From an uncultured Pelagibacteraceae bacterium (lineage in GTDB: Bacteria; Pseudomonadota; Alphaproteobacteria; Pelagibacterales; Pelagibacteraceae): DNA of 64,000 nucleotides. The notes under the pieces are model-generated. The model did no database searches. It had not been told where the DNA came from and worked only from the letters and a program-made list of their open reading frames with translations. Shown here piece by piece: positions 1 to 64,000 of this stretch (position 1 is its first letter; each line of letters starts with the position of its first letter). The translations under genes were made by a program, and so were the position numbers. The stretch lies in assembly GCA_902604245.1 (NCBI GenBank), contig CACKXQ010000006.1, positions 1 through 64,000 of the forward strand, in the 5' to 3' direction.

Positions 1-454
1 TTATCAAGAATTTGACAATGCTCTTGCAAATTGTTTAAGAGAAATTTCTAACCGATATGATTTTAAGGGACTTAATATTTCAATTGAGAGAAAAGATAAA
101 ATAGTAACTACAATAGCGCCAGATGAATTAAAATTAAAACAAGTAAATGAATTGTTACAAGTTCATCTTATAAGAAGAAAAGTAGATCCAAGAGTAATAA
201 TCGTTAAAAATTCAGAAGGTGCAGCTGGTGGAACCATCAGACAAGTCAGTGAATTAGCAGAGGGCATTAGTCAAGAAAATGCTAAGAAAATTATTGCTGA
301 TGTAAAAAAACTAAAACTTAAAATCCAAATTAAAATTCAAGGAGAAGAATTAAGAGCTCTAGGAAAGAAAAGAGATGATCTTCAAGAAGCAATATCTGCA
401 ATAGAAGCAATAGATATAGGGCTTCCAATTGAATTTATAAACTTTAGAGATTAA
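1..454 (+). CDS. yajQ: YajQ-family nucleotide-binding protein, 3' part
   Basis: The reading frame is open from base 2 to the stop at 452-454, so the gene starts outside the window and about 150 C-terminal residues are present. The product matches the YajQ/DUF520 family, about 160 residues in full, so only the first few residues are missing. Family landmarks visible are NRYDFKG near the N-terminus, the KIIADVKKLKLK strand and the KRDDLQEAI stretch near the end. YajQ proteins have two RRM-like folds and bind nucleotides; some homologues bind cyclic di-GMP or viral and cellular RNA. The role here is not evident from context. An internal TTG at 152 is not the start, because similarity continues upstream of it. 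Confidence 0.9.
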   Translation, partial: YQEFDNALANCLREISNRYDFKGLNISIERKDKIVTTIAPDELKLKQVNELLQVHLIRRKVDPRVIIVKNSEGAAGGTIRQVSELAEGISQENAKKIIADVKKLKLKIQIKIQGEELRALGKKRDDLQEAISAIEAIDIGLPIEFINFRD

Positions 455-461
455 ATGTAGA

Positions 462-489
462 TTGATCTCAAGGTTATTTGTGCTAAAAT
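462..489 (+). promoter_or_regulatory. Putative sigma-70 promoter for the lipoprotein gene at 504
   Basis: A TTGATC element at 462-467 lies 16 bases before TAAAAT at 484-489, which is preceded by TGC like an extended -10 element. Transcription would begin near 496, leaving a leader of about 8 bases before the ATG at 504, and no Shine-Dalgarno sequence is visible there. The match is good but AT-rich DNA gives many chance hits, so this is a prediction only. Confidence 0.4.
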
Positions 490-503
490 TATAATAATTT
501 TTA

Positions 504-902
504 ATGAAGAAAATTTGTTCACTAATTTTTGTAACTTTATTCCTAGTTAGTTGTGCTGATGTAGGAAATAAATCTCTAAAAGATGTGGATAGCAAACAAG
601 TAAAAGCAACAATTACTGAGGGAAAAACAACTAAATCAGAGATTGAAGGTATGTTTGGTGATCCACTTGAAACCTCATTTACTGATGGTGGTCAATTGAT
701 ATACAAATATCAATATGATGACGCTACCGCATTTACAGCCGAAACAGTTGGTTCAGTCATATTTACGTTAGGTTTGCTCGGTACAAAAACTAAAGGTAAC
801 AGAAATACTTTAACTATTTTATTCGACAATCAAAATATTGTTAAAAAATTCAACCTGTCGAATAGCAAAATAGAATCTGGTACATTAATATTCGCAAATT
901 AA
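504..902 (+). CDS. Small outer-membrane-type lipoprotein, BamE/SmpA-like
   Basis: The 132-residue product begins with a lipoprotein signal peptide whose lipobox LVSC places the acylated cysteine at residue 17. After it comes a short module (EGKTTKSEIEGMFGDP, about residues 39-54) of the kind found in BamE/SmpA/OmlA proteins, where a helix-turn with a conserved GxP-like end precedes a beta sheet, and then strands with YKYQYDD. BamE-type proteins sit on the periplasmic face of the outer membrane and support the BAM complex, but many paralogues have other or unknown roles. Start chosen at the ATG that gives the complete signal peptide. A true BamE assignment is not secure. Confidence 0.65.
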   Translation: MKKICSLIFVTLFLVSCADVGNKSLKDVDSKQVKATITEGKTTKSEIEGMFGDPLETSFTDGGQLIYKYQYDDATAFTAETVGSVIFTLGLLGTKTKGNRNTLTILFDNQNIVKKFNLSNSKIESGTLIFAN

Positions 903-920
903 TTAAAGAAAGGAAAAAAT

Positions 921-1178
921 ATGAACTTTGTTGGAACAACAACATATGAAGGAACCAAAAAAGATGCAGATGAATTATACAGTATATTTAAAGATGAAAT
1001 TGTAAAGTGTACTTCATCATTTGAATGGGCGCATATTCGTGAAGGTAAAATGATTTTTATTGCAAATGTCACTGATGAAGAAAAATTTTATGCCTTATTT
1101 GAAGATCAAAGATCTAAAGACTGGAACGCAAAGTTTAATGCTAAAGATGAAGCTTGGAAACTTGAGAAAATAATGTAA
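921..1178 (+). CDS. Conserved-looking small cytoplasmic protein, unknown function
   Basis: An 85-residue protein without signal peptide or membrane segment. It is rich in acidic and aromatic residues (FEWAHIREGKMIFIANVTDEEKFYALFEDQ), suggesting a small compact alpha/beta fold, perhaps an antibiotic-monooxygenase-like ferredoxin fold, but I do not recognise the family with confidence. The start is supported by an AAAGGAAAAAAT ribosome-binding stretch directly upstream of ATG 921. It follows the lipoprotein gene by 18 bases and may be cotranscribed with it. Downstream lies a patch of decayed sequence. Confidence 0.6.
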   Translation: MNFVGTTTYEGTKKDADELYSIFKDEIVKCTSSFEWAHIREGKMIFIANVTDEEKFYALFEDQRSKDWNAKFNAKDEAWKLEKIM

Positions 1179-1227
1179 CTAATACCCAAGCTAGAACTTT
1201 TGGAAATGTTTTGAGGTTTTAGGGGTT

Positions 1228-1395
1228 ATGACAGAAAATAATCGGCGTAAACTGTGGACTTTAATTAAGGAAGCTGGCGATTATTTACGGGATTAGAGGG
1301 ACACATTTTTCCACATCAAGCTACATTAAACTACAGTACTTATGCGAATATTAAAAAGTTAGTTTGAAATAAATCGCTAAAAGACTCATTAATTT
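1228..1395 (+). pseudogene. Decayed copy of the small gene at 2802
   Basis: The ATG at 1228 opens a frame reading MTENNRRKLWTLIKEAGDYL that stops after 22 residues. It parallels the start of the intact 75-residue protein at 2802, which has KLWKIIQEAGDYL. A 21-base stretch (1268-1288 against 2842-2862) is identical between the two. Beyond the stop, scattered matches continue, such as TTATGCGAATAT against the TTACGCGCATGT of the intact copy. The leader before the ATG is also similar in both. I read this as a degraded duplicate. Together with flanking sequence it fills the gap 1179-1496, in which I see nothing else that looks functional. Confidence 0.6.
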
Positions 1396-1411
1396 AATTA
1401 AAAAACTACAT

Positions 1412-1441
1412 TACAAACTAGATACAAAAGAGATAAATCAA
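1412..1441 (+). repeat. 30-base direct repeat, copy 1
   Basis: These 30 bases occur exactly again at 2759-2788. Core: AAACTAGATACAAAAGAGAT. In copy 2 the repeat lies about 14 bases before the start of the gene at 2802; in copy 1 it follows the decayed duplicate of that gene. A 30-base exact match in this window is not expected by chance and points to local duplication or recombination. Confidence 0.85.
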
Positions 1442-1496
1442 ATAGCCATTTTCAAAGCAAATAGACTCGTGGTTCAGGATTTGTTAATCTTGGATC

Positions 1497-1661
1497 ATGG
1501 ATCAACTAATATCCGTAGTATATATGATAGGAGTTCTATTGTTGGTTCTGCCTGCTTTTTTGCAGTCTAATTCTAAATTAAAACAATTGTTAACTAATTT
1601 TACTATTTGGATTATCATAGTGCTTATAATTTTAACTTTTATTTATTTATTTAAGGATTAA
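1497..1661 (+). CDS. Small two-helix membrane protein, 54 residues
   Basis: The frame from ATG 1497 to TAA 1659-1661 encodes MDQLISVVYMIGVLLLVLPA, then a polar turn (QSNSKLKQLLTN), then a second hydrophobic helix (IWIIIVLIILTFIYLF) and a short charged tail. This is a typical two-helix hairpin membrane protein. Its stop codon overlaps the ATG of the next gene by one base (TAATG), which argues for translational coupling and for reality of the small frame. I do not know the function. Similar short hairpin proteins are common in compact marine genomes, but I could not check for homologues. Confidence 0.6.
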   Translation: MDQLISVVYMIGVLLLVLPAFLQSNSKLKQLLTNFTIWIIIVLIILTFIYLFKD

Positions 1662-2044
1662 TGAAAAAACTTTTAGGGATCGTGGTTCTTGGATTGTTGT
1701 GGTTTATGCCAGTTAATGCAGATAACCATTGCCCTGATAAAAATCCTGAGATTATTTTAGATTTAGGAGGAACACCTGAACCAGAAAAAATTGTTTATGC
1801 TACATATAGCACTTGCTCAGGCTCACATGATTATTGTGGAACAATGGGATGTTCCGTAGAAGTATTTGATCATAAAGGTGAGAAATCACTAGCGTATATT
1901 CATCCTGCAGATTGGTTTATTAGACCTGTTAAAGTGTTAAGTAAAATACCAACATTTGAATTAGTTATGCCACTTTCTAGTGGTAAGTTTAGAATAGTAA
2001 AAGTTAAGAGTGGTAAACTTATTGAAATAATATCTGATAATTAG
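1661..2044 (+). CDS. Secreted cysteine-rich small protein, unknown function
   Basis: A 127-residue product with a clear signal peptide ending around PVNA/DN (residues 1-21). The mature part has cysteines in the first half (HCPDKNP, STCSGSHDYCGTMGCSVEVFDH), consistent with disulfide bonds in the periplasm, followed by beta-strand-like sequence. Family not recognised. The first 30 bases of the gene are nearly repeated at 2702, and the signal peptide resembles that of the next gene, so this signal-peptide segment seems to have been copied. The gene is coupled upstream to the 54-residue membrane protein (TAATG) and abuts the next gene directly (TAGATG). Confidence 0.65.
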   Translation: MKKLLGIVVLGLLWFMPVNADNHCPDKNPEIILDLGGTPEPEKIVYATYSTCSGSHDYCGTMGCSVEVFDHKGEKSLAYIHPADWFIRPVKVLSKIPTFELVMPLSSGKFRIVKVKSGKLIEIISDN

Positions 2045-2692
2045 ATGAAAAAAATTTTAGCAATAATTCTTTTATTTTGGATGTGGCATACTCCAGGCTT
2101 TGCTGACAGTAAAAAAAAAGATGATGTATTTAAGCAATTTCAAATTACTGACATATCACCAAGTAAGTTAGATTTTTCAAACTCTGTTACTCCAAACGAG
2201 GCGCTTATAGATCTAAGAAAAACGGATGTATTTGAGAAAGATGATGCATATTTTCTAAACATTTTAATGCATAATTTAAAGGATGCTAAAATTATATCCT
2301 TCCAAGATTTCAAAAGAATACTGCAGTATAAAAGAAAGAAAGTTGAAAATATTGAAGGTGTTAAACTTATATGTGGAGGTGATCCAAACTTTGTAGATGA
2401 TAGTCCATATTTAATTGGAATCGAATTTCAAAATTTAACTAATTTAATAGGTTATGGTTTTGAAGATGATCTTTGGTTTGATTTTAATGGAACTTATAAA
2501 AGAACTTCAAGTGATATAGAGCTAGATATAAAAGCAATAGACAGTAATGAAAAAAATACAGGCAAAATAAATAGAAAAACATTAAAAATTGGATCTGATC
2601 AATGCTCCATTTTAAATCCTTCAATTAATATGAATAGAATTATTAAAAATGTGTATTTAAATATTTTAGAAAAAAGTACAAATAAGTTATAA
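2045..2692 (+). CDS. Secreted protein of unknown function, 215 residues
   Basis: A signal peptide (MKKILAIILLFWMWHTPGFA, cleaved about residue 20-21) precedes a soluble, charged periplasmic domain with two widely spaced cysteines (LICGGDP and DQCSILNP) that could form a disulfide. I do not recognise the fold or family. The ATG follows the stop of the previous secreted protein without a gap, so the two are almost certainly one transcription unit and may act together. The start is the only one that gives a complete signal peptide. Confidence 0.6.
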   Translation: MKKILAIILLFWMWHTPGFADSKKKDDVFKQFQITDISPSKLDFSNSVTPNEALIDLRKTDVFEKDDAYFLNILMHNLKDAKIISFQDFKRILQYKRKKVENIEGVKLICGGDPNFVDDSPYLIGIEFQNLTNLIGYGFEDDLWFDFNGTYKRTSSDIELDIKAIDSNEKNTGKINRKTLKIGSDQCSILNPSINMNRIIKNVYLNILEKSTNKL

Positions 2693-2701
2693 ATTTTTTT
2701 A

Positions 2702-2824
2702 ATGGAAAAACTTTTAGGAATCGTGGTTCTGAATATAGGATTTTATAGGATAACTAGATACAAACTAGATACAAAAGAGATAAATCAAGTTTTGAGGGTT
2801 AATGACGCCAGAAAACGCAGGTAA
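2702..2824 (+). pseudogene. Truncated copy of the signal-peptide start of the gene at 1661
   Basis: From ATG 2702 the first 30 bases match the start of the gene at 1661 in 27 positions, giving MEKLLGIVVL instead of MKKLLGIVVL. After that the frame runs into unrelated sequence and through the 30-base repeat, ending at 2824 inside the next gene in another frame. The 40-residue product has no plausible mature domain. I read it as a leftover of a duplication that joined a signal-peptide start to other DNA, although a leader-peptide role cannot be excluded. Confidence 0.5.
2759..2788 (+). repeat. 30-base direct repeat, copy 2
   Basis: Exact second copy of the 30 bases at 1412-1441. It ends 13 bases before the start codon of the gene at 2802, so it forms part of that gene's leader. 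Confidence 0.85.
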
Positions 2825-3029
2825 ACTCTGGAAAATCATTCAGGAAGCTGGCGATTATTTACAAGGACAACTTCCAGACCATCCCAATCATCCTAAGGGC
2901 AGAAATCCTTACGCGCATGTTGCAATTTGTGTAAAGAGTAAATTTAAAGCAAGTTATAAAGATATTGAGGATGAAAAATTTGATGAAATAGTAAATTATA
3001 TTGATTTCCTAAAAGAAAATCCCAGCTAA
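2802..3029 (+). CDS. Small cytoplasmic protein, intact member of a duplicated pair
   Basis: A 75-residue protein without signal or membrane segment. An N-terminal helix (KLWKIIQEAGDYLQG) is followed by a proline-rich loop (PDHPNHPKGRNPYAHV) and a C-terminal helix-rich part (SYKDIEDEKFDEIVNYIDFLKE). Family unknown to me. The proline/histidine loop suggests a metal- or nucleic-acid-contacting element, but that is a guess. A degraded copy lies at 1228. Its 3' end is one base from the convergent threonine aldolase gene. Confidence 0.6.
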   Translation: MTPENAGKLWKIIQEAGDYLQGQLPDHPNHPKGRNPYAHVAICVKSKFKASYKDIEDEKFDEIVNYIDFLKENPS

Positions 3030-3030
3030 A

Positions 3031-4077
3031 TTAAGATTTAATTATATTTAGAAATGAATCTATATCATCTGGATGAGTATTCCAGGCAGCAACTAATCTA
3101 ACAGCTTTATCTTCCCACTCATCATCGTTAATTTTGTAACCATTTGAATTAAATTGATCAATTATATTTTTTGGTATTTTAACAAAAACCTCATTTGCAT
3201 CTGTTGGGTAAGCTAACTCAATATTTTTGTGTTTCAATAAGCCTTGGCTTAGTTTTTTTCCCATAGCATTTGCATGCCTTGCATTTTTTAACCAAACTTC
3301 ATTTGAGATATAAGCATCTAATTGAGCTGATACAAAACGCATCTTTGATAGTAAATGCCCTGCTCTTTTCATTAAAAAAGCTAAATTTCCGACTAACTCT
3401 GGTTTAAAAAAAATAATTGCTTCTGCTGCTAAGCATCCATTTTTAGTTGCTCCAAATGACAGTACATCAATTCCAGACTTCCATGTCATTTCTGCTGGAG
3501 TACAGTTTAATGAAACTAACGCATTTGCAAATCTTGCACCATCCATATGAATATTTAGATCATGTTTATGAGTGATCTCTGATATTTTTTTTATTTCATC
3601 TAAATTGTAAGCAACACCTGTTTCACATAATTGGGTAATACTTACTGATGAGGGTTGAGTATGATGTACCACACCTTTTCCAGAGATGTTTCTATCTAGT
3701 TCTTCTGCTATTATTTTTCCATTATTACCGTTCAGATTAACTAATTTTGCACCTCCAGTATAAAATTCGGGAGCTCCACATTCATCAACATTTATATGGG
3801 AAAGTCTATGGCAATAGATATTTCCAAAAGACGGAGTCATAGTTGATAATGCTAAAGCATTAGCTGCTGTTCCTGAAGCTGTTGGAAAAACTATAACTTC
3901 TCTCTCAAATATCTCTGAAAATTTATTTTGTAAGTTTTTCGAAAGTTCATCATTACCATATGGGGTTTTGTCCTCATCATTAGCTTTAAGAAGTGCATTT
4001 AAGACCTCTGGACATGCACCTGTAACGTTATCTGAAGCAAATTTTACTCTTTCTCTTTTTGTTTTTATCTGTGTCAC
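3031..4077 (-). CDS. ltaE: Low-specificity L-threonine aldolase
   Basis: A 348-residue PLP fold-type I enzyme that cleaves L-threonine (and allo-threonine) to glycine and acetaldehyde. The SFGATKNG motif holds the PLP lysine, K212; HMDGARFANAL (about 177-187) carries the aspartate that contacts the pyridine nitrogen; FPTASGTAANALAL (64-77) is the phosphate-binding loop. Length fits the family. The start is GTG at 4077, two bases after the stop of the upstream amidinotransferase, so the two are cotranscribed. SAR11-type cells often depend on outside glycine or serine, so a glycine-forming enzyme is of metabolic interest; that link is background knowledge, not shown here. Confidence 0.88.
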   Translation of the reverse strand: MTQIKTKRERVKFASDNVTGACPEVLNALLKANDEDKTPYGNDELSKNLQNKFSEIFEREVIVFPTASGTAANALALSTMTPSFGNIYCHRLSHINVDECGAPEFYTGGAKLVNLNGNNGKIIAEELDRNISGKGVVHHTQPSSVSITQLCETGVAYNLDEIKKISEITHKHDLNIHMDGARFANALVSLNCTPAEMTWKSGIDVLSFGATKNGCLAAEAIIFFKPELVGNLAFLMKRAGHLLSKMRFVSAQLDAYISNEVWLKNARHANAMGKKLSQGLLKHKNIELAYPTDANEVFVKIPKNIIDQFNSNGYKINDDEWEDKAVRLVAAWNTHPDDIDSFLNIIKS

Positions 4078-4079
4078 AG

Positions 4080-5195
4080 TTATTGTTTTGGAAAATAATC
4101 TTTTAATTCACCTTCTCTATAAACATCTGCTGTACAACAATGCAATCCACCTCCGAATGCATAAGCGTCTCTAAGCTCAACAGGAACAACCTCCATTCCT
4201 AATTTATCAAGTTGTTCTGCTTGGTATACTTCACTTTTTTCTACACATACAGTTTTTGGATCTAAAACTAAAACATTCATTGATAGCCATGTTGAAGAAT
4301 AACATAGAGGAGGAGGTTCATTGTGTGCAGGTTGAGCACTATCAATAATTTTCCATCCGTTATTTTCAAACAATTTTCTTTGCTCTTTAGGAAGTCGTCT
4401 TTGAGGATTGTTAATTATTAGACCCTCCTTTATAGGTGTGAAAGTTGCATCTATATGAATTGGATAAGGATCACCTGGAAAATTAACAGCATGAACCCTG
4501 TGATCTTTATAATGTCTTTGTAACCAATCAATTCCTTTTAAATTTGTCGTAAAACCATGTTGTACTACTAAATCTTTTCCAAATCTTAAAACGTCAGCAG
4601 CATCAAATAATGGCTCCTCTTCAGTAGTTACAAAATATTTATTTTCTGTCCATTCCAGTCTTTTTTGAATTCCTATTTTATCTGATAAGTAATCTTCTCT
4701 GTAATCCTCATCTGTTAACCTAGGTTTAGGAGCAGATTCGTGTCTCATATTTGGATCTGAATTATAATATTGTTTTAAAAGTGGTCGGTAACATAGGTAT
4801 TCAAACCATCGGCAACGATAACTCATCGTAGCCTCTAAAATTTCATTTCCTACAGTTAACAAAACGTCTCTCGGTGGCATGCAACCAAACATTGTCTCAG
4901 ACTGCCAATCTGGTGTAGATGTTTTTTGATTGAAATCAATTGGATCTGGTCTATCAACTTTAATCCCTCTTTTTTTTAATATATTTGAGAAATTATCTAA
5001 AAGCTGATTTGCTTTATCTACAGTATCTTTAGTTCTTGGACCAAATTTTCCTCTCATATCGCTGTCTTCAGGAACTTTGGCATCTAATGCTGGCTCAGGG
5101 GCAGGTATACAAGTACCATCTGCTTTGCCTACTATTACATGTTTCAATGGATCCCATTCATTCCAACTATTGACAATTACTTTTTCATTAATCAT
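4080..5195 (-). CDS. Glycine-amidinotransferase-like enzyme (AGAT family)
   Basis: A 371-residue protein closely following the animal arginine:glycine amidinotransferase pattern. It has MPPRDVLLTVGNEILE (106-121), EPLFDAADVLRFGKD (194-208), HIDATF with H247, and GGGLHCCTADVYREG with the probable nucleophile C353. Such enzymes move the amidino group of arginine through a cysteine adduct to glycine or another amine, releasing ornithine. The acceptor here is not proven: glycine, giving guanidinoacetate, is likely by the neighbouring threonine aldolase, while lysine or inosamine acceptors are used by relatives. It is one base from the upstream EamA permease gene and two from ltaE, making a three-gene operon. 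Confidence 0.82.
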   Translation of the reverse strand: MINEKVIVNSWNEWDPLKHVIVGKADGTCIPAPEPALDAKVPEDSDMRGKFGPRTKDTVDKANQLLDNFSNILKKRGIKVDRPDPIDFNQKTSTPDWQSETMFGCMPPRDVLLTVGNEILEATMSYRCRWFEYLCYRPLLKQYYNSDPNMRHESAPKPRLTDEDYREDYLSDKIGIQKRLEWTENKYFVTTEEEPLFDAADVLRFGKDLVVQHGFTTNLKGIDWLQRHYKDHRVHAVNFPGDPYPIHIDATFTPIKEGLIINNPQRRLPKEQRKLFENNGWKIIDSAQPAHNEPPPLCYSSTWLSMNVLVLDPKTVCVEKSEVYQAEQLDKLGMEVVPVELRDAYAFGGGLHCCTADVYREGELKDYFPKQ

Positions 5196-5196
5196 T

Positions 5197-6102
5197 TTAG
5201 TTTAAACCTATAAATCTTCTATTAGACTGCATAATGAGGCTGTAGTAAAAAATTGACATAAAAATAAAAAATCCACCAATAATAGTATTAGTAGATGGAA
5301 CTTCATTAATTCCCATCCATGGTAACCATACCCAGAATATTCCACCGATTACCTCAGTAAGTGAGAGTAAAGTTAGATCAGCTGCTGGAATATTTTTTGA
5401 TCCAATTGAATACAAAATCAAACCCATACATACTAGAGTTCCATGAGTAGCAAATAAGGCTTCATTTTTTCCAGTAGATAAAAAATTAGCATCGTTCGAC
5501 ATAAGCATTACAGCAGAAAATATGAAACAGAAAAGCCCCGCAAATGCTACAGTAGTAAATTTTGGTGTTTCTTTTCTCCATCTAAGTGAAACAGAAAAAA
5601 TTGAGAAACCCAATGCAGAAATAAGTCCAAACACAAGCCCTAGCAATGAATTTTTACCAGAATTGTCAAAAGCCATTATACATATACCCACTGCTGCAAC
5701 TACAATCGCAATCCATACTGTTAATGAAATTTTTTCTTTTAAAAATAAAAACCCTAATAAAGCTGTTATGAATGGCATTGCTGCAAGGCAAAGTAAAGTT
5801 ATAGCTGCTGTTGTATTAGTAATTGACCATATAAATGTTATCATTGCAGTGCCGAGTCCAATTCCTCCAATTAGACCTGATATACCCACCTTAAAATAAT
5901 TTTTATAAAACTCTTTTCCTTCCTCAAGGAACAAATACATATTAAGCAAAAGAAAAATAACTATTCCTCTTGTAAATAAATATTGCCAAGGAACTGTTTC
6001 TGGCTGATCGATGTGCCTTACAACATATGGACCAAATGACCAAAAAATACCAGCAATTAATACGATTGGGATGGCTACTTGAGGATTTTTTAAGTTTAGC
6101 AT
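5197..6102 (-). CDS. EamA/DMT-superfamily permease
   Basis: A 301-residue protein with about ten hydrophobic segments in two EamA repeats (for example the LGFLFLKEKISLTVWIAI segment ending the first half). DMT transporters move amino acids, nucleotide sugars or other small metabolites, usually outward. As first gene of the operon with the amidinotransferase and threonine aldolase, it may carry a substrate or product of those enzymes, such as a guanidino compound or an amino acid. That is inference from the 1-base spacing only. The ATG at 6102 gives the first membrane helix in full. Confidence 0.8.
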   Translation of the reverse strand: MLNLKNPQVAIPIVLIAGIFWSFGPYVVRHIDQPETVPWQYLFTRGIVIFLLLNMYLFLEEGKEFYKNYFKVGISGLIGGIGLGTAMITFIWSITNTTAAITLLCLAAMPFITALLGFLFLKEKISLTVWIAIVVAAVGICIMAFDNSGKNSLLGLVFGLISALGFSIFSVSLRWRKETPKFTTVAFAGLFCFIFSAVMLMSNDANFLSTGKNEALFATHGTLVCMGLILYSIGSKNIPAADLTLLSLTEVIGGIFWVWLPWMGINEVPSTNTIIGGFFIFMSIFYYSLIMQSNRRFIGLN

Positions 6103-6180
6103 GTGCTATTTTTTTATTTAAGAAGTATGAAAATATAAATATAAATTTGTATAATAACAATCAAATAAATACTCAAATTA

Positions 6181-6576
6181 ATGGATATTAATATTTTAAA
6201 AATAGCTTCTGATACCAAAAACAATAAACATATTAATAACTGCACTCATTCGATTAAATATAAAAGTCAAATTTGTGGTGATGAGATTGAAATTTTTTTA
6301 ATTATTAAAGACAATGTTATAAAAGATTTCTCTTATCAATCTCAATCTTGCATATATTGCAATGCATCTGCGAATTTAGCTACAAAGAATTTTAAGAAAA
6401 AAAGTAAAGATAAAATTAAAAATTTTTTAAAATTATTGGATAAGTTTAATGATAAAGAAAATATTTCATTTCCAAGTGAATGGAAAGAGTTTAAAAAAAT
6501 CTTTGATAAAAAAAATTATGCAAGAAAAGAATGTTTAACGCTTCCAATAAAAGCTTTAAAAAAAGTAATACAATAA
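6181..6576 (+). CDS. IscU/SufU-like Fe-S scaffold protein
   Basis: A 131-residue protein of the NifU N-terminal (IscU/SufU) fold. Cluster-binding residues visible are C32 with D34 in CGDE, C57 in SQSCIYCNASANL and C118 in ARKECLTLP. The spacing matches SufU, in which three cysteines and an aspartate bind zinc or an Fe-S cluster. C60 is an extra cysteine. Lysine content is high. No cysteine desulfurase or other suf/isc gene is adjacent, so this is an orphan scaffold. The next gene starts immediately after its stop codon (TAA-ATG). Confidence 0.75.
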   Translation: MDINILKIASDTKNNKHINNCTHSIKYKSQICGDEIEIFLIIKDNVIKDFSYQSQSCIYCNASANLATKNFKKKSKDKIKNFLKLLDKFNDKENISFPSEWKEFKKIFDKKNYARKECLTLPIKALKKVIQ

Positions 6577-7038
6577 ATGAACAAAGATAGAATTATAAGA
6601 TCCCTTTTAGCGTTGATTTTCACAACTATAACAATTGGTATTCTCACTTTATTAACTTATAAAACTAATTTTGGACTTTTTTTAATTGCATCATTTGGAT
6701 CTTCAATGGTTCTTTTATATGGTTACCCAGAAAGTCCATTTGCGAAACCTAAAAATATATTATTTGGTCATCTAGTAACTTCTACAATTGGAATTCTATT
6801 TTATAATTTTATCCCATTGCCAATTTATATATCAATACCTTTAGCGGTAGGTCTTGGTGTTGGATTGATGATCTTACTAGATGTAACCCACCCCCCAGCT
6901 GGAGGAAATCCTATTATAGTCATATTGGGCTCAGTATCGTTTGACTATTTGTTTTCTCCAATACTAACTGGATGTTTGATTATAATAGCCTTTGGAATTA
7001 TTCTGAATAAATTCGTTGCTAAAAAGAAATACCCCTAA
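6577..7038 (+). CDS. HPP-family integral membrane protein
   Basis: A 153-residue protein with four predicted membrane helices and the signature THPPAGGNP (about residues 104-112) that names the HPP family. Bacterial members are little studied; a plant chloroplast member has been linked to nitrite transport. Here the ATG directly follows the stop of the IscU-like gene, so the two are almost certainly coexpressed, although no functional link is established. The gene is followed by the promoter of the formate dehydrogenase gene. Confidence 0.8.
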   Translation: MNKDRIIRSLLALIFTTITIGILTLLTYKTNFGLFLIASFGSSMVLLYGYPESPFAKPKNILFGHLVTSTIGILFYNFIPLPIYISIPLAVGLGVGLMILLDVTHPPAGGNPIIVILGSVSFDYLFSPILTGCLIIIAFGIILNKFVAKKKYP

Positions 7039-7053
7039 ACAACTACTATTCGT

Positions 7054-7083
7054 TTGATTGATGTTCTAATTTTATGCTACACT
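7054..7083 (+). promoter_or_regulatory. Putative promoter of formate dehydrogenase
   Basis: TTGATT at 7054-7059 and TACACT at 7078-7083 are separated by 18 bases, and TGC precedes the -10 element (extended -10). The gap 7039-7137 is one of the few sizeable ones in this stretch, and a good Shine-Dalgarno sequence (TAGGAG, 6-7 bases before ATG 7138) follows. Together these suggest a dedicated, well-translated transcript. Confidence 0.5.
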
Positions 7084-7137
7084 TTCTTAAGAAAATATCT
7101 ATAGAGAGATTTTAAAACATAAATATTAGGAGAAAAA

Positions 7138-8337
7138 ATGAAAGTACTTTGCGTATTATATGATGATCCAAAAGGTGGGATGCCTAAAAGCTACCCATTG
7201 TCAGATCTTCCAAAACTAGAAAAATATCCAGATGGGATGACACTACCAAGTCCAAAAGGTAGAGATTTTACGCCTGGAGAACTATTAGGATGTGTATCTG
7301 GTGAATTAGGATTAAGAAAATTTTTAGAGAGTAACGGTCATGAGTTAGTTGTAACAAATAGTAAAGATGGAGATGGATGTGAAGCTGACAAACATATCGT
7401 TGATGCTGATATAGTTATTTCTCAACCATTCTTTCCATATTATTTAACAAAAGAGAGAATTGAAAAAGCAAAAAATTTAAAAATTGCTATCACAGCAGGA
7501 ATTGGTTCAGACCATGTAGATTTACAGGCAGCAATGGATAATAAAATTGATGTTGTAGAAGTAACATTTTGTAATTCAAGATCAGTTGCTGAGCACATAG
7601 TAATGATGATTGTTTCAATGGTAAGAGATTATCACAACCAACACCGAATTGTTAATGAAGGTGGATGGAATATTGCTGATGCAGTTCAAAGGTCCTACGA
7701 TGTTGAAGGAATGCACATTGGAACAGTTGCGGCTGGAAGAATTGGTTTAGATGCATTAAGAAAAATGAAACCATTTGATGTACATCTTCATTATTTTGAT
7801 AGACATAGATTACCTGAATCAGTTGAAAAAGAGTTAAATCTTACTTTTCATGAAACTGTAGAGTCTATGGTTAAAGTATGTGATGTTGTTACAATTAACT
7901 GTCCTCTTCATCCTGAAACAGAAAATTTATTTGATGATGAAATGATATCTAAAATGAAAAAAGGTGCATATATTGTGAATACAGCAAGAGGTAAAATTTG
8001 TAATAGAGATGCAATTGCTAAAGCTTTAGAAAGTGGTCAACTAAGTGGATATGCAGGAGACGTGTGGTTTCCTCAGCCAGCTCCAAACGATCATGTATGG
8101 AGAACAATGCCAAACCATGGAATGACACCTCATACTTCTGGAACTTCACTATCCGCCCAAGCTAGATATGCAGACGGTGTTAGAGAAATACTTGAGTGCT
8201 TTTTTGATGGTACTGAAATGAGAGATCAATATTTAATTGTAAAAGATGGGCAGTTAGCAGGAATGGGTGCTCACTCATATAGTAAAGGAAGCGCTACAGG
8301 CGGTTCTGAAGAAGCGGCAAAATATCAAAAAAAATAG
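7138..8337 (+). CDS. fdh: NAD-dependent formate dehydrogenase
   Basis: A 399-residue member of the D-2-hydroxyacid dehydrogenase superfamily, of the metal-free formate dehydrogenase type that oxidises formate to CO2 with NAD reduction. Signatures are SQPFFPYYLT near residue 100, the nucleotide-binding GTVAAGRIG, NTARGKICNRDA with the catalytic arginine, AGDVWFPQPAPNDH, and TPHTSGTS with the catalytic histidine. Length fits bacterial enzymes (about 400). A strong ribosome-binding site (AGGAG) precedes the ATG. In streamlined marine bacteria formate oxidation yields energy from C1 compounds. Downstream a hairpin separates it from msrA. Confidence 0.93.
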   Translation: MKVLCVLYDDPKGGMPKSYPLSDLPKLEKYPDGMTLPSPKGRDFTPGELLGCVSGELGLRKFLESNGHELVVTNSKDGDGCEADKHIVDADIVISQPFFPYYLTKERIEKAKNLKIAITAGIGSDHVDLQAAMDNKIDVVEVTFCNSRSVAEHIVMMIVSMVRDYHNQHRIVNEGGWNIADAVQRSYDVEGMHIGTVAAGRIGLDALRKMKPFDVHLHYFDRHRLPESVEKELNLTFHETVESMVKVCDVVTINCPLHPETENLFDDEMISKMKKGAYIVNTARGKICNRDAIAKALESGQLSGYAGDVWFPQPAPNDHVWRTMPNHGMTPHTSGTSLSAQARYADGVREILECFFDGTEMRDQYLIVKDGQLAGMGAHSYSKGSATGGSEEAAKYQKK

Positions 8338-8353
8338 AGTTTTAAATATAAAA

Positions 8354-8397
8354 CATTAAAGGTAAGCTATCACTAATCTAGATAGCTACCTTTAATG
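8354..8397 (+). promoter_or_regulatory. Long hairpin that includes the msrA start codon
   Basis: The left arm 8354-8371 and right arm 8381-8397 pair over 17 base pairs with one bulged A and a 9-base loop. The last three bases of the right arm are the ATG of msrA. No run of T follows on the plus strand, so it is a poor intrinsic terminator for formate dehydrogenase in that direction. It could mask the msrA start in readthrough RNA, or act as a 3' end-stabilising structure. The structure is visible in the sequence; the function is inference. Confidence 0.55.
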
Positions 8398-8973
8398 AAA
8401 AAACTTTTATCAATAATTTTCTTTCTAATTTCTTCAATCAGCTTTGCAAATTCACCAAATTTTGAAAAAGCTTATTTTGCTGGAGGATGCTTTTGGTGTA
8501 TGGAGGAATCTTTTGAAAATATTCTTGGTGTTTCAAAAGTTATCTCTGGCTACTCAGGTGGCACTACAGAAAATCCAACATATAAAGAAGTTACATATGG
8601 AAACACAGGCCATTTTGAAGTTATTGAAGTCATATATATTCCAGAAGTAGTTAGCTATGAAAAACTCTTAGAAGAATTCTGGGTAAACATTGATCCCTTT
8701 GATGCTGTAGGACAATTTTGTGACAAGGGATATAGTTATAGATCAGTGGCATTTTATCAAAATGATAAGCAAAAAAACTTAATAGAAAATAGTATTAAGG
8801 AAATAGAGAAAAAATTTAATAAAAAAGTAGTAACTTATGTAAGAAAATTTGATAAATTTTATATTGCAGAGGCTGTTCATCAAGATTATTACCAAATAAA
8901 TTTTCTTAATTACTTAAGATATAAAAAAGGATGTAGACGCGAAGCAATATTAAATAGTATTTGGGGGTCCTAA
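8395..8973 (+). CDS. msrA: Peptide methionine sulfoxide reductase MsrA, exported form
   Basis: Reduces the S-form of methionine sulfoxide in proteins. The active-site motif GGCFWCMEE places the catalytic cysteine at residue 32, followed by VISGYSGG and the GHFEVIEVIY and EAVHQDYY segments typical of MsrA. An N-terminal signal peptide (MKKLLSIIFFLISSISFANS) precedes the catalytic domain, so it likely works in the periplasm and repairs exported proteins. Total length 192 fits MsrA plus signal peptide. Resolving cysteines are probably C36 or the later FCDKGYSYRS and KKGCRREA cysteines. The start codon is buried in a hairpin. It is one base from the next gene. Confidence 0.92.
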   Translation: MKKLLSIIFFLISSISFANSPNFEKAYFAGGCFWCMEESFENILGVSKVISGYSGGTTENPTYKEVTYGNTGHFEVIEVIYIPEVVSYEKLLEEFWVNIDPFDAVGQFCDKGYSYRSVAFYQNDKQKNLIENSIKEIEKKFNKKVVTYVRKFDKFYIAEAVHQDYYQINFLNYLRYKKGCRREAILNSIWGS

Positions 8974-8974
8974 A

Positions 8975-9982
8975 ATGTTTGTGGTTAGTAAATACGTATC
9001 TTTAAAAAATTATATTCCAACCGGCTTACCAAAAGAGACAGATTTTGAAATAAAATCAAAAGAAATTTCAATTAATGATGAAAAAAATATTTTAGTGTCA
9101 AATTCATGGATATCAGTTGATCCATACATGCGTGCAAGAATGACTGAGAGAAAAAATTATAAACCACCATTTAAAATTGGTGAAGAAATGGAAGGTTATG
9201 CAATTGGTAAAGTAGAACTCTCAAATGATAAAGATTTTAGTGTTGGAGATTTAGTATTTAGCGGTCTTGGTATGAGAGATAAATTTGTTTGTAGTTCTGA
9301 TGAACTAAAGAAACTTAAACCAATTGATATGCCTATACAGTCGTACTTGGGACCACTTGGAATGACAGGTCACACAGCTTACATTGGACTTTTCAAACAT
9401 GGAAAATTGAAATCTGGCCAAACTATATTAGTCTCTTCTGCTGGAGGTAGTGTTGGATCTACAGTTTGCCAAATTGCAAAAAATCTTGGTTGTAAAGTTA
9501 TTGCAAGCACAGGGTCTGATGAAAAAGTTGATTGGTTAAAAGATGAATTAAAAGTTGATCATGCTTTTAATTATAAGAAAGTAGAAAACCTTGTATTACA
9601 TTTCAAGGAAATTTGTCCTGAAGGTTTTGATCTTTATTTTGATAATGTTGGTGGAGACTTTTTAGAGTCCGCTATTTTCCAAATGAAAACATATGGTCGT
9701 ATTGTGATTTGTGGAAGAATTTCACAGATGAATGCAACAAATCCTGGATCTGGTTTGAAAAATATGGCTTATGTTTTAGTAAAAAGACTTACAATTAAAG
9801 GATTTCTTATTTTTGATCACGATAATGAAAGAGAGCCATTTGAAACTGAAATGTCAAAATGGTTAGCGGATGGTAAAATTAAATTTAAAGAAACTATCTA
9901 CGAAGGAATAGAGAATGCTCCAAAGTCATTTATTGATTTATTAAACGGTAAAAATATTGGCAAAATGCTTGTCAAAATTTAG
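8975..9982 (+). CDS. MDR-family NADP-dependent oxidoreductase (CurA/leukotriene reductase-like)
   Basis: A 335-residue zinc-free medium-chain reductase. The N-terminal part carries WISVDPYMRARM, characteristic of the prostaglandin/leukotriene reductase and CurA group; the cofactor domain has SSAGGSVGSTVCQIAKNLGCKVIAS (about residues 150-174) and DLYFDNVGG. These enzymes reduce activated double bonds of enones with NADPH, often detoxifying reactive aldehydes or lipid products. The ATG at 8975 is one base after the msrA stop codon, so both are likely cotranscribed, which would fit an oxidative-damage role. Confidence 0.85.
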   Translation: MFVVSKYVSLKNYIPTGLPKETDFEIKSKEISINDEKNILVSNSWISVDPYMRARMTERKNYKPPFKIGEEMEGYAIGKVELSNDKDFSVGDLVFSGLGMRDKFVCSSDELKKLKPIDMPIQSYLGPLGMTGHTAYIGLFKHGKLKSGQTILVSSAGGSVGSTVCQIAKNLGCKVIASTGSDEKVDWLKDELKVDHAFNYKKVENLVLHFKEICPEGFDLYFDNVGGDFLESAIFQMKTYGRIVICGRISQMNATNPGSGLKNMAYVLVKRLTIKGFLIFDHDNEREPFETEMSKWLADGKIKFKETIYEGIENAPKSFIDLLNGKNIGKMLVKI

Positions 9983-10015
9983 TTTAGAAATTTTGTGACT
10001 TAAAATCCTCAATAA

Positions 10016-10864
10016 ATGATTAAAACATTTCCTTTACTATTTATATTGCTATGGTCATCTGCATTCATCTCGGGTGATATTATAGTTCAGAATGCATCAC
10101 CTTTTGCAGCACTTGCCTTTAGATTTGGATTTGTAACTGTAGGTTTCTTCTTATTCGCATTACTTAAAAAAGAGATAATTTTTACAAAATTTAGATATAT
10201 ATTAGAAAGTATAACTACCGGTGTATTATTTCATGGATTGTACCTTGGTGGTTGTTGGTACGCTTTTCATGTAGGAGTTCCTGCAAGTGTTGTAGCATTA
10301 ATAGTTACTCTTCAACCAATATTAACTAATTTATTATCAGGACCAATCTATAAAGAGGTAATAGGATGGAGGCAGTGGGTTGGTATTGTGTTTGGGTTTG
10401 TAGGCTCGTTGCTAGTACTCGGAGTAGATTTTGGAGAAGAGTTTCCTAAAGATGGATTATTAACTTGTTTTATTGCCCTTGCTGCAATCACTACAGGAAC
10501 CTTGTGGCAAAAAAAACTAAGCGGCAATGTACCTTTATCAGTTAATAATGGATTTCAAGCTTTTGGGGGCTGTTCTTTTAATTTAATTTTAATATCAATA
10601 TTTGAAACTCCTTATATAAATTTTACAACAGGATTTTTATTAGGAATGACACATCAGATTATTTTAGTGTCATTTGGAGCCTTTACAATTTTAATGTTTT
10701 TAATAAAAGCAGGCTCAGTGAGTAAAACTTCAACATTATTTTTTCTTGTCCCACCTACAACAGCTGTGATGGCCTATTTATTTTTAGGAGAAAAGTTATC
10801 TAATATTGATATAGCAGGATTTATACTTGCAACAATTGGCGTTTATATTGCAACTAGAAAGTAA
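10016..10864 (+). CDS. EamA/DMT-superfamily permease
   Basis: A 282-residue membrane protein with ten hydrophobic segments and two EamA halves; LLWSSAFISGDIIVQNASPFAALAFRFG is a typical first-repeat start, and AYLFLGEKLSNIDIAGFILATIGVYI a typical end of the second. The substrate is unknown; relatives export amino acids or other small metabolites. It begins 33 bases after the MDR gene and its stop directly precedes the GTG of the following 59-residue membrane protein, so coexpression is probable. Confidence 0.8.
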   Translation: MIKTFPLLFILLWSSAFISGDIIVQNASPFAALAFRFGFVTVGFFLFALLKKEIIFTKFRYILESITTGVLFHGLYLGGCWYAFHVGVPASVVALIVTLQPILTNLLSGPIYKEVIGWRQWVGIVFGFVGSLLVLGVDFGEEFPKDGLLTCFIALAAITTGTLWQKKLSGNVPLSVNNGFQAFGGCSFNLILISIFETPYINFTTGFLLGMTHQIILVSFGAFTILMFLIKAGSVSKTSTLFFLVPPTTAVMAYLFLGEKLSNIDIAGFILATIGVYIATRK

Positions 10865-11044
10865 GTGAGAATTTTAAATTTTATAAAAAAATTTTATCGA
10901 CCTTTTATTTTAACTTATCTTTTTTTTTCAATTGGTATAAGTTTTTACCCATCCTTTGAATTTTACTCGTTTAAAGGACAATTATTGATATTAGCTGTAT
11001 CTATATTTAATGGAATACTAGGAGTTTATATTAAAAAATTATAA
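10865..11044 (+). CDS. Small membrane protein, 59 residues, GTG start
   Basis: The frame begins with GTG directly after the DMT permease stop codon (TAA-GTG) and ends at TAA 11042-11044, overlapping the 3' end of the convergent FAD oxidoreductase gene by six bases. It encodes two hydrophobic helices (FILTYLFFSIGISFYP and LLILAVSIFNGILGVYI) with basic ends. Zero spacing to the permease, lack of internal stops and the clear two-helix pattern make it a likely real gene, perhaps a small partner of the permease. Function unknown. Confidence 0.55.
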   Translation: MRILNFIKKFYRPFILTYLFFSIGISFYPSFEFYSFKGQLLILAVSIFNGILGVYIKKL

Positions 11045-12142
11045 AACGTAAGGTTCTGGTCTAGCATTACTTTTCAAAACTCTTTCTACATCAAAAACAC
11101 TTATATCTATTGATTGATAGCTACCTGTTGTAATTAATTCAGTTAGAGCCCTTCCAATACCTGGTGCCTGCATCAAACCTCTTCCAGTGAAACCAGAGGC
11201 TAAATAAACATTGTCATATTTTGGATGTTTACCAACAACTGCGTTGTTATCAAGTTTATTACAATCATAAAATCCTGCCCATCCACCAGTTAATTTTAGT
11301 TCTTCAAAGGCTGGGACTCTTTTTGCCAGAGCAGGCCAAACTAATTCTTCAAAATCATTCCATGCTGGCTCTAAATCTTTCGCATCAAATACAGATATAG
11401 GTGAACCTGCTAAAAATTCTTTACCCTCTGGTCTCCAATATACGCCTGTTGTTAAATCTCCAGTTAATGGCATATCAGGAAAATGCTTTGGACATTTTAC
11501 TCTGAATACAGTGTGCTTTTGTGGCTCTACTGGAATATCTGATAACAATTCTTTAGTCCAGCAACCTGCTGCTGAAATAATAGTTTTTGCATTTATCTCA
11601 GACAAATTTTTAATGTCACCTTTTAAAAATTCTGCACCTAACTCAATTGCTTTACTTTTTAAAGCACTATGAAACATAAAAGGATCAATCCAACCTTCGC
11701 TTTTATTATCAGTATATGTTGCTGTTTCTATACCTTCGTTATTAATGTATGGAAATATTTTATTTAATTCTGAACCTTTAATATTTTTTGTGCCTGCCTC
11801 GCATTCTCTATGATTTTCTAAAGCTTTATATTGTTCCTCCGCATGTTCTGGTCCAAACATTAAAAGGTATCCATTAGGAACCATGCTTGCTGTTGGATTT
11901 GGATTATTTTTTGTTTTTAATAATTCTGGTATTTTAAAAATGAATTCTCTAGCAAATTTACCTAAAAGTATGTTCTCTTTTTGAAAAAATTGTCTTCTAA
12001 ATCCACCTAAAGATAAAGGAAATGAGGCAGTCTTATATGTAGGGTCTCTCTCTATTACTTTAACTTTTCTACCTTCTATTGATAGAAAGTAGGCAGTTGC
12101 AGCACCTATTATACCTCCACCAACTATGACAACATCATCCAT
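11039..12142 (-). CDS. FAD-dependent amine/amino-acid oxidoreductase (DAO family)
   Basis: A 367-residue DAO-fold flavoenzyme. The N-terminal dinucleotide-binding motif is GGGIIGAATAYFLSIEG (8-24), with ERDP at the ribose-binding strand, and the C-terminal FAD contact region is YLASGFTGRGLMQAPGIG. Relatives oxidise sarcosine, dimethylglycine, glycine or D-amino acids; the sequence does not settle which. It lies upstream of no tightly linked gene on its strand; the next gene upstream is 15 bases away (PQQ-type dehydrogenase, starting at 13222), so the SDR, dehydrogenase and this gene could be one transcript. Confidence 0.83.
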   Translation of the reverse strand: MDDVVIVGGGIIGAATAYFLSIEGRKVKVIERDPTYKTASFPLSLGGFRRQFFQKENILLGKFAREFIFKIPELLKTKNNPNPTASMVPNGYLLMFGPEHAEEQYKALENHRECEAGTKNIKGSELNKIFPYINNEGIETATYTDNKSEGWIDPFMFHSALKSKAIELGAEFLKGDIKNLSEINAKTIISAAGCWTKELLSDIPVEPQKHTVFRVKCPKHFPDMPLTGDLTTGVYWRPEGKEFLAGSPISVFDAKDLEPAWNDFEELVWPALAKRVPAFEELKLTGGWAGFYDCNKLDNNAVVGKHPKYDNVYLASGFTGRGLMQAPGIGRALTELITTGSYQSIDISVFDVERVLKSNARPEPYVL

Positions 12143-12157
12143 AAACTTTAATATATA

Positions 12158-13222
12158 CTATTTTCTTTGCATTAACCATAAAGCATCTTGACTTAAAAAA
12201 TAAATTTTTCCATTCGTCGGATGAACCTGAATATCTCTTATTCTTCCAATTTTATTTTTAAAAATAACCTCTTCTTTTACATTTGTTAAGTCATCAAATT
12301 TCAATTTTCTTAAGGATTTGTCTTTTAGCGAAGTGATCAAGGCATGACTATTCCACTCATTAAATTCTTTACCTTTATAAATAGTTATTGCGCTAGTTGC
12401 TATTGAGGGCACCCAATATTGAATAGCTTTTGTAAATCCAGGTTTCCATTTTGGGCCAATTGGAATTCCAGAATAATTGGTTCCTCCCCATCCTAAAATT
12501 TTCCATCCATAATTTTCACCTTTTTTAACTTCTCCAAACCAATCTCCACCTTTTGCACCATGGTTACTCATGTAAACTTTTCCATCAAATTCAGAAAGTG
12601 CCATCCCTTGAGGATTTCTAATTCCAATTTGATAAATCTCTGGCAACCAATCTACCATTCCCTCAAATTTTGGATTATCTTTTGGTATACTTCCATCTAA
12701 ATGAACTCTTATAATACTACCTGGATGCTTTGAAGCATCTTGTGCAATCATACCTTGTCCTCTCTCACCGGCAGAAGCAAATATAAAATTATCTTTGATA
12801 ACTAATCTTGATCCAAAATGATAACCAGAGTCTATTGGGGGATTTGCTTGAAAAATATTTTTAAAGTTTAATTTTTTCTTATTAAATTCTGCTCTTGCAA
12901 TAGAAGTGCTAGTTTTATATCCACCTCTATCTTCAGTATATGAAATCCAAATATAATTATCTTTATGAATAATATCTAATAAGCCACCTTGGCCATGGAC
13001 AACAAAATTAAGTTGATGACTAATTTCTTTAATTTCCCTAGATAAAATATTTACAATTTTTATTTTTCCACTTTTTTCTGTAACAATTATTTCTCTATCA
13101 TTAACAAAAGAAGACCCCCAAGGTGCGTCTAGTTTAACTAATTTTTCTAATTTGAAGTTTTGTGAATACGATTTTGAGCTAAATACTAAAAGAAGAATTA
13201 AGACGTATATTATTTTTTTCAC
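12158..13222 (-). CDS. Exported PQQ-dependent aldose-sugar-dehydrogenase-like protein
   Basis: A six-bladed propeller of the soluble glucose dehydrogenase/YliI family. Visible landmarks are APWGSSF, VHGQGGLLDI (catalytic histidine in this motif), YHFGSRLV, GSIIRVHLDGSIPKDNP, RNPQGMAL and SNHGAKGGDWFGE. It would oxidise sugars or other alcohols in the periplasm with PQQ. I prefer a GTG start at 13222, one base past the upstream SDR stop, because it gives a proper signal peptide (VKKIIYVLILLLVFSSKSYS). An upstream ATG at 13258 would add twelve polar residues before it and overlap the SDR gene. PQQ biosynthesis genes are not in the window. Confidence 0.8.
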   Translation of the reverse strand: MKKIIYVLILLLVFSSKSYSQNFKLEKLVKLDAPWGSSFVNDREIIVTEKSGKIKIVNILSREIKEISHQLNFVVHGQGGLLDIIHKDNYIWISYTEDRGGYKTSTSIARAEFNKKKLNFKNIFQANPPIDSGYHFGSRLVIKDNFIFASAGERGQGMIAQDASKHPGSIIRVHLDGSIPKDNPKFEGMVDWLPEIYQIGIRNPQGMALSEFDGKVYMSNHGAKGGDWFGEVKKGENYGWKILGWGGTNYSGIPIGPKWKPGFTKAIQYWVPSIATSAITIYKGKEFNEWNSHALITSLKDKSLRKLKFDDLTNVKEEVIFKNKIGRIRDIQVHPTNGKIYFLSQDALWLMQRK

Positions 13223-13223
13223 T

Positions 13224-13934
13224 TTATGAAAGTTTTGATCTTCCACCATCAACTGCAATTATTTGACCCGTTACCCAAGAACTTTCCTCGGTAAGTAAAA
13301 ATTTTGCTAAAGCTGCTCCATCTTTACCCTCACCTAGTCTTTTAAGTGGGTGGGCTTTAGCTATTCCTTGAGCGATTGCTGTATTTTTTAACATTGGTTG
13401 AGCTATCTTAGAATTAGTTAAACTTAGAGCAACACTGTTAACTCTTATGTTTGGAGCAAATTCAGCTGCTAATGACACTGTAAGTCCCTCAATGGCCGCT
13501 TTGGTTGATGCTATTATTGAGTGATTTGTAAACCCTCTTTGAGCCGCAACTGTTGAAAATAAAACAATTGAACCATTATTTTGTTTTAGGTTATCTTGAT
13601 ATCCTTTGATTAAGTCTACCGCAGAATAAAAATTAAGTTTCATACATTTATTAAAATCATTCTCAGTTGCCATCTTCAATGGCTTTAAATCAATTGATCC
13701 AACACAATAAGCTAAACCTTTAATGTCTGAAATGTCTGATTTTATTTTATCTACAAATCCATCATCTAATACATCTGTAACGGTATATTGAGAATTTAAC
13801 TTTTCAGATAATTTTTCTAGTTGGCTCTCATCTCTGCCAACTAAATGAACTTTGTTACCAGAAAAGTTCAATTGCTCTGCTAAATTAGATCCGATAGAAC
13901 CTGTCGCACCGACAATTAGATATTTTTCTGACAT
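13224..13934 (-). CDS. Short-chain dehydrogenase-like protein lacking the catalytic tyrosine
   Basis: A 236-residue Rossmann protein with the SDR cofactor motif GATGSIGSNLAEQL (9-22), a downstream FSTVAAQRG serine strand and the lysine K145 in STKAAIEGL. The residue four before that lysine, normally the catalytic tyrosine of YxxxK, is isoleucine 141. C-terminal VTGQIIAVDGG is typical SDR. Either it uses another proton donor or it is a nucleotide-binding protein without redox activity. It starts ten bases from the divergent photolyase-like gene, so both may share a control region. Confidence 0.8.
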   Translation of the reverse strand: MSEKYLIVGATGSIGSNLAEQLNFSGNKVHLVGRDESQLEKLSEKLNSQYTVTDVLDDGFVDKIKSDISDIKGLAYCVGSIDLKPLKMATENDFNKCMKLNFYSAVDLIKGYQDNLKQNNGSIVLFSTVAAQRGFTNHSIIASTKAAIEGLTVSLAAEFAPNIRVNSVALSLTNSKIAQPMLKNTAIAQGIAKAHPLKRLGEGKDGAALAKFLLTEESSWVTGQIIAVDGGRSKLS

Positions 13935-13944
13935 ATAATAATTA

Positions 13945-15441
13945 ATGAAATTATTTTTTATACTTGGAAATCAGTTATTTCCATTAAAAAATCTTGACCG
14001 CTTCAAAAAAGACCACCTATTTTTTATGTCAGAAGACTACCAATTATGTACATATGAAAGACATCATAAATTAAAAATTCTACTATTCTTATCTTCAATG
14101 AGATCTTATGCGGATAAATTGAAGGAAAATAAATTTAAGTTAAATTATTCAAAAATCGATTCTACTGATTTTAAAAAAGATTATACGACGAAATTAGAAA
14201 AATTATTAAAGATGAATAAGATAAAAGAAGTAACTAGTTTCGAAATAGAGGATAAATTTTTTGAAACAAAAATAAATAATTTTTTAAAAAAACAAAATAT
14301 TCAGTGGAATATAATTAGATCTCCAATGTTTTTAGATAGTCGAGATGATTTTAAAAAATATTTAACTAAAACAAAAAAACCCTTTATGGCTAAGTATTAT
14401 AAAGAAAAGCGTGAAAGATTAAATATTTTGTTAAACAAAGATGGTACACCAGAGGGAGGAAAATGGAGTTTTGATGAGGATAATAGAAAAAAACTGCCAA
14501 AAAATATCTTAATACCAAAATTTCCAAAAATTAATGAAACCAAACACACAAAAAGTTTAAAACCAATTATTGAAAAATTATTTAGTAAACATCCAGGTGA
14601 TACCAAAAAATTTTGGTTTGCAACTGAATATAAAGATATTTCAAAATTGTTAGATTTTTTTATCAAAGAAAAGTTAAACCTATTTGGTGATTACGAAGAT
14701 GCAGTTGATCAAAAAAATAATATTTTATTTCACAGTGCTCTTAGTCCGTATTTAAATCTAGGTTTAATAACTCCAGACATTATCATTCAAAAAATAATGA
14801 CTTATCACCATAGTAAGAGTGTGAGACTAAATTCTTTAGAGGGTTATATAAGACAAATAATAGGTTGGAGAGAGTTTATGAGAGGAATATATCAAAATTA
14901 TAGTAAAGAAATGGAAAGTGGAAATTTCTTTAAACATAATAGAAAAATGAAAGATACATTCTATGCTGGCAGCACTGGTTTGGATCCTTTAGATCATGCA
15001 ATTAAAAATGCTGACAAATTTGGTTGGTCGCACCACATTGAAAGATTAATGATATTGTCAAATATTATGAATTTATGCGAAGTTGAACCAAAATCAGTTT
15101 ATAAATGGTTCATGGAAATGTTTGTGGACTCATCTGATTGGGTTATGGTTCCAAATGTTTATGGAATGGGTTTGTTTAGTGATGGTGGAATTTTCGCAAC
15201 TAAGCCTTATATCTGTGGATCAAGTTATTTTATGAAAATGATGGATTTTAAAAGGGGCAACTGGTGTAATGTTATGGATGGTCTTTACTGGCGTTTCATA
15301 GATAGAAATAGAAAGTTTTTTTTAAAAAATCCAAGACTCTCTATGATGGTAAGAATTTTTGATAAAATGAAAGAAGATAGAAAAAAATTAATATTATCAC
15401 AGGCTAACAAATTTATTAAACATAATACCTATGGGAATTAA
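13945..15441 (+). CDS. Photolyase/cryptochrome-related protein (FeS-BCP/PhrB-like clade)
   Basis: A 498-residue flavoprotein-type photolyase relative: an N-terminal alpha/beta antenna-like domain (MKLFFILGNQLFPL), then an all-helical FAD-binding domain with GWREFMRGIY, WSHHIERLMILSN and MVPNVYGMGLFSDGGIFATKPY. This architecture marks the bacterial (6-4)-photolyase/CryB group, whose members hold a 4Fe-4S cluster through four cysteines. Here C378 and C441 correspond to two of these by position, but the CxxC-like pair expected before GLYWRF is absent; C424 is an additional cysteine. The protein likely binds FAD and repairs or senses UV/blue-light damage. It overlaps the DCC gene by 11 bases. Confidence 0.85.
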   Translation: MKLFFILGNQLFPLKNLDRFKKDHLFFMSEDYQLCTYERHHKLKILLFLSSMRSYADKLKENKFKLNYSKIDSTDFKKDYTTKLEKLLKMNKIKEVTSFEIEDKFFETKINNFLKKQNIQWNIIRSPMFLDSRDDFKKYLTKTKKPFMAKYYKEKRERLNILLNKDGTPEGGKWSFDEDNRKKLPKNILIPKFPKINETKHTKSLKPIIEKLFSKHPGDTKKFWFATEYKDISKLLDFFIKEKLNLFGDYEDAVDQKNNILFHSALSPYLNLGLITPDIIIQKIMTYHHSKSVRLNSLEGYIRQIIGWREFMRGIYQNYSKEMESGNFFKHNRKMKDTFYAGSTGLDPLDHAIKNADKFGWSHHIERLMILSNIMNLCEVEPKSVYKWFMEMFVDSSDWVMVPNVYGMGLFSDGGIFATKPYICGSSYFMKMMDFKRGNWCNVMDGLYWRFIDRNRKFFLKNPRLSMMVRIFDKMKEDRKKLILSQANKFIKHNTYGN

Positions 15442-15802
15442 AGTTTATTTTAACGATTCTTGCAATATTTGCAGAATGGAAATTAATCACTATAAAAAAA
15501 TTGCAAATAGTGATTTGGAGTGGATAGATATTACAAATAATGACGAGGCTATAAAAATAACATCTAAGTCGCAAAAAGAGTTGCTCAGAAGGTTGCATGT
15601 AATAAATGATGGTGAAGTTATTGGAGGTGCTAAAGCATTTATTATAATTTGGTCAAAAATACCAAAATATAAAATCCTATCTAAAATTTTTTCAATAAAA
15701 CCCTTATTTATTATTTTTCATTATATATACGAAATTGCTGCATTTTTCTTATTTTTAAAAAACAGAAAACAATTATATGAAAAAACAAAACCTACCAACT
15801 AA
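15431..15802 (+). CDS. DCC-family thiol-disulfide oxidoreductase-like protein (DUF393)
   Basis: A 123-residue protein beginning [19 protein letters not shown]. The DxxCxxC motif near the N-terminus (residues 9-14) marks the DCC family, with a thioredoxin-like redox pair. The C-terminal half has a hydrophobic stretch ([19 protein letters not shown]) typical of the family and probably membrane-associated. Function of DCC proteins is not well defined. It overlaps the photolyase-like gene by 11 bases and the DUF2256 gene by 26 bases. The same three families are often neighbours in other bacteria, to my knowledge. Confidence 0.82.
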
Positions 15803-15905
15803 GGTATGCAAAGTTTGTAACAAGCCTTTTTCTTGGAGAAAAAAATGGAAACTTAATTGGGAAAAAGTTAAGTATTGTTCTAAGAGATGCGCCTCTAGTA
15901 ATTAA
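15777..15905 (+). CDS. DUF2256 small zinc-finger-like protein
   Basis: A 42-residue frame from ATG 15777 to TAA 15903-15905, overlapping the DCC gene in another frame. The product has [14 protein letters not shown] and YCSKRC, that is two CxxC-type pairs as in DUF2256, whose members are about this length and are commonly encoded beside photolyase/cryptochrome genes. The four cysteines probably bind zinc. Role unknown. Its stop lies one base before the convergent gene's end. Confidence 0.8.
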
Positions 15906-16199
15906 TTATTGTGTATTGCTTTTTCTAGGATCTTTAAGTGATTTTAAAATTTTTGATAGCCCCGTAATTTTTAAACTATAATAAATCACATAAATTAAAG
16001 TTAGTCCTAAAGCCATAGTAGATAGAAACACAAAGATGGCTGTCAAAATTTTTTCTTGGAACCAGTTCTCTACTCCAGAGTTAGAATAATAAAGAATATT
16101 CCAAAACGCGACGAAAATTAACTCATATATGATTATAATTTTGAACATATGGTTGATATAGTTCTCAATATAATTAATACTATTCAATTCTTGTCGCAT
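15906..16199 (-). CDS. Small membrane protein, unknown function
   Basis: A 97-residue protein with two predicted membrane helices (FKIIIIYELIFVAFWNILYY and AIFVFLSTMALGLTLIYVIYYSL) joined by a short polar segment, and a basic C-terminus. Family not recognised. It stands divergent from the SDR gene at 16238 with a 38-base shared upstream region and ends one base from the convergent DUF2256 gene. Its place inside the photolyase/lipid neighbourhood suggests a membrane role there, but this is only positional. Confidence 0.55.
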   Translation of the reverse strand: MRQELNSINYIENYINHMFKIIIIYELIFVAFWNILYYSNSGVENWFQEKILTAIFVFLSTMALGLTLIYVIYYSLKITGLSKILKSLKDPRKSNTQ

Positions 16200-16237
16200 G
16201 TCGATAAAAATTTATGAGATAAAACAAAGAAAAATAG

Positions 16238-16993
16238 ATGAAAAAAGTAATTTGGATAACTGGCGGTAGCAGTGGAATAGGAAAAGCAGTTGCATTAAAG
16301 TTTGCAAATAAAGGATGGCAGGTAATTATATCATCAAGACGTGAGGAAGTCTTAAAAGATATTTCAGATAAAAATGAAAATATTGATTATTTGAAATTAG
16401 ATATTGTTGATTATGAAGCATGTAATTCAGTTTTTAAAACAATCGTGGAGAAATACAATAAGGTTGATATTTGTTTTTTTTCTACTGCAATTTATGAGCC
16501 TGAAAAAGAGAAGGATTTTGATCTTCAGAACATAATTGATGTTACAAATGTGAATTATATTGGAACCATAAATTGTATTAAAGCTGTTGAAAAATATTAC
16601 AAAGAAAAAAGACAAGGAATTATATCTATTGTATCTTCTACTGCAGGATACAGAGGATTACCAAATTCAACTGCCTATGGACCTGCAAAAGCAGCTCTTA
16701 TTAATTTAGCAGAAAGCTTATATCTTGATTTTCAAAGATATGATGTTCGCGTATGTCTAGTCAGCCCTGGCTTTATCAAAACAAGACTTACGGATAAAAA
16801 CACATTTAAAATGCCATTTTTAAAAACTACACAATATGCAGCTGAACAGATTTATGATGGTTTAATAAATAAAAATTCATTTGAAATAGCTTTTCCTAAA
16901 AGTTTATTTTTAATATTAAAATTTTTTAAGATTTTGCCAAATGGGATCTACTTATATTTGATAAGAAAAATGACGAAGCTTCAAAAAAAATAA
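16238..16993 (+). CDS. Short-chain dehydrogenase/reductase
   Basis: A 251-residue classical SDR. Cofactor motif TGGSSGIGKAVALKF (5-19), serine strand IVSSTAGYRG and the catalytic YGPAKAAL with tyrosine and lysine intact, then SPGFIKTRLTD. The arginine pair after the second strand (SSRREE) suggests NADPH use. The C-terminal tail is hydrophobic and basic (FLILKFFKILPNGIYLYLIRKM), compatible with membrane binding, so a lipid or other hydrophobic substrate is plausible. Convergent with the DUF3833 gene (2-base gap). Confidence 0.85.
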   Translation: MKKVIWITGGSSGIGKAVALKFANKGWQVIISSRREEVLKDISDKNENIDYLKLDIVDYEACNSVFKTIVEKYNKVDICFFSTAIYEPEKEKDFDLQNIIDVTNVNYIGTINCIKAVEKYYKEKRQGIISIVSSTAGYRGLPNSTAYGPAKAALINLAESLYLDFQRYDVRVCLVSPGFIKTRLTDKNTFKMPFLKTTQYAAEQIYDGLINKNSFEIAFPKSLFLILKFFKILPNGIYLYLIRKMTKLQKK

Positions 16994-16995
16994 AT

Positions 16996-17532
16996 TTAAT
17001 CTTTTACAAACATCACAGTTAATTCTGCAACTTTAATACCAAACTTTGTCATTTTTGCTCTATTAATTGCTACTCTTTCATCTTGCATAAAGATCCAATC
17101 ATCAAAAGTTATTTTCATTTCTCTTCCTTTTACAGGAACTAACAGCACATATTCAAACTTGAATGCAGGACCATAAGAAAAACCCTTTGCAGTTCCAACT
17201 ACATCACCAGCAGTGCCTTCATAGTTATGTTCATCGATTTTATTGATTGTCCATTGCCTATTTTGAATTTCTCCATCGTTCCAGACAAATTTTTCATCAA
17301 GTATTAATTGTTTTCCATCCCACTTTCCATCTAGGTCTGCAGAAAATTGTCTTGTCACTTTACCTGATCTATTTTGTAAAATTCCCCATGCTTTTACATT
17401 TCCAGATAAATACTCTTCTATTATTAATCTAGGTTTTTGGTTTTTGAAATCTTCTGGTTTCATTGCTTGGTTTGATGAACAACTTGTAATCAATACTGAG
17501 ATTATTATCAATAATAAATATTTTATTTTCAT
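16996..17532 (-). CDS. DUF3833 lipoprotein
   Basis: A 178-residue protein with a lipoprotein signal whose LITSC lipobox puts the acylated cysteine at residue 18. The mature domain (KAWGILQNRSGKVTRQFSADLDGKW, then WTINKIDEHNYEGTAGDVVGTAKG) matches the DUF3833 pattern as I know it, a lipocalin-like beta sheet family found beside CFA-synthase-like and DUF1365 genes. It is the last gene of the minus-strand lipid-modification run, 8 bases after the methyltransferase. Probable role in the periplasm at the envelope; activity unknown. Confidence 0.8.
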   Translation of the reverse strand: MKIKYLLLIIISVLITSCSSNQAMKPEDFKNQKPRLIIEEYLSGNVKAWGILQNRSGKVTRQFSADLDGKWDGKQLILDEKFVWNDGEIQNRQWTINKIDEHNYEGTAGDVVGTAKGFSYGPAFKFEYVLLVPVKGREMKITFDDWIFMQDERVAINRAKMTKFGIKVAELTVMFVKD

Positions 17533-17540
17533 GGTATTAT

Positions 17541-18713
17541 TTATTTTTGAAGAGCAAATTGGATTAAGTCTATATTTTTTGATTTAAAACCTGCTTCACA
17601 ATAAGATAAATAAAAATTCCACATTCTTTTAAAAGTATTGTCAAAGCCTTGGGATGAAATTTGTTCCCATTTTTCTAAGAACTCTTCTCTCCAAATATTT
17701 AGTGTATTTGAGTAATGATCGCCATAAGAATTGCAATTCTCAAACTTAAGTCCAGATTGGTTTGCTAGATTTACTAACTCATTTTTACTAGGTAAAAAAC
17801 CACCAGGAAAAATATATTTTTGGATAAAATCAGTTTTACTTTTATATCTATCATAGATGGAGTCATCTATAGTAATTGATTGTATAGCTGCTGTTCCTCC
17901 ATCAACTAAGTTTTCTTTAATAGTATTAAAATAATTTTTTAAATAACTCTGACCTACTGCTTCTATCATTTCTATAGAAGCTATTGAATTATAATTATTT
18001 TTAACATCTCTAAAATCTAACATTTGTATATTTATTTTTTCATTCAAACCTTCATTGTGAATTCTTTCTTTTGAATATTCGTATTGTTTTTTGGAGATTG
18101 TTATACAATCTAACTTTACGTCATAATTTTTTCCAATATATTCTGCAAATCCTCCCCACCCACAACCAATCTCAAGCATCTTATCGCCTGATTTAGGCTT
18201 AACAAGACTTGAGAGTTTTTTATATTTATTTAACTGAGCTTTTTCCAAATCATTACTATCGTCAAAAATTGCACTTGAATAAGTTAGGGTTTTATCAAGC
18301 CATAATGAGAAAAATTCATTCCCTAAATCGTAATGCTTTCTAATGTTTTCTTTACTCCTAGATTTATTATTTTTAATAAACAAACCTTTGATTTTATTAA
18401 ATATTGAAAGATCGAAAGAGCCAGAAAATTTATGAACTATTTTTATATTTTTTGCCGCTAGCTCTATAAGATTCGTTAAATTATTCGTCTCAAAATAATT
18501 ATCCATATATGCTTCTGCCAGACCTACACTTCCGTTTTTGATAATTTTAAAAGTTAACCCTGGTTTATTTATTTTTAGATCAGCATTTAATCTTTCATTA
18601 CTATTTCCGAAAGTATATTCTTTTCCATCATGGTTTGTTATTTTTAAATTTCCATGTTTAATAAATTTTAGTGAGTTAAAGACAATTTTGTCTGATAATT
18701 TATTCAAATTCAC
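17541..18713 (-). CDS. Cyclopropane-fatty-acid-synthase-like SAM methyltransferase
   Basis: A 390-residue protein of the Cfa/UfaA group. KHYDLGNEFFSLWLDKTLTYSSAIF, the SAM-binding MLEIGCGWGGFAEYIG, ITISKKQYEY, IEMIEAVGQSYL and the phospholipid-site FIQKYIFPGGFLPS are all present, as is the C-terminal CEAGF. Such enzymes add a methylene or methyl group to unsaturated acyl chains of membrane lipids. With DUF1365 and a flavin oxidase, as here, the group is often tied to stress-related lipid modification, including furan-type fatty acids in some alphaproteobacteria. The start is GTG at 18713, overlapping the DUF1365 gene by 14 bases. Confidence 0.88.
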   Translation of the reverse strand: MNLNKLSDKIVFNSLKFIKHGNLKITNHDGKEYTFGNSNERLNADLKINKPGLTFKIIKNGSVGLAEAYMDNYFETNNLTNLIELAAKNIKIVHKFSGSFDLSIFNKIKGLFIKNNKSRSKENIRKHYDLGNEFFSLWLDKTLTYSSAIFDDSNDLEKAQLNKYKKLSSLVKPKSGDKMLEIGCGWGGFAEYIGKNYDVKLDCITISKKQYEYSKERIHNEGLNEKINIQMLDFRDVKNNYNSIASIEMIEAVGQSYLKNYFNTIKENLVDGGTAAIQSITIDDSIYDRYKSKTDFIQKYIFPGGFLPSKNELVNLANQSGLKFENCNSYGDHYSNTLNIWREEFLEKWEQISSQGFDNTFKRMWNFYLSYCEAGFKSKNIDLIQFALQK

Positions 18714-19476
18714 TTTTTTCTACCGAACTATTATTTTTAATATTTATTTTTTTTTTAATAAACTTTATTCCTTTTAACCATAGTTTAAATGCCTCATAGT
18801 GGATTGCGACAATAACTTTAAATGTCATCAAGGGGTGAAAAATATAGGAAACGAATAGATTTTTATTACTAAATTCTTTTGCAATACCGTCCTGGGATGC
18901 GAATAAAAGTTTACCATCATTATCAGATTGGTCAATAATAACTGATATTTTGTCTGTGGGCTTATTTACTCTAAATTTATAATTACACTCCATATTTATG
19001 AAGGGCGATACATGAAATTTTTTTACACAACTATTTCTTAAAGTTTCTTTATCTTCAGCTTTGAAAATGTATGTGTGTTGTTCACCAAATGTATTTTTAA
19101 CCTCATAAAATATAGAGATTATTTTATCGTACTTATCATATATAAAAAAAACACTTAGAGGATTAAATACGTAACCTAATATTCTTGGATAACAGAATAA
19201 TTTGATTTTAACGTCTTTATTGTCGATACCAATATTTTCTAGTTTTTTTTTTACCCAGTTTATTAAAGAGGTGCCATCTCTATCCCCATGGTCTTTGTCA
19301 AAAAAACTAATGATATTGAATTTATTATATGAAAATAATTTAATTTTATTATCAATTTCATTTAAATCATCTAAGTCTATTAATAATGAAAAAACCCTAT
19401 ATTTGAAATAATGATTTTTAGGTTTAAATCTTCTGTGTATTACTTTTCCTACATATATCTTAGAGTTTTTAAGCAT
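18700..19476 (-). CDS. DUF1365 protein
   Basis: A 258-residue protein recognised by VIHRRFKPKNHYFKYRVFSL, LIDLDDL, LFCYPRILGYVFNPLSVFFIYD and EVKNTFGEQHTY, the pattern of DUF1365. Members are nearly always encoded between a flavin amine oxidase and a CFA-synthase-like methyltransferase, as here, and are thought to act in the same lipid pathway, but the reaction is undefined. Overlaps with both neighbours (8 and 14 bases) suggest coupled translation and fixed stoichiometry. Confidence 0.88.
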   Translation of the reverse strand: MLKNSKIYVGKVIHRRFKPKNHYFKYRVFSLLIDLDDLNEIDNKIKLFSYNKFNIISFFDKDHGDRDGTSLINWVKKKLENIGIDNKDVKIKLFCYPRILGYVFNPLSVFFIYDKYDKIISIFYEVKNTFGEQHTYIFKAEDKETLRNSCVKKFHVSPFINMECNYKFRVNKPTDKISVIIDQSDNDGKLLFASQDGIAKEFSNKNLFVSYIFHPLMTFKVIVAIHYEAFKLWLKGIKFIKKKINIKNNSSVEKSEFE

Positions 19477-20707
19477 TTATATACTTAATCATATCTATTG
19501 ATGATTTTATACCATCTTCATGAAATCCATATCCAAAATAACTTCCACAAAACAAAATATTATTTTTATTTTGAATTAGGTGAAGATCTTTCTGGCTATT
19601 GATTGCATTTTGATCAAAGTAAGGATGTGTAAATATAACTTTTCGGATTATTTTATCTTCGGGTATCTCTAAATAAGGATTTAATGTTAAAAAAATATTT
19701 TTATTTATATTCAAATTTTGTAATAAATTTAGCCAATAAGTAATTGAATTTTTTTCACTATTCTCAGACTCGATCGAGGAATTCCATGAACACCAAGCAC
19801 TTTTATTATTTGGCATATAACTTGTATCCTCATGTACTATAGCCTCATTTGTTTTATATTTAAAATTACTTAAGATCTTATTTTCTATTTCTTCAGGATT
19901 TTCAATTAAAGAGAGGGCTTGATTAGCATGAGTAGCCAATACAACTTTATCGTAAGTAAAATATTCATTTTTATCTCCATAATAAACCTGAACTGCGGAT
20001 CCAATTCTTTTAATTTTATTAATATTGTAATTTTTATAATATTCGCCACTGATTTTACTTAGAATTTTATTTACATATGTTCTACTTCTTTTGGAAACTG
20101 TGAACCATTGCGGTCGATCTTTTAATTTGAATAATCCATGATTTTGAAAAAATTTAAAAAAAAATTTCAATGGCATTTGTTTTGCCTCGTAAGGGGGCAT
20201 TGACCATATTGCTGATACCATAGGAATAATATGGAATTTGATAAAATACTCTGACAATTTTAAATTGTCTAAATAGCTGCCTAAAGTAATATTTTCATTA
20301 ATTGAATCTTGGTTTTCACTTTGTTTATAAAAACTAATTATAGTAAAAAACATCTTCAAAAATTTTATATTTAACAGGTTTGATTTATTGCTGAAAATTC
20401 CAGAAAGACCTTTTCCACAATATTCTATATTTGAGTCTCTAACAGATACTGAGAATGACATATTGCTTTCTTCTATAGCAATATCATTTTCTTGAAAAAA
20501 ATTTATTAAATTTGGATAGGTTTTTTTATTAAATACAATAAAGCCTATATCAATAGGGACTATATTATCTCCAACATTAACATCAATAGTATGAGAATGA
20601 CCTCCAAAATGGTCTTCTTTCTCAAATAAATCTACTTTATATTTTTTAGATAAACTATACGCTGCACTTAGACCTGATATACCAGAGCCTATAATAGCTA
20701 ATTTCAT
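19469..20707 (-). CDS. Flavin-containing amine-oxidase-like protein of the CFA cluster
   Basis: A 412-residue NAD/FAD-binding protein with the dinucleotide motif IIGSGISGLSAAYSLSKK (4-21), FEKEDHFGGHSH and IDIGFIVFN, plus VVLATHANQAL and the C-terminal NNILFCGSYFGYGFHEDG. This is the flavin oxidase that accompanies DUF1365 and a CFA-synthase-like enzyme. It probably oxidises or desaturates an acyl chain already on a phospholipid. Its ATG overlaps the stop of the DMT permease gene by one base (TAATG), so the permease is coupled to this operon. Confidence 0.87.
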   Translation of the reverse strand: MKLAIIGSGISGLSAAYSLSKKYKVDLFEKEDHFGGHSHTIDVNVGDNIVPIDIGFIVFNKKTYPNLINFFQENDIAIEESNMSFSVSVRDSNIEYCGKGLSGIFSNKSNLLNIKFLKMFFTIISFYKQSENQDSINENITLGSYLDNLKLSEYFIKFHIIPMVSAIWSMPPYEAKQMPLKFFFKFFQNHGLFKLKDRPQWFTVSKRSRTYVNKILSKISGEYYKNYNINKIKRIGSAVQVYYGDKNEYFTYDKVVLATHANQALSLIENPEEIENKILSNFKYKTNEAIVHEDTSYMPNNKSAWCSWNSSIESENSEKNSITYWLNLLQNLNINKNIFLTLNPYLEIPEDKIIRKVIFTHPYFDQNAINSQKDLHLIQNKNNILFCGSYFGYGFHEDGIKSSIDMIKYINA

Positions 20708-21585
20708 TATTGAGGATTATATTTATTTTCTTTTGTAAAGGATGAGACAAATTGTAGAAAAACTGCAAAAATTATAATGCTTCCTCCTATTAATACGTAG
20801 AATGAAGGGTTTTCATTTACAAATAGCCAAGCCCAAAGAGGACCAAGTATTGCCTCTGTAAGCATTATTATGCCGACCATAGCTGATAGTGTTTTTCTTG
20901 CACCAATTGTTATTAATATAAAGCCAAGTCCTATTTGAAATGTCCCAGACAAAAATGCCAAAAACATATCATTTAAAGATATAGAAATTTTTGTTGAAGC
21001 TAAAAAACCTATTATCATTGCAACTATTCCTGCAACTAATTGTAAGGGTACCATATCCACATGAGGATATCTTCTCACAATTAAAATTAGAGTTGCGAAG
21101 GTAATTGGCATTACAAAGGCAACAATATTTCCAGACATTTGTCCACTTGATAGGGTATTTCCTAGCATTAAAATTAATCCAGAAATTGCTAAAATAATAG
21201 AAGCTAAAGTAATTTTTGAAATTTTTTCTTTCAAAAAAAAATATCCAAATATCGCTAGGAAAATTGTTTGTGTTTGTATTATGAAATTTGTATTCGCAAC
21301 AGTAGTATTGTACATAGCAAAAACATAACTGCTAAATCCAATACCCAATATAATTCCACCAATTAAGCCAGGAATTCCCGAGACATAAATTTTTTTAAAT
21401 ACCTCTCTTTTGTAAGTTACAATTAAAAAAATAATTACAACAATTATAAAAAAAACCTGTCTCCAAAATAAGATTTGCCATAAAGTGGATCCTTCAAATG
21501 ATTTAACAATCAACCCACCAAAACTTAGACAAAATGCGCCAAAAAAGATTAATAATGGACCTGGTATCTTTGAAATAAAATTCAT
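20707..21585 (-). CDS. EamA/DMT-superfamily permease
   Basis: A 292-residue protein with ten hydrophobic segments and two EamA repeats (FGGLIVKSFEGSTLWQILFWRQVFF at the start; AWLFVNENPSFYVLIGGSIIIFAVFLQF at the end). Substrate unknown. It is locked between two pathways: its ATG overlaps pxpC by 4 bases and its stop overlaps the flavin oxidase ATG by one. A role in oxoproline or glutamate movement is as likely as one in lipid modification. Confidence 0.8.
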   Translation of the reverse strand: MNFISKIPGPLLIFFGAFCLSFGGLIVKSFEGSTLWQILFWRQVFFIIVVIIFLIVTYKREVFKKIYVSGIPGLIGGIILGIGFSSYVFAMYNTTVANTNFIIQTQTIFLAIFGYFFLKEKISKITLASIILAISGLILMLGNTLSSGQMSGNIVAFVMPITFATLILIVRRYPHVDMVPLQLVAGIVAMIIGFLASTKISISLNDMFLAFLSGTFQIGLGFILITIGARKTLSAMVGIIMLTEAILGPLWAWLFVNENPSFYVLIGGSIIIFAVFLQFVSSFTKENKYNPQ

Positions 21586-22541
21586 TTAATATTGGAAATC
21601 AAATTTTGAGTTTCCATCTCATACAACTTAAAAATAGTTTCTGCATCTTTTAAATTAATTTCTTTAAATTTAATTTTTGATCCTGGAGGTATTTGTACTA
21701 GTTTGTCATAATCAGCACTTATTACAACTCCAATCTTAGGGTAACCCCCTATAGTTCCATGATCAGATAGCATAATTATTGGATCCCCATCTGCAGTGAT
21801 TTGGATAACACCCTTCACTAATCCTTCTGACTTTATATTTGTATTTTTAATATTACTAATCTTAGGTCCTTTAAGTCTTATTCCCATACGATCACTTAAT
21901 TTGGTTACATTAAATTCATCACTTAAAAATGAATGTATTGCATCCTTTGAAAAATAATCAAAATGGGGTCCTTTTATTATTCTAATATTTTCAATTTTAG
22001 AATTTAGGTATTCTATTTTATTTTTTGGCAGGATTTTTTTTATATTTTTTAAATGAATTATTTGTCCTTTCTCAAGTTTTTCCCCACTATTCGCGCCAAT
22101 TTTAGCCTTAGTATTTGTAGAACAACTATTTAAATAATAATCTACCTCAAATGTGCCTCCAATAGATAAATAACCATATACTGATCGATTGGTAGACAGT
22201 ATATCTAAGCAATCATTATTCTCTAAAATAATATTTTCGTAACAACTTAATTCTAAATTTTTGTTTTTTCTTATAATTTTAAAATTAACATCTCCAGTAA
22301 CATTGATGGAGATATTTTCTCCTATATATTTCAATTTTGGACCTTGATATGCAAATTCTAGGACCGGATTATTTATTTCATTGTTTGAAATGGTATTTGC
22401 TAATATAAAATTCCTATTATCCATTGCTCCACTAAAAGGTATGCCTATATGATAAAAATTATTTCTACCATTGTCTTGAAATGTAGAATTGATGCCTGGT
22501 CGTAATACCTCGAAATAATTTTTATTCATATTTATTTTCAT
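21582..22541 (-). CDS. pxpC: 5-oxoprolinase subunit PxpC (biotin-dependent carboxyltransferase-like)
   Basis: A 319-residue member of the KipA/AHS2 family. PGINSTFQDNGRNNFYHIGIPFSGAMD is the typical start, followed by NPVLEFAYQGPK, SDRMGIRLKGP and MLSDHGTIGGYPKIGVV. With PxpA and PxpB it forms the ATP-dependent 5-oxoprolinase that opens pyroglutamate to glutamate. Overlaps pxpB by 20 bases. An alternative start at M5 (22529) would shorten it slightly. The stop codon lies in the first codons of the DMT permease gene. Confidence 0.9.
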   Translation of the reverse strand: MKINMNKNYFEVLRPGINSTFQDNGRNNFYHIGIPFSGAMDNRNFILANTISNNEINNPVLEFAYQGPKLKYIGENISINVTGDVNFKIIRKNKNLELSCYENIILENNDCLDILSTNRSVYGYLSIGGTFEVDYYLNSCSTNTKAKIGANSGEKLEKGQIIHLKNIKKILPKNKIEYLNSKIENIRIIKGPHFDYFSKDAIHSFLSDEFNVTKLSDRMGIRLKGPKISNIKNTNIKSEGLVKGVIQITADGDPIIMLSDHGTIGGYPKIGVVISADYDKLVQIPPGSKIKFKEINLKDAETIFKLYEMETQNLISNIK

Positions 22542-23196
22542 ACTCTAGTTTAGAAATCGGATAAAATGATATTGTATCACCTGGGTTGATTAGATTAGGT
22601 TCAGTATTTTTTTTATTATCAAAAATATCAACTGGTGTTTTGCCAATTATATTCCAACCACCTGGACTTTCAAAAGTATAAATATTACAAAATTGCTCTG
22701 TTATACCTATGGAATTTTTTGGGACCTTAACTCTTGGTGTTTCTAAGCGCTTTGCAAAAAGAGATTTATCCATATCTCCTAAGAATGGCATTCCCGCAAT
22801 AAAACCTGTCATATAACAATAATAATTTTTTGAAAAGAATGTTTCATAAATTTTTGCTTCATTTATCTTTAATAATTTTTGTAAGCGTTTTATATCTAGT
22901 GCAAATTCCTCTGCACAACAAACTGGTATTTTAATAAGATTATTTTTTGAATTATTATTTTTTTTTAACTCTAGATTTTCAACTTGTTTTTTTAATTTAG
23001 CAAAACTCGTAAGTTTTAAATCGAAACTAATTACTAGTTTATTATAACTAGGTGTAATATTTGTAATACCTAAAAAATTACTATCTCTTAAATTGTTAAA
23101 ATAATTTATAACATTTCTGTTAATTTCTTTATTTACCTCAGTACCAAAGTCACAGTACAATGCTGCGTCACCAAGATTTGATATATTTTTAATCAT
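22522..23196 (-). CDS. pxpB: 5-oxoprolinase subunit PxpB
   Basis: A 224-residue KipI/AHS1-family protein. It begins with LGDAALYCDFG, has IPVCCAEEFALDI and FIAGMPFLGDMDKSLFAKRLETPRVKVPKNSIGI, and ends with SPGGWNIIGKTPVDIFD, all typical. PxpB and PxpC form the part of the complex that handles the phosphorylated intermediate of 5-oxoproline cleavage. The gene faces pxpA across a 27-base gap, so one short region must hold both promoters. Confidence 0.9.
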   Translation of the reverse strand: MIKNISNLGDAALYCDFGTEVNKEINRNVINYFNNLRDSNFLGITNITPSYNKLVISFDLKLTSFAKLKKQVENLELKKNNNSKNNLIKIPVCCAEEFALDIKRLQKLLKINEAKIYETFFSKNYYCYMTGFIAGMPFLGDMDKSLFAKRLETPRVKVPKNSIGITEQFCNIYTFESPGGWNIIGKTPVDIFDNKKNTEPNLINPGDTISFYPISKLEYENKYE

Positions 23197-23223
23197 GTCA
23201 TGTTATACTTTAAGCTTTATAGT

Positions 23224-23997
23224 ATGGAAATTAATTTAAATTGTGATTTAGGTGAAAAATCAAAGCATCATTCAAATGAGAATGATCCTGATTTACTCAA
23301 AATAGTAAACTCTGCAAATGTGGCTTGTGGGTACCACGCTGGAGATGAGGAAACTATGAGAGAAGTTATAGAGATTTCAAAGCAAAATAATGTAAGTATT
23401 GGCGCACATCCATCATTCAATGATCCAGAGAACTTCGGAAGAAAACGGATTAATCTTGGTGCTGATGAGATTTCTAAGCTTTTAATAGATCAATATGAAA
23501 TTTTGCAGAATATTGCCAATAAATTAGATGAAAAGGTTTCTCATATTAAACCACATGGAGCCTTGAATAATATGGCTTGTGAGGACCTTGAGCTAGCAAC
23601 AATTTTGGCAAAAACTATTTATAGTATTGATAAAGACATAATTTATTTAGTACCAACAGGTTCAAAAATGGAAATTGCAGCTAAAAAATTAAATATGAAA
23701 ATTGCATGTGAAATTTTTGCAGATAGAAATTATGAAGACGATGGAACACTTGTATCAAGAAGTAAGGATCATGCCCTAATAACCGACCCTGAGCGAGCTA
23801 AAGAGCACGTATTCAATATGGTAAAAAACCAAACTCTTAATTGTCACAGTGGAAAACAAATACCTTGTGAAATCGATTCAATTTGCATACATGGTGATAA
23901 CGCAAGCTCTCTTTCTACTGCAAAACAAGTAAAAGAAAACTTGATAAAAAATAATTTAGAATTAAAGCCTCTAAATAAAATGAAAAAATTTATATAA
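23224..23997 (+). CDS. pxpA: 5-oxoprolinase subunit PxpA (LamB/YcsF family)
   Basis: The product begins MEINLNCDLGE, the standard start of this family, so I use the ATG at 23224 and not the one 24 bases upstream. Other landmarks are NVACGYHAGDEETM, GAHPSFND, SHIKPHGALNN, EIFADRNYEDDGTLVSR and ICIHGDNASS. The protein has 257 residues, usual for PxpA. It is the subunit with the TIM-like barrel that binds 5-oxoproline. Divergent placement relative to pxpBC is unusual compared with the common single operon. The next gene starts two bases downstream. Confidence 0.92.
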   Translation: MEINLNCDLGEKSKHHSNENDPDLLKIVNSANVACGYHAGDEETMREVIEISKQNNVSIGAHPSFNDPENFGRKRINLGADEISKLLIDQYEILQNIANKLDEKVSHIKPHGALNNMACEDLELATILAKTIYSIDKDIIYLVPTGSKMEIAAKKLNMKIACEIFADRNYEDDGTLVSRSKDHALITDPERAKEHVFNMVKNQTLNCHSGKQIPCEIDSICIHGDNASSLSTAKQVKENLIKNNLELKPLNKMKKFI

Positions 23998-23999
23998 TT

Positions 24000-24479
24000 A
24001 TGATTAAAAAAATATTTACTCTTTTCATATTCTTTTTTTTAACTGTTGAAACTTTTGCTGCTGGAACAAGTTCATCAGATAAAAAACCGAGCTATAAAAA
24101 TGCTGTAAAAATAATTGAAGCAGCTAAGAAATATGAGTCCAAAAATAAAATGGATAAAGCATTAAAAAGATACGAAAAAGCTCAAAAAATTTTATTAAAA
24201 CTCGACAAAGAAAAGCCCTTACAAGCTGATACACTAAACTACCTGGGTTTTACAACTAGAAAACTTGGGGACTTTGAAGCAGGAGAGAAATATTACTTAC
24301 TAGGGCTACAAGTTGAACCAAATCATGTTGGAATAAATGAATACTTAGGTGAATTATATGTCGTTACAAACAGAATAGATTTAGCAAAAGAAAGACTAGA
24401 AGTTTTAAAAGGTTGTAATTGTGAAGAGTATCAAGAATTAAAAGAAATTATAGACGGATCAAAAAAATCAAAATATTAG
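24000..24479 (+). CDS. Exported TPR-repeat protein
   Basis: A 159-residue protein with a signal peptide (MIKKIFTLFIFFFLTVETFAA) and about three helical repeats. ADTLNYLGFTTRKLGDFEAGEKYYLLGLQVEPNH is a clear TPR unit, preceded by a less regular one and followed by GINEYLGELYVVTNRIDLAKERL. Such proteins bind other proteins in the periplasm. The gene starts two bases after pxpA and is probably cotranscribed with it. It meets the TRAP permease gene tail to tail with a 4-base overlap inside a small hairpin. Confidence 0.8.
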   Translation: MIKKIFTLFIFFFLTVETFAAGTSSSDKKPSYKNAVKIIEAAKKYESKNKMDKALKRYEKAQKILLKLDKEKPLQADTLNYLGFTTRKLGDFEAGEKYYLLGLQVEPNHVGINEYLGELYVVTNRIDLAKERLEVLKGCNCEEYQELKEIIDGSKKSKY

Positions 24480-24491
24480 TTTATATTTTGA
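24468..24491. terminator. AT-rich hairpin at a convergent junction
   Basis: Nine bases at 24468-24476 pair perfectly with 24483-24491 around a 6-base loop that contains parts of both stop codons (TPR gene TAG at 24477-24479; dctM stop on the other strand). As both strands give a symmetrical stem it could end transcription from either side, but there is no GC-rich core, so it would be a weak terminator. Confidence 0.35.
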
Positions 24492-25786
24492 ATCATTTGC
24501 TCAGGCATCCATAGTGCTATTTGAGGAAACAAGACAATTAAGATTACCGCAAATATCATCAACAAGAATAACGGAAATGCACTCTTGGCGATGTAGCCCA
24601 TATCTTTGTTAGCCATACCTTGCAAAACAAATAAATTAAATCCAACTGGAGGGGTAATTTGAGCCATTTCAACAACTATAACTAAAAATATACCAAACCA
24701 AATCATATCAAAACCAGCCTGCCTTATCATAGGTTCAATAATAGCCATTGTAAGTACAACTGCTGATATTCCATCAAGAAACATCCCTAAAATTATATAA
24801 AAAATCATTAATACGAAAATTAAAACATATGGTGATAATTCCATATTTTGTATCCAAATTGCTAGATTTCTAGGAAGACCAGTAAATCCCATGGCAAGTG
24901 ATAAAAATGTTGCTCCAGCTAGTATGAATGCAATCATGCACGAGGTTTTTGTTGCACCAAGTAAAGATTCTTTAAAGGTTTTTAAGTTCAAACTTTTTTG
25001 AAAATAAGAAAGTATTAAAGCTCCCACAACACCCAGAGATGCCGCTTCAGTTGCTGTTGCAATTCCAGTATAAATAGAGCCAATTACACCAAGGATTAAT
25101 AAAATTACAGGTATTAATTGTTTTGATTTACTTAATTTATTTAAAAATGAGTAATTTTCTTCAGTTAACGGCATTTTATTTTTATTTAACAAAGACCAAA
25201 TGATTACATAGCCCATAAAAATCAGAGCAATCATTATTCCAGGAATTATTCCAGCTATAAATAGTTTAGCAATAGACTCTTGAACAGTTACTCCATAAAT
25301 AATTAGAATAATTGAAGGAGGGATTAGTAATCCTAAAGTTCCAGAGCCCGCAAGACTTCCAAGTAAAATTTTTTCAGGATATTTTCTTTTTCTCAACTCT
25401 GGAATTGACATTTTTCCAACCGTAGCGACTGTTGCAGCTGAGGATCCAGATATAGCTGCAAACAATGCACATCCAACAACATTGACATGTATTAAACCTC
25501 CAGGAAGTTTCTGTAACCAAGGAGCCAGTCCCTCAAACAAATTTTCAGATAATTTAGTCCTAAATAAAATTTCTCCCATCCATACAAAAAGAGGCAAAGC
25601 AGTCAGAGTCCATGATGATGATGCACCCCAAATTGTTGTGGCCATCGCATCTCCAACTGGTCGAGAAGTAAATAAAATCATTCCAATAGAAGAAACACCA
25701 ATCATGCTTATTGCTACCCATATTCCAGAGCCTAAAAAAAGTAGTAAAACTGTAATAAAAAAAATAGCTAATAAAATTTCAATCAT
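24476..25786 (-). CDS. dctM: TRAP transporter large permease, DctM family
   Basis: A 436-residue protein with about twelve membrane helices. Landmarks include WVAISMIGVSSIGMILF, SGSSAATVATVGKM, RKYPEKILLGSLAGSGTLGLLIPPSIILIIYG and a C-terminal EMAQITPPVGFNLFVLQG. It is the substrate-translocating subunit of a tripartite ATP-independent periplasmic transporter driven by a sodium or proton gradient. It overlaps dctQ by 8 bases. Substrates of TRAP systems are mostly carboxylates, sometimes including 5-oxoproline. Confidence 0.92.
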   Translation of the reverse strand: MIEILLAIFFITVLLLFLGSGIWVAISMIGVSSIGMILFTSRPVGDAMATTIWGASSSWTLTALPLFVWMGEILFRTKLSENLFEGLAPWLQKLPGGLIHVNVVGCALFAAISGSSAATVATVGKMSIPELRKRKYPEKILLGSLAGSGTLGLLIPPSIILIIYGVTVQESIAKLFIAGIIPGIMIALIFMGYVIIWSLLNKNKMPLTEENYSFLNKLSKSKQLIPVILLILGVIGSIYTGIATATEAASLGVVGALILSYFQKSLNLKTFKESLLGATKTSCMIAFILAGATFLSLAMGFTGLPRNLAIWIQNMELSPYVLIFVLMIFYIILGMFLDGISAVVLTMAIIEPMIRQAGFDMIWFGIFLVIVVEMAQITPPVGFNLFVLQGMANKDMGYIAKSAFPLFLLMIFAVILIVLFPQIALWMPEQMIQNIN

Positions 25787-26264
25787 TATTATAAATTTTT
25801 AAGATTAGTAGATGAAAGGCACATATAAAAAAAAGTGTTGCTCCAATAGCGACGCTACATTGAGGTATCCATATTAAAATTTCATCAGCACCTTCACTTC
25901 TTTCCTCAAATTCGTATGAGATTTTTAACATTTTGATAAAATAATATGACATATAACCTGCAAATATTGTTGTGACGACTAAGCTCCAAACTTCTAAAAA
26001 TTTTTTTTTAAAACCTGTAGACTTTTCTAAAAATAATGTGATTCTTATATGACCCCCATTTACGAATGTATATGAAAGAGCAAAAAAAGATGAGGCAGCC
26101 ATACAATACCCTGAGTATTCAGCTAACCCCCTTATATAAAAACCGAAAATTCTAGATGCAATTCCGGTTAATATAAAAACTGCAATAAGAATTAAAAAAA
26201 CTGCAGCTATATATCCTGAATAATTATAAATATTATTTAATGATTTATTTAATTTCTGTAACAT
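25779..26264 (-). CDS. dctQ: TRAP transporter small permease, DctQ family
   Basis: A 161-residue protein with four membrane helices. The pattern SRIFGFYIRGLAEYSGYCMAASSFFALSYTFVNGGHIRITLFLEK is the usual DctQ core. It partners with DctM. It is separated from dctP upstream by only the hairpin at 26265-26296, so its expression should depend on readthrough of that terminator. Confidence 0.9.
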   Translation of the reverse strand: MLQKLNKSLNNIYNYSGYIAAVFLILIAVFILTGIASRIFGFYIRGLAEYSGYCMAASSFFALSYTFVNGGHIRITLFLEKSTGFKKKFLEVWSLVVTTIFAGYMSYYFIKMLKISYEFEERSEGADEILIWIPQCSVAIGATLFFICAFHLLILKIYNND

Positions 26265-26296
26265 AAAAAAGGCTGTTTTTTTAAACAGCCTTTTTT
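26265..26296 (-). terminator. Intrinsic terminator/attenuator between dctP and dctQM
   Basis: Arms 26265-26278 and 26283-26296 pair over 14 bases (GGCTGTTT core with flanking A and T runs) around a TTTT loop, followed on the minus strand by T. It sits immediately upstream of the dctQ start codon, after dctP in the direction of transcription. This would let cells make much more binding protein than permease from one promoter. Confidence 0.8.
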
Positions 26297-26308
26297 ATTA
26301 TATTTTTT

Positions 26309-27280
26309 TTATTTGTATGCGGCAAGTACGCTAGCACCTGTTTTGCCAGCTTTTTTCTTCCATTCTTTTGCCATTTTTTTTCCAACTTTTTGGAAATGTT
26401 TTTCTAAATCAGCATTTACTTTGCCTACTACCATTCCTGCAGCGGCTAGAGCTTTTTTATCTTCTATATTTCCAACTCTAGAAAGCATCCAACCTTTTTC
26501 TTCTGCAGCAGCAGCTTCTCTTTTAATTAGCATTTGAGTATCAGCATCTAGTTTATTCCAAGATCCTCTATGTGCAACAACCATATTTTTTGGGAACCAA
26601 GCAGCGATGTCATAGAAATATTTAACACCGTTCTCCCATATTTTGCTATTTTTACCAGTTGTTGGCGAAGTAATCATACTTTCAACTGCTCCAGTTGAAA
26701 ATGCTTGACTGATTTCAGCCGCCTCAATTTTAGTTGGAGCCATACCTGTAAGCTCTGCAATTCTAATTGTTGCAGAATTATAAGCTCTAAATTTTAAACC
26801 TTCTAGATCTGAAACACTATTGATTTCATTTTTGCTATATAGTCCTTGTGCAGGCCATGGCACAGCATATAAAAATACTAATCCTTTTTGGTTTAAACTT
26901 TCAATGATTGCTGGCTTTGAAGCTTGATAAAGTTTCATAGCATCGTCATATGAAGTTGCTAAAAAAGGTTGTGAGTCAATTTCAAGAATAGGGTCAACTT
27001 TTCCTAATGCAGACATAAATCTTTCACCCATCTGTGCTTGACCAGTTCTTACCGCTCTAAAGATTTCTCCACCTTTAAATAATGATCCACCAGGATGTGT
27101 AACTATTGTAAGTTTTCCTCCACTTTTCTCTGAAACATTTTTAGCAAATTCTGCTGCATTTGCTGAGTGAAAGTTGCTCGCACCATAAGCTAAAGCCATA
27201 TCCCACTTTTCAGAAGCATTTACATTTGCTATTAACAAGACAGAAAATAAAATAGAAAACAAAGTTTTTAAAATTTTCAT
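26309..27280 (-). CDS. dctP: TRAP transporter periplasmic binding protein, DctP family
   Basis: A 323-residue protein with a signal peptide ending near NVNA/SE (about residue 22). The arginine in LKFRAYNSATIRI is the conserved carboxylate-binding residue of DctP proteins, and GAVESMITSPTTG and WFPKNMVVAHRGSWNKL are typical further on. It captures the substrate and delivers it to DctQM. An AAGGAGGA Shine-Dalgarno sequence, unusually strong for this genome, lies four bases before the ATG, which suggests very high translation. Pyroglutamate is one candidate ligand, given the nearby pxpABC genes; taurine- or sugar-acid-type ligands cannot be excluded. Confidence 0.92.
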   Translation of the reverse strand: MKILKTLFSILFSVLLIANVNASEKWDMALAYGASNFHSANAAEFAKNVSEKSGGKLTIVTHPGGSLFKGGEIFRAVRTGQAQMGERFMSALGKVDPILEIDSQPFLATSYDDAMKLYQASKPAIIESLNQKGLVFLYAVPWPAQGLYSKNEINSVSDLEGLKFRAYNSATIRIAELTGMAPTKIEAAEISQAFSTGAVESMITSPTTGKNSKIWENGVKYFYDIAAWFPKNMVVAHRGSWNKLDADTQMLIKREAAAAEEKGWMLSRVGNIEDKKALAAAGMVVGKVNADLEKHFQKVGKKMAKEWKKKAGKTGASVLAAYK

Positions 27281-27394
27281 TAATCCTCCTTAATTTTTAA
27301 AAAATACATCTCATTATGTATTATTTATTAAATCAATAAAAATTTTCCCATGTTTTATTGAAAAATTTGAATTTGTTACTATTATATTGTTATC

Positions 27395-28009
27395 TTGATC
27401 GAAGAAGCCCTTATTTTACTGCAAATTATCTTTATAGATATTATATTGGCAGCTGATAACGCCATAATAATTGGTTTAATTGCAGCTAATTTTGTCCCAA
27501 AGAATAGAAAAAAAATCATATTTTGGGGAGTGGTCGGAGCTTTAATTTTTAAAGTTTTATTCGCAGTATTTGCGACCTATTTATTCAAATTTTACTTCAT
27601 AAAAATTCTTGGAGGTTTGCTTCTAATTTGGATAGTAAATGATCTTAGAAAAGATCTTTTACAAGCTCAGAGACAAATTAAATCACCAACAAAAAAATCC
27701 TTAGAACCTTCATTTGCAAAGGGTATGTATAAAGTGCTTTTCGCAGATATAACAATTAGTTTTGATAATGTTATAGGTGTTGTTGGTGCTTCTAAGGGAA
27801 ACTTTGGGTTTATGATTTTTGGTTTAATTTTATCTGTAGTCCTCACAGGTGCTATGGCCACTTATTTAGCAAATTATATTCAGAAACATTTATGGGTCGT
27901 CTATATTGGAATAGCAGTTATTCTTATACTTGCAATACAGCTTATTATTGGTGGACTTGTTGACTTAGAAATTCTAAAAATTAATGAGGAATTTAAAAAG
28001 TATTTTTAG
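27395..28009 (+). CDS. TerC/YjbE-family integral membrane protein
   Basis: A 204-residue protein with about seven membrane helices and the family signatures IDIILAADNAIIIGLIAANF near the N-terminus and ADITISFDNVIGVVGASKG near the middle, with charged residues inside helices that may bind metal ions. TerC relatives export manganese or take part in metal loading of exported proteins. The only nearby start is TTG at 27395; no ATG precedes it in frame, and no ribosome-binding site is visible. Its last bases overlap panB tail to tail by 4. Confidence 0.8.
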   Translation: MIEEALILLQIIFIDIILAADNAIIIGLIAANFVPKNRKKIIFWGVVGALIFKVLFAVFATYLFKFYFIKILGGLLLIWIVNDLRKDLLQAQRQIKSPTKKSLEPSFAKGMYKVLFADITISFDNVIGVVGASKGNFGFMIFGLILSVVLTGAMATYLANYIQKHLWVVYIGIAVILILAIQLIIGGLVDLEILKINEEFKKYF

Positions 28010-28785
28010 TAAGAATGCTTTAATGATGGATATGAACCTCTTTTCACATCTGACCCAAATTTTTTAACTGCATTTCTTACATTGCTTTTCAAATTAGTAT
28101 ATTTTTTTATAAATTTAATTTTCGTATCTGTTAAACCTAATAAATCATCTGTAACTAAAATCTGACCATCACAAAACTTTGATGATCCAATTCCTATTGT
28201 TGGAATTTTAATTGACTCTGTAATTTCTTTTGAAACTTTTTTTTCAATACATTCTAAAACAATTGCAAATACTCCAGCATCTTCCAAGGATTTAGAGTCT
28301 TTTAACAAATTTTTTATTTCTAGATCTGTTTTTCCTTTGTATCTAAATTTACCTCTTACGGTTTGTGGTGTTATACCTATATGCCCCATTACAGGAATTT
28401 TAAATTTAATTAAATATTTTACAATTTCTATAATTTTTCTGCCTCCTTCTAATTTTATTCCATCACATTTTGTTTCTTTCATTACTTTTTTACAATTTTT
28501 AAGTGCTTGAGATTTATTTTTGTATGTATTGTAAGGCATGTCTACAATCATTAAACTTTTTTTAACTCCTTTTCTCACACTCTTGGAGTGCTCAATCATC
28601 ATTGATAAATTTACTTTTCTTGTAGTTTCAAAATTATATAAAACAGAACCCAATGAATCACCCACAAGTATTAAATCTGCGTAGTTATCAATCTCTTCTG
28701 CTATATTTTTTGAATAAGCAGTTAAACAAACAATTTTTGACTTATTTTTTTTTTTTTGAACAAGCCTACTTATTTTTGTAAGCAT
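28006..28785 (-). CDS. panB: 3-methyl-2-oxobutanoate hydroxymethyltransferase
   Basis: First committed step of pantothenate synthesis, moving a hydroxymethyl group from methylene-tetrahydrofolate to ketoisovalerate. The 259-residue product has VCLTAYSKNIAEEID, ADLILVGDSLGSVLYNFETT, DMPYNTY, IKLEGG, GHIGITPQTV and ECIEKKVSKEIT, the normal PanB set. GDS and EGG carry the metal and substrate contacts. Lysine content is raised, as usual in AT-rich genomes. No panC or panE is seen in this window. Confidence 0.92.
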   Translation of the reverse strand: MLTKISRLVQKKKNKSKIVCLTAYSKNIAEEIDNYADLILVGDSLGSVLYNFETTRKVNLSMMIEHSKSVRKGVKKSLMIVDMPYNTYKNKSQALKNCKKVMKETKCDGIKLEGGRKIIEIVKYLIKFKIPVMGHIGITPQTVRGKFRYKGKTDLEIKNLLKDSKSLEDAGVFAIVLECIEKKVSKEITESIKIPTIGIGSSKFCDGQILVTDDLLGLTDTKIKFIKKYTNLKSNVRNAVKKFGSDVKRGSYPSLKHSY

Positions 28786-28795
28786 AAATACCTAC

Positions 28796-29215
28796 CTACC
28801 AAGTACCAGTATTTTCCATAGATTTCCAAGGTTCTATGGGTTCTAAGTTTCCATCTTGAAGAATTTCAACTGATATTTTATCTGGAGATCTAACAAAAGC
28901 CATGTGACCATCTCTAGGAGGCCTGTTTATTGTGTAACCCATATCTTTTAATCTCTGACAAGTCTCATAAATATTATCAACTCTGTAAGCTAAATGTCCA
29001 AAATTTCTAGATCCTTCACCTAAATTGTCTCCATCCCAGTTATAAGTTAATTCAATTTCTGCATTTTCATCATTTGGAGCTGCAAGAAAAACTAGTGTGT
29101 ATCTTCCTTTTTCATTTTCCATTCTTTTTGTTTCTTTTAATCCTAAGCCATCACAAAAAAATTTAAGTGAATCTTCAATATTTGAAACTCTGATCATTGT
29201 ATGTAAATATTTCAT
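28796..29215 (-). CDS. gloA: Lactoylglutathione lyase (glyoxalase I)
   Basis: A 139-residue VOC protein that turns the methylglyoxal-glutathione adduct into S-lactoylglutathione. Metal ligands are the histidine in LHTMIRV (residue 5), the glutamate in AEIELTYNW, the histidine in FGHLAYRV and the glutamate in SVEILQDG. Length and order fit bacterial glyoxalase I of the nickel-activated type. It stands ten bases upstream of panB and 22 after guaA on the same strand. Confidence 0.92.
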   Translation of the reverse strand: MKYLHTMIRVSNIEDSLKFFCDGLGLKETKRMENEKGRYTLVFLAAPNDENAEIELTYNWDGDNLGEGSRNFGHLAYRVDNIYETCQRLKDMGYTINRPPRDGHMAFVRSPDKISVEILQDGNLEPIEPWKSMENTGTW

Positions 29216-29237
29216 ATGATTTACTTATATAGTCTTA

Positions 29238-30800
29238 TTACTCCAATTCAATAGTGCTTGGTGGCTTTGAAGTAATATCATAAACAACTCTATTAATACC
29301 TCTAATATTATTTACAATTTGATTAGATATTGACTGCATGAAGGATTTTTTAAATTGAAAGAAATCTGCTGTCATACCATCTTCTGAGGTTATTGCTCTT
29401 AAAAGACAAAGATACTCATAAGTTCTATTGTCCCCCATTACACCGACAGTCTTAACAGGAAGTAAGGCTGCGTAAGCCTGCCAAATCTTATGATATAAAT
29501 TATTGTCTTTTAAAGATTTGATAAAGTAATTATCTGCCTCTTTTAAAATTTTTATTTTTTCTTTAGTGATTATGCCAGGCATTCTAATTGCAAGACCTGG
29601 GCCAGGAAATGGGTGTCTAGATATTATTTCATTACTTAATCCAAGTTCTAATCCTAGTTTTCTAACTTCATCTTTAAAAAGATATTTAAGTGGTTCTACT
29701 AATTTAAGTTTCATTTTTTTTGGCAAACCTCCCACATTATGATGAGATTTTATTTTTGATGTTTGGCTTCCAGTTACAGACTTACTTTCAATTAGATCAG
29801 GGTACAAAGTTCCTTGGGCTAAGAATTTTACATTTTTAATTTTATTTGAATATTTTTCAAAAATTTTAATAAAAAGATTTCCTATTATTTTTCTTTTTTT
29901 TTCTGGATCAGAAATATTTTTTAATTTAGATAAAAATAAATTTTCCGCATTTACATAGATTAGATTAATTTTAAATCTCTTCTTAAATGTGTTTACAACT
30001 TGCTTTTCTTCATCTTTCCTAAGTAAACCAGTATTAACAAATATACATGTTAATTTTTTCCCTATGGCATTTGACAGTAATTTAGCAACTACACTGCTAT
30101 CAACGCCTCCAGATAGTGCACAAATAACCTTTGAATTTCCCACGCTATTTCTTACTTCATTTATTAATTTTTTTTTCTGATCTCTTGAAGACCAATTTTT
30201 AGTTAATTTACATATAGAAAATATAAAATTTTTAAGTATTAACTTTCCTTTGATAGTATGGCTTACTTCTGGGTGAAATTGAATACCAAACATTTTTTTT
30301 TCTACATTTTCAATAATACACATCTTAGAATTTATACTTTGTGCAATTATTTTAAAATTTTTTGGTAATTTTGTTACTTGATCTGCATGGCTCATCCACA
30401 CATTATTTTTTCCTTTAGAAAAAAAATCTTTAGTTAACTTGCTTTTTCTAATTTCTTTTACTTCAGCAAGCCCAAATTCTCTATGTTTAGAGCTTCTTAC
30501 ACTTCCTCCCATTGCTTTTGAAATAATTTGATGACCAAAACATATGCCTAGTACAGGCACTCCTAGTTTAAGAATTTTATTATTAAATTTTACTTTTTTA
30601 CTCTCATAGACATTTAAAGGACCACCAGATAAAACTATTCCTTTAATATTTTTTTCAAACTTTGTGAGTTTTTCTATTTTTTTGTGACTTACTATCTCAC
30701 AATAAATACCCAGTTCTCTGATTTTTCTTGCAATTAACTGTGTAAATTGGGAACCAAAGTCTACAATTAGTATTTTATTGAGAGTGTCCTCAAGACGCAT
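29238..30800 (-). CDS. guaA: GMP synthase (glutamine-hydrolysing)
   Basis: Two domains: an N-terminal class I glutamine amidotransferase with [18 protein letters not shown] and the catalytic cysteine in GICFGHQ, plus QFHPEVSHT, and a C-terminal ATP pyrophosphatase with the PP-loop [15 protein letters not shown] and [14 protein letters not shown]. It converts XMP to GMP. I place the start at ATG 30800; a TTG at 30812 is possible but less likely. Both overlap the end of the upstream TPR gene. guaB is two genes upstream, so both steps from IMP to GMP are coexpressed. Confidence 0.95.
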
Positions 30801-31218
30801 CTTTTCTTTCAAAATCTTTTAAACGACTTTCAATTGAACCAATTTTTTCACACATATCTACACAAATTTTCTTAAAATCTTTACTCAATTCGTCTGCTTT
30901 TGAAAAATTTGATCTTTCTAATTCCATATCAATTAAAAGGAACATTGCCTCTTCATTCTTAGGGTCTAAAAGTAAAGTAGTTTTTATATTCTTTTCTTCT
31001 TGTCTTTTATCTTCTTCAATTTTAAAAATTTTAGCTAAATAGAGGTAGGATGCTGAGTCTTTTGGGTTATAGACTATATTTCTATGAAATAAAAACTTTG
31101 AATCTTCATATTTTTCCTTGTCAAATAAATCCTTGGCTTCCTTAAAAAAATTATTTTCATTCGCCTTAGCAAAAAGGCTAAATGAAATAAATGTAAAAAT
31201 TAAAATTAAGTATTTCAT
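30790..31218 (-). CDS. Exported TPR-like protein
   Basis: A 142-residue protein with a signal peptide ([19 protein letters not shown]) and helical repeats resembling TPRs ([41 protein letters not shown]). Two cysteines lie near the end ([10 protein letters not shown]). Function not known. It sits between guaB (2-base gap) and guaA (overlap of 11 bases) in one operon, which is an odd place for a periplasmic protein and may only reflect genome compaction. Confidence 0.7.
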
Positions 31219-31220
31219 AG

Positions 31221-32285
31221 TTATTTTTTAACAACATCTATATTATGTACCATACTTTCATAAAAACCTGCTTTAGTAATTTTAACAAATTTTGGTTTTT
31301 TTCTCAGATCAATTACATTCTTTGCTCCCATGTAACCCATTGAAGATTTCAAACCTCCAACTAAGTTGTATATTATTTTATCGACTTTACCTTTGTATTT
31401 AATGTATCCCTCTACACCTTCCGCTACATATTTTGATGAATCTTTTTGTTTCGTTTGAAAATATCTGTCTGCTGAACCTTTATTCATTGCTCCAATAGAT
31501 CCCATACCTCTGAAATATTTATATAATTTACCATTTTTCTTTATTTTTTTTCCAGGAGCTTCATCTGTACCTGCAAATAATGAACCTATCATAACTGCAT
31601 CTGCTCCAGCAGCTAATGCTTTAGCAATATCACCAGAAAATTTAATTCCACCGTCAGCAATTAAACTTGTTTTACTTTTCCCAATACCTTTTTTAACATT
31701 TAAAATTGCACTTAATTGTGGAACTCCTATCCCTGCTACAAGTCTTGTTGTACAAATAGATCCTGGGCCTATTCCTACTTTTATAATGTCAACACCTAAT
31801 CCAACCAAAAATTTTGCAGCCTCTGCCGTAGCTATATTTCCAGCACAAATTGCAGTTTTCTTTGGACGTATTTTTTTTATTTTTTTGATTATATCTCCTA
31901 CTTTTTTGGTGTGTCCGTGTGCTGTATCAATTACTATTATGTCTAAGTTTTCTTTTAATAATTTTTCAGCCCTCTTTAATTCTTTTTCATTTGCACCAAC
32001 TGCTGCACCTACTAATATTTTTTTTGATTTTACTGTTCTAATTTCTTTTATTTGTTCTTCAATATTTAAGTTTCTATGAATTATTCCTAATCCCCCAGCT
32101 CTCCCCATAGCAATCCCCATTGATGATTCAGTAACAGTATCCATTGCAGATGACAAAAGTGGAATTTTTAACTTTAGATTTTCTGTTAAATTTATGGAGG
32201 TATTTACTTCACTAGGTAGAATTGCTGAGTAGTTTGGTGCTAATGTAACATCATCAAATGTTAAAGCCTCTTTAATAGTTTCCAT
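31221..32285 (-). CDS. guaB: IMP dehydrogenase lacking the CBS domains
   Basis: Oxidises IMP to XMP with NAD. The barrel is complete: LTFDDVTLAPNYS, PLLSSAMDTVTE, the catalytic cysteine C178 in GIGPGSICTTR, DGGIKFSGDIAKALAAGADAVMIGSLFAG, and FRGMGSIGAM before the flap. The protein is 354 residues rather than the usual 480-490. The missing part is exactly the paired CBS regulatory domain, normally inserted after EEQIKEIRTVK (about residue 86), where the chain goes directly into KKILVGAAVG. The enzyme should be active but not subject to nucleotide control through that domain. Confidence 0.93.
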   Translation of the reverse strand: METIKEALTFDDVTLAPNYSAILPSEVNTSINLTENLKLKIPLLSSAMDTVTESSMGIAMGRAGGLGIIHRNLNIEEQIKEIRTVKSKKILVGAAVGANEKELKRAEKLLKENLDIIVIDTAHGHTKKVGDIIKKIKKIRPKKTAICAGNIATAEAAKFLVGLGVDIIKVGIGPGSICTTRLVAGIGVPQLSAILNVKKGIGKSKTSLIADGGIKFSGDIAKALAAGADAVMIGSLFAGTDEAPGKKIKKNGKLYKYFRGMGSIGAMNKGSADRYFQTKQKDSSKYVAEGVEGYIKYKGKVDKIIYNLVGGLKSSMGYMGAKNVIDLRKKPKFVKITKAGFYESMVHNIDVVKK

Positions 32286-32324
32286 GTCCTTATATAAATG
32301 ATTCTTGAAAAAATAAAAGGATAA

Positions 32325-32936
32325 CTATCTCAAATTTCTACAAATAATAAAATTTTCTTTAGAGTCTTTTCTGCTTGAAGGTGGCTTGAAGATATCTACA
32401 TCTTTAAAAGATTTTTTTCCTAATGCGACAATCTCGTTAAAAGATGATCCCATAAAAAGTTTAGAAATAAAATTTCCTTTTTTATTAAGTAATTCAATAG
32501 CAAAATTCATTGCTTCTATACATAATTCTCCTGTAACTAGGGAATCTACACTTTTATTGCCTGTGGTATTAACTGCCATATCAGAGACTATAAGATCTAC
32601 TTTCTTACCAAAATAACTTTTGATATTTTTTTTTTGCTGCTCTTCAGTAAAGTCCCCTTTGATATGTACTAAATTCTTAATTGGCTCAATATCTTTTAAA
32701 TCAATTGAAATTATTTTAGAATTACTGAAATTTCTCGATATGTACTGAGACCAGCTTCCGGGGGCTGCGCCAAGATCTATAACTAAAATATTATTTTTGA
32801 TTATTTTAAATTTATCGTTTATCTCTTGCAATTTATATACTGCTCTTGACCTATAACCCTCTAATTTTGATTTTTTTACGTAAATATCTCTTTTTTGCTT
32901 AATGATCCAATTCTTAGAAAATTTATTCTTTTTCAA
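32325..32936 (-). CDS. rlmE: 23S rRNA 2'-O-methyltransferase RlmE
   Basis: A 203-residue FtsJ-family enzyme that methylates a uridine in the 23S rRNA A-loop. SRAVYKLQEINDKF holds the first catalytic lysine, VIDLGAAPGSWSQYIS is the SAM motif, LIVSDMAVNTTG the catalytic aspartate, and GNFISKLFMGSS the second lysine. Length matches family. It lies between the glycosyltransferase (no gap) and guaB on the same strand. Confidence 0.93.
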   Translation of the reverse strand: MKKNKFSKNWIIKQKRDIYVKKSKLEGYRSRAVYKLQEINDKFKIIKNNILVIDLGAAPGSWSQYISRNFSNSKIISIDLKDIEPIKNLVHIKGDFTEEQQKKNIKSYFGKKVDLIVSDMAVNTTGNKSVDSLVTGELCIEAMNFAIELLNKKGNFISKLFMGSSFNEIVALGKKSFKDVDIFKPPSSRKDSKENFIICRNLR

Positions 32937-33836
32937 CTAATTCTCAAATCTTAAAGATTTTTCAATTATATCTCCATCCAATGTTTTAATTTTGGATATA
33001 TAATTTTTATTATTTCTAATATTATCATTATTTTTTCCTGCTAAATGAATAATTCCTATAACATGATTTGGTAAATAAGGTTCTACAAAAGTATTTTGTT
33101 TTTTGTCAAATTTAATTGCTTCAATTAGAGTCCAGTTACAATAAGCAGGTAGAATCTCTACGTCTAAATTATCTGAATATATTGTAATATTCATTGCTAT
33201 TTGCTCTGAACCCCAAATTTTTCCAGAGGACAATGCTTTTTTTAAATTTTTTTGCCATATTTCCCAATGAGGAGCACTTTCTTCCAAACAAAACAATCCA
33301 ATATTCAAATGGGGTTTAAGTGCCACTTCTCTTGAAACCTTTTCTGAAAATCCAGATGATTTAGCATGTTTGTAATTTTGTGATTTTATTCTTGCAAAAC
33401 TTCCAAATACCCATTCTGCTCTTAAAACTCTTCCATAGGATCTATCTGCTGATGTTGCTATTGATAATTTATTATTCTCACATCCTTTAAAATAAAGATC
33501 AATTGCATACCAAGAGTTTACCCATGCATCAGCATCTATCCATAAGTATTTTTTATATCCTGGAAAATAATTTGGTAAGAATGCTCTAGATACCTGACTT
33601 TTCAACCACTCTCTTCCTTTTATCTTAAAATTTGGAACTTCTATATCCCACTCAGCCTTTTTGATTTGAAATACTTTTTTTTCTAATATTTTAATTTGTT
33701 CATCAGTTAATCCTGCATCCATGATGCAAATATCTAATGTTTTGCTTTGTTCAAATCTGTTAATTGAGTCAATTAATTCGTTAAGAAGATTGAAATAATT
33801 TGAATCTGCTAATGAGATTATTGTATTTTCCTTCAT
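32937..33836 (-). CDS. Glycosyltransferase, GT8-like
   Basis: A 299-residue protein with a GT-A type fold. LWIDADAWVNSW contains a DxD-like motif for metal and nucleotide-sugar binding (about residues 102-113), and HLNIGLFCLEE and IWGSEQIAMNI follow as in GT8-like enzymes. Acceptor and sugar are unknown. It is packed with no gap between rlmE and pssA, so the phospholipid genes upstream could give context (a glycolipid) but this is speculative. Confidence 0.65.
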   Translation of the reverse strand: MKENTIISLADSNYFNLLNELIDSINRFEQSKTLDICIMDAGLTDEQIKILEKKVFQIKKAEWDIEVPNFKIKGREWLKSQVSRAFLPNYFPGYKKYLWIDADAWVNSWYAIDLYFKGCENNKLSIATSADRSYGRVLRAEWVFGSFARIKSQNYKHAKSSGFSEKVSREVALKPHLNIGLFCLEESAPHWEIWQKNLKKALSSGKIWGSEQIAMNITIYSDNLDVEILPAYCNWTLIEAIKFDKKQNTFVEPYLPNHVIGIIHLAGKNNDNIRNNKNYISKIKTLDGDIIEKSLRFEN

Positions 33837-34634
33837 TTATAACACATCTTCATGATGATCAGTATCATCTGCGATGGCTTTCACATTCTTTTTAATCATA
33901 AGAAAATGCATTGAACTTATTGGTACCATTAACAAATAAATTACACCTGAAATAATAATAGCGTTAAATGTATAAACAAGAATTAAGCCAAAATATAAGA
34001 TTATTCCAAATAATAAGAATATTGATGTACTTCTTGGGACAGCTATCCTTTTAAAAGAATAAGTTGGTATTTTGCTTATTAATAGTATTGAAACAATTAT
34101 AAACATAATTGGTACAATAATTTGGTAATTTAAGTTTAAAAACTGAAATTCACTAATACTTAATATCAAAGGCATTAAAACAAGAACTCCACCTGCTGGA
34201 GAAGGAATACCTTCAAAAAAATTATCTTTCCAAGAACTTTCTTCATTTGACGAAACATTAAACCTTGCAAGTCTAAGCGCAACACAAACAACATAAATTA
34301 ATGCAATTAACCAACCTGCTCTTCCAGTTTCTGACAACGCCCAAAAATACATTATAAAAGCTGGAGCAACACCAAAACTTATTACATCAGTAAGAGAATC
34401 TAATTCTTTTCCAACTTTAGAAGTTCCTTTAATTAACCTTGCAATTCTCCCATCTAATCCATCAATAATTGCAGCTACTATAACTGCGATAATTGATAAT
34501 TCAAATTTACCATCAAATGCAAACTTTATTGAAGTTAATCCAATACATACTCCAACCAGTGTTAAAATATTTGGTAGAATTACTCTTGTTTTTTTATTAG
34601 AAACTAATTTAATATTTTTATTTTGAGGCTCCAT
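33837..34634 (-). CDS. pssA: CDP-diacylglycerol--serine O-phosphatidyltransferase
   Basis: A 265-residue membrane enzyme that makes phosphatidylserine. The CDP-alcohol phosphotransferase motif is IDGLDGRIARLIKGTSKVGKELDSLTDVISFG (DGxxAR...G...D...D form), about residues 57-88. Seven or eight hydrophobic segments follow and precede it. It is 4 bases after psd, forming the classic psd-pssA pair. Confidence 0.93.
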   Translation of the reverse strand: MEPQNKNIKLVSNKKTRVILPNILTLVGVCIGLTSIKFAFDGKFELSIIAVIVAAIIDGLDGRIARLIKGTSKVGKELDSLTDVISFGVAPAFIMYFWALSETGRAGWLIALIYVVCVALRLARFNVSSNEESSWKDNFFEGIPSPAGGVLVLMPLILSISEFQFLNLNYQIIVPIMFIIVSILLISKIPTYSFKRIAVPRSTSIFLLFGIILYFGLILVYTFNAIIISGVIYLLMVPISSMHFLMIKKNVKAIADDTDHHEDVL

Positions 34635-34638
34635 TAAA

Positions 34639-35283
34639 TTATTTTTTTGCGATTAAAGTTTCACCAGCTATAGTTTTTTGATCAACTTTTACCAAAGGTG
34701 TATAATTTTCAAAATACATATCAGCTCTACTTCCAAATCTAATCATACCTATTCTTGAACCTTGTTCTAAAAGTTCATCTTTTGAAACCTCTGTTACAAT
34801 CCGTCTTGCAACAAGTCCTGCTATTTGGACAACAATTATATCTTCTCCGTCAGAATTTTTTATTTTATAATAATTTCTTTCATTATCTTCACTTGCCTTA
34901 TCTAAAGATGCATTAAAAAACTTTCCTGGTTTATAAAGTATCTCAGATATTGCTCCAGAACATGGAGACCTATTTACATGGCAATCAAAGACATCCATAA
35001 AAATACTAATTTTTTTCATTTGTTTATTTTCTAAACCTAATTCTTTTGGACCATTAGTATCAATTACTTGTAGTACAACTCCATCAGCTGGACTTGTAAG
35101 ATAGTTATCATCACCTATTGAAGTTCTTTCAGGATCTCTAAAAAAATAATAACACCAAATAGTTAATACCAATCCTATAAAACTAAGAAATCCGTTTAGG
35201 AAATAGAAAATTATAGTTACGATTGCAAAAATAATAATAAATTTGTATCCTTCATTATGTATTTTTGGAAATATTTTGCTCAT
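34639..35283 (-). CDS. psd: Phosphatidylserine decarboxylase, short form
   Basis: A 214-residue proenzyme. An N-terminal membrane segment is followed by YYFFRDPERTS, SPADGVVLQV, FMDVFDCHVNRSPCSG and the self-cleavage region RIGMIRFGSRADMYFE, where G184-S185 is the processing site that creates the pyruvoyl group. It converts phosphatidylserine to phosphatidylethanolamine. The length fits the short (archaetidylserine-decarboxylase-like) Psd class. It is the first gene of the operon running to guaA. Confidence 0.93.
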   Translation of the reverse strand: MSKIFPKIHNEGYKFIIIFAIVTIIFYFLNGFLSFIGLVLTIWCYYFFRDPERTSIGDDNYLTSPADGVVLQVIDTNGPKELGLENKQMKKISIFMDVFDCHVNRSPCSGAISEILYKPGKFFNASLDKASEDNERNYYKIKNSDGEDIIVVQIAGLVARRIVTEVSKDELLEQGSRIGMIRFGSRADMYFENYTPLVKVDQKTIAGETLIAKK

Positions 35284-35361
35284 GACAATCCTATAATTGA
35301 TAATTTTGGATTAATATGTATACAAAAAGAATAAATTCAACTATTAAGATATATCGAAAAA

Positions 35362-36576
35362 ATGAGTAAAATAAAGGTCAAAAACCCCATTGTTGAGTTA
35401 GATGGTGATGAAATGACCAGAGTTATATGGGACTTCATAAAAAATAAGCTCGTTTTAACTTACCTTGATCTCAAAATTGAGTACTACGATTTAGGAATGG
35501 AAAGCAGGGATAAAACTGAGGACAAAATAACAATTGAATGTGCTAATGCAATTAAAAGAAATGGTGTCGGTATTAAATGTGCAACCATCACACCTGATGA
35601 AGCTAGAGTAAGAGAATTTAATCTTAAAAAAATGTGGAGATCTCCAAATGGTACAATAAGAAATATAATTGGAGGAACTGTTTTTAGAGAACCCATAATT
35701 TGTAAAAATATTCCAAAACTTGTGCCCTCATGGACAGATCCACTGATAATAGGTAGACATGCATTTGGTGATCAATACAGAGCAACAGACTTTACGGTAC
35801 CCGGTAAAGGTAAATTAGAAATCAAATGGACTGCTGAAGATGGTTCTGATGAGAGAAAGTATGAAGTCTTTAATTTTCCAGGGCCAGGAATAGCTTTATC
35901 TATGTATAATTTAGATAAATCAATAGAAGACTTTGCTAGATCTTGCTTCAACTATGGATTAATTAAAAAATGGCCAGTTTATCTTTCTACCAAAAATACA
36001 ATTTTAAAAAGATACGATGGAAGATTTAAAGATATATTTGAAGAAGTTTTTGAAAATGAATTTAAAGATAGATTTGATCAAAATAAAATTACTTATGAAC
36101 ATAGATTAATAGATGACATGGTAGCATGTGCAATGAAGTGGCATGGAAAATACATTTGGGCATGCAAAAATTATGATGGAGATGTACAATCAGATACAGT
36201 TGCTCAAGGATATGGATCTTTAGGTTTAATGACAAGTGTTTTGCTTGCTCCTGATGGCAAAACAATGGAAGCTGAAGCTGCACATGGAACAGTAACTAGA
36301 CACTTTAGAATGCATCAACAAGGTAAAGAAACATCAACAAATCCAATTGCATCTATTTTTGCTTGGACAAGAGGGCTGGCTCATAGAGGAAAATTAGATG
36401 GAAATGAGGAATTAATAAAGTTCGCAGAGACACTTGAAAAAGTATGTGTTGATTGTGTTGAAGAAGGTTCAATGACTAAGGACTTAGCTATTTTGATAGG
36501 ACCTTCAACAAAGTATTTAACAACTAATCAATTTTTGGATACTTTAGATGGTAAGCTGAGACAAAAACTAAATTAA
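35362..36576 (+). CDS. icd: Isocitrate dehydrogenase, NADP-type
   Basis: A 404-residue enzyme of the homodimeric IDH type also found in eukaryotes. [17 protein letters not shown] is the start, [22 protein letters not shown] binds isocitrate, [12 protein letters not shown] and [21 protein letters not shown] carry the metal aspartates and phosphate sites, and [17 protein letters not shown] contacts the cofactor; the arginine-rich end of this motif favours NADP. It supplies 2-oxoglutarate and NADPH. Its last 9 bases overlap alaS tail to tail. Confidence 0.95.
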
Positions 36577-39231
36577 AGTCTTAATTTTTTCAAAAGCCTC
36601 ATCAATTTTATCTTTAAATTGGCCTCCTGCTTGTGCAAAATCTTTTCTACCACCACCACCTTTTCCACCAATAATTTCAGATCCTGTTTTAGCAAATGTG
36701 ACTGCATCATACTTATCAATAAGCTCATCTGTTATCCCAACAGCAAGACCTACTTTGTCTTCTAGACTAGCAAAAACTATCACAATTCCTGATTTTAAGT
36801 CTTTTTTTCCGACATCAACCAATTTTCTTAGCTCTTTAGGTGGAAGGTCATCAACTTTTTGAAATCTTACACTTACTTTATTAACTTTAACATCTTGAAT
36901 TATATTTTTTGAATTATTTTCTAAAATTGAACTAAATTTTAATTGCTTTAATTGTTTTGATAATTCTTTAATTAAAATTTTATTATCTTCATTTTCTAAA
37001 TTTGGTTTACCACCTAATTTTATTATTTGTTTTGATAAGTCATTAATCATTTCTTCATCTTTTTGTACGGATAAGTCAGATAATTTTTCTTTATTTTGTA
37101 AAAAACTTTTTAGTTGATTTTCTCTAAGTGCTTCTACTCTTCTCACGCCTGCTGCAATTGATGATTGACTAATTATTTTGAATTTTCCAATGTCACCAGT
37201 GTTTCGCACATGCGTACCTCCACATAATTCAGTGGAAAAATACCTTTCTTTTTCATCTCCCATAGATAATACTCTAACCTCTTCTCCATATTTTTCTCCA
37301 AAGAGTGCAAGGGCTCCATTATTTACTGCTTCTTTAGGAGTCATGATCCTTGTTTTAACTTCTGATTTTTTTTGTACCATAGAATTAACGTGATTTTCTA
37401 TTTTTTCTATTTCCTGGTCTGAAATTGGTTTCATATGGCTAAAATCAAATCTTAATCTATCTGGTGCTACTAATGATCCTTTTTGTGTAACATGAGTACC
37501 TAATACTCTTCTTAATGACTCATGCAAAAGGTGTGTTGCAGAGTGATAAGCTCTTATATTATTACGTCTATCAATATCAATTTTCATCTCAACATTGTCT
37601 TTGATTTTTATACTTCCTGATTTAACTTTGCCGTAATGTACAAATAGATCACCTAATTTTTTTTGGACATCTGTTATCTCGAACTTAAAGTTTCCAGATA
37701 TTATTTCACCAGTATCTCCTACCTGTCCCCCAGACTCTCCATAAAAAGGAGTTTGATTTAAAATAATAATTCCTTCATCGTTTTCATTCAATTCATTTAC
37801 TTCTTTGTTGTCCTTTAATAATGATAAAATAATACCTTCTGCTTGGTCAGTTTCATAACCTAGGAATTCTGAAGGACCTAATCTATCTTTTATAGAAAAC
37901 CAAATATCATCTACCGCACTATCACCTGAGCCTTTCCAATTTTTCTTAGCAAGTTCTTTGCTTTCTTTCATTAAACTTTGAAATTTATTATCATCAATTG
38001 TCAAAGATTTATTTTTTAAAATATCTTGCGTAAGATCCAATGGAAAACCATAAGTATCATAGAGTTTAAAAGCTACTTCTCCAGGTAATATCTTATCTAT
38101 TTTAGTTATTTCCTCATTTAATATTTTAATACCTCTATCTAAAAGAATTAAAAATTTTTCCTCTTCCATTCTTAATGTCTCTTTTATTAAAGACTCAGCT
38201 CTCTCTATTTCTGAGTAATTACCTTTCATCTCATCTTTTAAAGTTTTAAAAATATTATAAAAAATTGGTTCTTTAGAACCAAGTAGGTGTGAATGCCTCA
38301 TTCCTCTTCTCATAATTCTTCTTAGGACATAACCTCTTCCTTCATTTGATGGTAAAACTCCTTCGGCAATTAAAAATGAACTTGCTCGTAAGTGATCTGC
38401 TATTACTCTAAAACTTGCTAAATTATCGTTATTAGGCTGAACTTTTAAAATTTCTGCAGCAGAGTTTATTATTTTTTTAAAATGATCTGTTTCGTAGTTG
38501 TCGTGAGTTCCTTGAAGTAATGCAGCAATTCTCTCTAAACCCATTCCAGTATCAACTGATGGTTTTGGCAGATTAATTCGTTTATCTTTTGAAATTTGCT
38601 CATACTGCATAAAGACTAAATTCCAAATTTCTATAAATCTATCCCCATCCTCATTTTTTGATCCTGGTAATCCACCTTCTAAGTGTTCTCCATGATCATA
38701 AAATATTTCAGAACAAGGACCGCAAGGTCCTGTTTCACCCATAGACCAAAAATTATCAAATGTTGCTATCCTTATGATTTTATCTTCATTTAACCCAGCG
38801 ATTTTTTTCCAGTAATTAAAAGCTTCATCATCATCATGGTAGACAGTTACATAAAGCCTATTTTTATCTAAACCAAATTCTTTAGTTATTAAATTCCATG
38901 CTAATTCAATAGCTCTTTCTTTAAAATAATCGCCAAAAGAAAAGTTCCCCAACATTTCAAAAAATGTATGGTGTCTTGGAGTATAGCCAACATTTTCAAG
39001 ATCGTTATGCTTACCACCAGCTCTTACACATTTTTGAGATGTTGTAGCTCTTTGATAGTCTCTCTTTTCCAGTCCTGTAAACACATTTTTAAATTGGACC
39101 ATTCCTGAATTGGCAAACATCAATGTTGGGTCATTATTCGGGACTAAATTGCTAGACTCAACTATTTTATGATCATTTTTTTCAAAATAATCTAAGAATG
39201 CTGACCTTATTTCATTTAATGTTTTAGCCAT
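36568..39231 (-). CDS. alaS: Alanyl-tRNA synthetase
   Basis: 887 residues, full length. Catalytic domain start ([41 protein letters not shown]), [22 protein letters not shown] and [20 protein letters not shown] are clear, followed by the editing domain with [11 protein letters not shown] and [15 protein letters not shown] (zinc ligands), and a C-terminal glycine-rich region ([16 protein letters not shown]). Charges tRNA-Ala and clears mischarged serine. It follows recA but is separated by a terminator at 39281-39311. Confidence 0.96.
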
Positions 39232-39280
39232 ATTAAACCAAAATACAGCATTTTTATATGATGTCTACACTTCTGAAGGG

Positions 39281-39311
39281 AAAAAAGGCGCCCAATAGAG
39301 CGCCTTTTTTT
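39281..39311 (-). terminator. Rho-independent terminator after recA
   Basis: The stem AAAAAAGGCGC/GCGCCTTTTTT surrounds a loop of about 8 bases at 39292-39299 and gives a T run in both directions. It ends recA transcription on the minus strand and separates recA from alaS, 49 bases downstream. It is one of the few GC-rich hairpins here. Confidence 0.85.
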
Positions 39312-39330
39312 AATAACTAAAAGTTATCTG

Positions 39331-40455
39331 CTAATTCTTTTTAGAAGGAACTTCTTCCTCTTTTTTCTGCGCTTCAAGCTTTTCTTCACTTAAAGGATTG
39401 CCTTCAATCTTCTTTGAAATAACGCCAGCTTTTTCTCTAATAGCCATTTCAATCTCAGCTGCAGCTTTTGGATTTTGTTCAAGGTAAAGTTTAGCATTCT
39501 CTCTACCTTGACCAATTTTTTCACCTTTATAAGCGTACCAAGCTCCAGATTTTTCAACAATCTCAGCTTTGGCACCAAGGTCGATTAGTTCCCCTACTTT
39601 ACTAATTCCTTTTCCATACATTAAGTCAAACTCAACAACTTTAAATGGTGGTGCAACTTTGTTTTTAACAACTTTTACTCTTGTTGTATTTCCAACAATT
39701 TGCTCTTTATCTTTTATTGCTCCAATTCTTCTAATATCCATTCTTACTGAAGAATAAAATTTCAAAGAATTACCTCCAGAAGTTGTTTCTGGACTTCCAA
39801 ACATTACACCAATTTTCATTCTAATTTGGTTAATAAATATAACCATTGTATTAGTTCTTGAAATTGATCCTGTTAATTTTCTAAGAGCTTGAGACATTAG
39901 TCTTGCTTGAAGACCAACATGGTGATCTCCCATATCTCCTTCGATTTCTGCTCTTGGAGTTAATGCTGCAACAGAGTCGACTACTAAAACTGACATTGAA
40001 CCAGATTTGATTAAAGTATCAGTTATTTCTAATGCTTGTTCACCAGTGTCTGGTTGTGAAATAAGCAACTCCTCTGTGTTAACTCCTAATTTCTTTGCAT
40101 AGACTGGATCCAATGCATGTTCTGCATCTACAAATCCACAAATTCCACCTGCTTTTTGCGCTTCAGCAACAACTTGTAATGCTAATGTAGTTTTGCCAGA
40201 TGACTCTGGTCCATAAATTTCAATAATTCTGCCTTTTGGTAATCCACCTATTCCAAGTGCCAAGTCTAAACTCAAAGATCCAGTAGAAATGGACTCAATA
40301 TCCATTGCTTTTTGTTCTCCAAGCTTCATCACAGAGCCTTTTCCAAAGCTGTCTGTTATCTGGCTGATTGCTGCATCTAGTGCTTTATTTTTTTCTTTAT
40401 CTTCCAATTCTTTATCTTTTGTGGGTTTCACCACTTTTAAATTATTTTTAGTCAT
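39331..40455 (-). CDS. recA: Recombinase RecA
   Basis: A 374-residue recombinase. Walker [10 protein letters not shown] is at 82-90, [19 protein letters not shown] precedes it, then [76 protein letters not shown] and a lysine-rich acidic tail. Longer N-terminus than the E. coli protein (about 25 residues). A near-consensus SOS box lies upstream and a strong terminator downstream. Central to recombination and to induction of the nearby umuDC. Confidence 0.97.
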
Positions 40456-40505
40456 TTTTTGCCTCGTTTTTTTTATTTATTAACATTCGAATCATGAAAA
40501 TAAAT

Positions 40506-40520
40506 GTACACATTTTGTTC
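40506..40520. promoter_or_regulatory. Near-consensus SOS (LexA) box upstream of recA
   Basis: GTAC-N7-GTTC occupies 40506-40520, one base from the alphaproteobacterial GTTC-N7-GTTC consensus. It is 51 bases upstream of the recA ATG, a normal position for LexA control. A perfect GAAC-N7-GAAC box lies before umuD in the same window, which supports the reading. Confidence 0.6.
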
Positions 40521-40563
40521 TCATTGGCAATATTTTTTTAAAATTAGGTCTAGAAGTCCCTAT

Positions 40564-41862
40564 TTATCTGAGTTTTAGGTATTCGCTATTTAATAATCCT
40601 GCAGACTTCAACAGTCTATATTGCGCTAATAAGTAATTTCTTTCAGCTTCGGCAAGATTTATTTTAGCATTTATTAGATTTGATCTTGATTGAAGAACAT
40701 CAAATGTAGATCTATTCAATCCACTTTCATATTCAAAGGTAATTCCCTCATTTGCAATTTCTGCAGCCTTAACTTGCGATTGCACAGCCCTTAAAAGACT
40801 TTTTGAAGACTCTAAAGTAGACCAAGCTGCGGTAACTCCTTGAGTATTATTTCTAAAAGCATTCTCAAGTAATAATTTTTTCATTCCTTTTACTTGAAGA
40901 TTTTTATTTATATTTGATTTATTCTTTCCTCCAAATTGAAATGGCCAACTTACTGTTGCTTGTAGTACATCTTTTTCCCTTTCATCGTAAGTTGCACTTA
41001 GATCATCAGTATATGATCTTTCGAGTGAAAGTTTTGCTGTCGGAGATAAATCTGATCTTGCAATTTTAACATCTAATTCGGACTGTCCATATTCTATTTC
41101 GGCAATGATAAGATCAGGACTTTTTTGTTCAGATATCTTTTTTGCATCAACTAAACTTGTAGGTAGTGGAACTTCAGAATTATAAATCTTTTTTAATTTT
41201 TCATTACTGCTGATTGGTCCAATTATATTTTCATAAGCTAGTTTACTCGTGATAATACTATTTTGTGCTCCAATGTAACCTGCTTGTGCCCCTGATAAAG
41301 AAGATTGGGACTGTGCTAAGTCAGTTGCAGTTATTTGGGCTCTAGACAGTCTTGCATTATCAATCTCAAATTGTCTTTGAAGTAGGTTAACATTTTCTTC
41401 ATTAATTTTTAGTTTTTCATAAGCAAGAATTAAACCTGTGTAAGCCTCAATTGCTTTCATAAAAACATCTTGTTCTTTTTTAATAAGTTGTGCTTCAGAT
41501 AAATTTAATCCTAATTTACTTTTTTCATATTTTGTGCCACGTTCACTACCATCCAAAAGTGTTTGTTCTAACTTTATAGAAGATGTCATTGGATTTGTAT
41601 TAGTTATTGAAGCATCAGTACCATCTTGATTTGTAAGTTTATTTGTATCTTCAAAACTTTTAGTACCTGAAAGAGTTAAAGTTGGAAAAAAATCACTTTT
41701 AGAAATATTTAAGACTTCTTTTTGAACTTCTAAGTTTTTTCGCTCAGCTTGTAGTTCTAGATTATTTTGAAAAGTAGTTTTTAATGCATCACTTAAAGTT
41801 GCTGCTGCTACAGATGTTACAGAAAGCAATAAAAGCGAGGTGATAAGAAAAAAATTTTTCAT
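40564..41862 (-). CDS. TolC-family outer-membrane efflux protein
   Basis: A 432-residue protein with a signal peptide (MKNFFLITSLLLLSVTSVAAA) and two repeats of the outer-membrane efflux (OEP) pattern: LKTTFQNNLELQAERKNLEVQKEVLNISKSDFFPTLTLSG near the start and FEYESGLNRSTFDVLQSRSNLINAKINLAEAERNYLLAQYRLL near the end. It forms the trimeric exit tunnel of type I secretion or drug efflux systems. No partner pump genes are adjacent. It overlaps the glycerate kinase gene by 4 bases, which may be only compaction. Confidence 0.9.
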   Translation of the reverse strand: MKNFFLITSLLLLSVTSVAAATLSDALKTTFQNNLELQAERKNLEVQKEVLNISKSDFFPTLTLSGTKSFEDTNKLTNQDGTDASITNTNPMTSSIKLEQTLLDGSERGTKYEKSKLGLNLSEAQLIKKEQDVFMKAIEAYTGLILAYEKLKINEENVNLLQRQFEIDNARLSRAQITATDLAQSQSSLSGAQAGYIGAQNSIITSKLAYENIIGPISSNEKLKKIYNSEVPLPTSLVDAKKISEQKSPDLIIAEIEYGQSELDVKIARSDLSPTAKLSLERSYTDDLSATYDEREKDVLQATVSWPFQFGGKNKSNINKNLQVKGMKKLLLENAFRNNTQGVTAAWSTLESSKSLLRAVQSQVKAAEIANEGITFEYESGLNRSTFDVLQSRSNLINAKINLAEAERNYLLAQYRLLKSAGLLNSEYLKLR

Positions 41863-42785
41863 TTATTATATTTTATGGATTTAATTTGATGATTTCTATT
41901 TAAATTTAATACTATTGATGAATATTTTGGAGCAAATTTGAACATATTCTGTGTGACTCTTTGGTAGGTCTGCATAAATTTTAATAGCTCGTTTTTGCTC
42001 ATAACCTTGCTATTTGCTTTATTTTTTGAGTTTAACTTAAGTAACACCTCCTGCTTAAGTCTCCAACTTTGTAATAGTTTGAAGCTACCAGCTTTTAAAA
42101 ATAACAAACAGTCTAATTTAGAAAATAATTTTTTATATTTTGTTTGTAATTGATAATTTACATATTTTCTCCATCTTAAATTTTTATCTTCTGTTCTCTC
42201 AAGAGAATTAATCGATTTTTTTAAAGTTGTATTTTTTTCTGCTCTAGCTCCTACACACCATCCTTCAAAGATTATAACATCTGGTACCTTTTTAACTAGA
42301 TACCAGGACTTTCTTTTTAATCTATCATCTATTGCCTTATTAAATTTAGGAAGTCTTTGTTGATTAAATCGCTTTTCCTTTGTTTTTTTTAGAAGATCAA
42401 AGATAAAATTTATGTCGTGAGTACCTGGAACACCTCTAGTCATTAATAAGGGATGAATTTTTTTAGATAATTTTATTCTATCCTTTCGGGTTTTATACAA
42501 ATCATCAATTGAGATTTTAAAAACATTTAACTTAAAATATTTTGTTAGAATAATTTTTAAAATAGAGCTTATCGTTGTTTTACCAGTTCCTTGACCTCCT
42601 GCTAAACCAATTAAATAAGGGTTAGAAATTTTCGTTCTATTTGAAATCCAGAAACTAATTGGAATTAGAAAAGATTTTATCATCTTTTCTTTATTTTTGA
42701 ATTTTTCTTTTGATGTTTCTTGTGACTTGATAAATTTAAAACAATCCTTACTAACTTTTCTATAACACTCAGTAATTGATTGCAT
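41859..42785 (-). CDS. glyK: D-glycerate 3-kinase-like P-loop kinase
   Basis: A 308-residue kinase with Walker A GLAGGQGTGKTT (64-75), the base ISIDDLYKTRKDRIKL, HPLLMTRGVPGTHDINF and VIIFEGWCVGARA. This set matches the D-glycerate 3-kinase (plant GLYK) group and related uridine-kinase/phosphoribulokinase-fold enzymes. It would phosphorylate glycerate to 3-phosphoglycerate, closing the glycolate/glyoxylate salvage route. The substrate is inferred from the family pattern. First gene before the TolC-type protein. Confidence 0.8.
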   Translation of the reverse strand: MQSITECYRKVSKDCFKFIKSQETSKEKFKNKEKMIKSFLIPISFWISNRTKISNPYLIGLAGGQGTGKTTISSILKIILTKYFKLNVFKISIDDLYKTRKDRIKLSKKIHPLLMTRGVPGTHDINFIFDLLKKTKEKRFNQQRLPKFNKAIDDRLKRKSWYLVKKVPDVIIFEGWCVGARAEKNTTLKKSINSLERTEDKNLRWRKYVNYQLQTKYKKLFSKLDCLLFLKAGSFKLLQSWRLKQEVLLKLNSKNKANSKVMSKNELLKFMQTYQRVTQNMFKFAPKYSSIVLNLNRNHQIKSIKYNK

Positions 42786-42791
42786 AAAAAT

Positions 42792-43160
42792 TTATTGTTT
42801 TTGATCTAATGGATGATTTTTGCCATCATTCACTGGCACATCTTCAATTTCAAATGGTTCTACACCTTCTATACAAGCAATATTCACACCATATATTTTT
42901 GGATTACTTCTAGGTCTGTTATGAGTGTGAATTCCACAAATTGAACAAAAGTAATGTTTGGCAGTATTAGTATAAAATTGATAAAGTGATAACTTATCTT
43001 CTCCTTTTGTAAGTTTAAAATCATCAGGTCCAAGTACTCCAATAATGTAACCTTTTTTTTTACAGATTGAACAATTGCAGCGCATAATTTTTTCAATACC
43101 ACCCAAAGGCATCTTAACCTCAGCTTCTATTGCACCACAATGACAGGATAGTTTTTTCAT
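42792..43160 (-). CDS. GFA/CENP-V family zinc protein
   Basis: A 122-residue beta-fold zinc protein. Cysteines occur as LSCHCGAIE, RCNCSICKKKGY and YFCSICGIHTHN, the three-part zinc pattern of the GFA family. The first studied member was thought to help glutathione condense with formaldehyde, but most members are of unknown function. A second GFA gene lies 19 bases upstream on the same strand; the two are a tandem pair with divergent sequences. Confidence 0.85.
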   Translation of the reverse strand: MKKLSCHCGAIEAEVKMPLGGIEKIMRCNCSICKKKGYIIGVLGPDDFKLTKGEDKLSLYQFYTNTAKHYFCSICGIHTHNRPRSNPKIYGVNIACIEGVEPFEIEDVPVNDGKNHPLDQKQ

Positions 43161-43179
43161 ACTTTAATCTCCTAAAAAA

Positions 43180-43662
43180 TTATTTATTATTATTTTTTAA
43201 ATACTCATTGTATCTTTTTAAACTTTCCTCTGGCCATGTTTTTTTTGGATCATACATCTTTTCAAAACAAATTACATCCTCTGTAAGTTTTAGCCATGGA
43301 TCTTTGTCTTTTATAAAAATATGTACTTGTGGTGGGAAATTTTTTGAATTATCTAAAGTTTTAGTTCTTACTGTTAATCTACCAACAGCTGAAGCATAAT
43401 CAGTATAAATATAAGTTCCACATTTGGTACAAAAATATGCTTTGGAAGTAGCTCCGCTTCCTGCTTTAAGTTCAGTTGACGAAATATTACCCTCTATAAT
43501 TAAAGTATTGTCTAGAACACTCGTATTAATAACATAAGAGGACCCAGTTATAATTTTACAATCTTTGCAATGGCAAGCTTGGGTGAATAGAGGCTTCTCA
43601 GTAATTCTATATTTAACCTGACCACAAATACATCTTCCTGTTAAGCTTTCGTTTTTTTTCAT
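43180..43662 (-). CDS. GFA/CENP-V family zinc protein
   Basis: A 160-residue GFA protein with GRCICGQVKYRI, ACHCKDCKIITGS and YFCTKCGTYIYTD carrying the zinc-binding cysteines. The C-terminal extension (KDPWLKLTEDVICFEKMYDPKKTWPEESLKRYNEYL) is longer than in the neighbour. Function unknown; proximity to a second member suggests related substrates. The gap to umuD carries an SOS box; on this strand the upstream region shows no clear signal. Confidence 0.85.
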   Translation of the reverse strand: MKKNESLTGRCICGQVKYRITEKPLFTQACHCKDCKIITGSSYVINTSVLDNTLIIEGNISSTELKAGSGATSKAYFCTKCGTYIYTDYASAVGRLTVRTKTLDNSKNFPPQVHIFIKDKDPWLKLTEDVICFEKMYDPKKTWPEESLKRYNEYLKNNNK

Positions 43663-43809
43663 TTTTTATATTTGAACTATTTATGGTTAAAGTTATCCAC
43701 AAGTATACTAAATATAGTTTTGATGTTCACGTTTTGATTCACTTTTGATTCAGTTTCAGACTCAAAATACAACCTGATTGACACTATTGAATAACTTGGA
43801 TATTAATTA

Positions 43810-43824
43810 GAACAAAATAAGAAC
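43810..43824. promoter_or_regulatory. SOS (LexA) box before umuDC
   Basis: GAAC at 43810-43813, seven bases, then GAAC at 43821-43824: an exact match to the alphaproteobacterial GTTC-N7-GTTC box read on the other strand. It ends four bases before the umuD ATG, so LexA binding would block initiation of transcription or the leader itself. Confidence 0.85.
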
Positions 43825-43828
43825 ATTT

Positions 43829-44224
43829 ATGAAGCTAACTATACCTTACTATTTACATAAAGCTGGTGCGGGTTTTCCATCCCCTGCTACAGACTATATT
43901 GAGGAAGACATCGATTTAAATGTTCATTTAATCAAGAATGTTCCAGCAACTTTCATCATAAGAGTTCAAGGAAAATCAATGGTGGATGTTGGAATTAATG
44001 ATGGTGATCTATTAGTTGTTGATAAAAGTTTAACACCAAAAAACTTCTCAACAGTTATTGCAAATGTTCATGATGAACTAGTTGTTAAAAGTTTAGTTCA
44101 AGAAAGAGATAAAAAATTTTTAACATCAGGCTCTAAAGAATTTACAGATCGAATTTTAATTAACGAAGATGAAGATATATTTATTTGGGGAGTTGTAACT
44201 TATGTCATCCATTCAGTATACTAA
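43829..44224 (+). CDS. umuD: UmuD-like error-prone polymerase accessory protease
   Basis: A 131-residue S24-family protein aligning with UmuD. The self-cleavage site is A14-G15 in [14 protein letters not shown], the catalytic serine S50 in [14 protein letters not shown] and the lysine K87 in ELVVKSL; each lies ten positions earlier than in E. coli UmuD, so the N-terminal arm is shorter. RecA-stimulated cleavage would give UmuD'. The SOS box in front and umuC overlapping by 23 bases confirm a standard umuDC operon. Confidence 0.93.
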
Positions 44225-45482
44225 AAAAATAGCACTTATTGATTGTAATTCTTTTTATGTTTCTTGTGAAAGATTATTCAATCCTAAAATAAGAAAAAAA
44301 CCTGTTGTAGTTTTATCTAATAATGATGGTTGTATAATTTCAAGATCAACTGAAGCTAAAGCTTTAGGTATTAAAATGGGAGAACCTTACTTCAAGGCAA
44401 AAGATATTATCATTAAAAACAAAGTTGAAGTTTTTTCATCTAATTATTCTTTATATGGAGATTTATCTAGAAGAGTGATGAGAACACTAAAAAGATTTAA
44501 TTCTGCTATTGAAGTTTATTCTATTGATGAAGCATTTTTAGATTTATCAAACTTTCCAGACAATGAAGTTGAAAAAGTTGGAAAAGAGATCAGAGAGACA
44601 GTTTTAAAGTGGACAGGTATTCCAACTAGTATTGGGATTGCTAAAACAAAAACCTTAAGTAAAGTTGCAAATCATATTGCAAAGAAAAAAAAATCAGGTG
44701 TAACAAGTCTGATAGGAATTGAAAATATTGATCCCATATTAGAGAAAGTAGAAATTAATGATGTATGGGGTGTTGGAAGACAATTAACAAAGTTTTATCA
44801 TAAAAATGGAATTTATAACGCCAAGCAACTCAAAAATAAATCTAATACATGGATAAAGAAAAACTCTAATGTTTTAGGGTCAAGAACTGCAATGGAGTTA
44901 AGAGGAGTTCCTTGTATTGATATTGAGACAACTCAATCAAAAAGAAAAAGCTGCGTTGTATCTCGTTCTTTTGGTCAAAGAATTGAGAAATACCAAGAAT
45001 TAAAAGAAGCAGTTGCAAACTATTGTTTAAATGCATCTGAAAAAATAAGATCTGAGTCTTTAATCGCAAAATCAATTACTGTTTTTGTTAGAACAAGTCC
45101 TTTTCAAAGTAGATTTGGTTACTATTCAAATTCAAAAACGATAGATTTTGCAATTTCTACAAACAACAGCATTGAAATAGTTAAAACTGCCTTAGTTGCT
45201 TTAGACTCTATCTTTAAAAATGGCTACCGTTACCAAAAAGCAGGGGTAATGCTTACTGGTTTATCAAATGAAGATGGCAGCAAGAACCTATTTTCTTGTG
45301 AAAAAGATGAGAAAATAAAGGGTTTAATGAAGTCTATTGATAATACTAATTATAGATACGGAAGATCTACTTTAAGTCTTGCTAGCGCTGGTGTCCAAAA
45401 GAGATGGAACATGAGAAGAGAGCATTCTTCTAAAATAGATACTGCAGATTTTTACTTACTGCCAACGATTAGAGCTAATTAA
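44202..45482 (+). CDS. umuC: DNA polymerase V catalytic subunit UmuC
   Basis: A 426-residue Y-family polymerase. [18 protein letters not shown] with the first metal aspartate, [45 protein letters not shown] with the other acidic pair, [23 protein letters not shown] and [13 protein letters not shown] are all present, along with the UmuC-type C-terminus. Copies damaged templates with low fidelity as UmuD'2C. Start chosen at the ATG overlapping umuD. Converges on the polysaccharide-lyase-like gene with a 2-base gap. Confidence 0.95.
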
Positions 45483-45484
45483 TT

Positions 45485-46468
45485 TTAGTTGTATGTAAAT
45501 TCTCCAGTTACAATATCTTCAATTTCTATTGGCAACATTCCTCCATTCTGATTTATCAAATCATCACATTTGTAACCAAGGTCATTTAATTTTAAATCTT
45601 CACATGATCTAGCTTTACGAATCTCATCAGCATAAATTGATTGCGAATAATTTTCTATAAATTGAGCATAAAGACCAAAATTAAAATTAGCATGATTAAA
45701 CTCCATTTCTTCTACTGGCTTATCCTTCCAAAGAGTTTGTCCTTTTTCATCTATGATTAAATCACCATCTAACCAAACTTTGAAAAAACCGATATTTGGA
45801 TCGCTATCAAAGTTAATATTAAATAATAAATCATACCATACATTATTCTTTAACTGTGATATTGGTATGAGAGAGTAAGTATTTAATTCCCTAGCACAAT
45901 AATTAGCATCTTCATCAACTTGTCTTTCGTCTATAGTGCCATCACAATTGACTAATCCTTTCAAAGGTTCAACTCTTAATTTTAAACCATATTTAGAACT
46001 AATGCCTAAAAGAAACAAAGGAGGAAATTCTGAAACACCACTATGAAATTGCAAAATATGGGGATCATATTTTTGCCATTGAGACTCTTCAGGAGCATTA
46101 AAACTATATGTTACCCAAACCTCACCCAATATTCCACCAGCATCTGTTTGCTTAGCTTCTACTCTTTTATGAGTACTCGAATTACGTTCGCAGTCTTCTT
46201 TTCTTTGAAAGCATTCGTCTCCTGGTGCCTGAATAAAAAATGCTGTGCCTCCTAAACGAGTAGGATTATTGATAACAGAAAAAAGTTTTATCTTATTTTT
46301 TTTCTCATATTTTTTTAATTGTTTTTTTCCAGTCACTCTCCATGCTTTCCAACCTTGAAGAGTGGTATCATTTTTTTTTATATTTAGATTTTTTTTATAT
46401 AAATCTTTAGCATTAGAAGGTACTACAAAACTAATCATTAATAAAATCAATAAAAATATTTTTTTCAT
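45485..46468 (-). CDS. Secreted polysaccharide-lyase-like protein
   Basis: A 327-residue protein with a signal peptide (MKKIFLLILLMISFVVPSNA). The domain RLGGTAFFIQAPGD, EVWVTYSFNAPEESQWQKYDPHILQFHSG, FFKVWLDGDLIIDEKG and NFNFGLYAQFIENYSQSIYADEIRKA follows the beta jelly-roll pattern of polysaccharide lyase families such as the PL20/heparinase-like group. Six or more cysteines suggest disulfides. It would cut or bind an acidic polysaccharide outside the cell. Last gene of the packed glycan operon, 9 bases after the glycosidase. Confidence 0.6.
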   Translation of the reverse strand: MKKIFLLILLMISFVVPSNAKDLYKKNLNIKKNDTTLQGWKAWRVTGKKQLKKYEKKNKIKLFSVINNPTRLGGTAFFIQAPGDECFQRKEDCERNSSTHKRVEAKQTDAGGILGEVWVTYSFNAPEESQWQKYDPHILQFHSGVSEFPPLFLLGISSKYGLKLRVEPLKGLVNCDGTIDERQVDEDANYCARELNTYSLIPISQLKNNVWYDLLFNINFDSDPNIGFFKVWLDGDLIIDEKGQTLWKDKPVEEMEFNHANFNFGLYAQFIENYSQSIYADEIRKARSCEDLKLNDLGYKCDDLINQNGGMLPIEIEDIVTGEFTYN

Positions 46469-46477
46469 TTGTATATT

Positions 46478-47491
46478 TTAGTTAAACTTAAATTTTTTAA
46501 TTGAACCATCTTTATAGATAAATTCTACTTCTTCATTTGAAAGAGATTTTATTGATGTAAAACCATCGTACTCAGAAATAAATTCGTTTAATTTTTTTCT
46601 ACTTTTCTTTGACATTTTTTTACCAGGAGCATTTACACCAACATCAATTATTAATTCAGCTCCATTTAGAAAAGCATTTACATAAGCTTTTATCGGAGGA
46701 CCACAAGTCATAGCCTCTGTCAACCAAATTGGTTTATCAATATCAACACTTTTTAATAAATCAGCAAATTCATCTACCCATAGCTCTTTATCGCACTGCC
46801 CATCTGGACCGCTTATATGGTGAATGTTTGCAATATCAAAGTGATCCTTAATTTTTGGCAAAGCTGATTTCCAATACTTTTTATTTTCTGGAAACATTCC
46901 TGCAGCTCCAGCCATAACGATAATTGCATCTGGTTGTTGTTCTTTAATTACTTTTGAAGAAAAATTAAAAATTTCAACAAAATCTTCCTCGCTTCCTTTG
47001 AAAAACATATCAAACTCTGGTTCATTCATCACATCCCAATATATAATTGGTTTTGTTAATCCAGGCATATCATTTGAACCATCTCCGTCATAACGGTCCA
47101 CTAATTTTATAAGAAAAGTCTTATAATCTTCCATTGAACAAGGTTTGCTTAAATATTTTGTGAAACGTTTTCCAAATGGACTTCTGGCTTTTTTTCTTTT
47201 ACAAGATTTTTGATCCCAATTTGTATGAGGCCAGATGGTTGCTAAAATTGTTTGGTTGTGATCTTGTGCATAAACAACGTATTTATCTACATCTTCCCAA
47301 AAAAATTTACCCTTTTCACTTTCTATGTGATTCCAAACAAAAGGTCCTGGATGAGGTCTAACCCATTGTCCGTCTTTACCACGCATTTTTTTGTCTCTCA
47401 TTTCAGTTAATTCACCAAATCTAGATTGTGAATTTGCAAAATTAGTTAAAAATAAAAGTGATAATAAAATCGTTAATATTTTTTTCATCAA
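46478..47491 (-). CDS. Secreted clan GH-A glycosidase-like protein
   Basis: A 337-residue (beta/alpha)8-barrel protein with a signal peptide ending near FANS/QS (residue 21). YWDVMNEPEF contains the probable acid/base E157, and PIWLTEAM the probable nucleophile E259, as in clan GH-A families such as GH5, GH39 and GH10-like enzymes. NHIESEKGKFFWEDVDKYV is a common early segment. Substrate unknown. Its start overlaps the DUF1501 gene's stop by 4 bases, so it is translationally coupled to that gene. Confidence 0.7.
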   Translation of the reverse strand: MMKKILTILLSLLFLTNFANSQSRFGELTEMRDKKMRGKDGQWVRPHPGPFVWNHIESEKGKFFWEDVDKYVVYAQDHNQTILATIWPHTNWDQKSCKRKKARSPFGKRFTKYLSKPCSMEDYKTFLIKLVDRYDGDGSNDMPGLTKPIIYWDVMNEPEFDMFFKGSEEDFVEIFNFSSKVIKEQQPDAIIVMAGAAGMFPENKKYWKSALPKIKDHFDIANIHHISGPDGQCDKELWVDEFADLLKSVDIDKPIWLTEAMTCGPPIKAYVNAFLNGAELIIDVGVNAPGKKMSKKSRKKLNEFISEYDGFTSIKSLSNEEVEFIYKDGSIKKFKFN

Positions 47492-48645
47492 ACTTTAAAT
47501 AATTTCTCAGATAAGTTTTGAAGCTTATCTCCCCAAAAAACTTCTTTCTGAATTCTTTTAAATTCAATGTCAAAAACGCTGGACATTGCTGAAGCATATA
47601 CAGATCTAGCATCAATTGTTGAATTTAAGTCTCTTCCTTCAAATAACTCTTTTTTCTTCAGTCCTGGCCAATCAGTATAAACTTGCGATTTTTTTAATAA
47701 ACCACCTGCCATAAATATTGCTGAACCATAACCATGTTCAGTACCTCTTCCACCATTTTGTTCAATTGTTCTGCCAAATTCGGTAAGAGTTAAGACTAAA
47801 GTATTTTCGATTTCTGATCCTAGACCTTTTTCTAAACTTTTAAAAATTGAGTCCATTTCAATTAAGCTATCTGAGTGAGAACCATTTACTCCACCTTGTG
47901 CAGCATGTGTATCGAAACCATCAACTTCAAACACAGCAACTCTTGGACCATTTATTTTTTTTAATTCTAGACCTGCCTTTAATGCTAAAGATGAATTTTT
48001 TCTAGACATAGAGGTGCCTCCATTATTCATCGTAGATCTGTTAGCAATTATTTCCATCATATTAGCTAGATCATGCTCAGATTTATTTGCATAAATTGAT
48101 TTTAGAAGTTGTAAAAGTTCTGTTCTTGGAAGTCTTTTTTTTGAAGGATAAAAATTATCATTACTAGGAATTCCTCTAAGAATTAAAGGCATTGGTAATG
48201 CCAATGCAAGACCATCCCCTTTTAACTCAGCTAATTTCATTCCTCTTCCTAACCAACCAGTTTTTATTGAATAAGGGATATGTCCTCCTGTTTCCATGAG
48301 GTTTTGACCATCAAAATGTGATCTTTTAGTGTATGGAATATTTGTTGCATGAACAATTGCTCCAAGATTATTTTGCCACAAATTATGAAAGTTTTTTAGT
48401 TTAGGATGTAGGGCAAAATCAGAATTTAACTTTATTGTTTTGTCTAAAATCAAATCTTTTCGTCTCTTTTCAAAATTCTTATCTCCAATTATTGGAACAG
48501 CACATAAACCATCCATTCCACCTCTTAACATTATAACTACAAGATTTTTTTTCTTGCTAGTGTTTGCTAAAACAGGAAAATTAAAGCCAGCTAAAAATAA
48601 TGTAGTAGCTGAACCTTTTAAAAAATTTCTTCTTGATATCTTCAT
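47488..48645 (-). CDS. DUF1501 Tat-exported protein
   Basis: A 385-residue protein with a twin-arginine signal (SRRNFLKG, arginines 5 and 6, hydrophobic stretch to about residue 27). The core has LVVIMLRGGMDGLCAVPI, FALHPKLKNFHNLW, SHFDGQNLMETG, VFEVDGFDTHAAQGG and LTLTEFGRTIEQNGGRGTEHGYGSAIFMAGG, the alkaline-phosphatase-like metal-binding pattern of DUF1501. Members are exported folded and are nearly always paired with DUF1800, as here. Activity not known. It overlaps DUF1800 by 4 bases and the glycosidase by 4 bases. Confidence 0.88.
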   Translation of the reverse strand: MKISRRNFLKGSATTLFLAGFNFPVLANTSKKKNLVVIMLRGGMDGLCAVPIIGDKNFEKRRKDLILDKTIKLNSDFALHPKLKNFHNLWQNNLGAIVHATNIPYTKRSHFDGQNLMETGGHIPYSIKTGWLGRGMKLAELKGDGLALALPMPLILRGIPSNDNFYPSKKRLPRTELLQLLKSIYANKSEHDLANMMEIIANRSTMNNGGTSMSRKNSSLALKAGLELKKINGPRVAVFEVDGFDTHAAQGGVNGSHSDSLIEMDSIFKSLEKGLGSEIENTLVLTLTEFGRTIEQNGGRGTEHGYGSAIFMAGGLLKKSQVYTDWPGLKKKELFEGRDLNSTIDARSVYASAMSSVFDIEFKRIQKEVFWGDKLQNLSEKLFKV

Positions 48646-50069
48646 GATCTTAATGTCTCCGGTAAATTAAACAATATTACGTGTTTATGAACAAGCTCTC
48701 TATGTTGACCTATAATTTTTAAAATTTCACCTGGATTATCATAATTTTTTTCAATCATTTCCTCATAAAATTCCTTTGTTTGTGAATTACCTGATTTTTT
48801 ATAATAAGCCTCTCTTGCATAAACTAGTCGTCTTATTAATAATTCTGGTGACATCCAATCCTCTGAAATATCTGACCATCCGTTTGGTTGTTTTGCTAAA
48901 TAAGGATGTTGACCAAGCTCATCCATCAAGTATTCTAATGCTCTTTGATCTCTGATGGGTTTATTTCCAATTTTATAAAGATCCATAAATGCAGGAGATG
49001 GAATTAAATCAACATCAGCCATTTTGCTCATTTGTAACAACCAGTTTTCAGGATTCTGAAATTTATTGTATTGATCAGAATAATTGAAAGCAACTTCAAT
49101 TGCAGCCTTATGAACCTCTGGCAAAAAACCATCTGATTTTTCCCAAGCTTTTATAATTGGTTCCATCATTTCTTTTGTAGGATTATCAGTAATTAAATAT
49201 CTACAAAGTTTCATGGCTATAAATTCTCTACATGATGGGTGATTAACTAAATCTGTAATTGCATTTGATAAACCTTTTCTTCCACTTTTATATTTTTTAC
49301 CTAAAACTATTTTTGAGCCAGGTTGATGGGCATTAGGATCAAAATGGACATCTCCAGTTTCTAATCTTTTTTTTCCCCATTCGGGTCTCCAACCTGACAT
49401 AATATACGCCATTTGAATTACATCCTCTTGAGAGTAACCACAATTTGGTGAAACAGTATGTAGCTCTAAAAGTTCCCTTGCATGATTTTCATTTACACCT
49501 CTTTTTTTTCCTTTTTCTCTGGCCCATTTTGCACTTTGACTTTTTGGACCAATATTTTGTTCATTATCCAAATGGTGAATCATGGACCAGCCTTTGGTTG
49601 CCTCTTGAGCCATTTTTTCAAAGTTTTGGTTCATATTAGCTCTAATAATTTCTCGCTGATATGCTCCTGTTGTATATTGTGCTAAAAAATCTTTTTCACT
49701 AATTGCGAAATGATTTCCCCAAAAGTACCAGAGTTTAGCTAAAACTGGATTTCGACTTTTTAAAGCCTCTGAATATCTTATACAAAGTTCTAGGTTCCAC
49801 CAAAATTTTTGTCCAGTTGCATGCCTTAACTTATTTTTTTCTCTTTTGTAGCCATCTTTATCGTTTTTAAATTTTTTTCTTAAAACTTTTCTATCTCCAT
49901 AAACCCACTCTCTATAGTAACCTCTAAGTTCTTTCTCTGGTAAGATTTTTCCCTTCCAAGAAAATTCAGGAACATTATTCAATTGATTGTTTGCCCACTC
50001 TAGTGGATCGGATGGCACCTTTTCATCAGGTCCAAGTCCAAATGCAACCTTACGATAAAAATTTTTCAT
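48642..50069 (-). CDS. DUF1800 protein
   Basis: A 475-residue protein with FGLGPDEKVPSDPLEWANNQL near the start, FWGNHFAIS, NENHARELLELHTV and YSQEDVIQMAYIMSGWRP, the conserved core of DUF1800, and a helical C-terminal part. No export signal is obvious, unlike its partner DUF1501. The DUF1800/DUF1501 pair is widespread in bacteria that work on polysaccharides, but its chemistry is undefined. First of four genes with 4- to 9-base spacing or overlap; the GT2 gene is 18 bases upstream. Confidence 0.88.
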   Translation of the reverse strand: MKNFYRKVAFGLGPDEKVPSDPLEWANNQLNNVPEFSWKGKILPEKELRGYYREWVYGDRKVLRKKFKNDKDGYKREKNKLRHATGQKFWWNLELCIRYSEALKSRNPVLAKLWYFWGNHFAISEKDFLAQYTTGAYQREIIRANMNQNFEKMAQEATKGWSMIHHLDNEQNIGPKSQSAKWAREKGKKRGVNENHARELLELHTVSPNCGYSQEDVIQMAYIMSGWRPEWGKKRLETGDVHFDPNAHQPGSKIVLGKKYKSGRKGLSNAITDLVNHPSCREFIAMKLCRYLITDNPTKEMMEPIIKAWEKSDGFLPEVHKAAIEVAFNYSDQYNKFQNPENWLLQMSKMADVDLIPSPAFMDLYKIGNKPIRDQRALEYLMDELGQHPYLAKQPNGWSDISEDWMSPELLIRRLVYAREAYYKKSGNSQTKEFYEEMIEKNYDNPGEILKIIGQHRELVHKHVILFNLPETLRS

Positions 50070-50087
50070 AAATTATTTTAAAATAAA

Positions 50088-50957
50088 TTATTTTAATGTG
50101 TCAATATCTGAAATGTTTGTTAAAGAATTATTAAACTCAGTCATATTTTCTCTTCCTGAGATTTTTAATATTATTAATCCAAAAATAATGATTACAGCTA
50201 GTGGTATTGCTGTAATTACACTTATATATTCAGAAATTATTATTAAATAGATCGCATAAAATGAGATAGATCTAAAAATTACACCTGTTTTAAAGACTGC
50301 AATAATCGATAAAGAATGCTTTATTAAGTTGAAGAAACTCATCTTCGAGGGACCAAAATATCTTGAGCCTCTTATTGAAGGAGATTTAGATAAGTTATTT
50401 TCTGTCTTGGATAGGGAACCAGAAAAACTACTCCAAGTTGCTTTCTCTTCGATTAATTTTTTAACAGTTTGTTTTGTAAGACAAGTGTAATTTCCAAATT
50501 TTATAAATTTTCCTGTAAAGGTAAAAGTAATAATTTTATGGAAAAAATAACAGATTTTAAAAATAATACTTTCTGATCTTTTCACTCTTTCTCCAACAAT
50601 GGTATTATTTGGATTATCTTTAATCTTTTCAACAAAGTTTCTTATTTCCTCAGGTCTATCCTCTCCATCTCCATCCATAGGAATTACATAATTAAATTCC
50701 TCATTTTCTGAGATATATTTAAGTCCTGCAGCAATACATCTTGCATGTCCTCTATTATTTCTCATATTTATTAATTTTAAAGATTTAATATTATTTATAT
50801 TTTTAGTTTCTAAAATTTTTTCTTCAGTTGAGGCATCATCGACTACAATAACTGAGAATGAAGCTTTAAGGTCGGAGACATTAGTATTAATTTCTTCAAT
50901 TAATTTTGATACAGATTTAAAATCATTGAAGACTGGAATTAATATTATAATATTCAT
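50088..50957 (-). CDS. GT2 family glycosyltransferase with C-terminal membrane helices
   Basis: A 289-residue polyprenol-phosphate-sugar-synthase-like protein. FSVIVVDDASTEEK and the metal-binding PMDGDGEDRPEEI (with DxD) are in the catalytic domain, NMRNNRGHARCIAAGLKY is typical of the GT2/DPM group, and two membrane helices end the protein (FRSISFYAIYLIIISEYISVITAIPLAVIIIFGL). It probably loads a sugar onto a lipid carrier for the GT39 enzyme encoded upstream. It follows the 41-residue protein with a TAATG overlap. Confidence 0.82.
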   Translation of the reverse strand: MNIIILIPVFNDFKSVSKLIEEINTNVSDLKASFSVIVVDDASTEEKILETKNINNIKSLKLINMRNNRGHARCIAAGLKYISENEEFNYVIPMDGDGEDRPEEIRNFVEKIKDNPNNTIVGERVKRSESIIFKICYFFHKIITFTFTGKFIKFGNYTCLTKQTVKKLIEEKATWSSFSGSLSKTENNLSKSPSIRGSRYFGPSKMSFFNLIKHSLSIIAVFKTGVIFRSISFYAIYLIIISEYISVITAIPLAVIIIFGLIILKISGRENMTEFNNSLTNISDIDTLK

Positions 50958-51082
50958 TAACTTACTGAGCCTATCAGTCTAAATAGAGAAGCAAAAAAAC
51001 CATATCCTGAGAGTTCAATTAAAACAACAATTCCAATAATGAATAAAAGTCTCTTGTTTTTTTGGTTTAATTGAAATTTCAT
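50957..51082 (-). CDS. Small single-helix membrane protein, 41 residues
   Basis: Starts with ATG at 51082 and stops at TAA 50957-50959. The sequence MKFQLNQKNKRLLFIIGIVV is followed by a second part of the helix and a short end (GFFASLFRLIGSVS). Its ATG overlaps the stop of the GT39 gene (ATGA) and its stop overlaps the ATG of the GT2 gene (TAATG), so it forms an exact link in a chain of coupled genes. Both overlaps together make it very likely to be real. Such short proteins accompany lipid-carrier-sugar flippases or GT39/GT2 enzymes in other clusters. Function unknown. Confidence 0.7.
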   Translation of the reverse strand: MKFQLNQKNKRLLFIIGIVVLIELSGYGFFASLFRLIGSVS

Positions 51083-52371
51083 TTATAAGTTAAGCATTTC
51101 ATATCTTTGTTGCATAATTGGGCTTCAGTTGAACTATAAATCCATTTTGGTCTTTCTGGAAGATGGTAAGATATATTTCCTGCAATCCATTCATTTCCTT
51201 TAATATATTCCATTTTTCCAAGATCCTTACCTTTGGTTTCATAAAAAACTTTAGCCTGCTGAGCTAACTTTTTACCATCAAAATCAGTTCTTTTATCAGT
51301 TTGTGAGATTGAAACATAAGAATACAAAATTGGAGATAATAAGAATAATATCAAAAAGATTGAAGAAAACGCTCTAATTTTTTCAAAATTAATTTGCGAT
51401 TTTAAAATATAAACAAATAACAAGCCAAAGCTTATATAAAATGGTGTCATCCACATAGTTCTTATTTTTACACCCATAGTAAAAGAAGTTAGAAAAATAA
51501 ATAAAATAGGAATTAAATTAATTGATATTAAAAACAACAACTTATCATCATCTAAATTAATATTTATTTTAAATTTTTTAATTAATACAAAAACCATTAA
51601 TAAAAATGGTAATAATAATCCAATTTGCTTACCTAAAAATATCATAGGATGCTTTATATGATTAAAAATACTTGCTTCTTCTGATCCAGTTCTGAGAAGT
51701 CCATAAGTAATGGTTACATACTCATTCTCAGTTAACCAAATAATGTGTGGTAACAAAATTATAATAAAAGGAACAAAAGAAACTAGGCACTTTAAATTTA
51801 GTCTTTTTGTATAAATCATGTAAATTAAAAGTACATCTATTGCTAAACCTAAATAGATAAACAAATATTTAGATAGAAACCCAAGTCCAGCAAATAGACC
51901 AAGTAATAACCAATCTAATATTTTATTATGCTTAATACCTTTCCATAAATAAAAGACTGAAAGAGACCAAAAAGGTATTAAGCAGACATTTACATTAAAT
52001 TCGGGTGTAGTGAAGTTGTAGAAATATATTCCCTCTAATAACAAAACAGACAATAAAGAAAATATTTTATTATCAAAAAAATCCTCAGCTAACTTAAAAA
52101 CAACAATAAAAGAAACTATAATACAAATTTGACTTAGTAGATAATAAGCCCAGTCTTGGGGTCCAAAGATTTGGTAAAATGTTTCTGGTAAAAATGCACT
52201 CATTGGAGGATGTTTATTAAATCCCCAGTCTAAGTTACTACCCCAAGCTAAAGCTTCGATAGTATCTAGTGGTAAATTGTGATTTGTTAAACTTGGAACC
52301 AATGTCCAGATTAATAAATGTGTTGTAACAAAAATATAAAATAAACTATTAATATTTTTATAAATGGCCAT
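51079..52371 (-). CDS. GT39/ArnT-like membrane glycosyltransferase
   Basis: About 430 residues with ten or more membrane helices. The loop after the first helix has LDTIEALAWGSNLDWGFNKHPPMSAFLPE, in which the acidic residue and the HPP motif are typical for enzymes that move a sugar from polyprenyl phosphate to a lipid or protein. The C-terminus has a small soluble part with two cysteines (QLCNKDMKCLTYK). I use the ATG at 52371 rather than an upstream TTG at 52389. First gene of the glycan operon. Confidence 0.82.
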   Translation of the reverse strand: MAIYKNINSLFYIFVTTHLLIWTLVPSLTNHNLPLDTIEALAWGSNLDWGFNKHPPMSAFLPETFYQIFGPQDWAYYLLSQICIIVSFIVVFKLAEDFFDNKIFSLLSVLLLEGIYFYNFTTPEFNVNVCLIPFWSLSVFYLWKGIKHNKILDWLLLGLFAGLGFLSKYLFIYLGLAIDVLLIYMIYTKRLNLKCLVSFVPFIIILLPHIIWLTENEYVTITYGLLRTGSEEASIFNHIKHPMIFLGKQIGLLLPFLLMVFVLIKKFKININLDDDKLLFLISINLIPILFIFLTSFTMGVKIRTMWMTPFYISFGLLFVYILKSQINFEKIRAFSSIFLILFLLSPILYSYVSISQTDKRTDFDGKKLAQQAKVFYETKGKDLGKMEYIKGNEWIAGNISYHLPERPKWIYSSTEAQLCNKDMKCLTYK

Positions 52372-52450
52372 TTTTATTAATTTATACAATTAATGCATTC
52401 TTGACACTGATTAAATGATGAATATATTCTCGAAATTCATAAATTTGAGT

Positions 52451-52867
52451 ATGGTAAAAATCTCTAAAAAATATATCCCAAAAGAAACAGAAAAGTATAT
52501 GTGTGCTAAGCATCTTGCTTTTTTTAAACAAAAACTTACGGAATGGAAAAAAGATCTAAAAAGAACAAACAATGAAGCAATATTTAATGCTTCAATGGAT
52601 GATAATAGCGCCTCAGCAGACATAGTTGATCAAGCAAGCTCATATACAGAAAAAAACGTTGAGATGAGAGCAATCAATAGACAAATTAAATTGATTTCCA
52701 AAATTGATGGAGCTTTAAAAAAAATTCAAGATGGAACTTATGGTTTTTGTGAGGAAACAGCTGAACCTATCGGTCTTAAAAGATTAATGGCAAGACCAGT
52801 TGCAACATTATGCATAGCAGCTCAGGAAAAGCACGAAAAAGAAGAAAAAGTTTACGCTGATATTTAA
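52451..52867 (+). CDS. dksA: DksA-family RNA polymerase-binding protein
   Basis: About 138 residues with a coiled-coil (helices around SADIVDQAS, whose two aspartates would reach into the RNA polymerase channel) and a C-terminal zinc-finger-like part. Here only two of four usual cysteines remain (FCEETAEPIGLKRLMARPVATLCIAAQ), as in the alphaproteobacterial variant where other residues replace the second cysteine of each pair. I place the start at ATG 52451, giving the KISKKYIPKE start usual for alphaproteobacterial DksA; ATG codons at 52415 and 52418 would add up to 12 hydrophobic residues. It tunes rRNA and stress promoters with ppGpp. Converges on GST with 4-base overlap. Confidence 0.9.
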   Translation: MVKISKKYIPKETEKYMCAKHLAFFKQKLTEWKKDLKRTNNEAIFNASMDDNSASADIVDQASSYTEKNVEMRAINRQIKLISKIDGALKKIQDGTYGFCEETAEPIGLKRLMARPVATLCIAAQEKHEKEEKVYADI

Positions 52868-53490
52868 GGGTAGTCTATTTCAGCATCTTTATTTAATACT
52901 TTAAATCCTTTAATCACCGCAGGTCTTTTAGCGATATTAACAAACCATCTAGATAAACCTTTAAAATTTTCTAAACCAATATCATGTCTCTTATGTCTCG
53001 CAATCCAAGACCATGTTGCAATATCTGCAATTGAATAATCTTTACCGGCTAAATAATCACTCTTAGAAAGTCTTGCTTCCAAATCTTCGTATATTTTTCT
53101 TGTAATTTTAAAGTATCTTTTTTCTCCCCACTCACTTTTACCTTGATGATAATAATGAAACTGATGATGTTGTCCTATCATTGGACCAATCAAACCCATT
53201 TGAGCCATTAACCATTGATTTATCTCTAGTCTATTCTCTTCAGGATAAAACATTTTACTTTTTTCACCTAAGTACATCAGTATTGCTCCGGACTCGAAGA
53301 TTGATTTATTATTATCATGATCTGTTATTACTGGAATTTTGTTAAATGGACTGATTTTTTTGAATTCTACTTTATGTTGTTCGCCTTCGCTTAAATTAAC
53401 TGTTGTTATTTTATAATCAAATTTTATCTCCTCTAACATAATACTAATTTTCCACCCATTTGGAGTATCTGCAGTGAATAGTTCGATCAC
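52864..53490 (-). CDS. Glutathione S-transferase-like protein, Nu-class type
   Basis: A 208-residue two-domain GST: a thioredoxin-like N-terminus with LFTADTPNGWKISIMLEEI and NKIPVITDHDNNKSIFESGAILMYLGEK (with the ES glutathione contact), and a helical C-terminus (YSIADIATWSW). The TPNG loop resembles the YfcG/YghU group, which act on disulfides rather than electrophiles. Its ATG overlaps the stop of the ferredoxin reductase gene by one base, making a redox operon with that gene and the ferredoxin. Confidence 0.87.
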   Translation of the reverse strand: MIELFTADTPNGWKISIMLEEIKFDYKITTVNLSEGEQHKVEFKKISPFNKIPVITDHDNNKSIFESGAILMYLGEKSKMFYPEENRLEINQWLMAQMGLIGPMIGQHHQFHYYHQGKSEWGEKRYFKITRKIYEDLEARLSKSDYLAGKDYSIADIATWSWIARHKRHDIGLENFKGLSRWFVNIAKRPAVIKGFKVLNKDAEIDYP

Positions 53491-54502
53491 TATTTTACAC
53501 CCAATCTGTCTTTGATTATGTTTGATGCTGTTGTAAATTCAAATCTGTATTTTTCATTGGGTCTAGCGTATTTAAAACAACCTCTTGCAGCTAAAGCTCC
53601 TTCATGGAAACCTGACAGGATTAGTTTAAGTTTTCCTGGATAAGTGCATATATCTCCAATAGCAAATATACCTTTTTTATTAGTTTCAAAATTTTCAGTA
53701 TTAACTGGAATTGTTTTTTTATCTAAATTAAGACCCCACTCAGCTATTGGGCCAAGTTGCATTATCAAACCAAAAAAACCTAAAACATAATCAGCTTTTA
53801 ATATTTTAATCTCCCCTCCTTCACTTTTGATCTCAATTTCCTCTAAAGTTCCATTTCCTTTAACTTCTTTAATTGAGTATTTAGTAAATAAATTAATTAT
53901 ATTTTTTTCACTTAAATCTTTAATTCTTTTTACACTTGCAGGAGCTCCTCTAAATTCATCTCTTCTATGAATTAGTGAAACTTTAGAAGTATTTGATAAT
54001 TCTATCGCCCAATCAAGAGCACTATCTCCTCCACCAAATATTGCTACAGATTTATCTTTAAAAATAGTTTTATCCTTTATTGAATATAAAACTGAAGTTC
54101 CATCAAATTTTTCAGCACTTTTTGTTGGGAATTTTCTTGGTTCGAATGAGCCCACACCACCTGCTATCACAACATTTGGAGTATGAAATTCTTTTCCATT
54201 TGTTGTTTTAACAATCCAGTTCTCATTCTCACTAGTAAGTTCTTGAACTCTGTCATTTAAATGAAATTTAAAGTTAAATGGTTTAATTTGCTCTATTAGA
54301 TTATTTGTTAGCTCTTCTCCTGTGCACTGAGGAAGTGCAGGAATATCATAAATTGGTTTGTCAGGATAAAGCTCTATGCATTGACCACCTATTTTATCTA
54401 AGTTATCAACTATTTCACACTTCAATCCAATAATACCAAGTTGGTGTGCACAAAATAATCCTGTTGGACCGGCGCCAACTATTACAACATCAGTTTTAAT
54501 CA

Positions 54503-54503
<1 letters not shown>
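53490..54503 (-). CDS. Ferredoxin/flavodoxin--NADP reductase, thioredoxin-reductase-like
   Basis: A 337-residue flavoprotein with FAD motif VIVGAGPTGLFCAHQLG (7-23) and NADP motif AIFGGGDSALDWAIEL. It resembles thioredoxin reductase but lacks the CxxC redox centre in the NADP domain, which marks the YumC-type ferredoxin--NADP reductase. It would exchange electrons between NADPH and the ferredoxin encoded upstream, with which it overlaps by one base. This unit next to proteorhodopsin recurs in SAR11-type genomes as far as I know. Confidence 0.85.
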
Positions 54504-54880
<377 letters not shown>

Positions 54881-54900
54881 TATATCGTAACTAATTGTTA

Positions 54901-55665
54901 CTATGCTCTTCTTGTAGAGTTAGAAACTGCACAAGACCAGATAATTAAACCAAATGCGATTTTATTAACAAAGTCTGCTAAGTTATAGATAACGTTTAAC
55001 GCATTACCATCTATTCCACCTGTTAGGTAACCAAAAATGTAACCTAATGGGTAAATAGCCCAACCTACTGTAACAATCATTCTTAAAGCTCCAAATGCAG
55101 TTACTAAAGATTTATTTCCAGATTTAGCAGCAACTTTTCCTGCTTCTCCTGAAAAGATTTCATAGAGAATGTAAATCCATCCAGCCATACCGATTACGAA
55201 ACCTAGTGTAGCATTGATGAATCCAGCTTCTCCAAGATATCCACCTATTAACATAACTAGTGAACCAATTAAGATTCTCCAGAATATGTTTGTGTCAACT
55301 TTTCTTACTGCTGAAAGAATTAAGTAAAATTCTACTAGCTGTAGTGGCACAGTAATTAACCAGTCAATGTATCTGTAAACAGTTGGAGTATCACCTGTTT
55401 CGATCCAAACTGCTCTCATATACATATAGTGAATAAATGCTATACCTGTTACTAATCCAGCTACGTTTACTGATTTTCTCCATTGTGAACTGACGTTAGC
55501 CTGTTCCATAAAGAAAAACGCTGTAGCTGCTAACATACCCATTGATATTAACCAAAACGAAATACCTACGAAATCGTCTGTAGCTAAAAAGGCTGTTGCT
55601 GCGTTAGCTGCCGTAGTTGCTCCGAAAAGCACTGCCGCTAATGCTAACATTTTCATTGTCTTCAT
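54901..55665 (-). CDS. Proteorhodopsin, blue-absorbing type light-driven proton pump
   Basis: A seven-helix retinal protein. With start M at 55665 the product is 254 residues: signal-like segment, then helix C RYIDWLITVPLQLVEFYLIL with proton acceptor D101, proton donor E112 and, at the colour-tuning position, Q109 (the 105 position in reference numbering) that favours blue light. H79 is the acceptor's partner and K235 in DFVNKIAFG binds retinal. I choose the ATG at 55665 because GGGAG lies six bases before it; an upstream ATG at 55680 contains that motif itself. Pumps protons outward in light. Retinal synthesis genes are not nearby. Confidence 0.96.
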   Translation of the reverse strand: MKTMKMLALAAVLFGATTAANAATAFLATDDFVGISFWLISMGMLAATAFFFMEQANVSSQWRKSVNVAGLVTGIAFIHYMYMRAVWIETGDTPTVYRYIDWLITVPLQLVEFYLILSAVRKVDTNIFWRILIGSLVMLIGGYLGEAGFINATLGFVIGMAGWIYILYEIFSGEAGKVAAKSGNKSLVTAFGALRMIVTVGWAIYPLGYIFGYLTGGIDGNALNVIYNLADFVNKIAFGLIIWSCAVSNSTRRA

Positions 55666-55695
55666 AAAAAACTCCCTCATAGTTAGTTTTTTTAT

Positions 55696-55713
55696 TAGTT
55701 TAAATTTAAACTA
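55696..55713. promoter_or_regulatory. 18-base perfect palindrome upstream of proteorhodopsin
   Basis: TAGTTTAAATTTAAACTA reads the same on both strands and lies 31 bases before the proteorhodopsin ATG at 55665. Next to it is another repeat-like stretch with two TTAGATTA motifs. The whole gap 55681-55879 must hold promoters for proteorhodopsin and the divergent CoA ligase. It could be an operator for a dimeric regulator, but in such AT-rich DNA one such palindrome per window is possible by chance. Confidence 0.35.
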
Positions 55714-55879
55714 CAGACTAATCTAATGATTAATCTAAAGTTAGGGTTAGATAGCAAAAAAAATTAGTTTATTGAAGAGTTTTTGACCTCTAAAAAGTAT
55801 TGATTTTACTTACTTTATAAAATTAAATACAACCTGTTACATAAAATCATTATAAAAGTGAATCAAAAAACAAATCACT

Positions 55880-57778
55880 ATGAAAAATAGTTTTAACAAT
55901 ATTTATAAAGAATCTATTCAAAATCCTGAAGAATTTTGGAAAAATGTATCTGATGATGTCTTCTGGTTTAAAAAACCTACTAAGATTTTAAACAAATCTA
56001 ATCCTCCATTTTATAAATGGTTTGAAGATGGTGTTACAAACACCTGTTACAACGCTATTGATGTTCATATTGATAAAGGTAACGGTGAGAAGACAGCTTT
56101 AATTTATGATAGCCCTATAACTAATAGTAAAGCAAAGTATACATACAATGAATTAAGAGAGAAAATATCAAAATTCGCTGGAGCACTTGATAATCAAGGT
56201 ATTAAAAAAGGTGACAGAGTAATAATTTATATGCCTATGATACCTGAGGCCGTTATAGCAATGCTGGCATGTGGTAGAATTGGTGCAATACACTCGGTAG
56301 TCTTTGGTGGATTTGCTTCAAATGAATTAGCAAGCAGAATTGATGATAGTAAAGCTAAAATTTTAATTACCGCATCCTGTGGATTTGAGCCTGGACGAAC
56401 TGTCGAATATAGACCTTTAGTTGATGGAGCATTGAAACTTGCAAAACATAAAATTGAAAAAGTAATTATCTTTCAAAGGAAATATCACGAAGTAAAACTC
56501 AACTCTCCGCTTGAAATCAGTTGGGAGGAAGCTCTTAGTAATGCAAAAAATAAAGATTGTGTTGAAATTGGAGCAAATGAGTTTGCTTACATTTTGTATA
56601 CATCTGGAACTACAGGAATACCAAAAGGCATAGTGAGAGATGTTGGAGGCCATGTTGTTGCTCTTAAATGGACAATGAAAAATATTTATAATGTTGATGA
56701 GAATGATGTGTGGTGGTCAGCAAGTGATATAGGTTGGATAGTAGGACATTCATATATAGTTTATGCTCCTTTGTTCAAAGGATGTACTACAGTTTTATTT
56801 GAAGGAAAACCAGTTGGAACTCCTGATGCAGGAGTATTTTGGAGAATAATTTCAGAGTATAAAATTAAATCTTTATTTACAGCTCCAACAGCATTTAGAG
56901 CAATTAAAAAAGAAGACCCAGATGGAAAGTTTTTCTCAAAATATGATTTAAGTTCTTTTGAATCTTTATTCCTAGCTGGTGAAAGAGCTGATCCAGATAC
57001 AATTAAGTGGGCTGAAAATCTTTTAAATGTTCCTGTTATAGATCATTGGTGGCAAACGGAAACTAGTTGGGCAATTAGTTCAAATTGTACTGGAATAGAA
57101 ATGCAAAAAACTAAGTATGGTTCAGCATGTAAAGCAGTTCCAGGTTATGATGTAAAAGTAATTAAACCTGATCATTCAATAGCAAAAACAAATGAAATGG
57201 GAGATATAGTTGTTAAATTACCTTTACCTCCAGGAACTTTTCCTACACTTTGGAATGCAAACAAAAGATATGAAGAAAACTATATGACTAATTATAAAGG
57301 TTACTATCAAACTTATGACGCAGGACACATTGATGAAGATGGATATATATGGATAATGTCACGAACAGATGACATAATTAATGTTGCTGGTCACAGATTA
57401 TCAACTGGTGCAATTGAAGAGGTTTTATCTGAACATCAATCAGTTGCTGAGTGTGCTGTTCTTGGAATTGCAGATAAACTTAAAGGACAATTACCTATTG
57501 GTTTGGTAGTTTTAAAGTCTGGTGTTGAAAAAGATAATGAGGTTATTTCTAAAGAATGTATTCAAATGGTTAGAAATAAAATTGGACCAGTGGCTGCTTT
57601 TAAAGTTGTTATAGTTATAAAAAGATTACCAAAAACAAGATCAGGAAAAATATTAAGAGGAACTATTAGAAAAATTGCTGATAAGGAAGATTATAAAATG
57701 CCAGCAACAATTGATGATCCAGCAATTTTAGATGAGATCACACAAAGTTTAATAGAAAATAATATTCTTGCCAAATAG
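55880..57778 (+). CDS. prpE: Acyl-CoA synthetase, propionyl-CoA ligase-like
   Basis: A 632-residue AMP-forming ligase. KYTYNELREKISKFAGAL, ILYTSGTTGIPKGIVRDVGG (P-loop-like motif), WWSASDIGWIVGHSYIVYAPLF, LAGERADPDTIKWAE and the C-terminal RSGKILRGTIRK with the catalytic lysine are all present. The LAGERADPDT stretch and the short N-terminus favour the PrpE propionate branch over Acs. Activates short-chain acids such as propionate or acetate, giving acyl-CoA and AMP. Divergent from proteorhodopsin. Confidence 0.88.
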   Translation: MKNSFNNIYKESIQNPEEFWKNVSDDVFWFKKPTKILNKSNPPFYKWFEDGVTNTCYNAIDVHIDKGNGEKTALIYDSPITNSKAKYTYNELREKISKFAGALDNQGIKKGDRVIIYMPMIPEAVIAMLACGRIGAIHSVVFGGFASNELASRIDDSKAKILITASCGFEPGRTVEYRPLVDGALKLAKHKIEKVIIFQRKYHEVKLNSPLEISWEEALSNAKNKDCVEIGANEFAYILYTSGTTGIPKGIVRDVGGHVVALKWTMKNIYNVDENDVWWSASDIGWIVGHSYIVYAPLFKGCTTVLFEGKPVGTPDAGVFWRIISEYKIKSLFTAPTAFRAIKKEDPDGKFFSKYDLSSFESLFLAGERADPDTIKWAENLLNVPVIDHWWQTETSWAISSNCTGIEMQKTKYGSACKAVPGYDVKVIKPDHSIAKTNEMGDIVVKLPLPPGTFPTLWNANKRYEENYMTNYKGYYQTYDAGHIDEDGYIWIMSRTDDIINVAGHRLSTGAIEEVLSEHQSVAECAVLGIADKLKGQLPIGLVVLKSGVEKDNEVISKECIQMVRNKIGPVAAFKVVIVIKRLPKTRSGKILRGTIRKIADKEDYKMPATIDDPAILDEITQSLIENNILAK

Positions 57779-57784
57779 ATAAGA

Positions 57785-59095
57785 TTAATTATCAAACTTG
57801 ATGGGCTTACCTGATGCTTCTCCAAAAATTTGTCCATCTTTCATTTTAATGTCTCCATTAATAATTGTATATATTGGAGTTCCTTTAAACTTATATCCAT
57901 CGAAAGGTGACCATCCACACTTACTTTCTATTTTTTCATTTTTGATTTCGATAATTTTATTCATATCCACAATAGTAAAGTCTGCATCATAATCTTCCTT
58001 TATATAACCCTTGCCTATAATACCAAAGATTTTCGACGGATTTTCACAAACAAGATTCATTAGCTGAACTAAAGTTAGTTTTCCATCATTTACATGGTTA
58101 AGCATCACAGGTAATAAAGTTTGAACCCCAGGCATTCCTGAAGGAGTATCTGGATATTCTTTATCTTTATTTACTCTGAGATGTGGAGCGTGATCTGAAC
58201 CGATAGTATCGTTATAATTATTTCTTACTGCATACCATAGTCTATCGTAATGACTTTTTTCTCTAATAGGTGGATTCATCTGAGCATAGGTTCCAAGTTT
58301 ATCGTAACAATCTGGAGCAAACATGGTTAAATGCTGTGGGGTTATTTCAAAAGTTATGTCTCCCTTATTTTGAGATAAAAAATCAATCTCCTGCTTTGTT
58401 GTAATATGCAAGATATGAGCTTTTTTACCTAACCTTTTTGCAATTTTTACAATCTTTCTTGTAGAAGAAATTGCACATTCTTCATCTCTCCATATTGGAT
58501 GAGAATGAACATTACCTTTTTCTCTTAATTTCTTTCTAAGATTTAAAATATCCTCATCCTCTGAGTGAACTGCAACAATTTTAGATGTACTTTCAAATAC
58601 TTTTTCAATGTCTTCTTCTTTATGAACTAATAAAGTTCCTGTAGACGAACCTGCAAATAATTTAACACCACAACATCCATCTAAACCTTTAAGATCAGCT
58701 AATTCGCTTTGATTTGTAGGTGTAGCTCCAAAATAAAATGCATGATTACAATACATTCTATTTTTTGCTAAATCTATTTTTCTTTGAAACTCTGCTTTGT
58801 TTGTGGTTGCAGGATTTGTATTCGGCATTTCGAATACTGAAGTTATACCTCCAACGATTGCTGCCCTACTTCCTGAGGCTAAATCCTCAGTGTCTGTTGA
58901 ACCCGGTTCTCTAAAATGCGTTTGAGTATCAATACAGCCAGGAAGAACGGTAAGTCCAGTCGCATCAATTAATTGAGTTGAATCTTCATTTAACTTACCA
59001 ATTTTTACAATCTTGCTGTTTTGAATGCCTATATCAACATCTTTGAGATCTTTATCAATATAACACTTTCCATTTTTAATTATAAGGTCTAACAT
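57785..59095 (-). CDS. Dihydroorotase-like amidohydrolase with altered metal motif
   Basis: A 436-residue barrel enzyme of the dihydroorotase/hydantoinase/allantoinase group. The family DxHxHxR motif reads IDTQTHFREPG, with glutamine 58 where the first metal histidine normally is; H60 and R62 are kept. The lysine in GVKLFAGSSTG, histidines in VAVHSEDE and HILHITTKQE, and DHAPH are intact. EMPNTNPATT follows the usual pattern. Probably a class I DHOase relative with one altered ligand; activity on dihydroorotate is possible but unproven. 7 bases after the convergent CoA ligase gene. Confidence 0.8.
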   Translation of the reverse strand: MLDLIIKNGKCYIDKDLKDVDIGIQNSKIVKIGKLNEDSTQLIDATGLTVLPGCIDTQTHFREPGSTDTEDLASGSRAAIVGGITSVFEMPNTNPATTNKAEFQRKIDLAKNRMYCNHAFYFGATPTNQSELADLKGLDGCCGVKLFAGSSTGTLLVHKEEDIEKVFESTSKIVAVHSEDEDILNLRKKLREKGNVHSHPIWRDEECAISSTRKIVKIAKRLGKKAHILHITTKQEIDFLSQNKGDITFEITPQHLTMFAPDCYDKLGTYAQMNPPIREKSHYDRLWYAVRNNYNDTIGSDHAPHLRVNKDKEYPDTPSGMPGVQTLLPVMLNHVNDGKLTLVQLMNLVCENPSKIFGIIGKGYIKEDYDADFTIVDMNKIIEIKNEKIESKCGWSPFDGYKFKGTPIYTIINGDIKMKDGQIFGEASGKPIKFDN

Positions 59096-59137
59096 TTGTA
59101 AAAAAACTACTTATATCATTCATTATAATATTACAAT

Positions 59138-60019
59138 ATGAATAGAAATAATATTTACATCCTACAGGATAGAGGTCTTCTTTATTTAAACGGAGATGAT
59201 GCTAAAGAATTTTTACAAAATATAATTACCAACAATATTGAAAATGTATCAGATGATAGAAGTTGCTTCTCAGCTCTCTTAACCCCGCAAGGTAAATATC
59301 TTTACGATTTTATAATTATTAAACATAAATCAGGATATTTTTTAGACTGTGAAAAGAAAATTATTGAAAATTTACATAACCAGTTAAATTTATACAAACT
59401 TAGATCTAAAGTAGAAATTTTAAATCTAAGTAATGAATTTGTTGTAGCAAATTTAACAAAGGAAAAATTTCTAGAATTAGAAAATTCTAAAGATGATATG
59501 GGTTTTACTATAAAATTTAGAGAGGATCCTATTTTTTTAGATCCAAGGTCTGATAAATTAGGAGCCAGATTAGTAATTAATTTAGAAAAATTGTATCTTT
59601 CTATAAAAAAATTGGGATTAAAAGTTTCTGATGTAAATGAATATTATAATTACAGTCATGAATTAGGAATTGCTCAAATTGATACAAATAATCTGCAAGA
59701 TAAAATATTTGGAATTGAATGTAATTTTGAAGAACTAAATGGAATCGATTTTAGAAAAGGATGTTTTGTAGGGCAAGAAAATACTGCTAGAATAAAACTT
59801 AAAGATAAACTCAATAAAAGACTATTTGCAATTAAAGTTTTAGACGGAGAGATCAATAGTGACGAAATTACTTCTGAAAATAAAAATTTTGGAAAGTTAT
59901 TGATCAATAATAAAAATCCGTTTGCTTTACTGAAACTAGAAGATAAAAGCTTTAATTTTAATAAAGACCTAAAGTGTGGTGATGCAAAAATAAAAGTGTT
60001 AAGACCAAATTGGATATAA
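59138..60019 (+). CDS. ygfZ: Folate-binding protein YgfZ
   Basis: A 293-residue GcvT-like protein. The diagnostic motif GCFVGQENTARI is at about residues 208-219 (KGCFVGQE with the conserved cysteine), and LQDRGLLYLNGDDAKEFLQNIITNNI is the normal start. YgfZ helps maintain Fe-S clusters of enzymes such as MiaB with tetrahydrofolate. Divergent from the dihydroorotase-like gene and convergent with the MazG-like gene. Confidence 0.93.
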   Translation: MNRNNIYILQDRGLLYLNGDDAKEFLQNIITNNIENVSDDRSCFSALLTPQGKYLYDFIIIKHKSGYFLDCEKKIIENLHNQLNLYKLRSKVEILNLSNEFVVANLTKEKFLELENSKDDMGFTIKFREDPIFLDPRSDKLGARLVINLEKLYLSIKKLGLKVSDVNEYYNYSHELGIAQIDTNNLQDKIFGIECNFEELNGIDFRKGCFVGQENTARIKLKDKLNKRLFAIKVLDGEINSDEITSENKNFGKLLINNKNPFALLKLEDKSFNFNKDLKCGDAKIKVLRPNWI

Positions 60020-60020
60020 A

Positions 60021-60392
60021 TTATTTAATAAATTTTGATAAATCTGGTTTAAAATAGTCTGGTCCTTTCATAACTTTTCCAAACTCATTATATATTGGTT
60101 TTCCATCTTTTCCTAATTTGCTCATATTAGACTTTTGAACTTCCTCAAAACATTTGTCTAAATTAATTCCAAAAGCATGCCCTGCACCATAGGTAACATA
60201 TAAGATGTCTGTTAATGCATCTGCAACATCTGTTAAATTTTTTTCTGATATTGCCTGCTTAAGCTCCTCTAACTCCTCATTGATCAATGATATTCTAAGC
60301 GAATTTATTTTATCTGTGCTCAAACTTGATGAATCTTTTACATCTTGATTAAAAGTTTTCATGAACACACCAACTTTTTCAAAATTTGTCAT
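60021..60392 (-). CDS. MazG-like/PRA-PH fold nucleotide pyrophosphohydrolase
   Basis: A 123-residue all-helical protein with ISLINEELEELKQAISEKNLTDVADALTDILYV, in which ExxEE and DxxTD acidic pairs bind magnesium as in MazG-like and phosphoribosyl-ATP pyrophosphatase-like families. The tail (KSNMSKLGKDGKPIYNEFGKVMKGPDYFKPDL) fits a family of phosphoribosyl-ATP pyrophosphohydrolase-like proteins. It would clear a nucleotide triphosphate. A clear AGGAG ribosome-binding site lies 5 bases before the ATG. Confidence 0.82.
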   Translation of the reverse strand: MTNFEKVGVFMKTFNQDVKDSSSLSTDKINSLRISLINEELEELKQAISEKNLTDVADALTDILYVTYGAGHAFGINLDKCFEEVQKSNMSKLGKDGKPIYNEFGKVMKGPDYFKPDLSKFIK

Positions 60393-60460
60393 TTTACTCC
60401 TATATGATTTTATAATTTTTTAATGTATAAGTGATCAAATATACTCTCAAAGTTAAAACT

Positions 60461-61849
60461 ATGAAATTCAGAAAAGAATATGACAGCATTGGCTATATTA
60501 ATGTGCCTGTGGATAAGTATTGGGGAGCATCAACTCAAAGATCAAAAAAATATTTTGATATAGGAGACGTATTAGTCAGACCAAAGTTAATAAAATCCAT
60601 AGCTATTATAAAAAAAGCGGCTGCTATTACAAATTATAAAAATAAAGATATTACTTCAAAAGTTTATAAATCAATTGTACGAGCTTCTAATGAGATTATT
60701 GCAGGAAAATTAGATACTCATTTTCCTCTTAAAGTTTGGCAAACTGGTTCAGGGACTCAAACAAATATGAATGTGAATGAAGTTATTTCAAATAGAGCAA
60801 TTGAAATACTTAAGGGAAAAAAGGGTACAAAAAAACCGGTACATCCAAATGATCATGTTAATAAATCTCAGTCAACGAATGATGTATTTCCCACAGCGAT
60901 GCATATTGCAATAGCAATGGAAACTAGAGAAAAATTATTACCAAGCTTAGTATTATTAAATAAAGAATTAAAAAAAAAAGTTAGAGAATTTTATAAAATA
61001 GTCAAAATAGGGAGAACACATTTGCAAGATGCAACTCCTTTGTCCTTAGGTCAAGAATTTTCAGGTTACCAATCACAACTGGAAGAATGTATTAAAAGAA
61101 TAAGAGTATCACTAAATGAAATTTATTATTTAGCACAAGGTGGGACGGCAGTAGGTACAGGAATTAATACTAGAAAAAATTTTGATAAAAAAATAGTAAA
61201 TGAAATAAAAAAAATAACAAAGTTACCATTTAAAGCAGCTAAAAATAAGTTTGCAGCTCTTGCAGCCCATGATGCAATAGTAAATTATTCAGGAACATTA
61301 AATACAACTTCAGTATGTTTAATGAAAATTGCAAATGACATAAGATTTTTAGGTTCAGGGCCAAGAGCTGGCTATGGAGAGTTGATATTACCAGAGAATG
61401 AACCAGGATCTTCAATTATGCCAGGTAAAATCAATCCTACTCAATGTGAAGCTGTTACAATGGTTTGTGTGAAAGTAATTGGAAACCACAACGGTATTAC
61501 AATGGCTGGATCACATGGTCATTTTGAACTTAATGTCTTCAAGCCTTTAATAATTCATAATGTACTTCAATCAATTCAAATTCTATCAGATAGTACAAAA
61601 AGTTTTGCTAAATATTGTATCTCTGGACTAAAAGCTGACAAAAAAAGAATTAAATATTTAGTAGATAACTCTTTAATGTTGGTTACTGCCTTATCTCCAA
61701 AGATTGGTTATGATAATGCTGCAAAGATTGCAAAAAATGCATTGAAAAATAAAACTACACTTAAAATTGAAGCAATAAGATCAGGTCTAATTAATGAGAA
61801 ACAATATAATAAAATTGTTGATCCTAATAAAATGATTAAACCAGACTAA
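60461..61849 (+). CDS. fumC: Fumarate hydratase, class II
   Basis: A 462-residue enzyme of the fumarase/aspartase superfamily that interconverts fumarate and malate. [89 protein letters not shown] and the signature [16 protein letters not shown] are present. Start chosen at ATG 60461, giving the usual MKFRKEYDS beginning; a GTG at 60431 would extend it by 10 residues. Meets the AsmA-like gene tail to tail with a 4-base overlap. Confidence 0.95.
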
Positions 61850-63219
61850 CTATTAATAATATTTTTAACTAGTGATTTAAACTCTTGGGAATTTCTAATA
61901 TTATATCTAGTGACACCATTTAAGTTGCTCTTATACAATGATTGATTAACTTTTATATCAAATATTGATATCAATCCGGTAGTAATATTTTTCTCAACTT
62001 TAAAGTGGATCATATTTATATCCTTAACTCTGTCTGATTTTACTTGAAATTTTTTAGCAAACTTTTTTTTGTTTTTTATTATTAATGAATTCGATGAATA
62101 AAATATTATATCACCATTTTCTTCTTTATATTTTATTTCGGTTTCAATTTGGCCAATTTCACCGATATTGAATGAAACTTCATTTAAATTAATAGTTTTT
62201 TGGCTAATATTTAAACTAATATTGCCATTTCTTATAAGTTCGTGTTCAATATCATTTAAAAGGAAGTTGATATCTCCGTTTACATTACCTAATAAATTAG
62301 GTTGCAAGTTTAATATTAAAAACATTAATTCATCTACCAAAAAACTTACATTTTGCCTATTCAATGAAATATTTGAATTGAGATAAAAGGGCGACAATTC
62401 AATTATCGTATCAATTTTTATATCATTATTATTTTCTGGAGATTTTAAAGAAATAATATTATTTTTTAATTCATAGTCTACTTGAATATTCTGATTTAAT
62501 AAGCTAAGTGAAGTTGTTCCTTCAAAACCAAAGTTATTCGCATAGTTTAATTCATTTTTAATCAAAATATTTGGTTGTTTAAAATTTATTTCTATTTGTG
62601 AATTCATTTGGGAATTATATTTTTTTTTCCATAATGAATTGAAATTTAAATCAAATAAATTACCTTTTATATTTAATCTTTTAAAATCATCTTGCTCAGA
62701 AGTAGTGAAATTTATTTTTTCTATTGGGGATATAATTAAAGTTTCATTATTATCATCTATTATAAATACTTTACTTTTTTTAATATAAATTGGTTTACTT
62801 ACACTATTATGAAAATAATTCCTTAAAGTTTTATATTCTTTATTTTTTATTAAAAAATTTGTATTTTGTATTTCAAATTTTTCGAAATTAATTTTAGATT
62901 TTGGATATAAACTGTTAGTATTCATAAAAACTTTTAGATTCTTAATATCAAATGAAATATTCTTATTATTGTTTTCATCTATTGATAATGATGAATCGCT
63001 AATTAACAAATGAGGCTTTGGGAGTAATTGATACTTTATGTCACCATTTATATTTAAGTTAATATTAAAATCAGAATAAAATTTACTTTCAATGATGTTT
63101 TCTATGCTTTTATAATTAAATAAAACTGGTATTGATAAATAAATGCCAAATAAAAAACACAATGTAATTAATAAAAAAATAAACTTAGCAAATATTGTTA
63201 CTTTCAATTTTTTAATCAT
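61846..63219 (-). CDS. AsmA-like membrane-anchored envelope protein
   Basis: A 457-residue protein with one N-terminal membrane helix ([26 protein letters not shown]) followed by a long beta-rich periplasmic part. The stretch [31 protein letters not shown] corresponds to the start of AsmA proteins, which are thought to bridge or assist lipid transport to the outer membrane. Highly diverged and rich in Asn, Lys and Ile; only the first 100 residues align in pattern. Divergent from uvrD with a 36-base gap. Confidence 0.65.
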
Positions 63220-63255
63220 TAATCCAATATCGCTTAAATTCAGAAAAAATAAACG

Positions 63256-64000
63256 ATGAATTTAGATTATTTAACAAATCTTAATGAAAGTCAGGAAGAG
63301 GCCGTTCTCCATTTAGACGGACCCCTTTTGATTGTTGCAGGAGCTGGGTCTGGAAAAACAAGGGTTCTTACAGCTAGAATTGCCCATATCGTTAAACAAC
63401 ATAAGGCATTTCCCAATCAAATATTAGCTGTAACATTTACAAATAAAGCTGCAAAAGAAATGCAATTAAGGGTTTCTAAATTCTTAAAAAAAGAAGCAAC
63501 TGGGCTTCCTTGGTTAGGCACATTTCACTCAATTAGTGCAAAAATATTAAGAAAACATGCAGAAGCAGCTGGATTAAAATCTAATTTTTCTATTATTGAT
63601 CAAGATGACCAGGTAAGATTAATAAAAAACATTTGTAAATCTGAAAATATAGATACAAAAAAAATATCCCCAAAATATATTTTAGCAGTCATTGATAAAT
63701 GGAAGAACAAAGGGTTTTACCCTGAAGAAGTTATACTCAAACGTAAAGACATATTAGAAAAAAGCTTTCTTGGAATTTATAAAATTTATCAACAAAAATT
63801 AATAGATTTAAATGCTGCTGATTTCAGTGACTTAATACTTCATACTGTTAAAATTTTTGAAAAACATAGTGATATATCAAAAATATATTCAAAAAAGTTT
63901 AAATATATTTTAGTTGATGAGTATCAGGATACAAACTTTATTCAAAGCGAATGGCTTAAATATCTAGCAGAACATAATCAAAATATTTGCTGTGTTGGAG
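63256..64000 (+). CDS. uvrD: UvrD/PcrA-type DNA helicase, 5' part
   Basis: The gene begins with ATG 63256 and runs off the end of the window after 248 residues. NESQEEAVLHLDGPLLIVAGAGSGKTRVLTARIAHI holds the Q motif and Walker A; ILAVTFTNKAAKEMQLRV, GTFHSISAKILR and ILVDEYQDTNFIQSEWLKYLA (Walker B region, DEYQDTN) follow, the normal order of superfamily 1A helicases. Acts in nucleotide excision and mismatch repair. The partial product agrees with the UvrD/PcrA family in all visible motifs. Confidence 0.95.
   Translation, partial: MNLDYLTNLNESQEEAVLHLDGPLLIVAGAGSGKTRVLTARIAHIVKQHKAFPNQILAVTFTNKAAKEMQLRVSKFLKKEATGLPWLGTFHSISAKILRKHAEAAGLKSNFSIIDQDDQVRLIKNICKSENIDTKKISPKYILAVIDKWKNKGFYPEEVILKRKDILEKSFLGIYKIYQQKLIDLNAADFSDLILHTVKIFEKHSDISKIYSKKFKYILVDEYQDTNFIQSEWLKYLAEHNQNICCVG

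What the first reader, a model, noticed from the sequence alone, without database searches (positions are those of the whole stretch)
45485..52371. Seven-gene glycan cluster combining GT39/GT2 with DUF1800/DUF1501 and two polysaccharide-acting enzymes
All seven genes lie on the minus strand with gaps or overlaps of 18 bases or less: GT39, small membrane protein, GT2, DUF1800, DUF1501, glycosidase, lyase-like protein. DUF1800 and DUF1501 are known as partners of unknown chemistry in polysaccharide-using bacteria, and here the same transcript also codes for enzymes that both build (GT2/GT39) and cut (glycosidase, lyase) sugars. It looks like a single unit for making, trimming or recycling a surface glycan, which would be unusual for a lean genome.
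Basis: partly seen in the sequence, partly recalled or inferred. Interest (0 to 1): 0.72.

Follow-up and report, generated by a model that had tools for sequence, protein, structure and literature searches.

The report
Swappable gene modules in SAR11 bacteria
Seven adjacent genes in a SAR11 ocean bacterium, first read as one sugar-polymer unit, are three separately inherited modules stacked at one chromosomal site, including a two-gene pair of unknown function that lineages swap as a set and a changing collection of secreted polysaccharide-cutting enzymes.

Summary
The seven minus-strand genes exist as described, but not as one unit. In 72 loci of the same genus they form three layers between dksA and umuCD. 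(1) GT39 and GT2 adjoin dksA in 68 of 68 loci that reach dksA, 19 of them without the DUF genes. (2) DUF1800–DUF1501 is a two-gene module (DUF1501 in 89 of 399 genus genomes) that is absent, tandemly stacked, or replaced as a pair: window against L128, 60–72% identity over the pair, 86–95% over the glycosidase and 87–94% over GT2–GT39. Pairwise identities correlate at 0.95 within the pair, 0.56–0.73 with flanking genes. (3) Beyond it lies a mosaic of secreted lyases, GH10-like enzymes and other cargo; the window's lyase crossed between lineages. DUF1501 is a Tat-signalled alkaline-phosphatase-fold protein; DUF1800 models confidently as helical, without a solved relative found. Best explanation, partly inferred: envelope-glycan modification by lipid-linked sugar transfer, a co-exported DUF1501/DUF1800 enzyme and interchangeable trimming enzymes. 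Feeding is less likely (TonB plug in 2 of 16 genomes, GH88 in none); a permissive insertion hotspot remains a serious rival.

The parts
51079..52389 (-). Module 1: GT39/PMT_2-type integral membrane glycosyltransferase (ATG start probably at 52371)
   Evidence: PF13231 E 5.9e-32; D42 and E45 conserved in at least 98% of 69; next to dksA in 68 of 68 loci that reach dksA
50957..51082 (-). Module 1: 41-aa single-membrane-segment micro-protein
   Evidence: 27 minus-strand copies (between GT39 and GT2) and 13 plus-strand copies (far side of dksA) in the 72 loci; excess of synonymous changes
50088..50957 (-). Module 1: GT2, nearest to ArnC/DPM1-type polyprenyl-phosphate sugar synthases
   Evidence: PF00535 E 1.4e-15; PRK10714 61 bits, far below its cut-off of 529; D95xD97 conserved in at least 98% of 70
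48642..50069 (-). Module 2: DUF1800, helical protein without a recognisable signal peptide
   Evidence: PF08811 E 4.7e-73; model pLDDT 95.0, pTM 0.93; no solved relative found by fold
47488..48645 (-). Module 2: DUF1501, Tat signal, alkaline-phosphatase-superfamily fold
   Evidence: PF07394 E 6.6e-23; VIA Z 17.8 over 242 residues, 3.5 A, to a nucleotide pyrophosphatase/phosphodiesterase; sulfatases by Foldseek E 2.4e-5, TM 0.41
46478..47491 (-). Module 3 (cargo): secreted GH10-like (clan GH-A-like) glycosidase
   Evidence: Sub-threshold PF00331; E157 and E259 invariant in 23; signal-peptide-like N-terminus in the GH copies listed
45485..46468 (-). Module 3 (cargo): secreted PF14099 polysaccharide lyase; its only close relative in the set is in a divergent SAR11 lineage
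   Evidence: PF14099 E 1.5e-17; L136 carries it at 94%, the other listed hits are 37% or less, while L136's dksA, GT39 and DUF1501 are 67, 57 and 66% identical
44202..45482 (+). Boundary: umuC (with umuD at 43829-44224), convergent
   Evidence: present in 61 of the 72 loci, the others not reaching it
52415..52867 (+). Boundary: dksA, divergent from GT39
   Evidence: TIGR02420 118.5 bits against cut-off 115.5; present in 68 of the 72 loci

Best explanation
The block is a modular locus at one fixed SAR11 chromosomal site (between dksA and umuCD). SHOWN: a resident GT39-GT2 core that tracks the backbone; a DUF1800-DUF1501 pair that is present or absent, stacked in tandem, and replaced as a matched two-gene unit; and interchangeable cargo, mainly secreted lyases and glycosidases, some of it exchanged between lineages. 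INFERRED: GT2 loads a sugar on polyprenyl phosphate and GT39 transfers it to an envelope acceptor on the periplasmic side. DUF1501 goes out through Tat carrying the signal-less DUF1800 with it, and acts as a metal-dependent enzyme (phospho- or sulfo-ester hydrolase or transferase) on an envelope glycan. The lyase/GH cargo trims uronate-containing glycan in the periplasm or at the surface. Allele swapping would change surface chemistry, plausibly under phage pressure. I put about 0.9 on the modular architecture, about 0.45 on the envelope-glycan function, and about 0.2 on phage pressure as the cause.
For: Synteny of 72 loci, recount, gene content of 59 intact intervals. Window against L128, 300-bp bins: 86-95% over the glycosidase, 60-72% over the DUF pair, 80% in the bin that straddles the DUF1800 start, 87-94% over GT2-GT39; the lyase position is also 59-67% because L128 has other cargo there. 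Protein identities for the same two: umuC 99, dksA 99, GT39 92, GT2 90, DUF1800 57, DUF1501 70%. L124 and L131 show the same dip. Pairwise identity in 37 loci: DUF1501-DUF1800 r=0.95; the pair with GT2/GT39/dksA/umuC/GST r=0.56-0.73; those five with each other r=0.87-0.98; one pair type on two backbones (L124, L127, L128; L129, L130). Sites with nothing between GT2 and umuC exist (L097, L098, L105). Lyase exchange: window-L136 95% (fourfold sites 0.85) and L119 or L114-L134 95% (0.82), against dksA 65-67, GT39 57-60 and DUF1501 63-66% for the same pairs of loci. PF14099 genes cluster here: 20 of 38 matches within 20 kb of umuC in 43 genomes. Tat motif in 54 of 55 SAR11 DUF1501s, no signal-like segment in 52 of 52 SAR11 DUF1800s; TatC in 16 of 16 genomes. 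Fold of DUF1501.
Against: No substrate, product or transcript is known. Lyase or glycosidase presence does not depend on the DUF pair (25 of 40 against 11 of 19 loci; Fisher p=0.78); counts per locus differ weakly (mean 2.0 against 0.63; p=0.046; loci not independent). Unrelated cargo (complete urease set in 14 loci, PEP carboxylase in 5, ammonium transporter in 3; sulfatase in 7 downstream of the pair) uses the same region, so sharing an address may mean only that insertions are tolerated. The cross-lineage similarity of the glycosidase (median 85%, fourfold 0.56) is no higher than that of umuC (87%, 0.56), so it is not by itself evidence of exchange. 18 of 38 PF14099 matches lie elsewhere in the genome. 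Outside SAR11 the identified neighbours are not glycan genes. The DUF1501 model is only moderate (pLDDT 76.7), with its conserved 292-306 loop unresolved. An AP fold does not fix the chemistry.
Confidence: 0.5

Rival explanations
1. Pure insertion hotspot: the GT pair, DUF pair and cargo have unrelated jobs and share only a permissive site.
For: Urease genes, PEP carboxylase and an ammonium transporter sit in the same interval; the modules segregate independently; outside SAR11 the identified neighbours of the DUF pair are a cytidine deaminase, nucleoside phosphorylases, a desaturase, a DMSP-lyase-family gene or glutamine synthetase.
Against: Lyases and glycosidases dominate the cargo, and PF14099 genes are concentrated here; 24 of 54 junctions put a cargo stop or start 1 or 4 bases into DUF1501, in seven different families, although such overlaps are common in compact genomes.
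Confidence: 0.3
2. Polysaccharide feeding: the cargo enzymes (with a sulfatase-like DUF1501) break external uronate-rich glycans in the periplasm and the cell eats the products.
For: Cargo is rich in PF14099, PF05426 alginate-lyase-like and GH10-like secreted enzymes; a sulfatase gene (PF00884) lies downstream of the pair in 7 loci.
Against: TonB plug domain in 2 of 16 genomes (G156, G176), in neither of the two window-clade genomes tested (G127, G166); GH88 in 0 of 16. No oligo-uronide transporter recognised beside the lyases. GH88 is only one of several routes, and the window's own genome (76% complete) was not in those two searches.
Confidence: 0.2
3. One co-inherited seven-gene glycan unit.
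For: Tight spacing on one strand; all parts glycan-compatible.
Against: Modules occur without each other at the same site, and the DUF pair is replaced between conserved flanks.
Confidence: 0.05

Closest known systems
DUF1800-DUF1501 pairs co-operonic with horizontally transferred bacterial chitin synthase (PMC5122149, passages read)
   Same: Same two domains, adjacent, transferred together, Tat motif on DUF1501, beside a glycosyltransferase gene
   Different: The SAR11 GT2 is a 289-aa PF00535 protein with no chitin-synthase match; no epimerase or aminotransferase among the seven genes; the SAR11 pair is replaced between flanks within one genus
Replacement flexible genomic islands of aquatic bacteria (PMC4033161, title and start of abstract seen in the listing)
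   Same: Same position in different strains with different genes; homologous recombination named as the means
   Different: Here the swap also works at the scale of one two-gene pair inside the island, and the cargo is mainly secreted lyases and glycosidases
SAR11 hypervariable regions HVR1-HVR4 of HTCC1062 (PMC2217521, passages read)
   Same: Variable regions of the SAR11 genome; HVR2 is envelope-related
   Different: The gene numbers listed for HVR1-4 (0042-0054, 523-568, 1162-1173, 1214 on) do not include this interval near gene 630; that paper reports two single-gene indels downstream of proteorhodopsin
ArnC-ArnT / GtrB-Gtr type lipid-linked sugar transfer (recalled)
   Same: GT2 resembling polyprenyl-phosphate sugar synthases next to a PMT_2/GT39 transferase
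   Different: No ArnC-level score (61 against a 529-bit cut-off), no flippase recognised; acceptor unknown
Polysaccharide utilisation loci (recalled)
   Same: Lyases, glycosidases and sulfatase-like proteins clustered
   Different: No SusC/D or TonB receptor among the seven genes; TonB plug in 2 of 16 genomes

Membership tests
DUF1501 (PF07394) | Match above Pfam gathering score | tested here: met
   81.9 bits against 27
DUF1800 (PF08811) | Match above Pfam gathering score | tested here: met
   247.2 bits against 26.1
Alkaline phosphatase superfamily (DUF1501) | Shared fold over most of the domain | tested here: met
   Z 17.8, 3.5 A over 242 residues (7mw8_C); 477 of 1000 chains with Z 8 or more; sulfatases at Foldseek E 2.4e-5
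Alkaline phosphatase superfamily (DUF1501) | Two-metal active site and Ser/Thr/Cys nucleophile | tested here: inconclusive
   D45, S109, H110, D245, H247, E289, H304 are each conserved in 73 or more of 75, but roles are assigned only by recalled order of motifs, and loop 292-306 has pLDDT under 50
Polysacc_lyase (PF14099) | Match above Pfam gathering score | tested here: met
   64.6 bits against 29.9
GH10 (PF00331) | Match above Pfam gathering score | tested here: not met
   15.6 bits against 22.1; so called GH10-like only
GH10 (PF00331) | Clan GH-A acid/base and nucleophile glutamates | tested here: inconclusive
   E157 (NEP) and E259 invariant in 23; assignment from recall of clan GH-A
GT39/PMT_2 (PF13231) | Match above Pfam gathering score | tested here: met
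   111.5 bits against 26.1
ArnC (PRK10714) | Score above NCBIfam equivalog cut-off | tested here: not met
   61.4 against 529 bits
Bacterial chitin-synthase operon | Chitin synthase gene beside the DUF pair | tested here: not met
   GT2 matches PF00535 and no chitin-synthase family
Polysaccharide utilisation locus | TonB/SusCD-type outer-membrane uptake | tested here: not met
   None among the seven genes; TonB plug in 2 of 16 related genomes
Replacement flexible genomic island | Same position, different content, exchange between conserved flanks | tested here: met
Tat-exported complex with a signal-less partner | Tat signal on one protein, none on the tightly linked other | tested here: met
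   Twin-Arg motif in 54 of 55 DUF1501s, no hydrophobic N-terminus in 52 of 52 SAR11 DUF1800s by a simple hydropathy rule
Tat-exported complex with a signal-less partner | Physical complex and co-export | not testable with these tools
   No complex modelling or experiment available

The most novel reading that the evidence does not exclude
DUF1800-DUF1501 is a two-subunit, Tat co-exported envelope-glycan enzyme built from an alkaline-phosphatase-fold catalyst and a helical partner of a fold not yet solved. In SAR11 its divergent alleles are exchanged as matched pairs at one site, next to interchangeable lyases, as a surface-type switch under phage pressure in one of the ocean's most abundant bacteria.
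Probability: 0.25. Interest if true: 0.8.

Novelty: new variant of a known kind. Interest (0 to 1): 0.56.

Why it matters
DUF1800 and DUF1501 appear in only 4 and 10 papers of the library searched; one of them states that DUF1501 lacks biochemical characterisation (PMC4452313, passages read). Yet DUF1800 is in 117 of 387 genomes of the class sampled. SAR11 offers a natural experiment: the pair is swapped as a unit between conserved flanks, which is strong evidence that the two proteins work together and that the operon neighbours need not match them. It also shows that a streamlined plankton bacterium keeps a fast-changing site for secreted polysaccharide-cutting enzymes, which makes the question 'what do SAR11 lyases cut, their own surface or algal glycans?' testable.

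Tried and rejected
Rejected or not supported: (a) one seven-gene unit. (b) Chitin-synthase operon: no chitin-synthase match. (c) Classical PUL. (d) Phage carriage: the viral-contig scan with a DUF1501 alignment gave only 2 distant relatives, 31 and 35%. (e) DUF1800 fold: no solved relative found (Foldseek best E 0.30, prob 0.05; VIA best Z 3.9 over 58 residues). In BFVD the only hit with E below 0.001 is itself a phage DUF1800. This does not show a new fold: domains were not tested alone and no library of cellular predicted structures was at hand. (f) PDB by sequence: no match for DUF1501, DUF1800, GH or lyase. (g) A promoter for the operon: the scan of 52250-52550 was near chance (3 found, 2.3 expected) and gave no minus-strand site in the 43-bp dksA-GT39 gap.

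Cautions on counts. The 72 loci were not random: the DUF-plus ones are the 12 other hits plus 40 chosen for score and contig length; the 20 DUF-minus ones come from the umuC hits. For one search an interval counted as intact if both umuC and GT2 were in the stretch, so it cannot itself show that GT2 is always present; that claim rests on the dksA-based count. 13 of 72 were dropped there (12 DUF-plus, 1 DUF-minus). One search used 37 loci with single full-length copies of seven genes. One search used 43 genomes with a umuC position (window genome left out, one umuC fragment used for G105); of the 83 genomes the rest, including G158 with 4 lyase matches, were not used. Its binomial p assumes independent genomes and is only indicative. 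Signal peptides were judged by a hydropathy rule of my own. In one search the 95 further DUF1800s include SAR11 single-cell genomes; 4 of 95 passed the rule (L204, L207, L215 and a doubtful L219); the twin-Arg motif was in 97 of 102 further DUF1501s. The cyto- or periplasmic place of DUF1800 is thus unproven. Neighbour genes outside SAR11 were identified by Pfam in only five loci (L198, L199, L200, L203, L207); elsewhere only BLAST against SAR11 families was used, in which L287 has a distant GT39 match on the other strand a few genes away. One record titled Pelagibacteraceae (L264) falls with the other alphaproteobacteria on the tree and was labelled 'other'.

Literature searches. I found no description of this locus there; that covers only this open library and those terms. 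Passages were read in PMC5122149, PMC6653060, PMC2217521, PMC7318151, PMC7542561, PMC12636525, PMC3597751 and PMC4452313; no paper was read whole.

Full report
WHAT IS THERE. GT39, a 41-aa membrane micro-protein, GT2, DUF1800, DUF1501, a GH10-like glycosidase and a PF14099 lyase run from 52371 (or 52389) to 45485, with overlaps of 4, 1, 4 and 4 bases and gaps of 18 and 9. They lie between dksA (divergent) and umuCD (convergent); beyond dksA come GST, a reductase, ferredoxin and a rhodopsin (PF01036 E 3.6e-53). A SAR11_0636 sRNA of Rfam lies at 43685-43774, which fits SAR11. The glycosidase is only GH10-like (below cut-off), though both expected glutamates are invariant in 23 members.

THREE MODULES, NOT ONE UNIT. 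I compared 72 loci of the same genus, 52 with the DUF pair and 20 without it. GT39 lies next to dksA, with GT2 close by, in 68 of 68 loci that reach dksA: 49 of 49 DUF-plus and 19 of 19 DUF-minus. In 59 intervals that hold both umuC and GT2, 40 have the DUF pair and 19 do not; in three of the 19 GT2 lies directly against umuC (43, 8 and -8 bp). What lies between DUF1501 (or GT2) and umuC differs widely: nothing in L021, L108, L112, L113, L122 and L138; one to five lyase or glycosidase genes in 25 of the 40 DUF-plus and one or two in 11 of the 19 DUF-minus intervals; a complete urease set in 14 of the 72 loci, PEP carboxylase in 5, an ammonium transporter fused to a SpoIIE domain in 3, and a sulfatase downstream of the pair in 7. 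The lyase-type families are PF14099 and PF05426, nearly all with signal-peptide-like N-termini. In larger draws DUF1501 is in 89 of 399 genus genomes, 15 of 57 good ones, and DUF1800 in 35 of 198 genomes of the order, all in this genus.

THE DUF PAIR IS SWAPPED AS A PAIR. Window against L128 in 300-bp bins: 86-95% over the glycosidase, 60-72% across DUF1501 and DUF1800, 80% in the bin that straddles the DUF1800 start, and 87-94% over GT2 and GT39. At protein level umuC and dksA are 99% identical, GT39 92, GT2 90, but DUF1800 57 and DUF1501 70. L124 and L131 show the same dip. Over 37 loci, pairwise identities of DUF1501 and DUF1800 correlate at r=0.95, while the pair correlates at 0.56-0.73 with GT2, GT39, dksA, umuC and GST, which correlate at 0.87-0.98 among themselves. 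One pair type occurs on two backbones (L124, L127, L128 and L129, L130). L126 and L134 hold two different types in tandem. DUF1800 and DUF1501 overlap by 4 bases in 51 of 53 adjacent pairs. All 54 SAR11 DUF1501 rows group together against 25 other rows (support 98/91), so the types diverged inside SAR11 or came from one source.

THE CARGO MOVES TOO. The window's lyase has one close relative in the set, 94-95% identical with 0.85 of fourfold sites matching, in L136, whose dksA, GT39, DUF1800 and DUF1501 are 67, 57, 62 and 66% identical to the window's. Another lyase is shared at 95% between L119 or L114 and the distant L134. For the glycosidase the cross-lineage similarity is no higher than umuC's, so it tells nothing by itself; several other close cross-type cases involve L124, L127 and L128, whose backbone is window-like. 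Of 38 PF14099 matches in 43 genomes with a umuC position, 20 lie within 20 kb of umuC and 18 elsewhere. Lyase presence does not depend on the DUF pair (Fisher p=0.78), while counts per locus are weakly higher with it (p=0.046).

OUTSIDE SAR11. DUF1800 is in 117 of 387 genomes of the class. In the 20 class loci fetched the two genes are adjacent, and relatives with about 50-77% identity to the query occur in SAR116, Rhodospirillales and other single-cell genomes and MAGs. The neighbours identified by Pfam, in five loci, are cytidine deaminase, nucleoside phosphorylases, an O-methyltransferase, HSP20, a desaturase, ketopantoate hydroxymethyltransferase, a DMSP-lyase-family gene and glutamine synthetase, with one unidentified. 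BLAST against the SAR11 families showed no adjacent GT39, GT2 or lyase in the loci printed, apart from a distant GT39 match some genes away in L287. Published work links the pair to transferred bacterial chitin synthases (PMC5122149, passages), which does support a glycan role elsewhere.

HOW IT LIKELY WORKS. DUF1501: Tat motif in 54 of 55, TatC in 16 of 16 genomes, fold of the alkaline-phosphatase superfamily, with conserved D45, S109, H110, D245, H247, E289 and H304. DUF1800: confident helical model without a solved relative found, no signal-like segment in 52 of 52 SAR11 members, but signal- or lipoprotein-like N-termini in L204, L207 and L215, which suggests that its place of work is outside the cytoplasm and that in SAR11 it rides out with DUF1501. 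Apart from the signal peptide, the longest badly modelled stretch of DUF1501 is the conserved loop 292-306, as would be expected if it is ordered by metal or partner (inference). GT2 keeps DxD and GT39 keeps D42/E45. I therefore favour an envelope-glycan role. Feeding is less likely because uptake parts are mostly missing, and a hotspot of unrelated neighbours remains a serious rival.

CULTURED CARRIERS.

Noticed in passing
window 50957-51082 (-); 13 plus-strand copies on the far side of dksA in other loci: A 35-42-aa single-membrane-segment micro-protein (motif IELSGxG or near it) with an excess of synonymous changes occurs in two positions around dksA (27 and 13 loci).
   Followed up: partly
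L018, L019, L022, L123, L129, L135, L136, L139, L141-L146: A complete urease set (ureABCDEFG; alpha subunit confirmed by Pfam, the other six named from recall) lies in the same region in 14 of 72 loci.
   Followed up: partly
L126 and L134: Two DUF1800-DUF1501 pairs of different allele types stand in tandem.
   Followed up: partly
L026:41-1487 and L143: DUF1800 is interrupted in two loci (a stop inside in L026; a 344-aa and a 115-aa piece in L143).
   Followed up: no
L099:13354-15501 (+), also L100, L101: Ammonium transporter fused to a SpoIIE phosphatase domain (716 aa) as cargo in DUF-minus loci.
   Followed up: no
G156:C11:8375-8683 and G176:C2:196549-196872: Two DUF-plus SAR11 genomes carry a TonB plug-domain receptor, which the other 14 tested lack.
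   Followed up: no
window 43685-43774 (-): SAR11_0636 sRNA of Rfam directly upstream of a GFA-family gene.
   Followed up: no
L020:15208-16206 (-) and L199:10665-11654 (-): A fatty-acid-desaturase-family gene beside the rhodopsin in several SAR11 loci has a 53-54% similar relative two genes from the DUF pair in non-SAR11 alphaproteobacteria.
   Followed up: partly
L203:7443-8069 (+): A DMSP-lyase-family gene (PF16867 E 9.6e-17) lies directly before the DUF pair in one alphaproteobacterium.
   Followed up: no
L137, L144 and others, family f31: A small plus-strand gene (about 73 aa) often sits between cargo and umuC or beside the urease genes.
   Followed up: no
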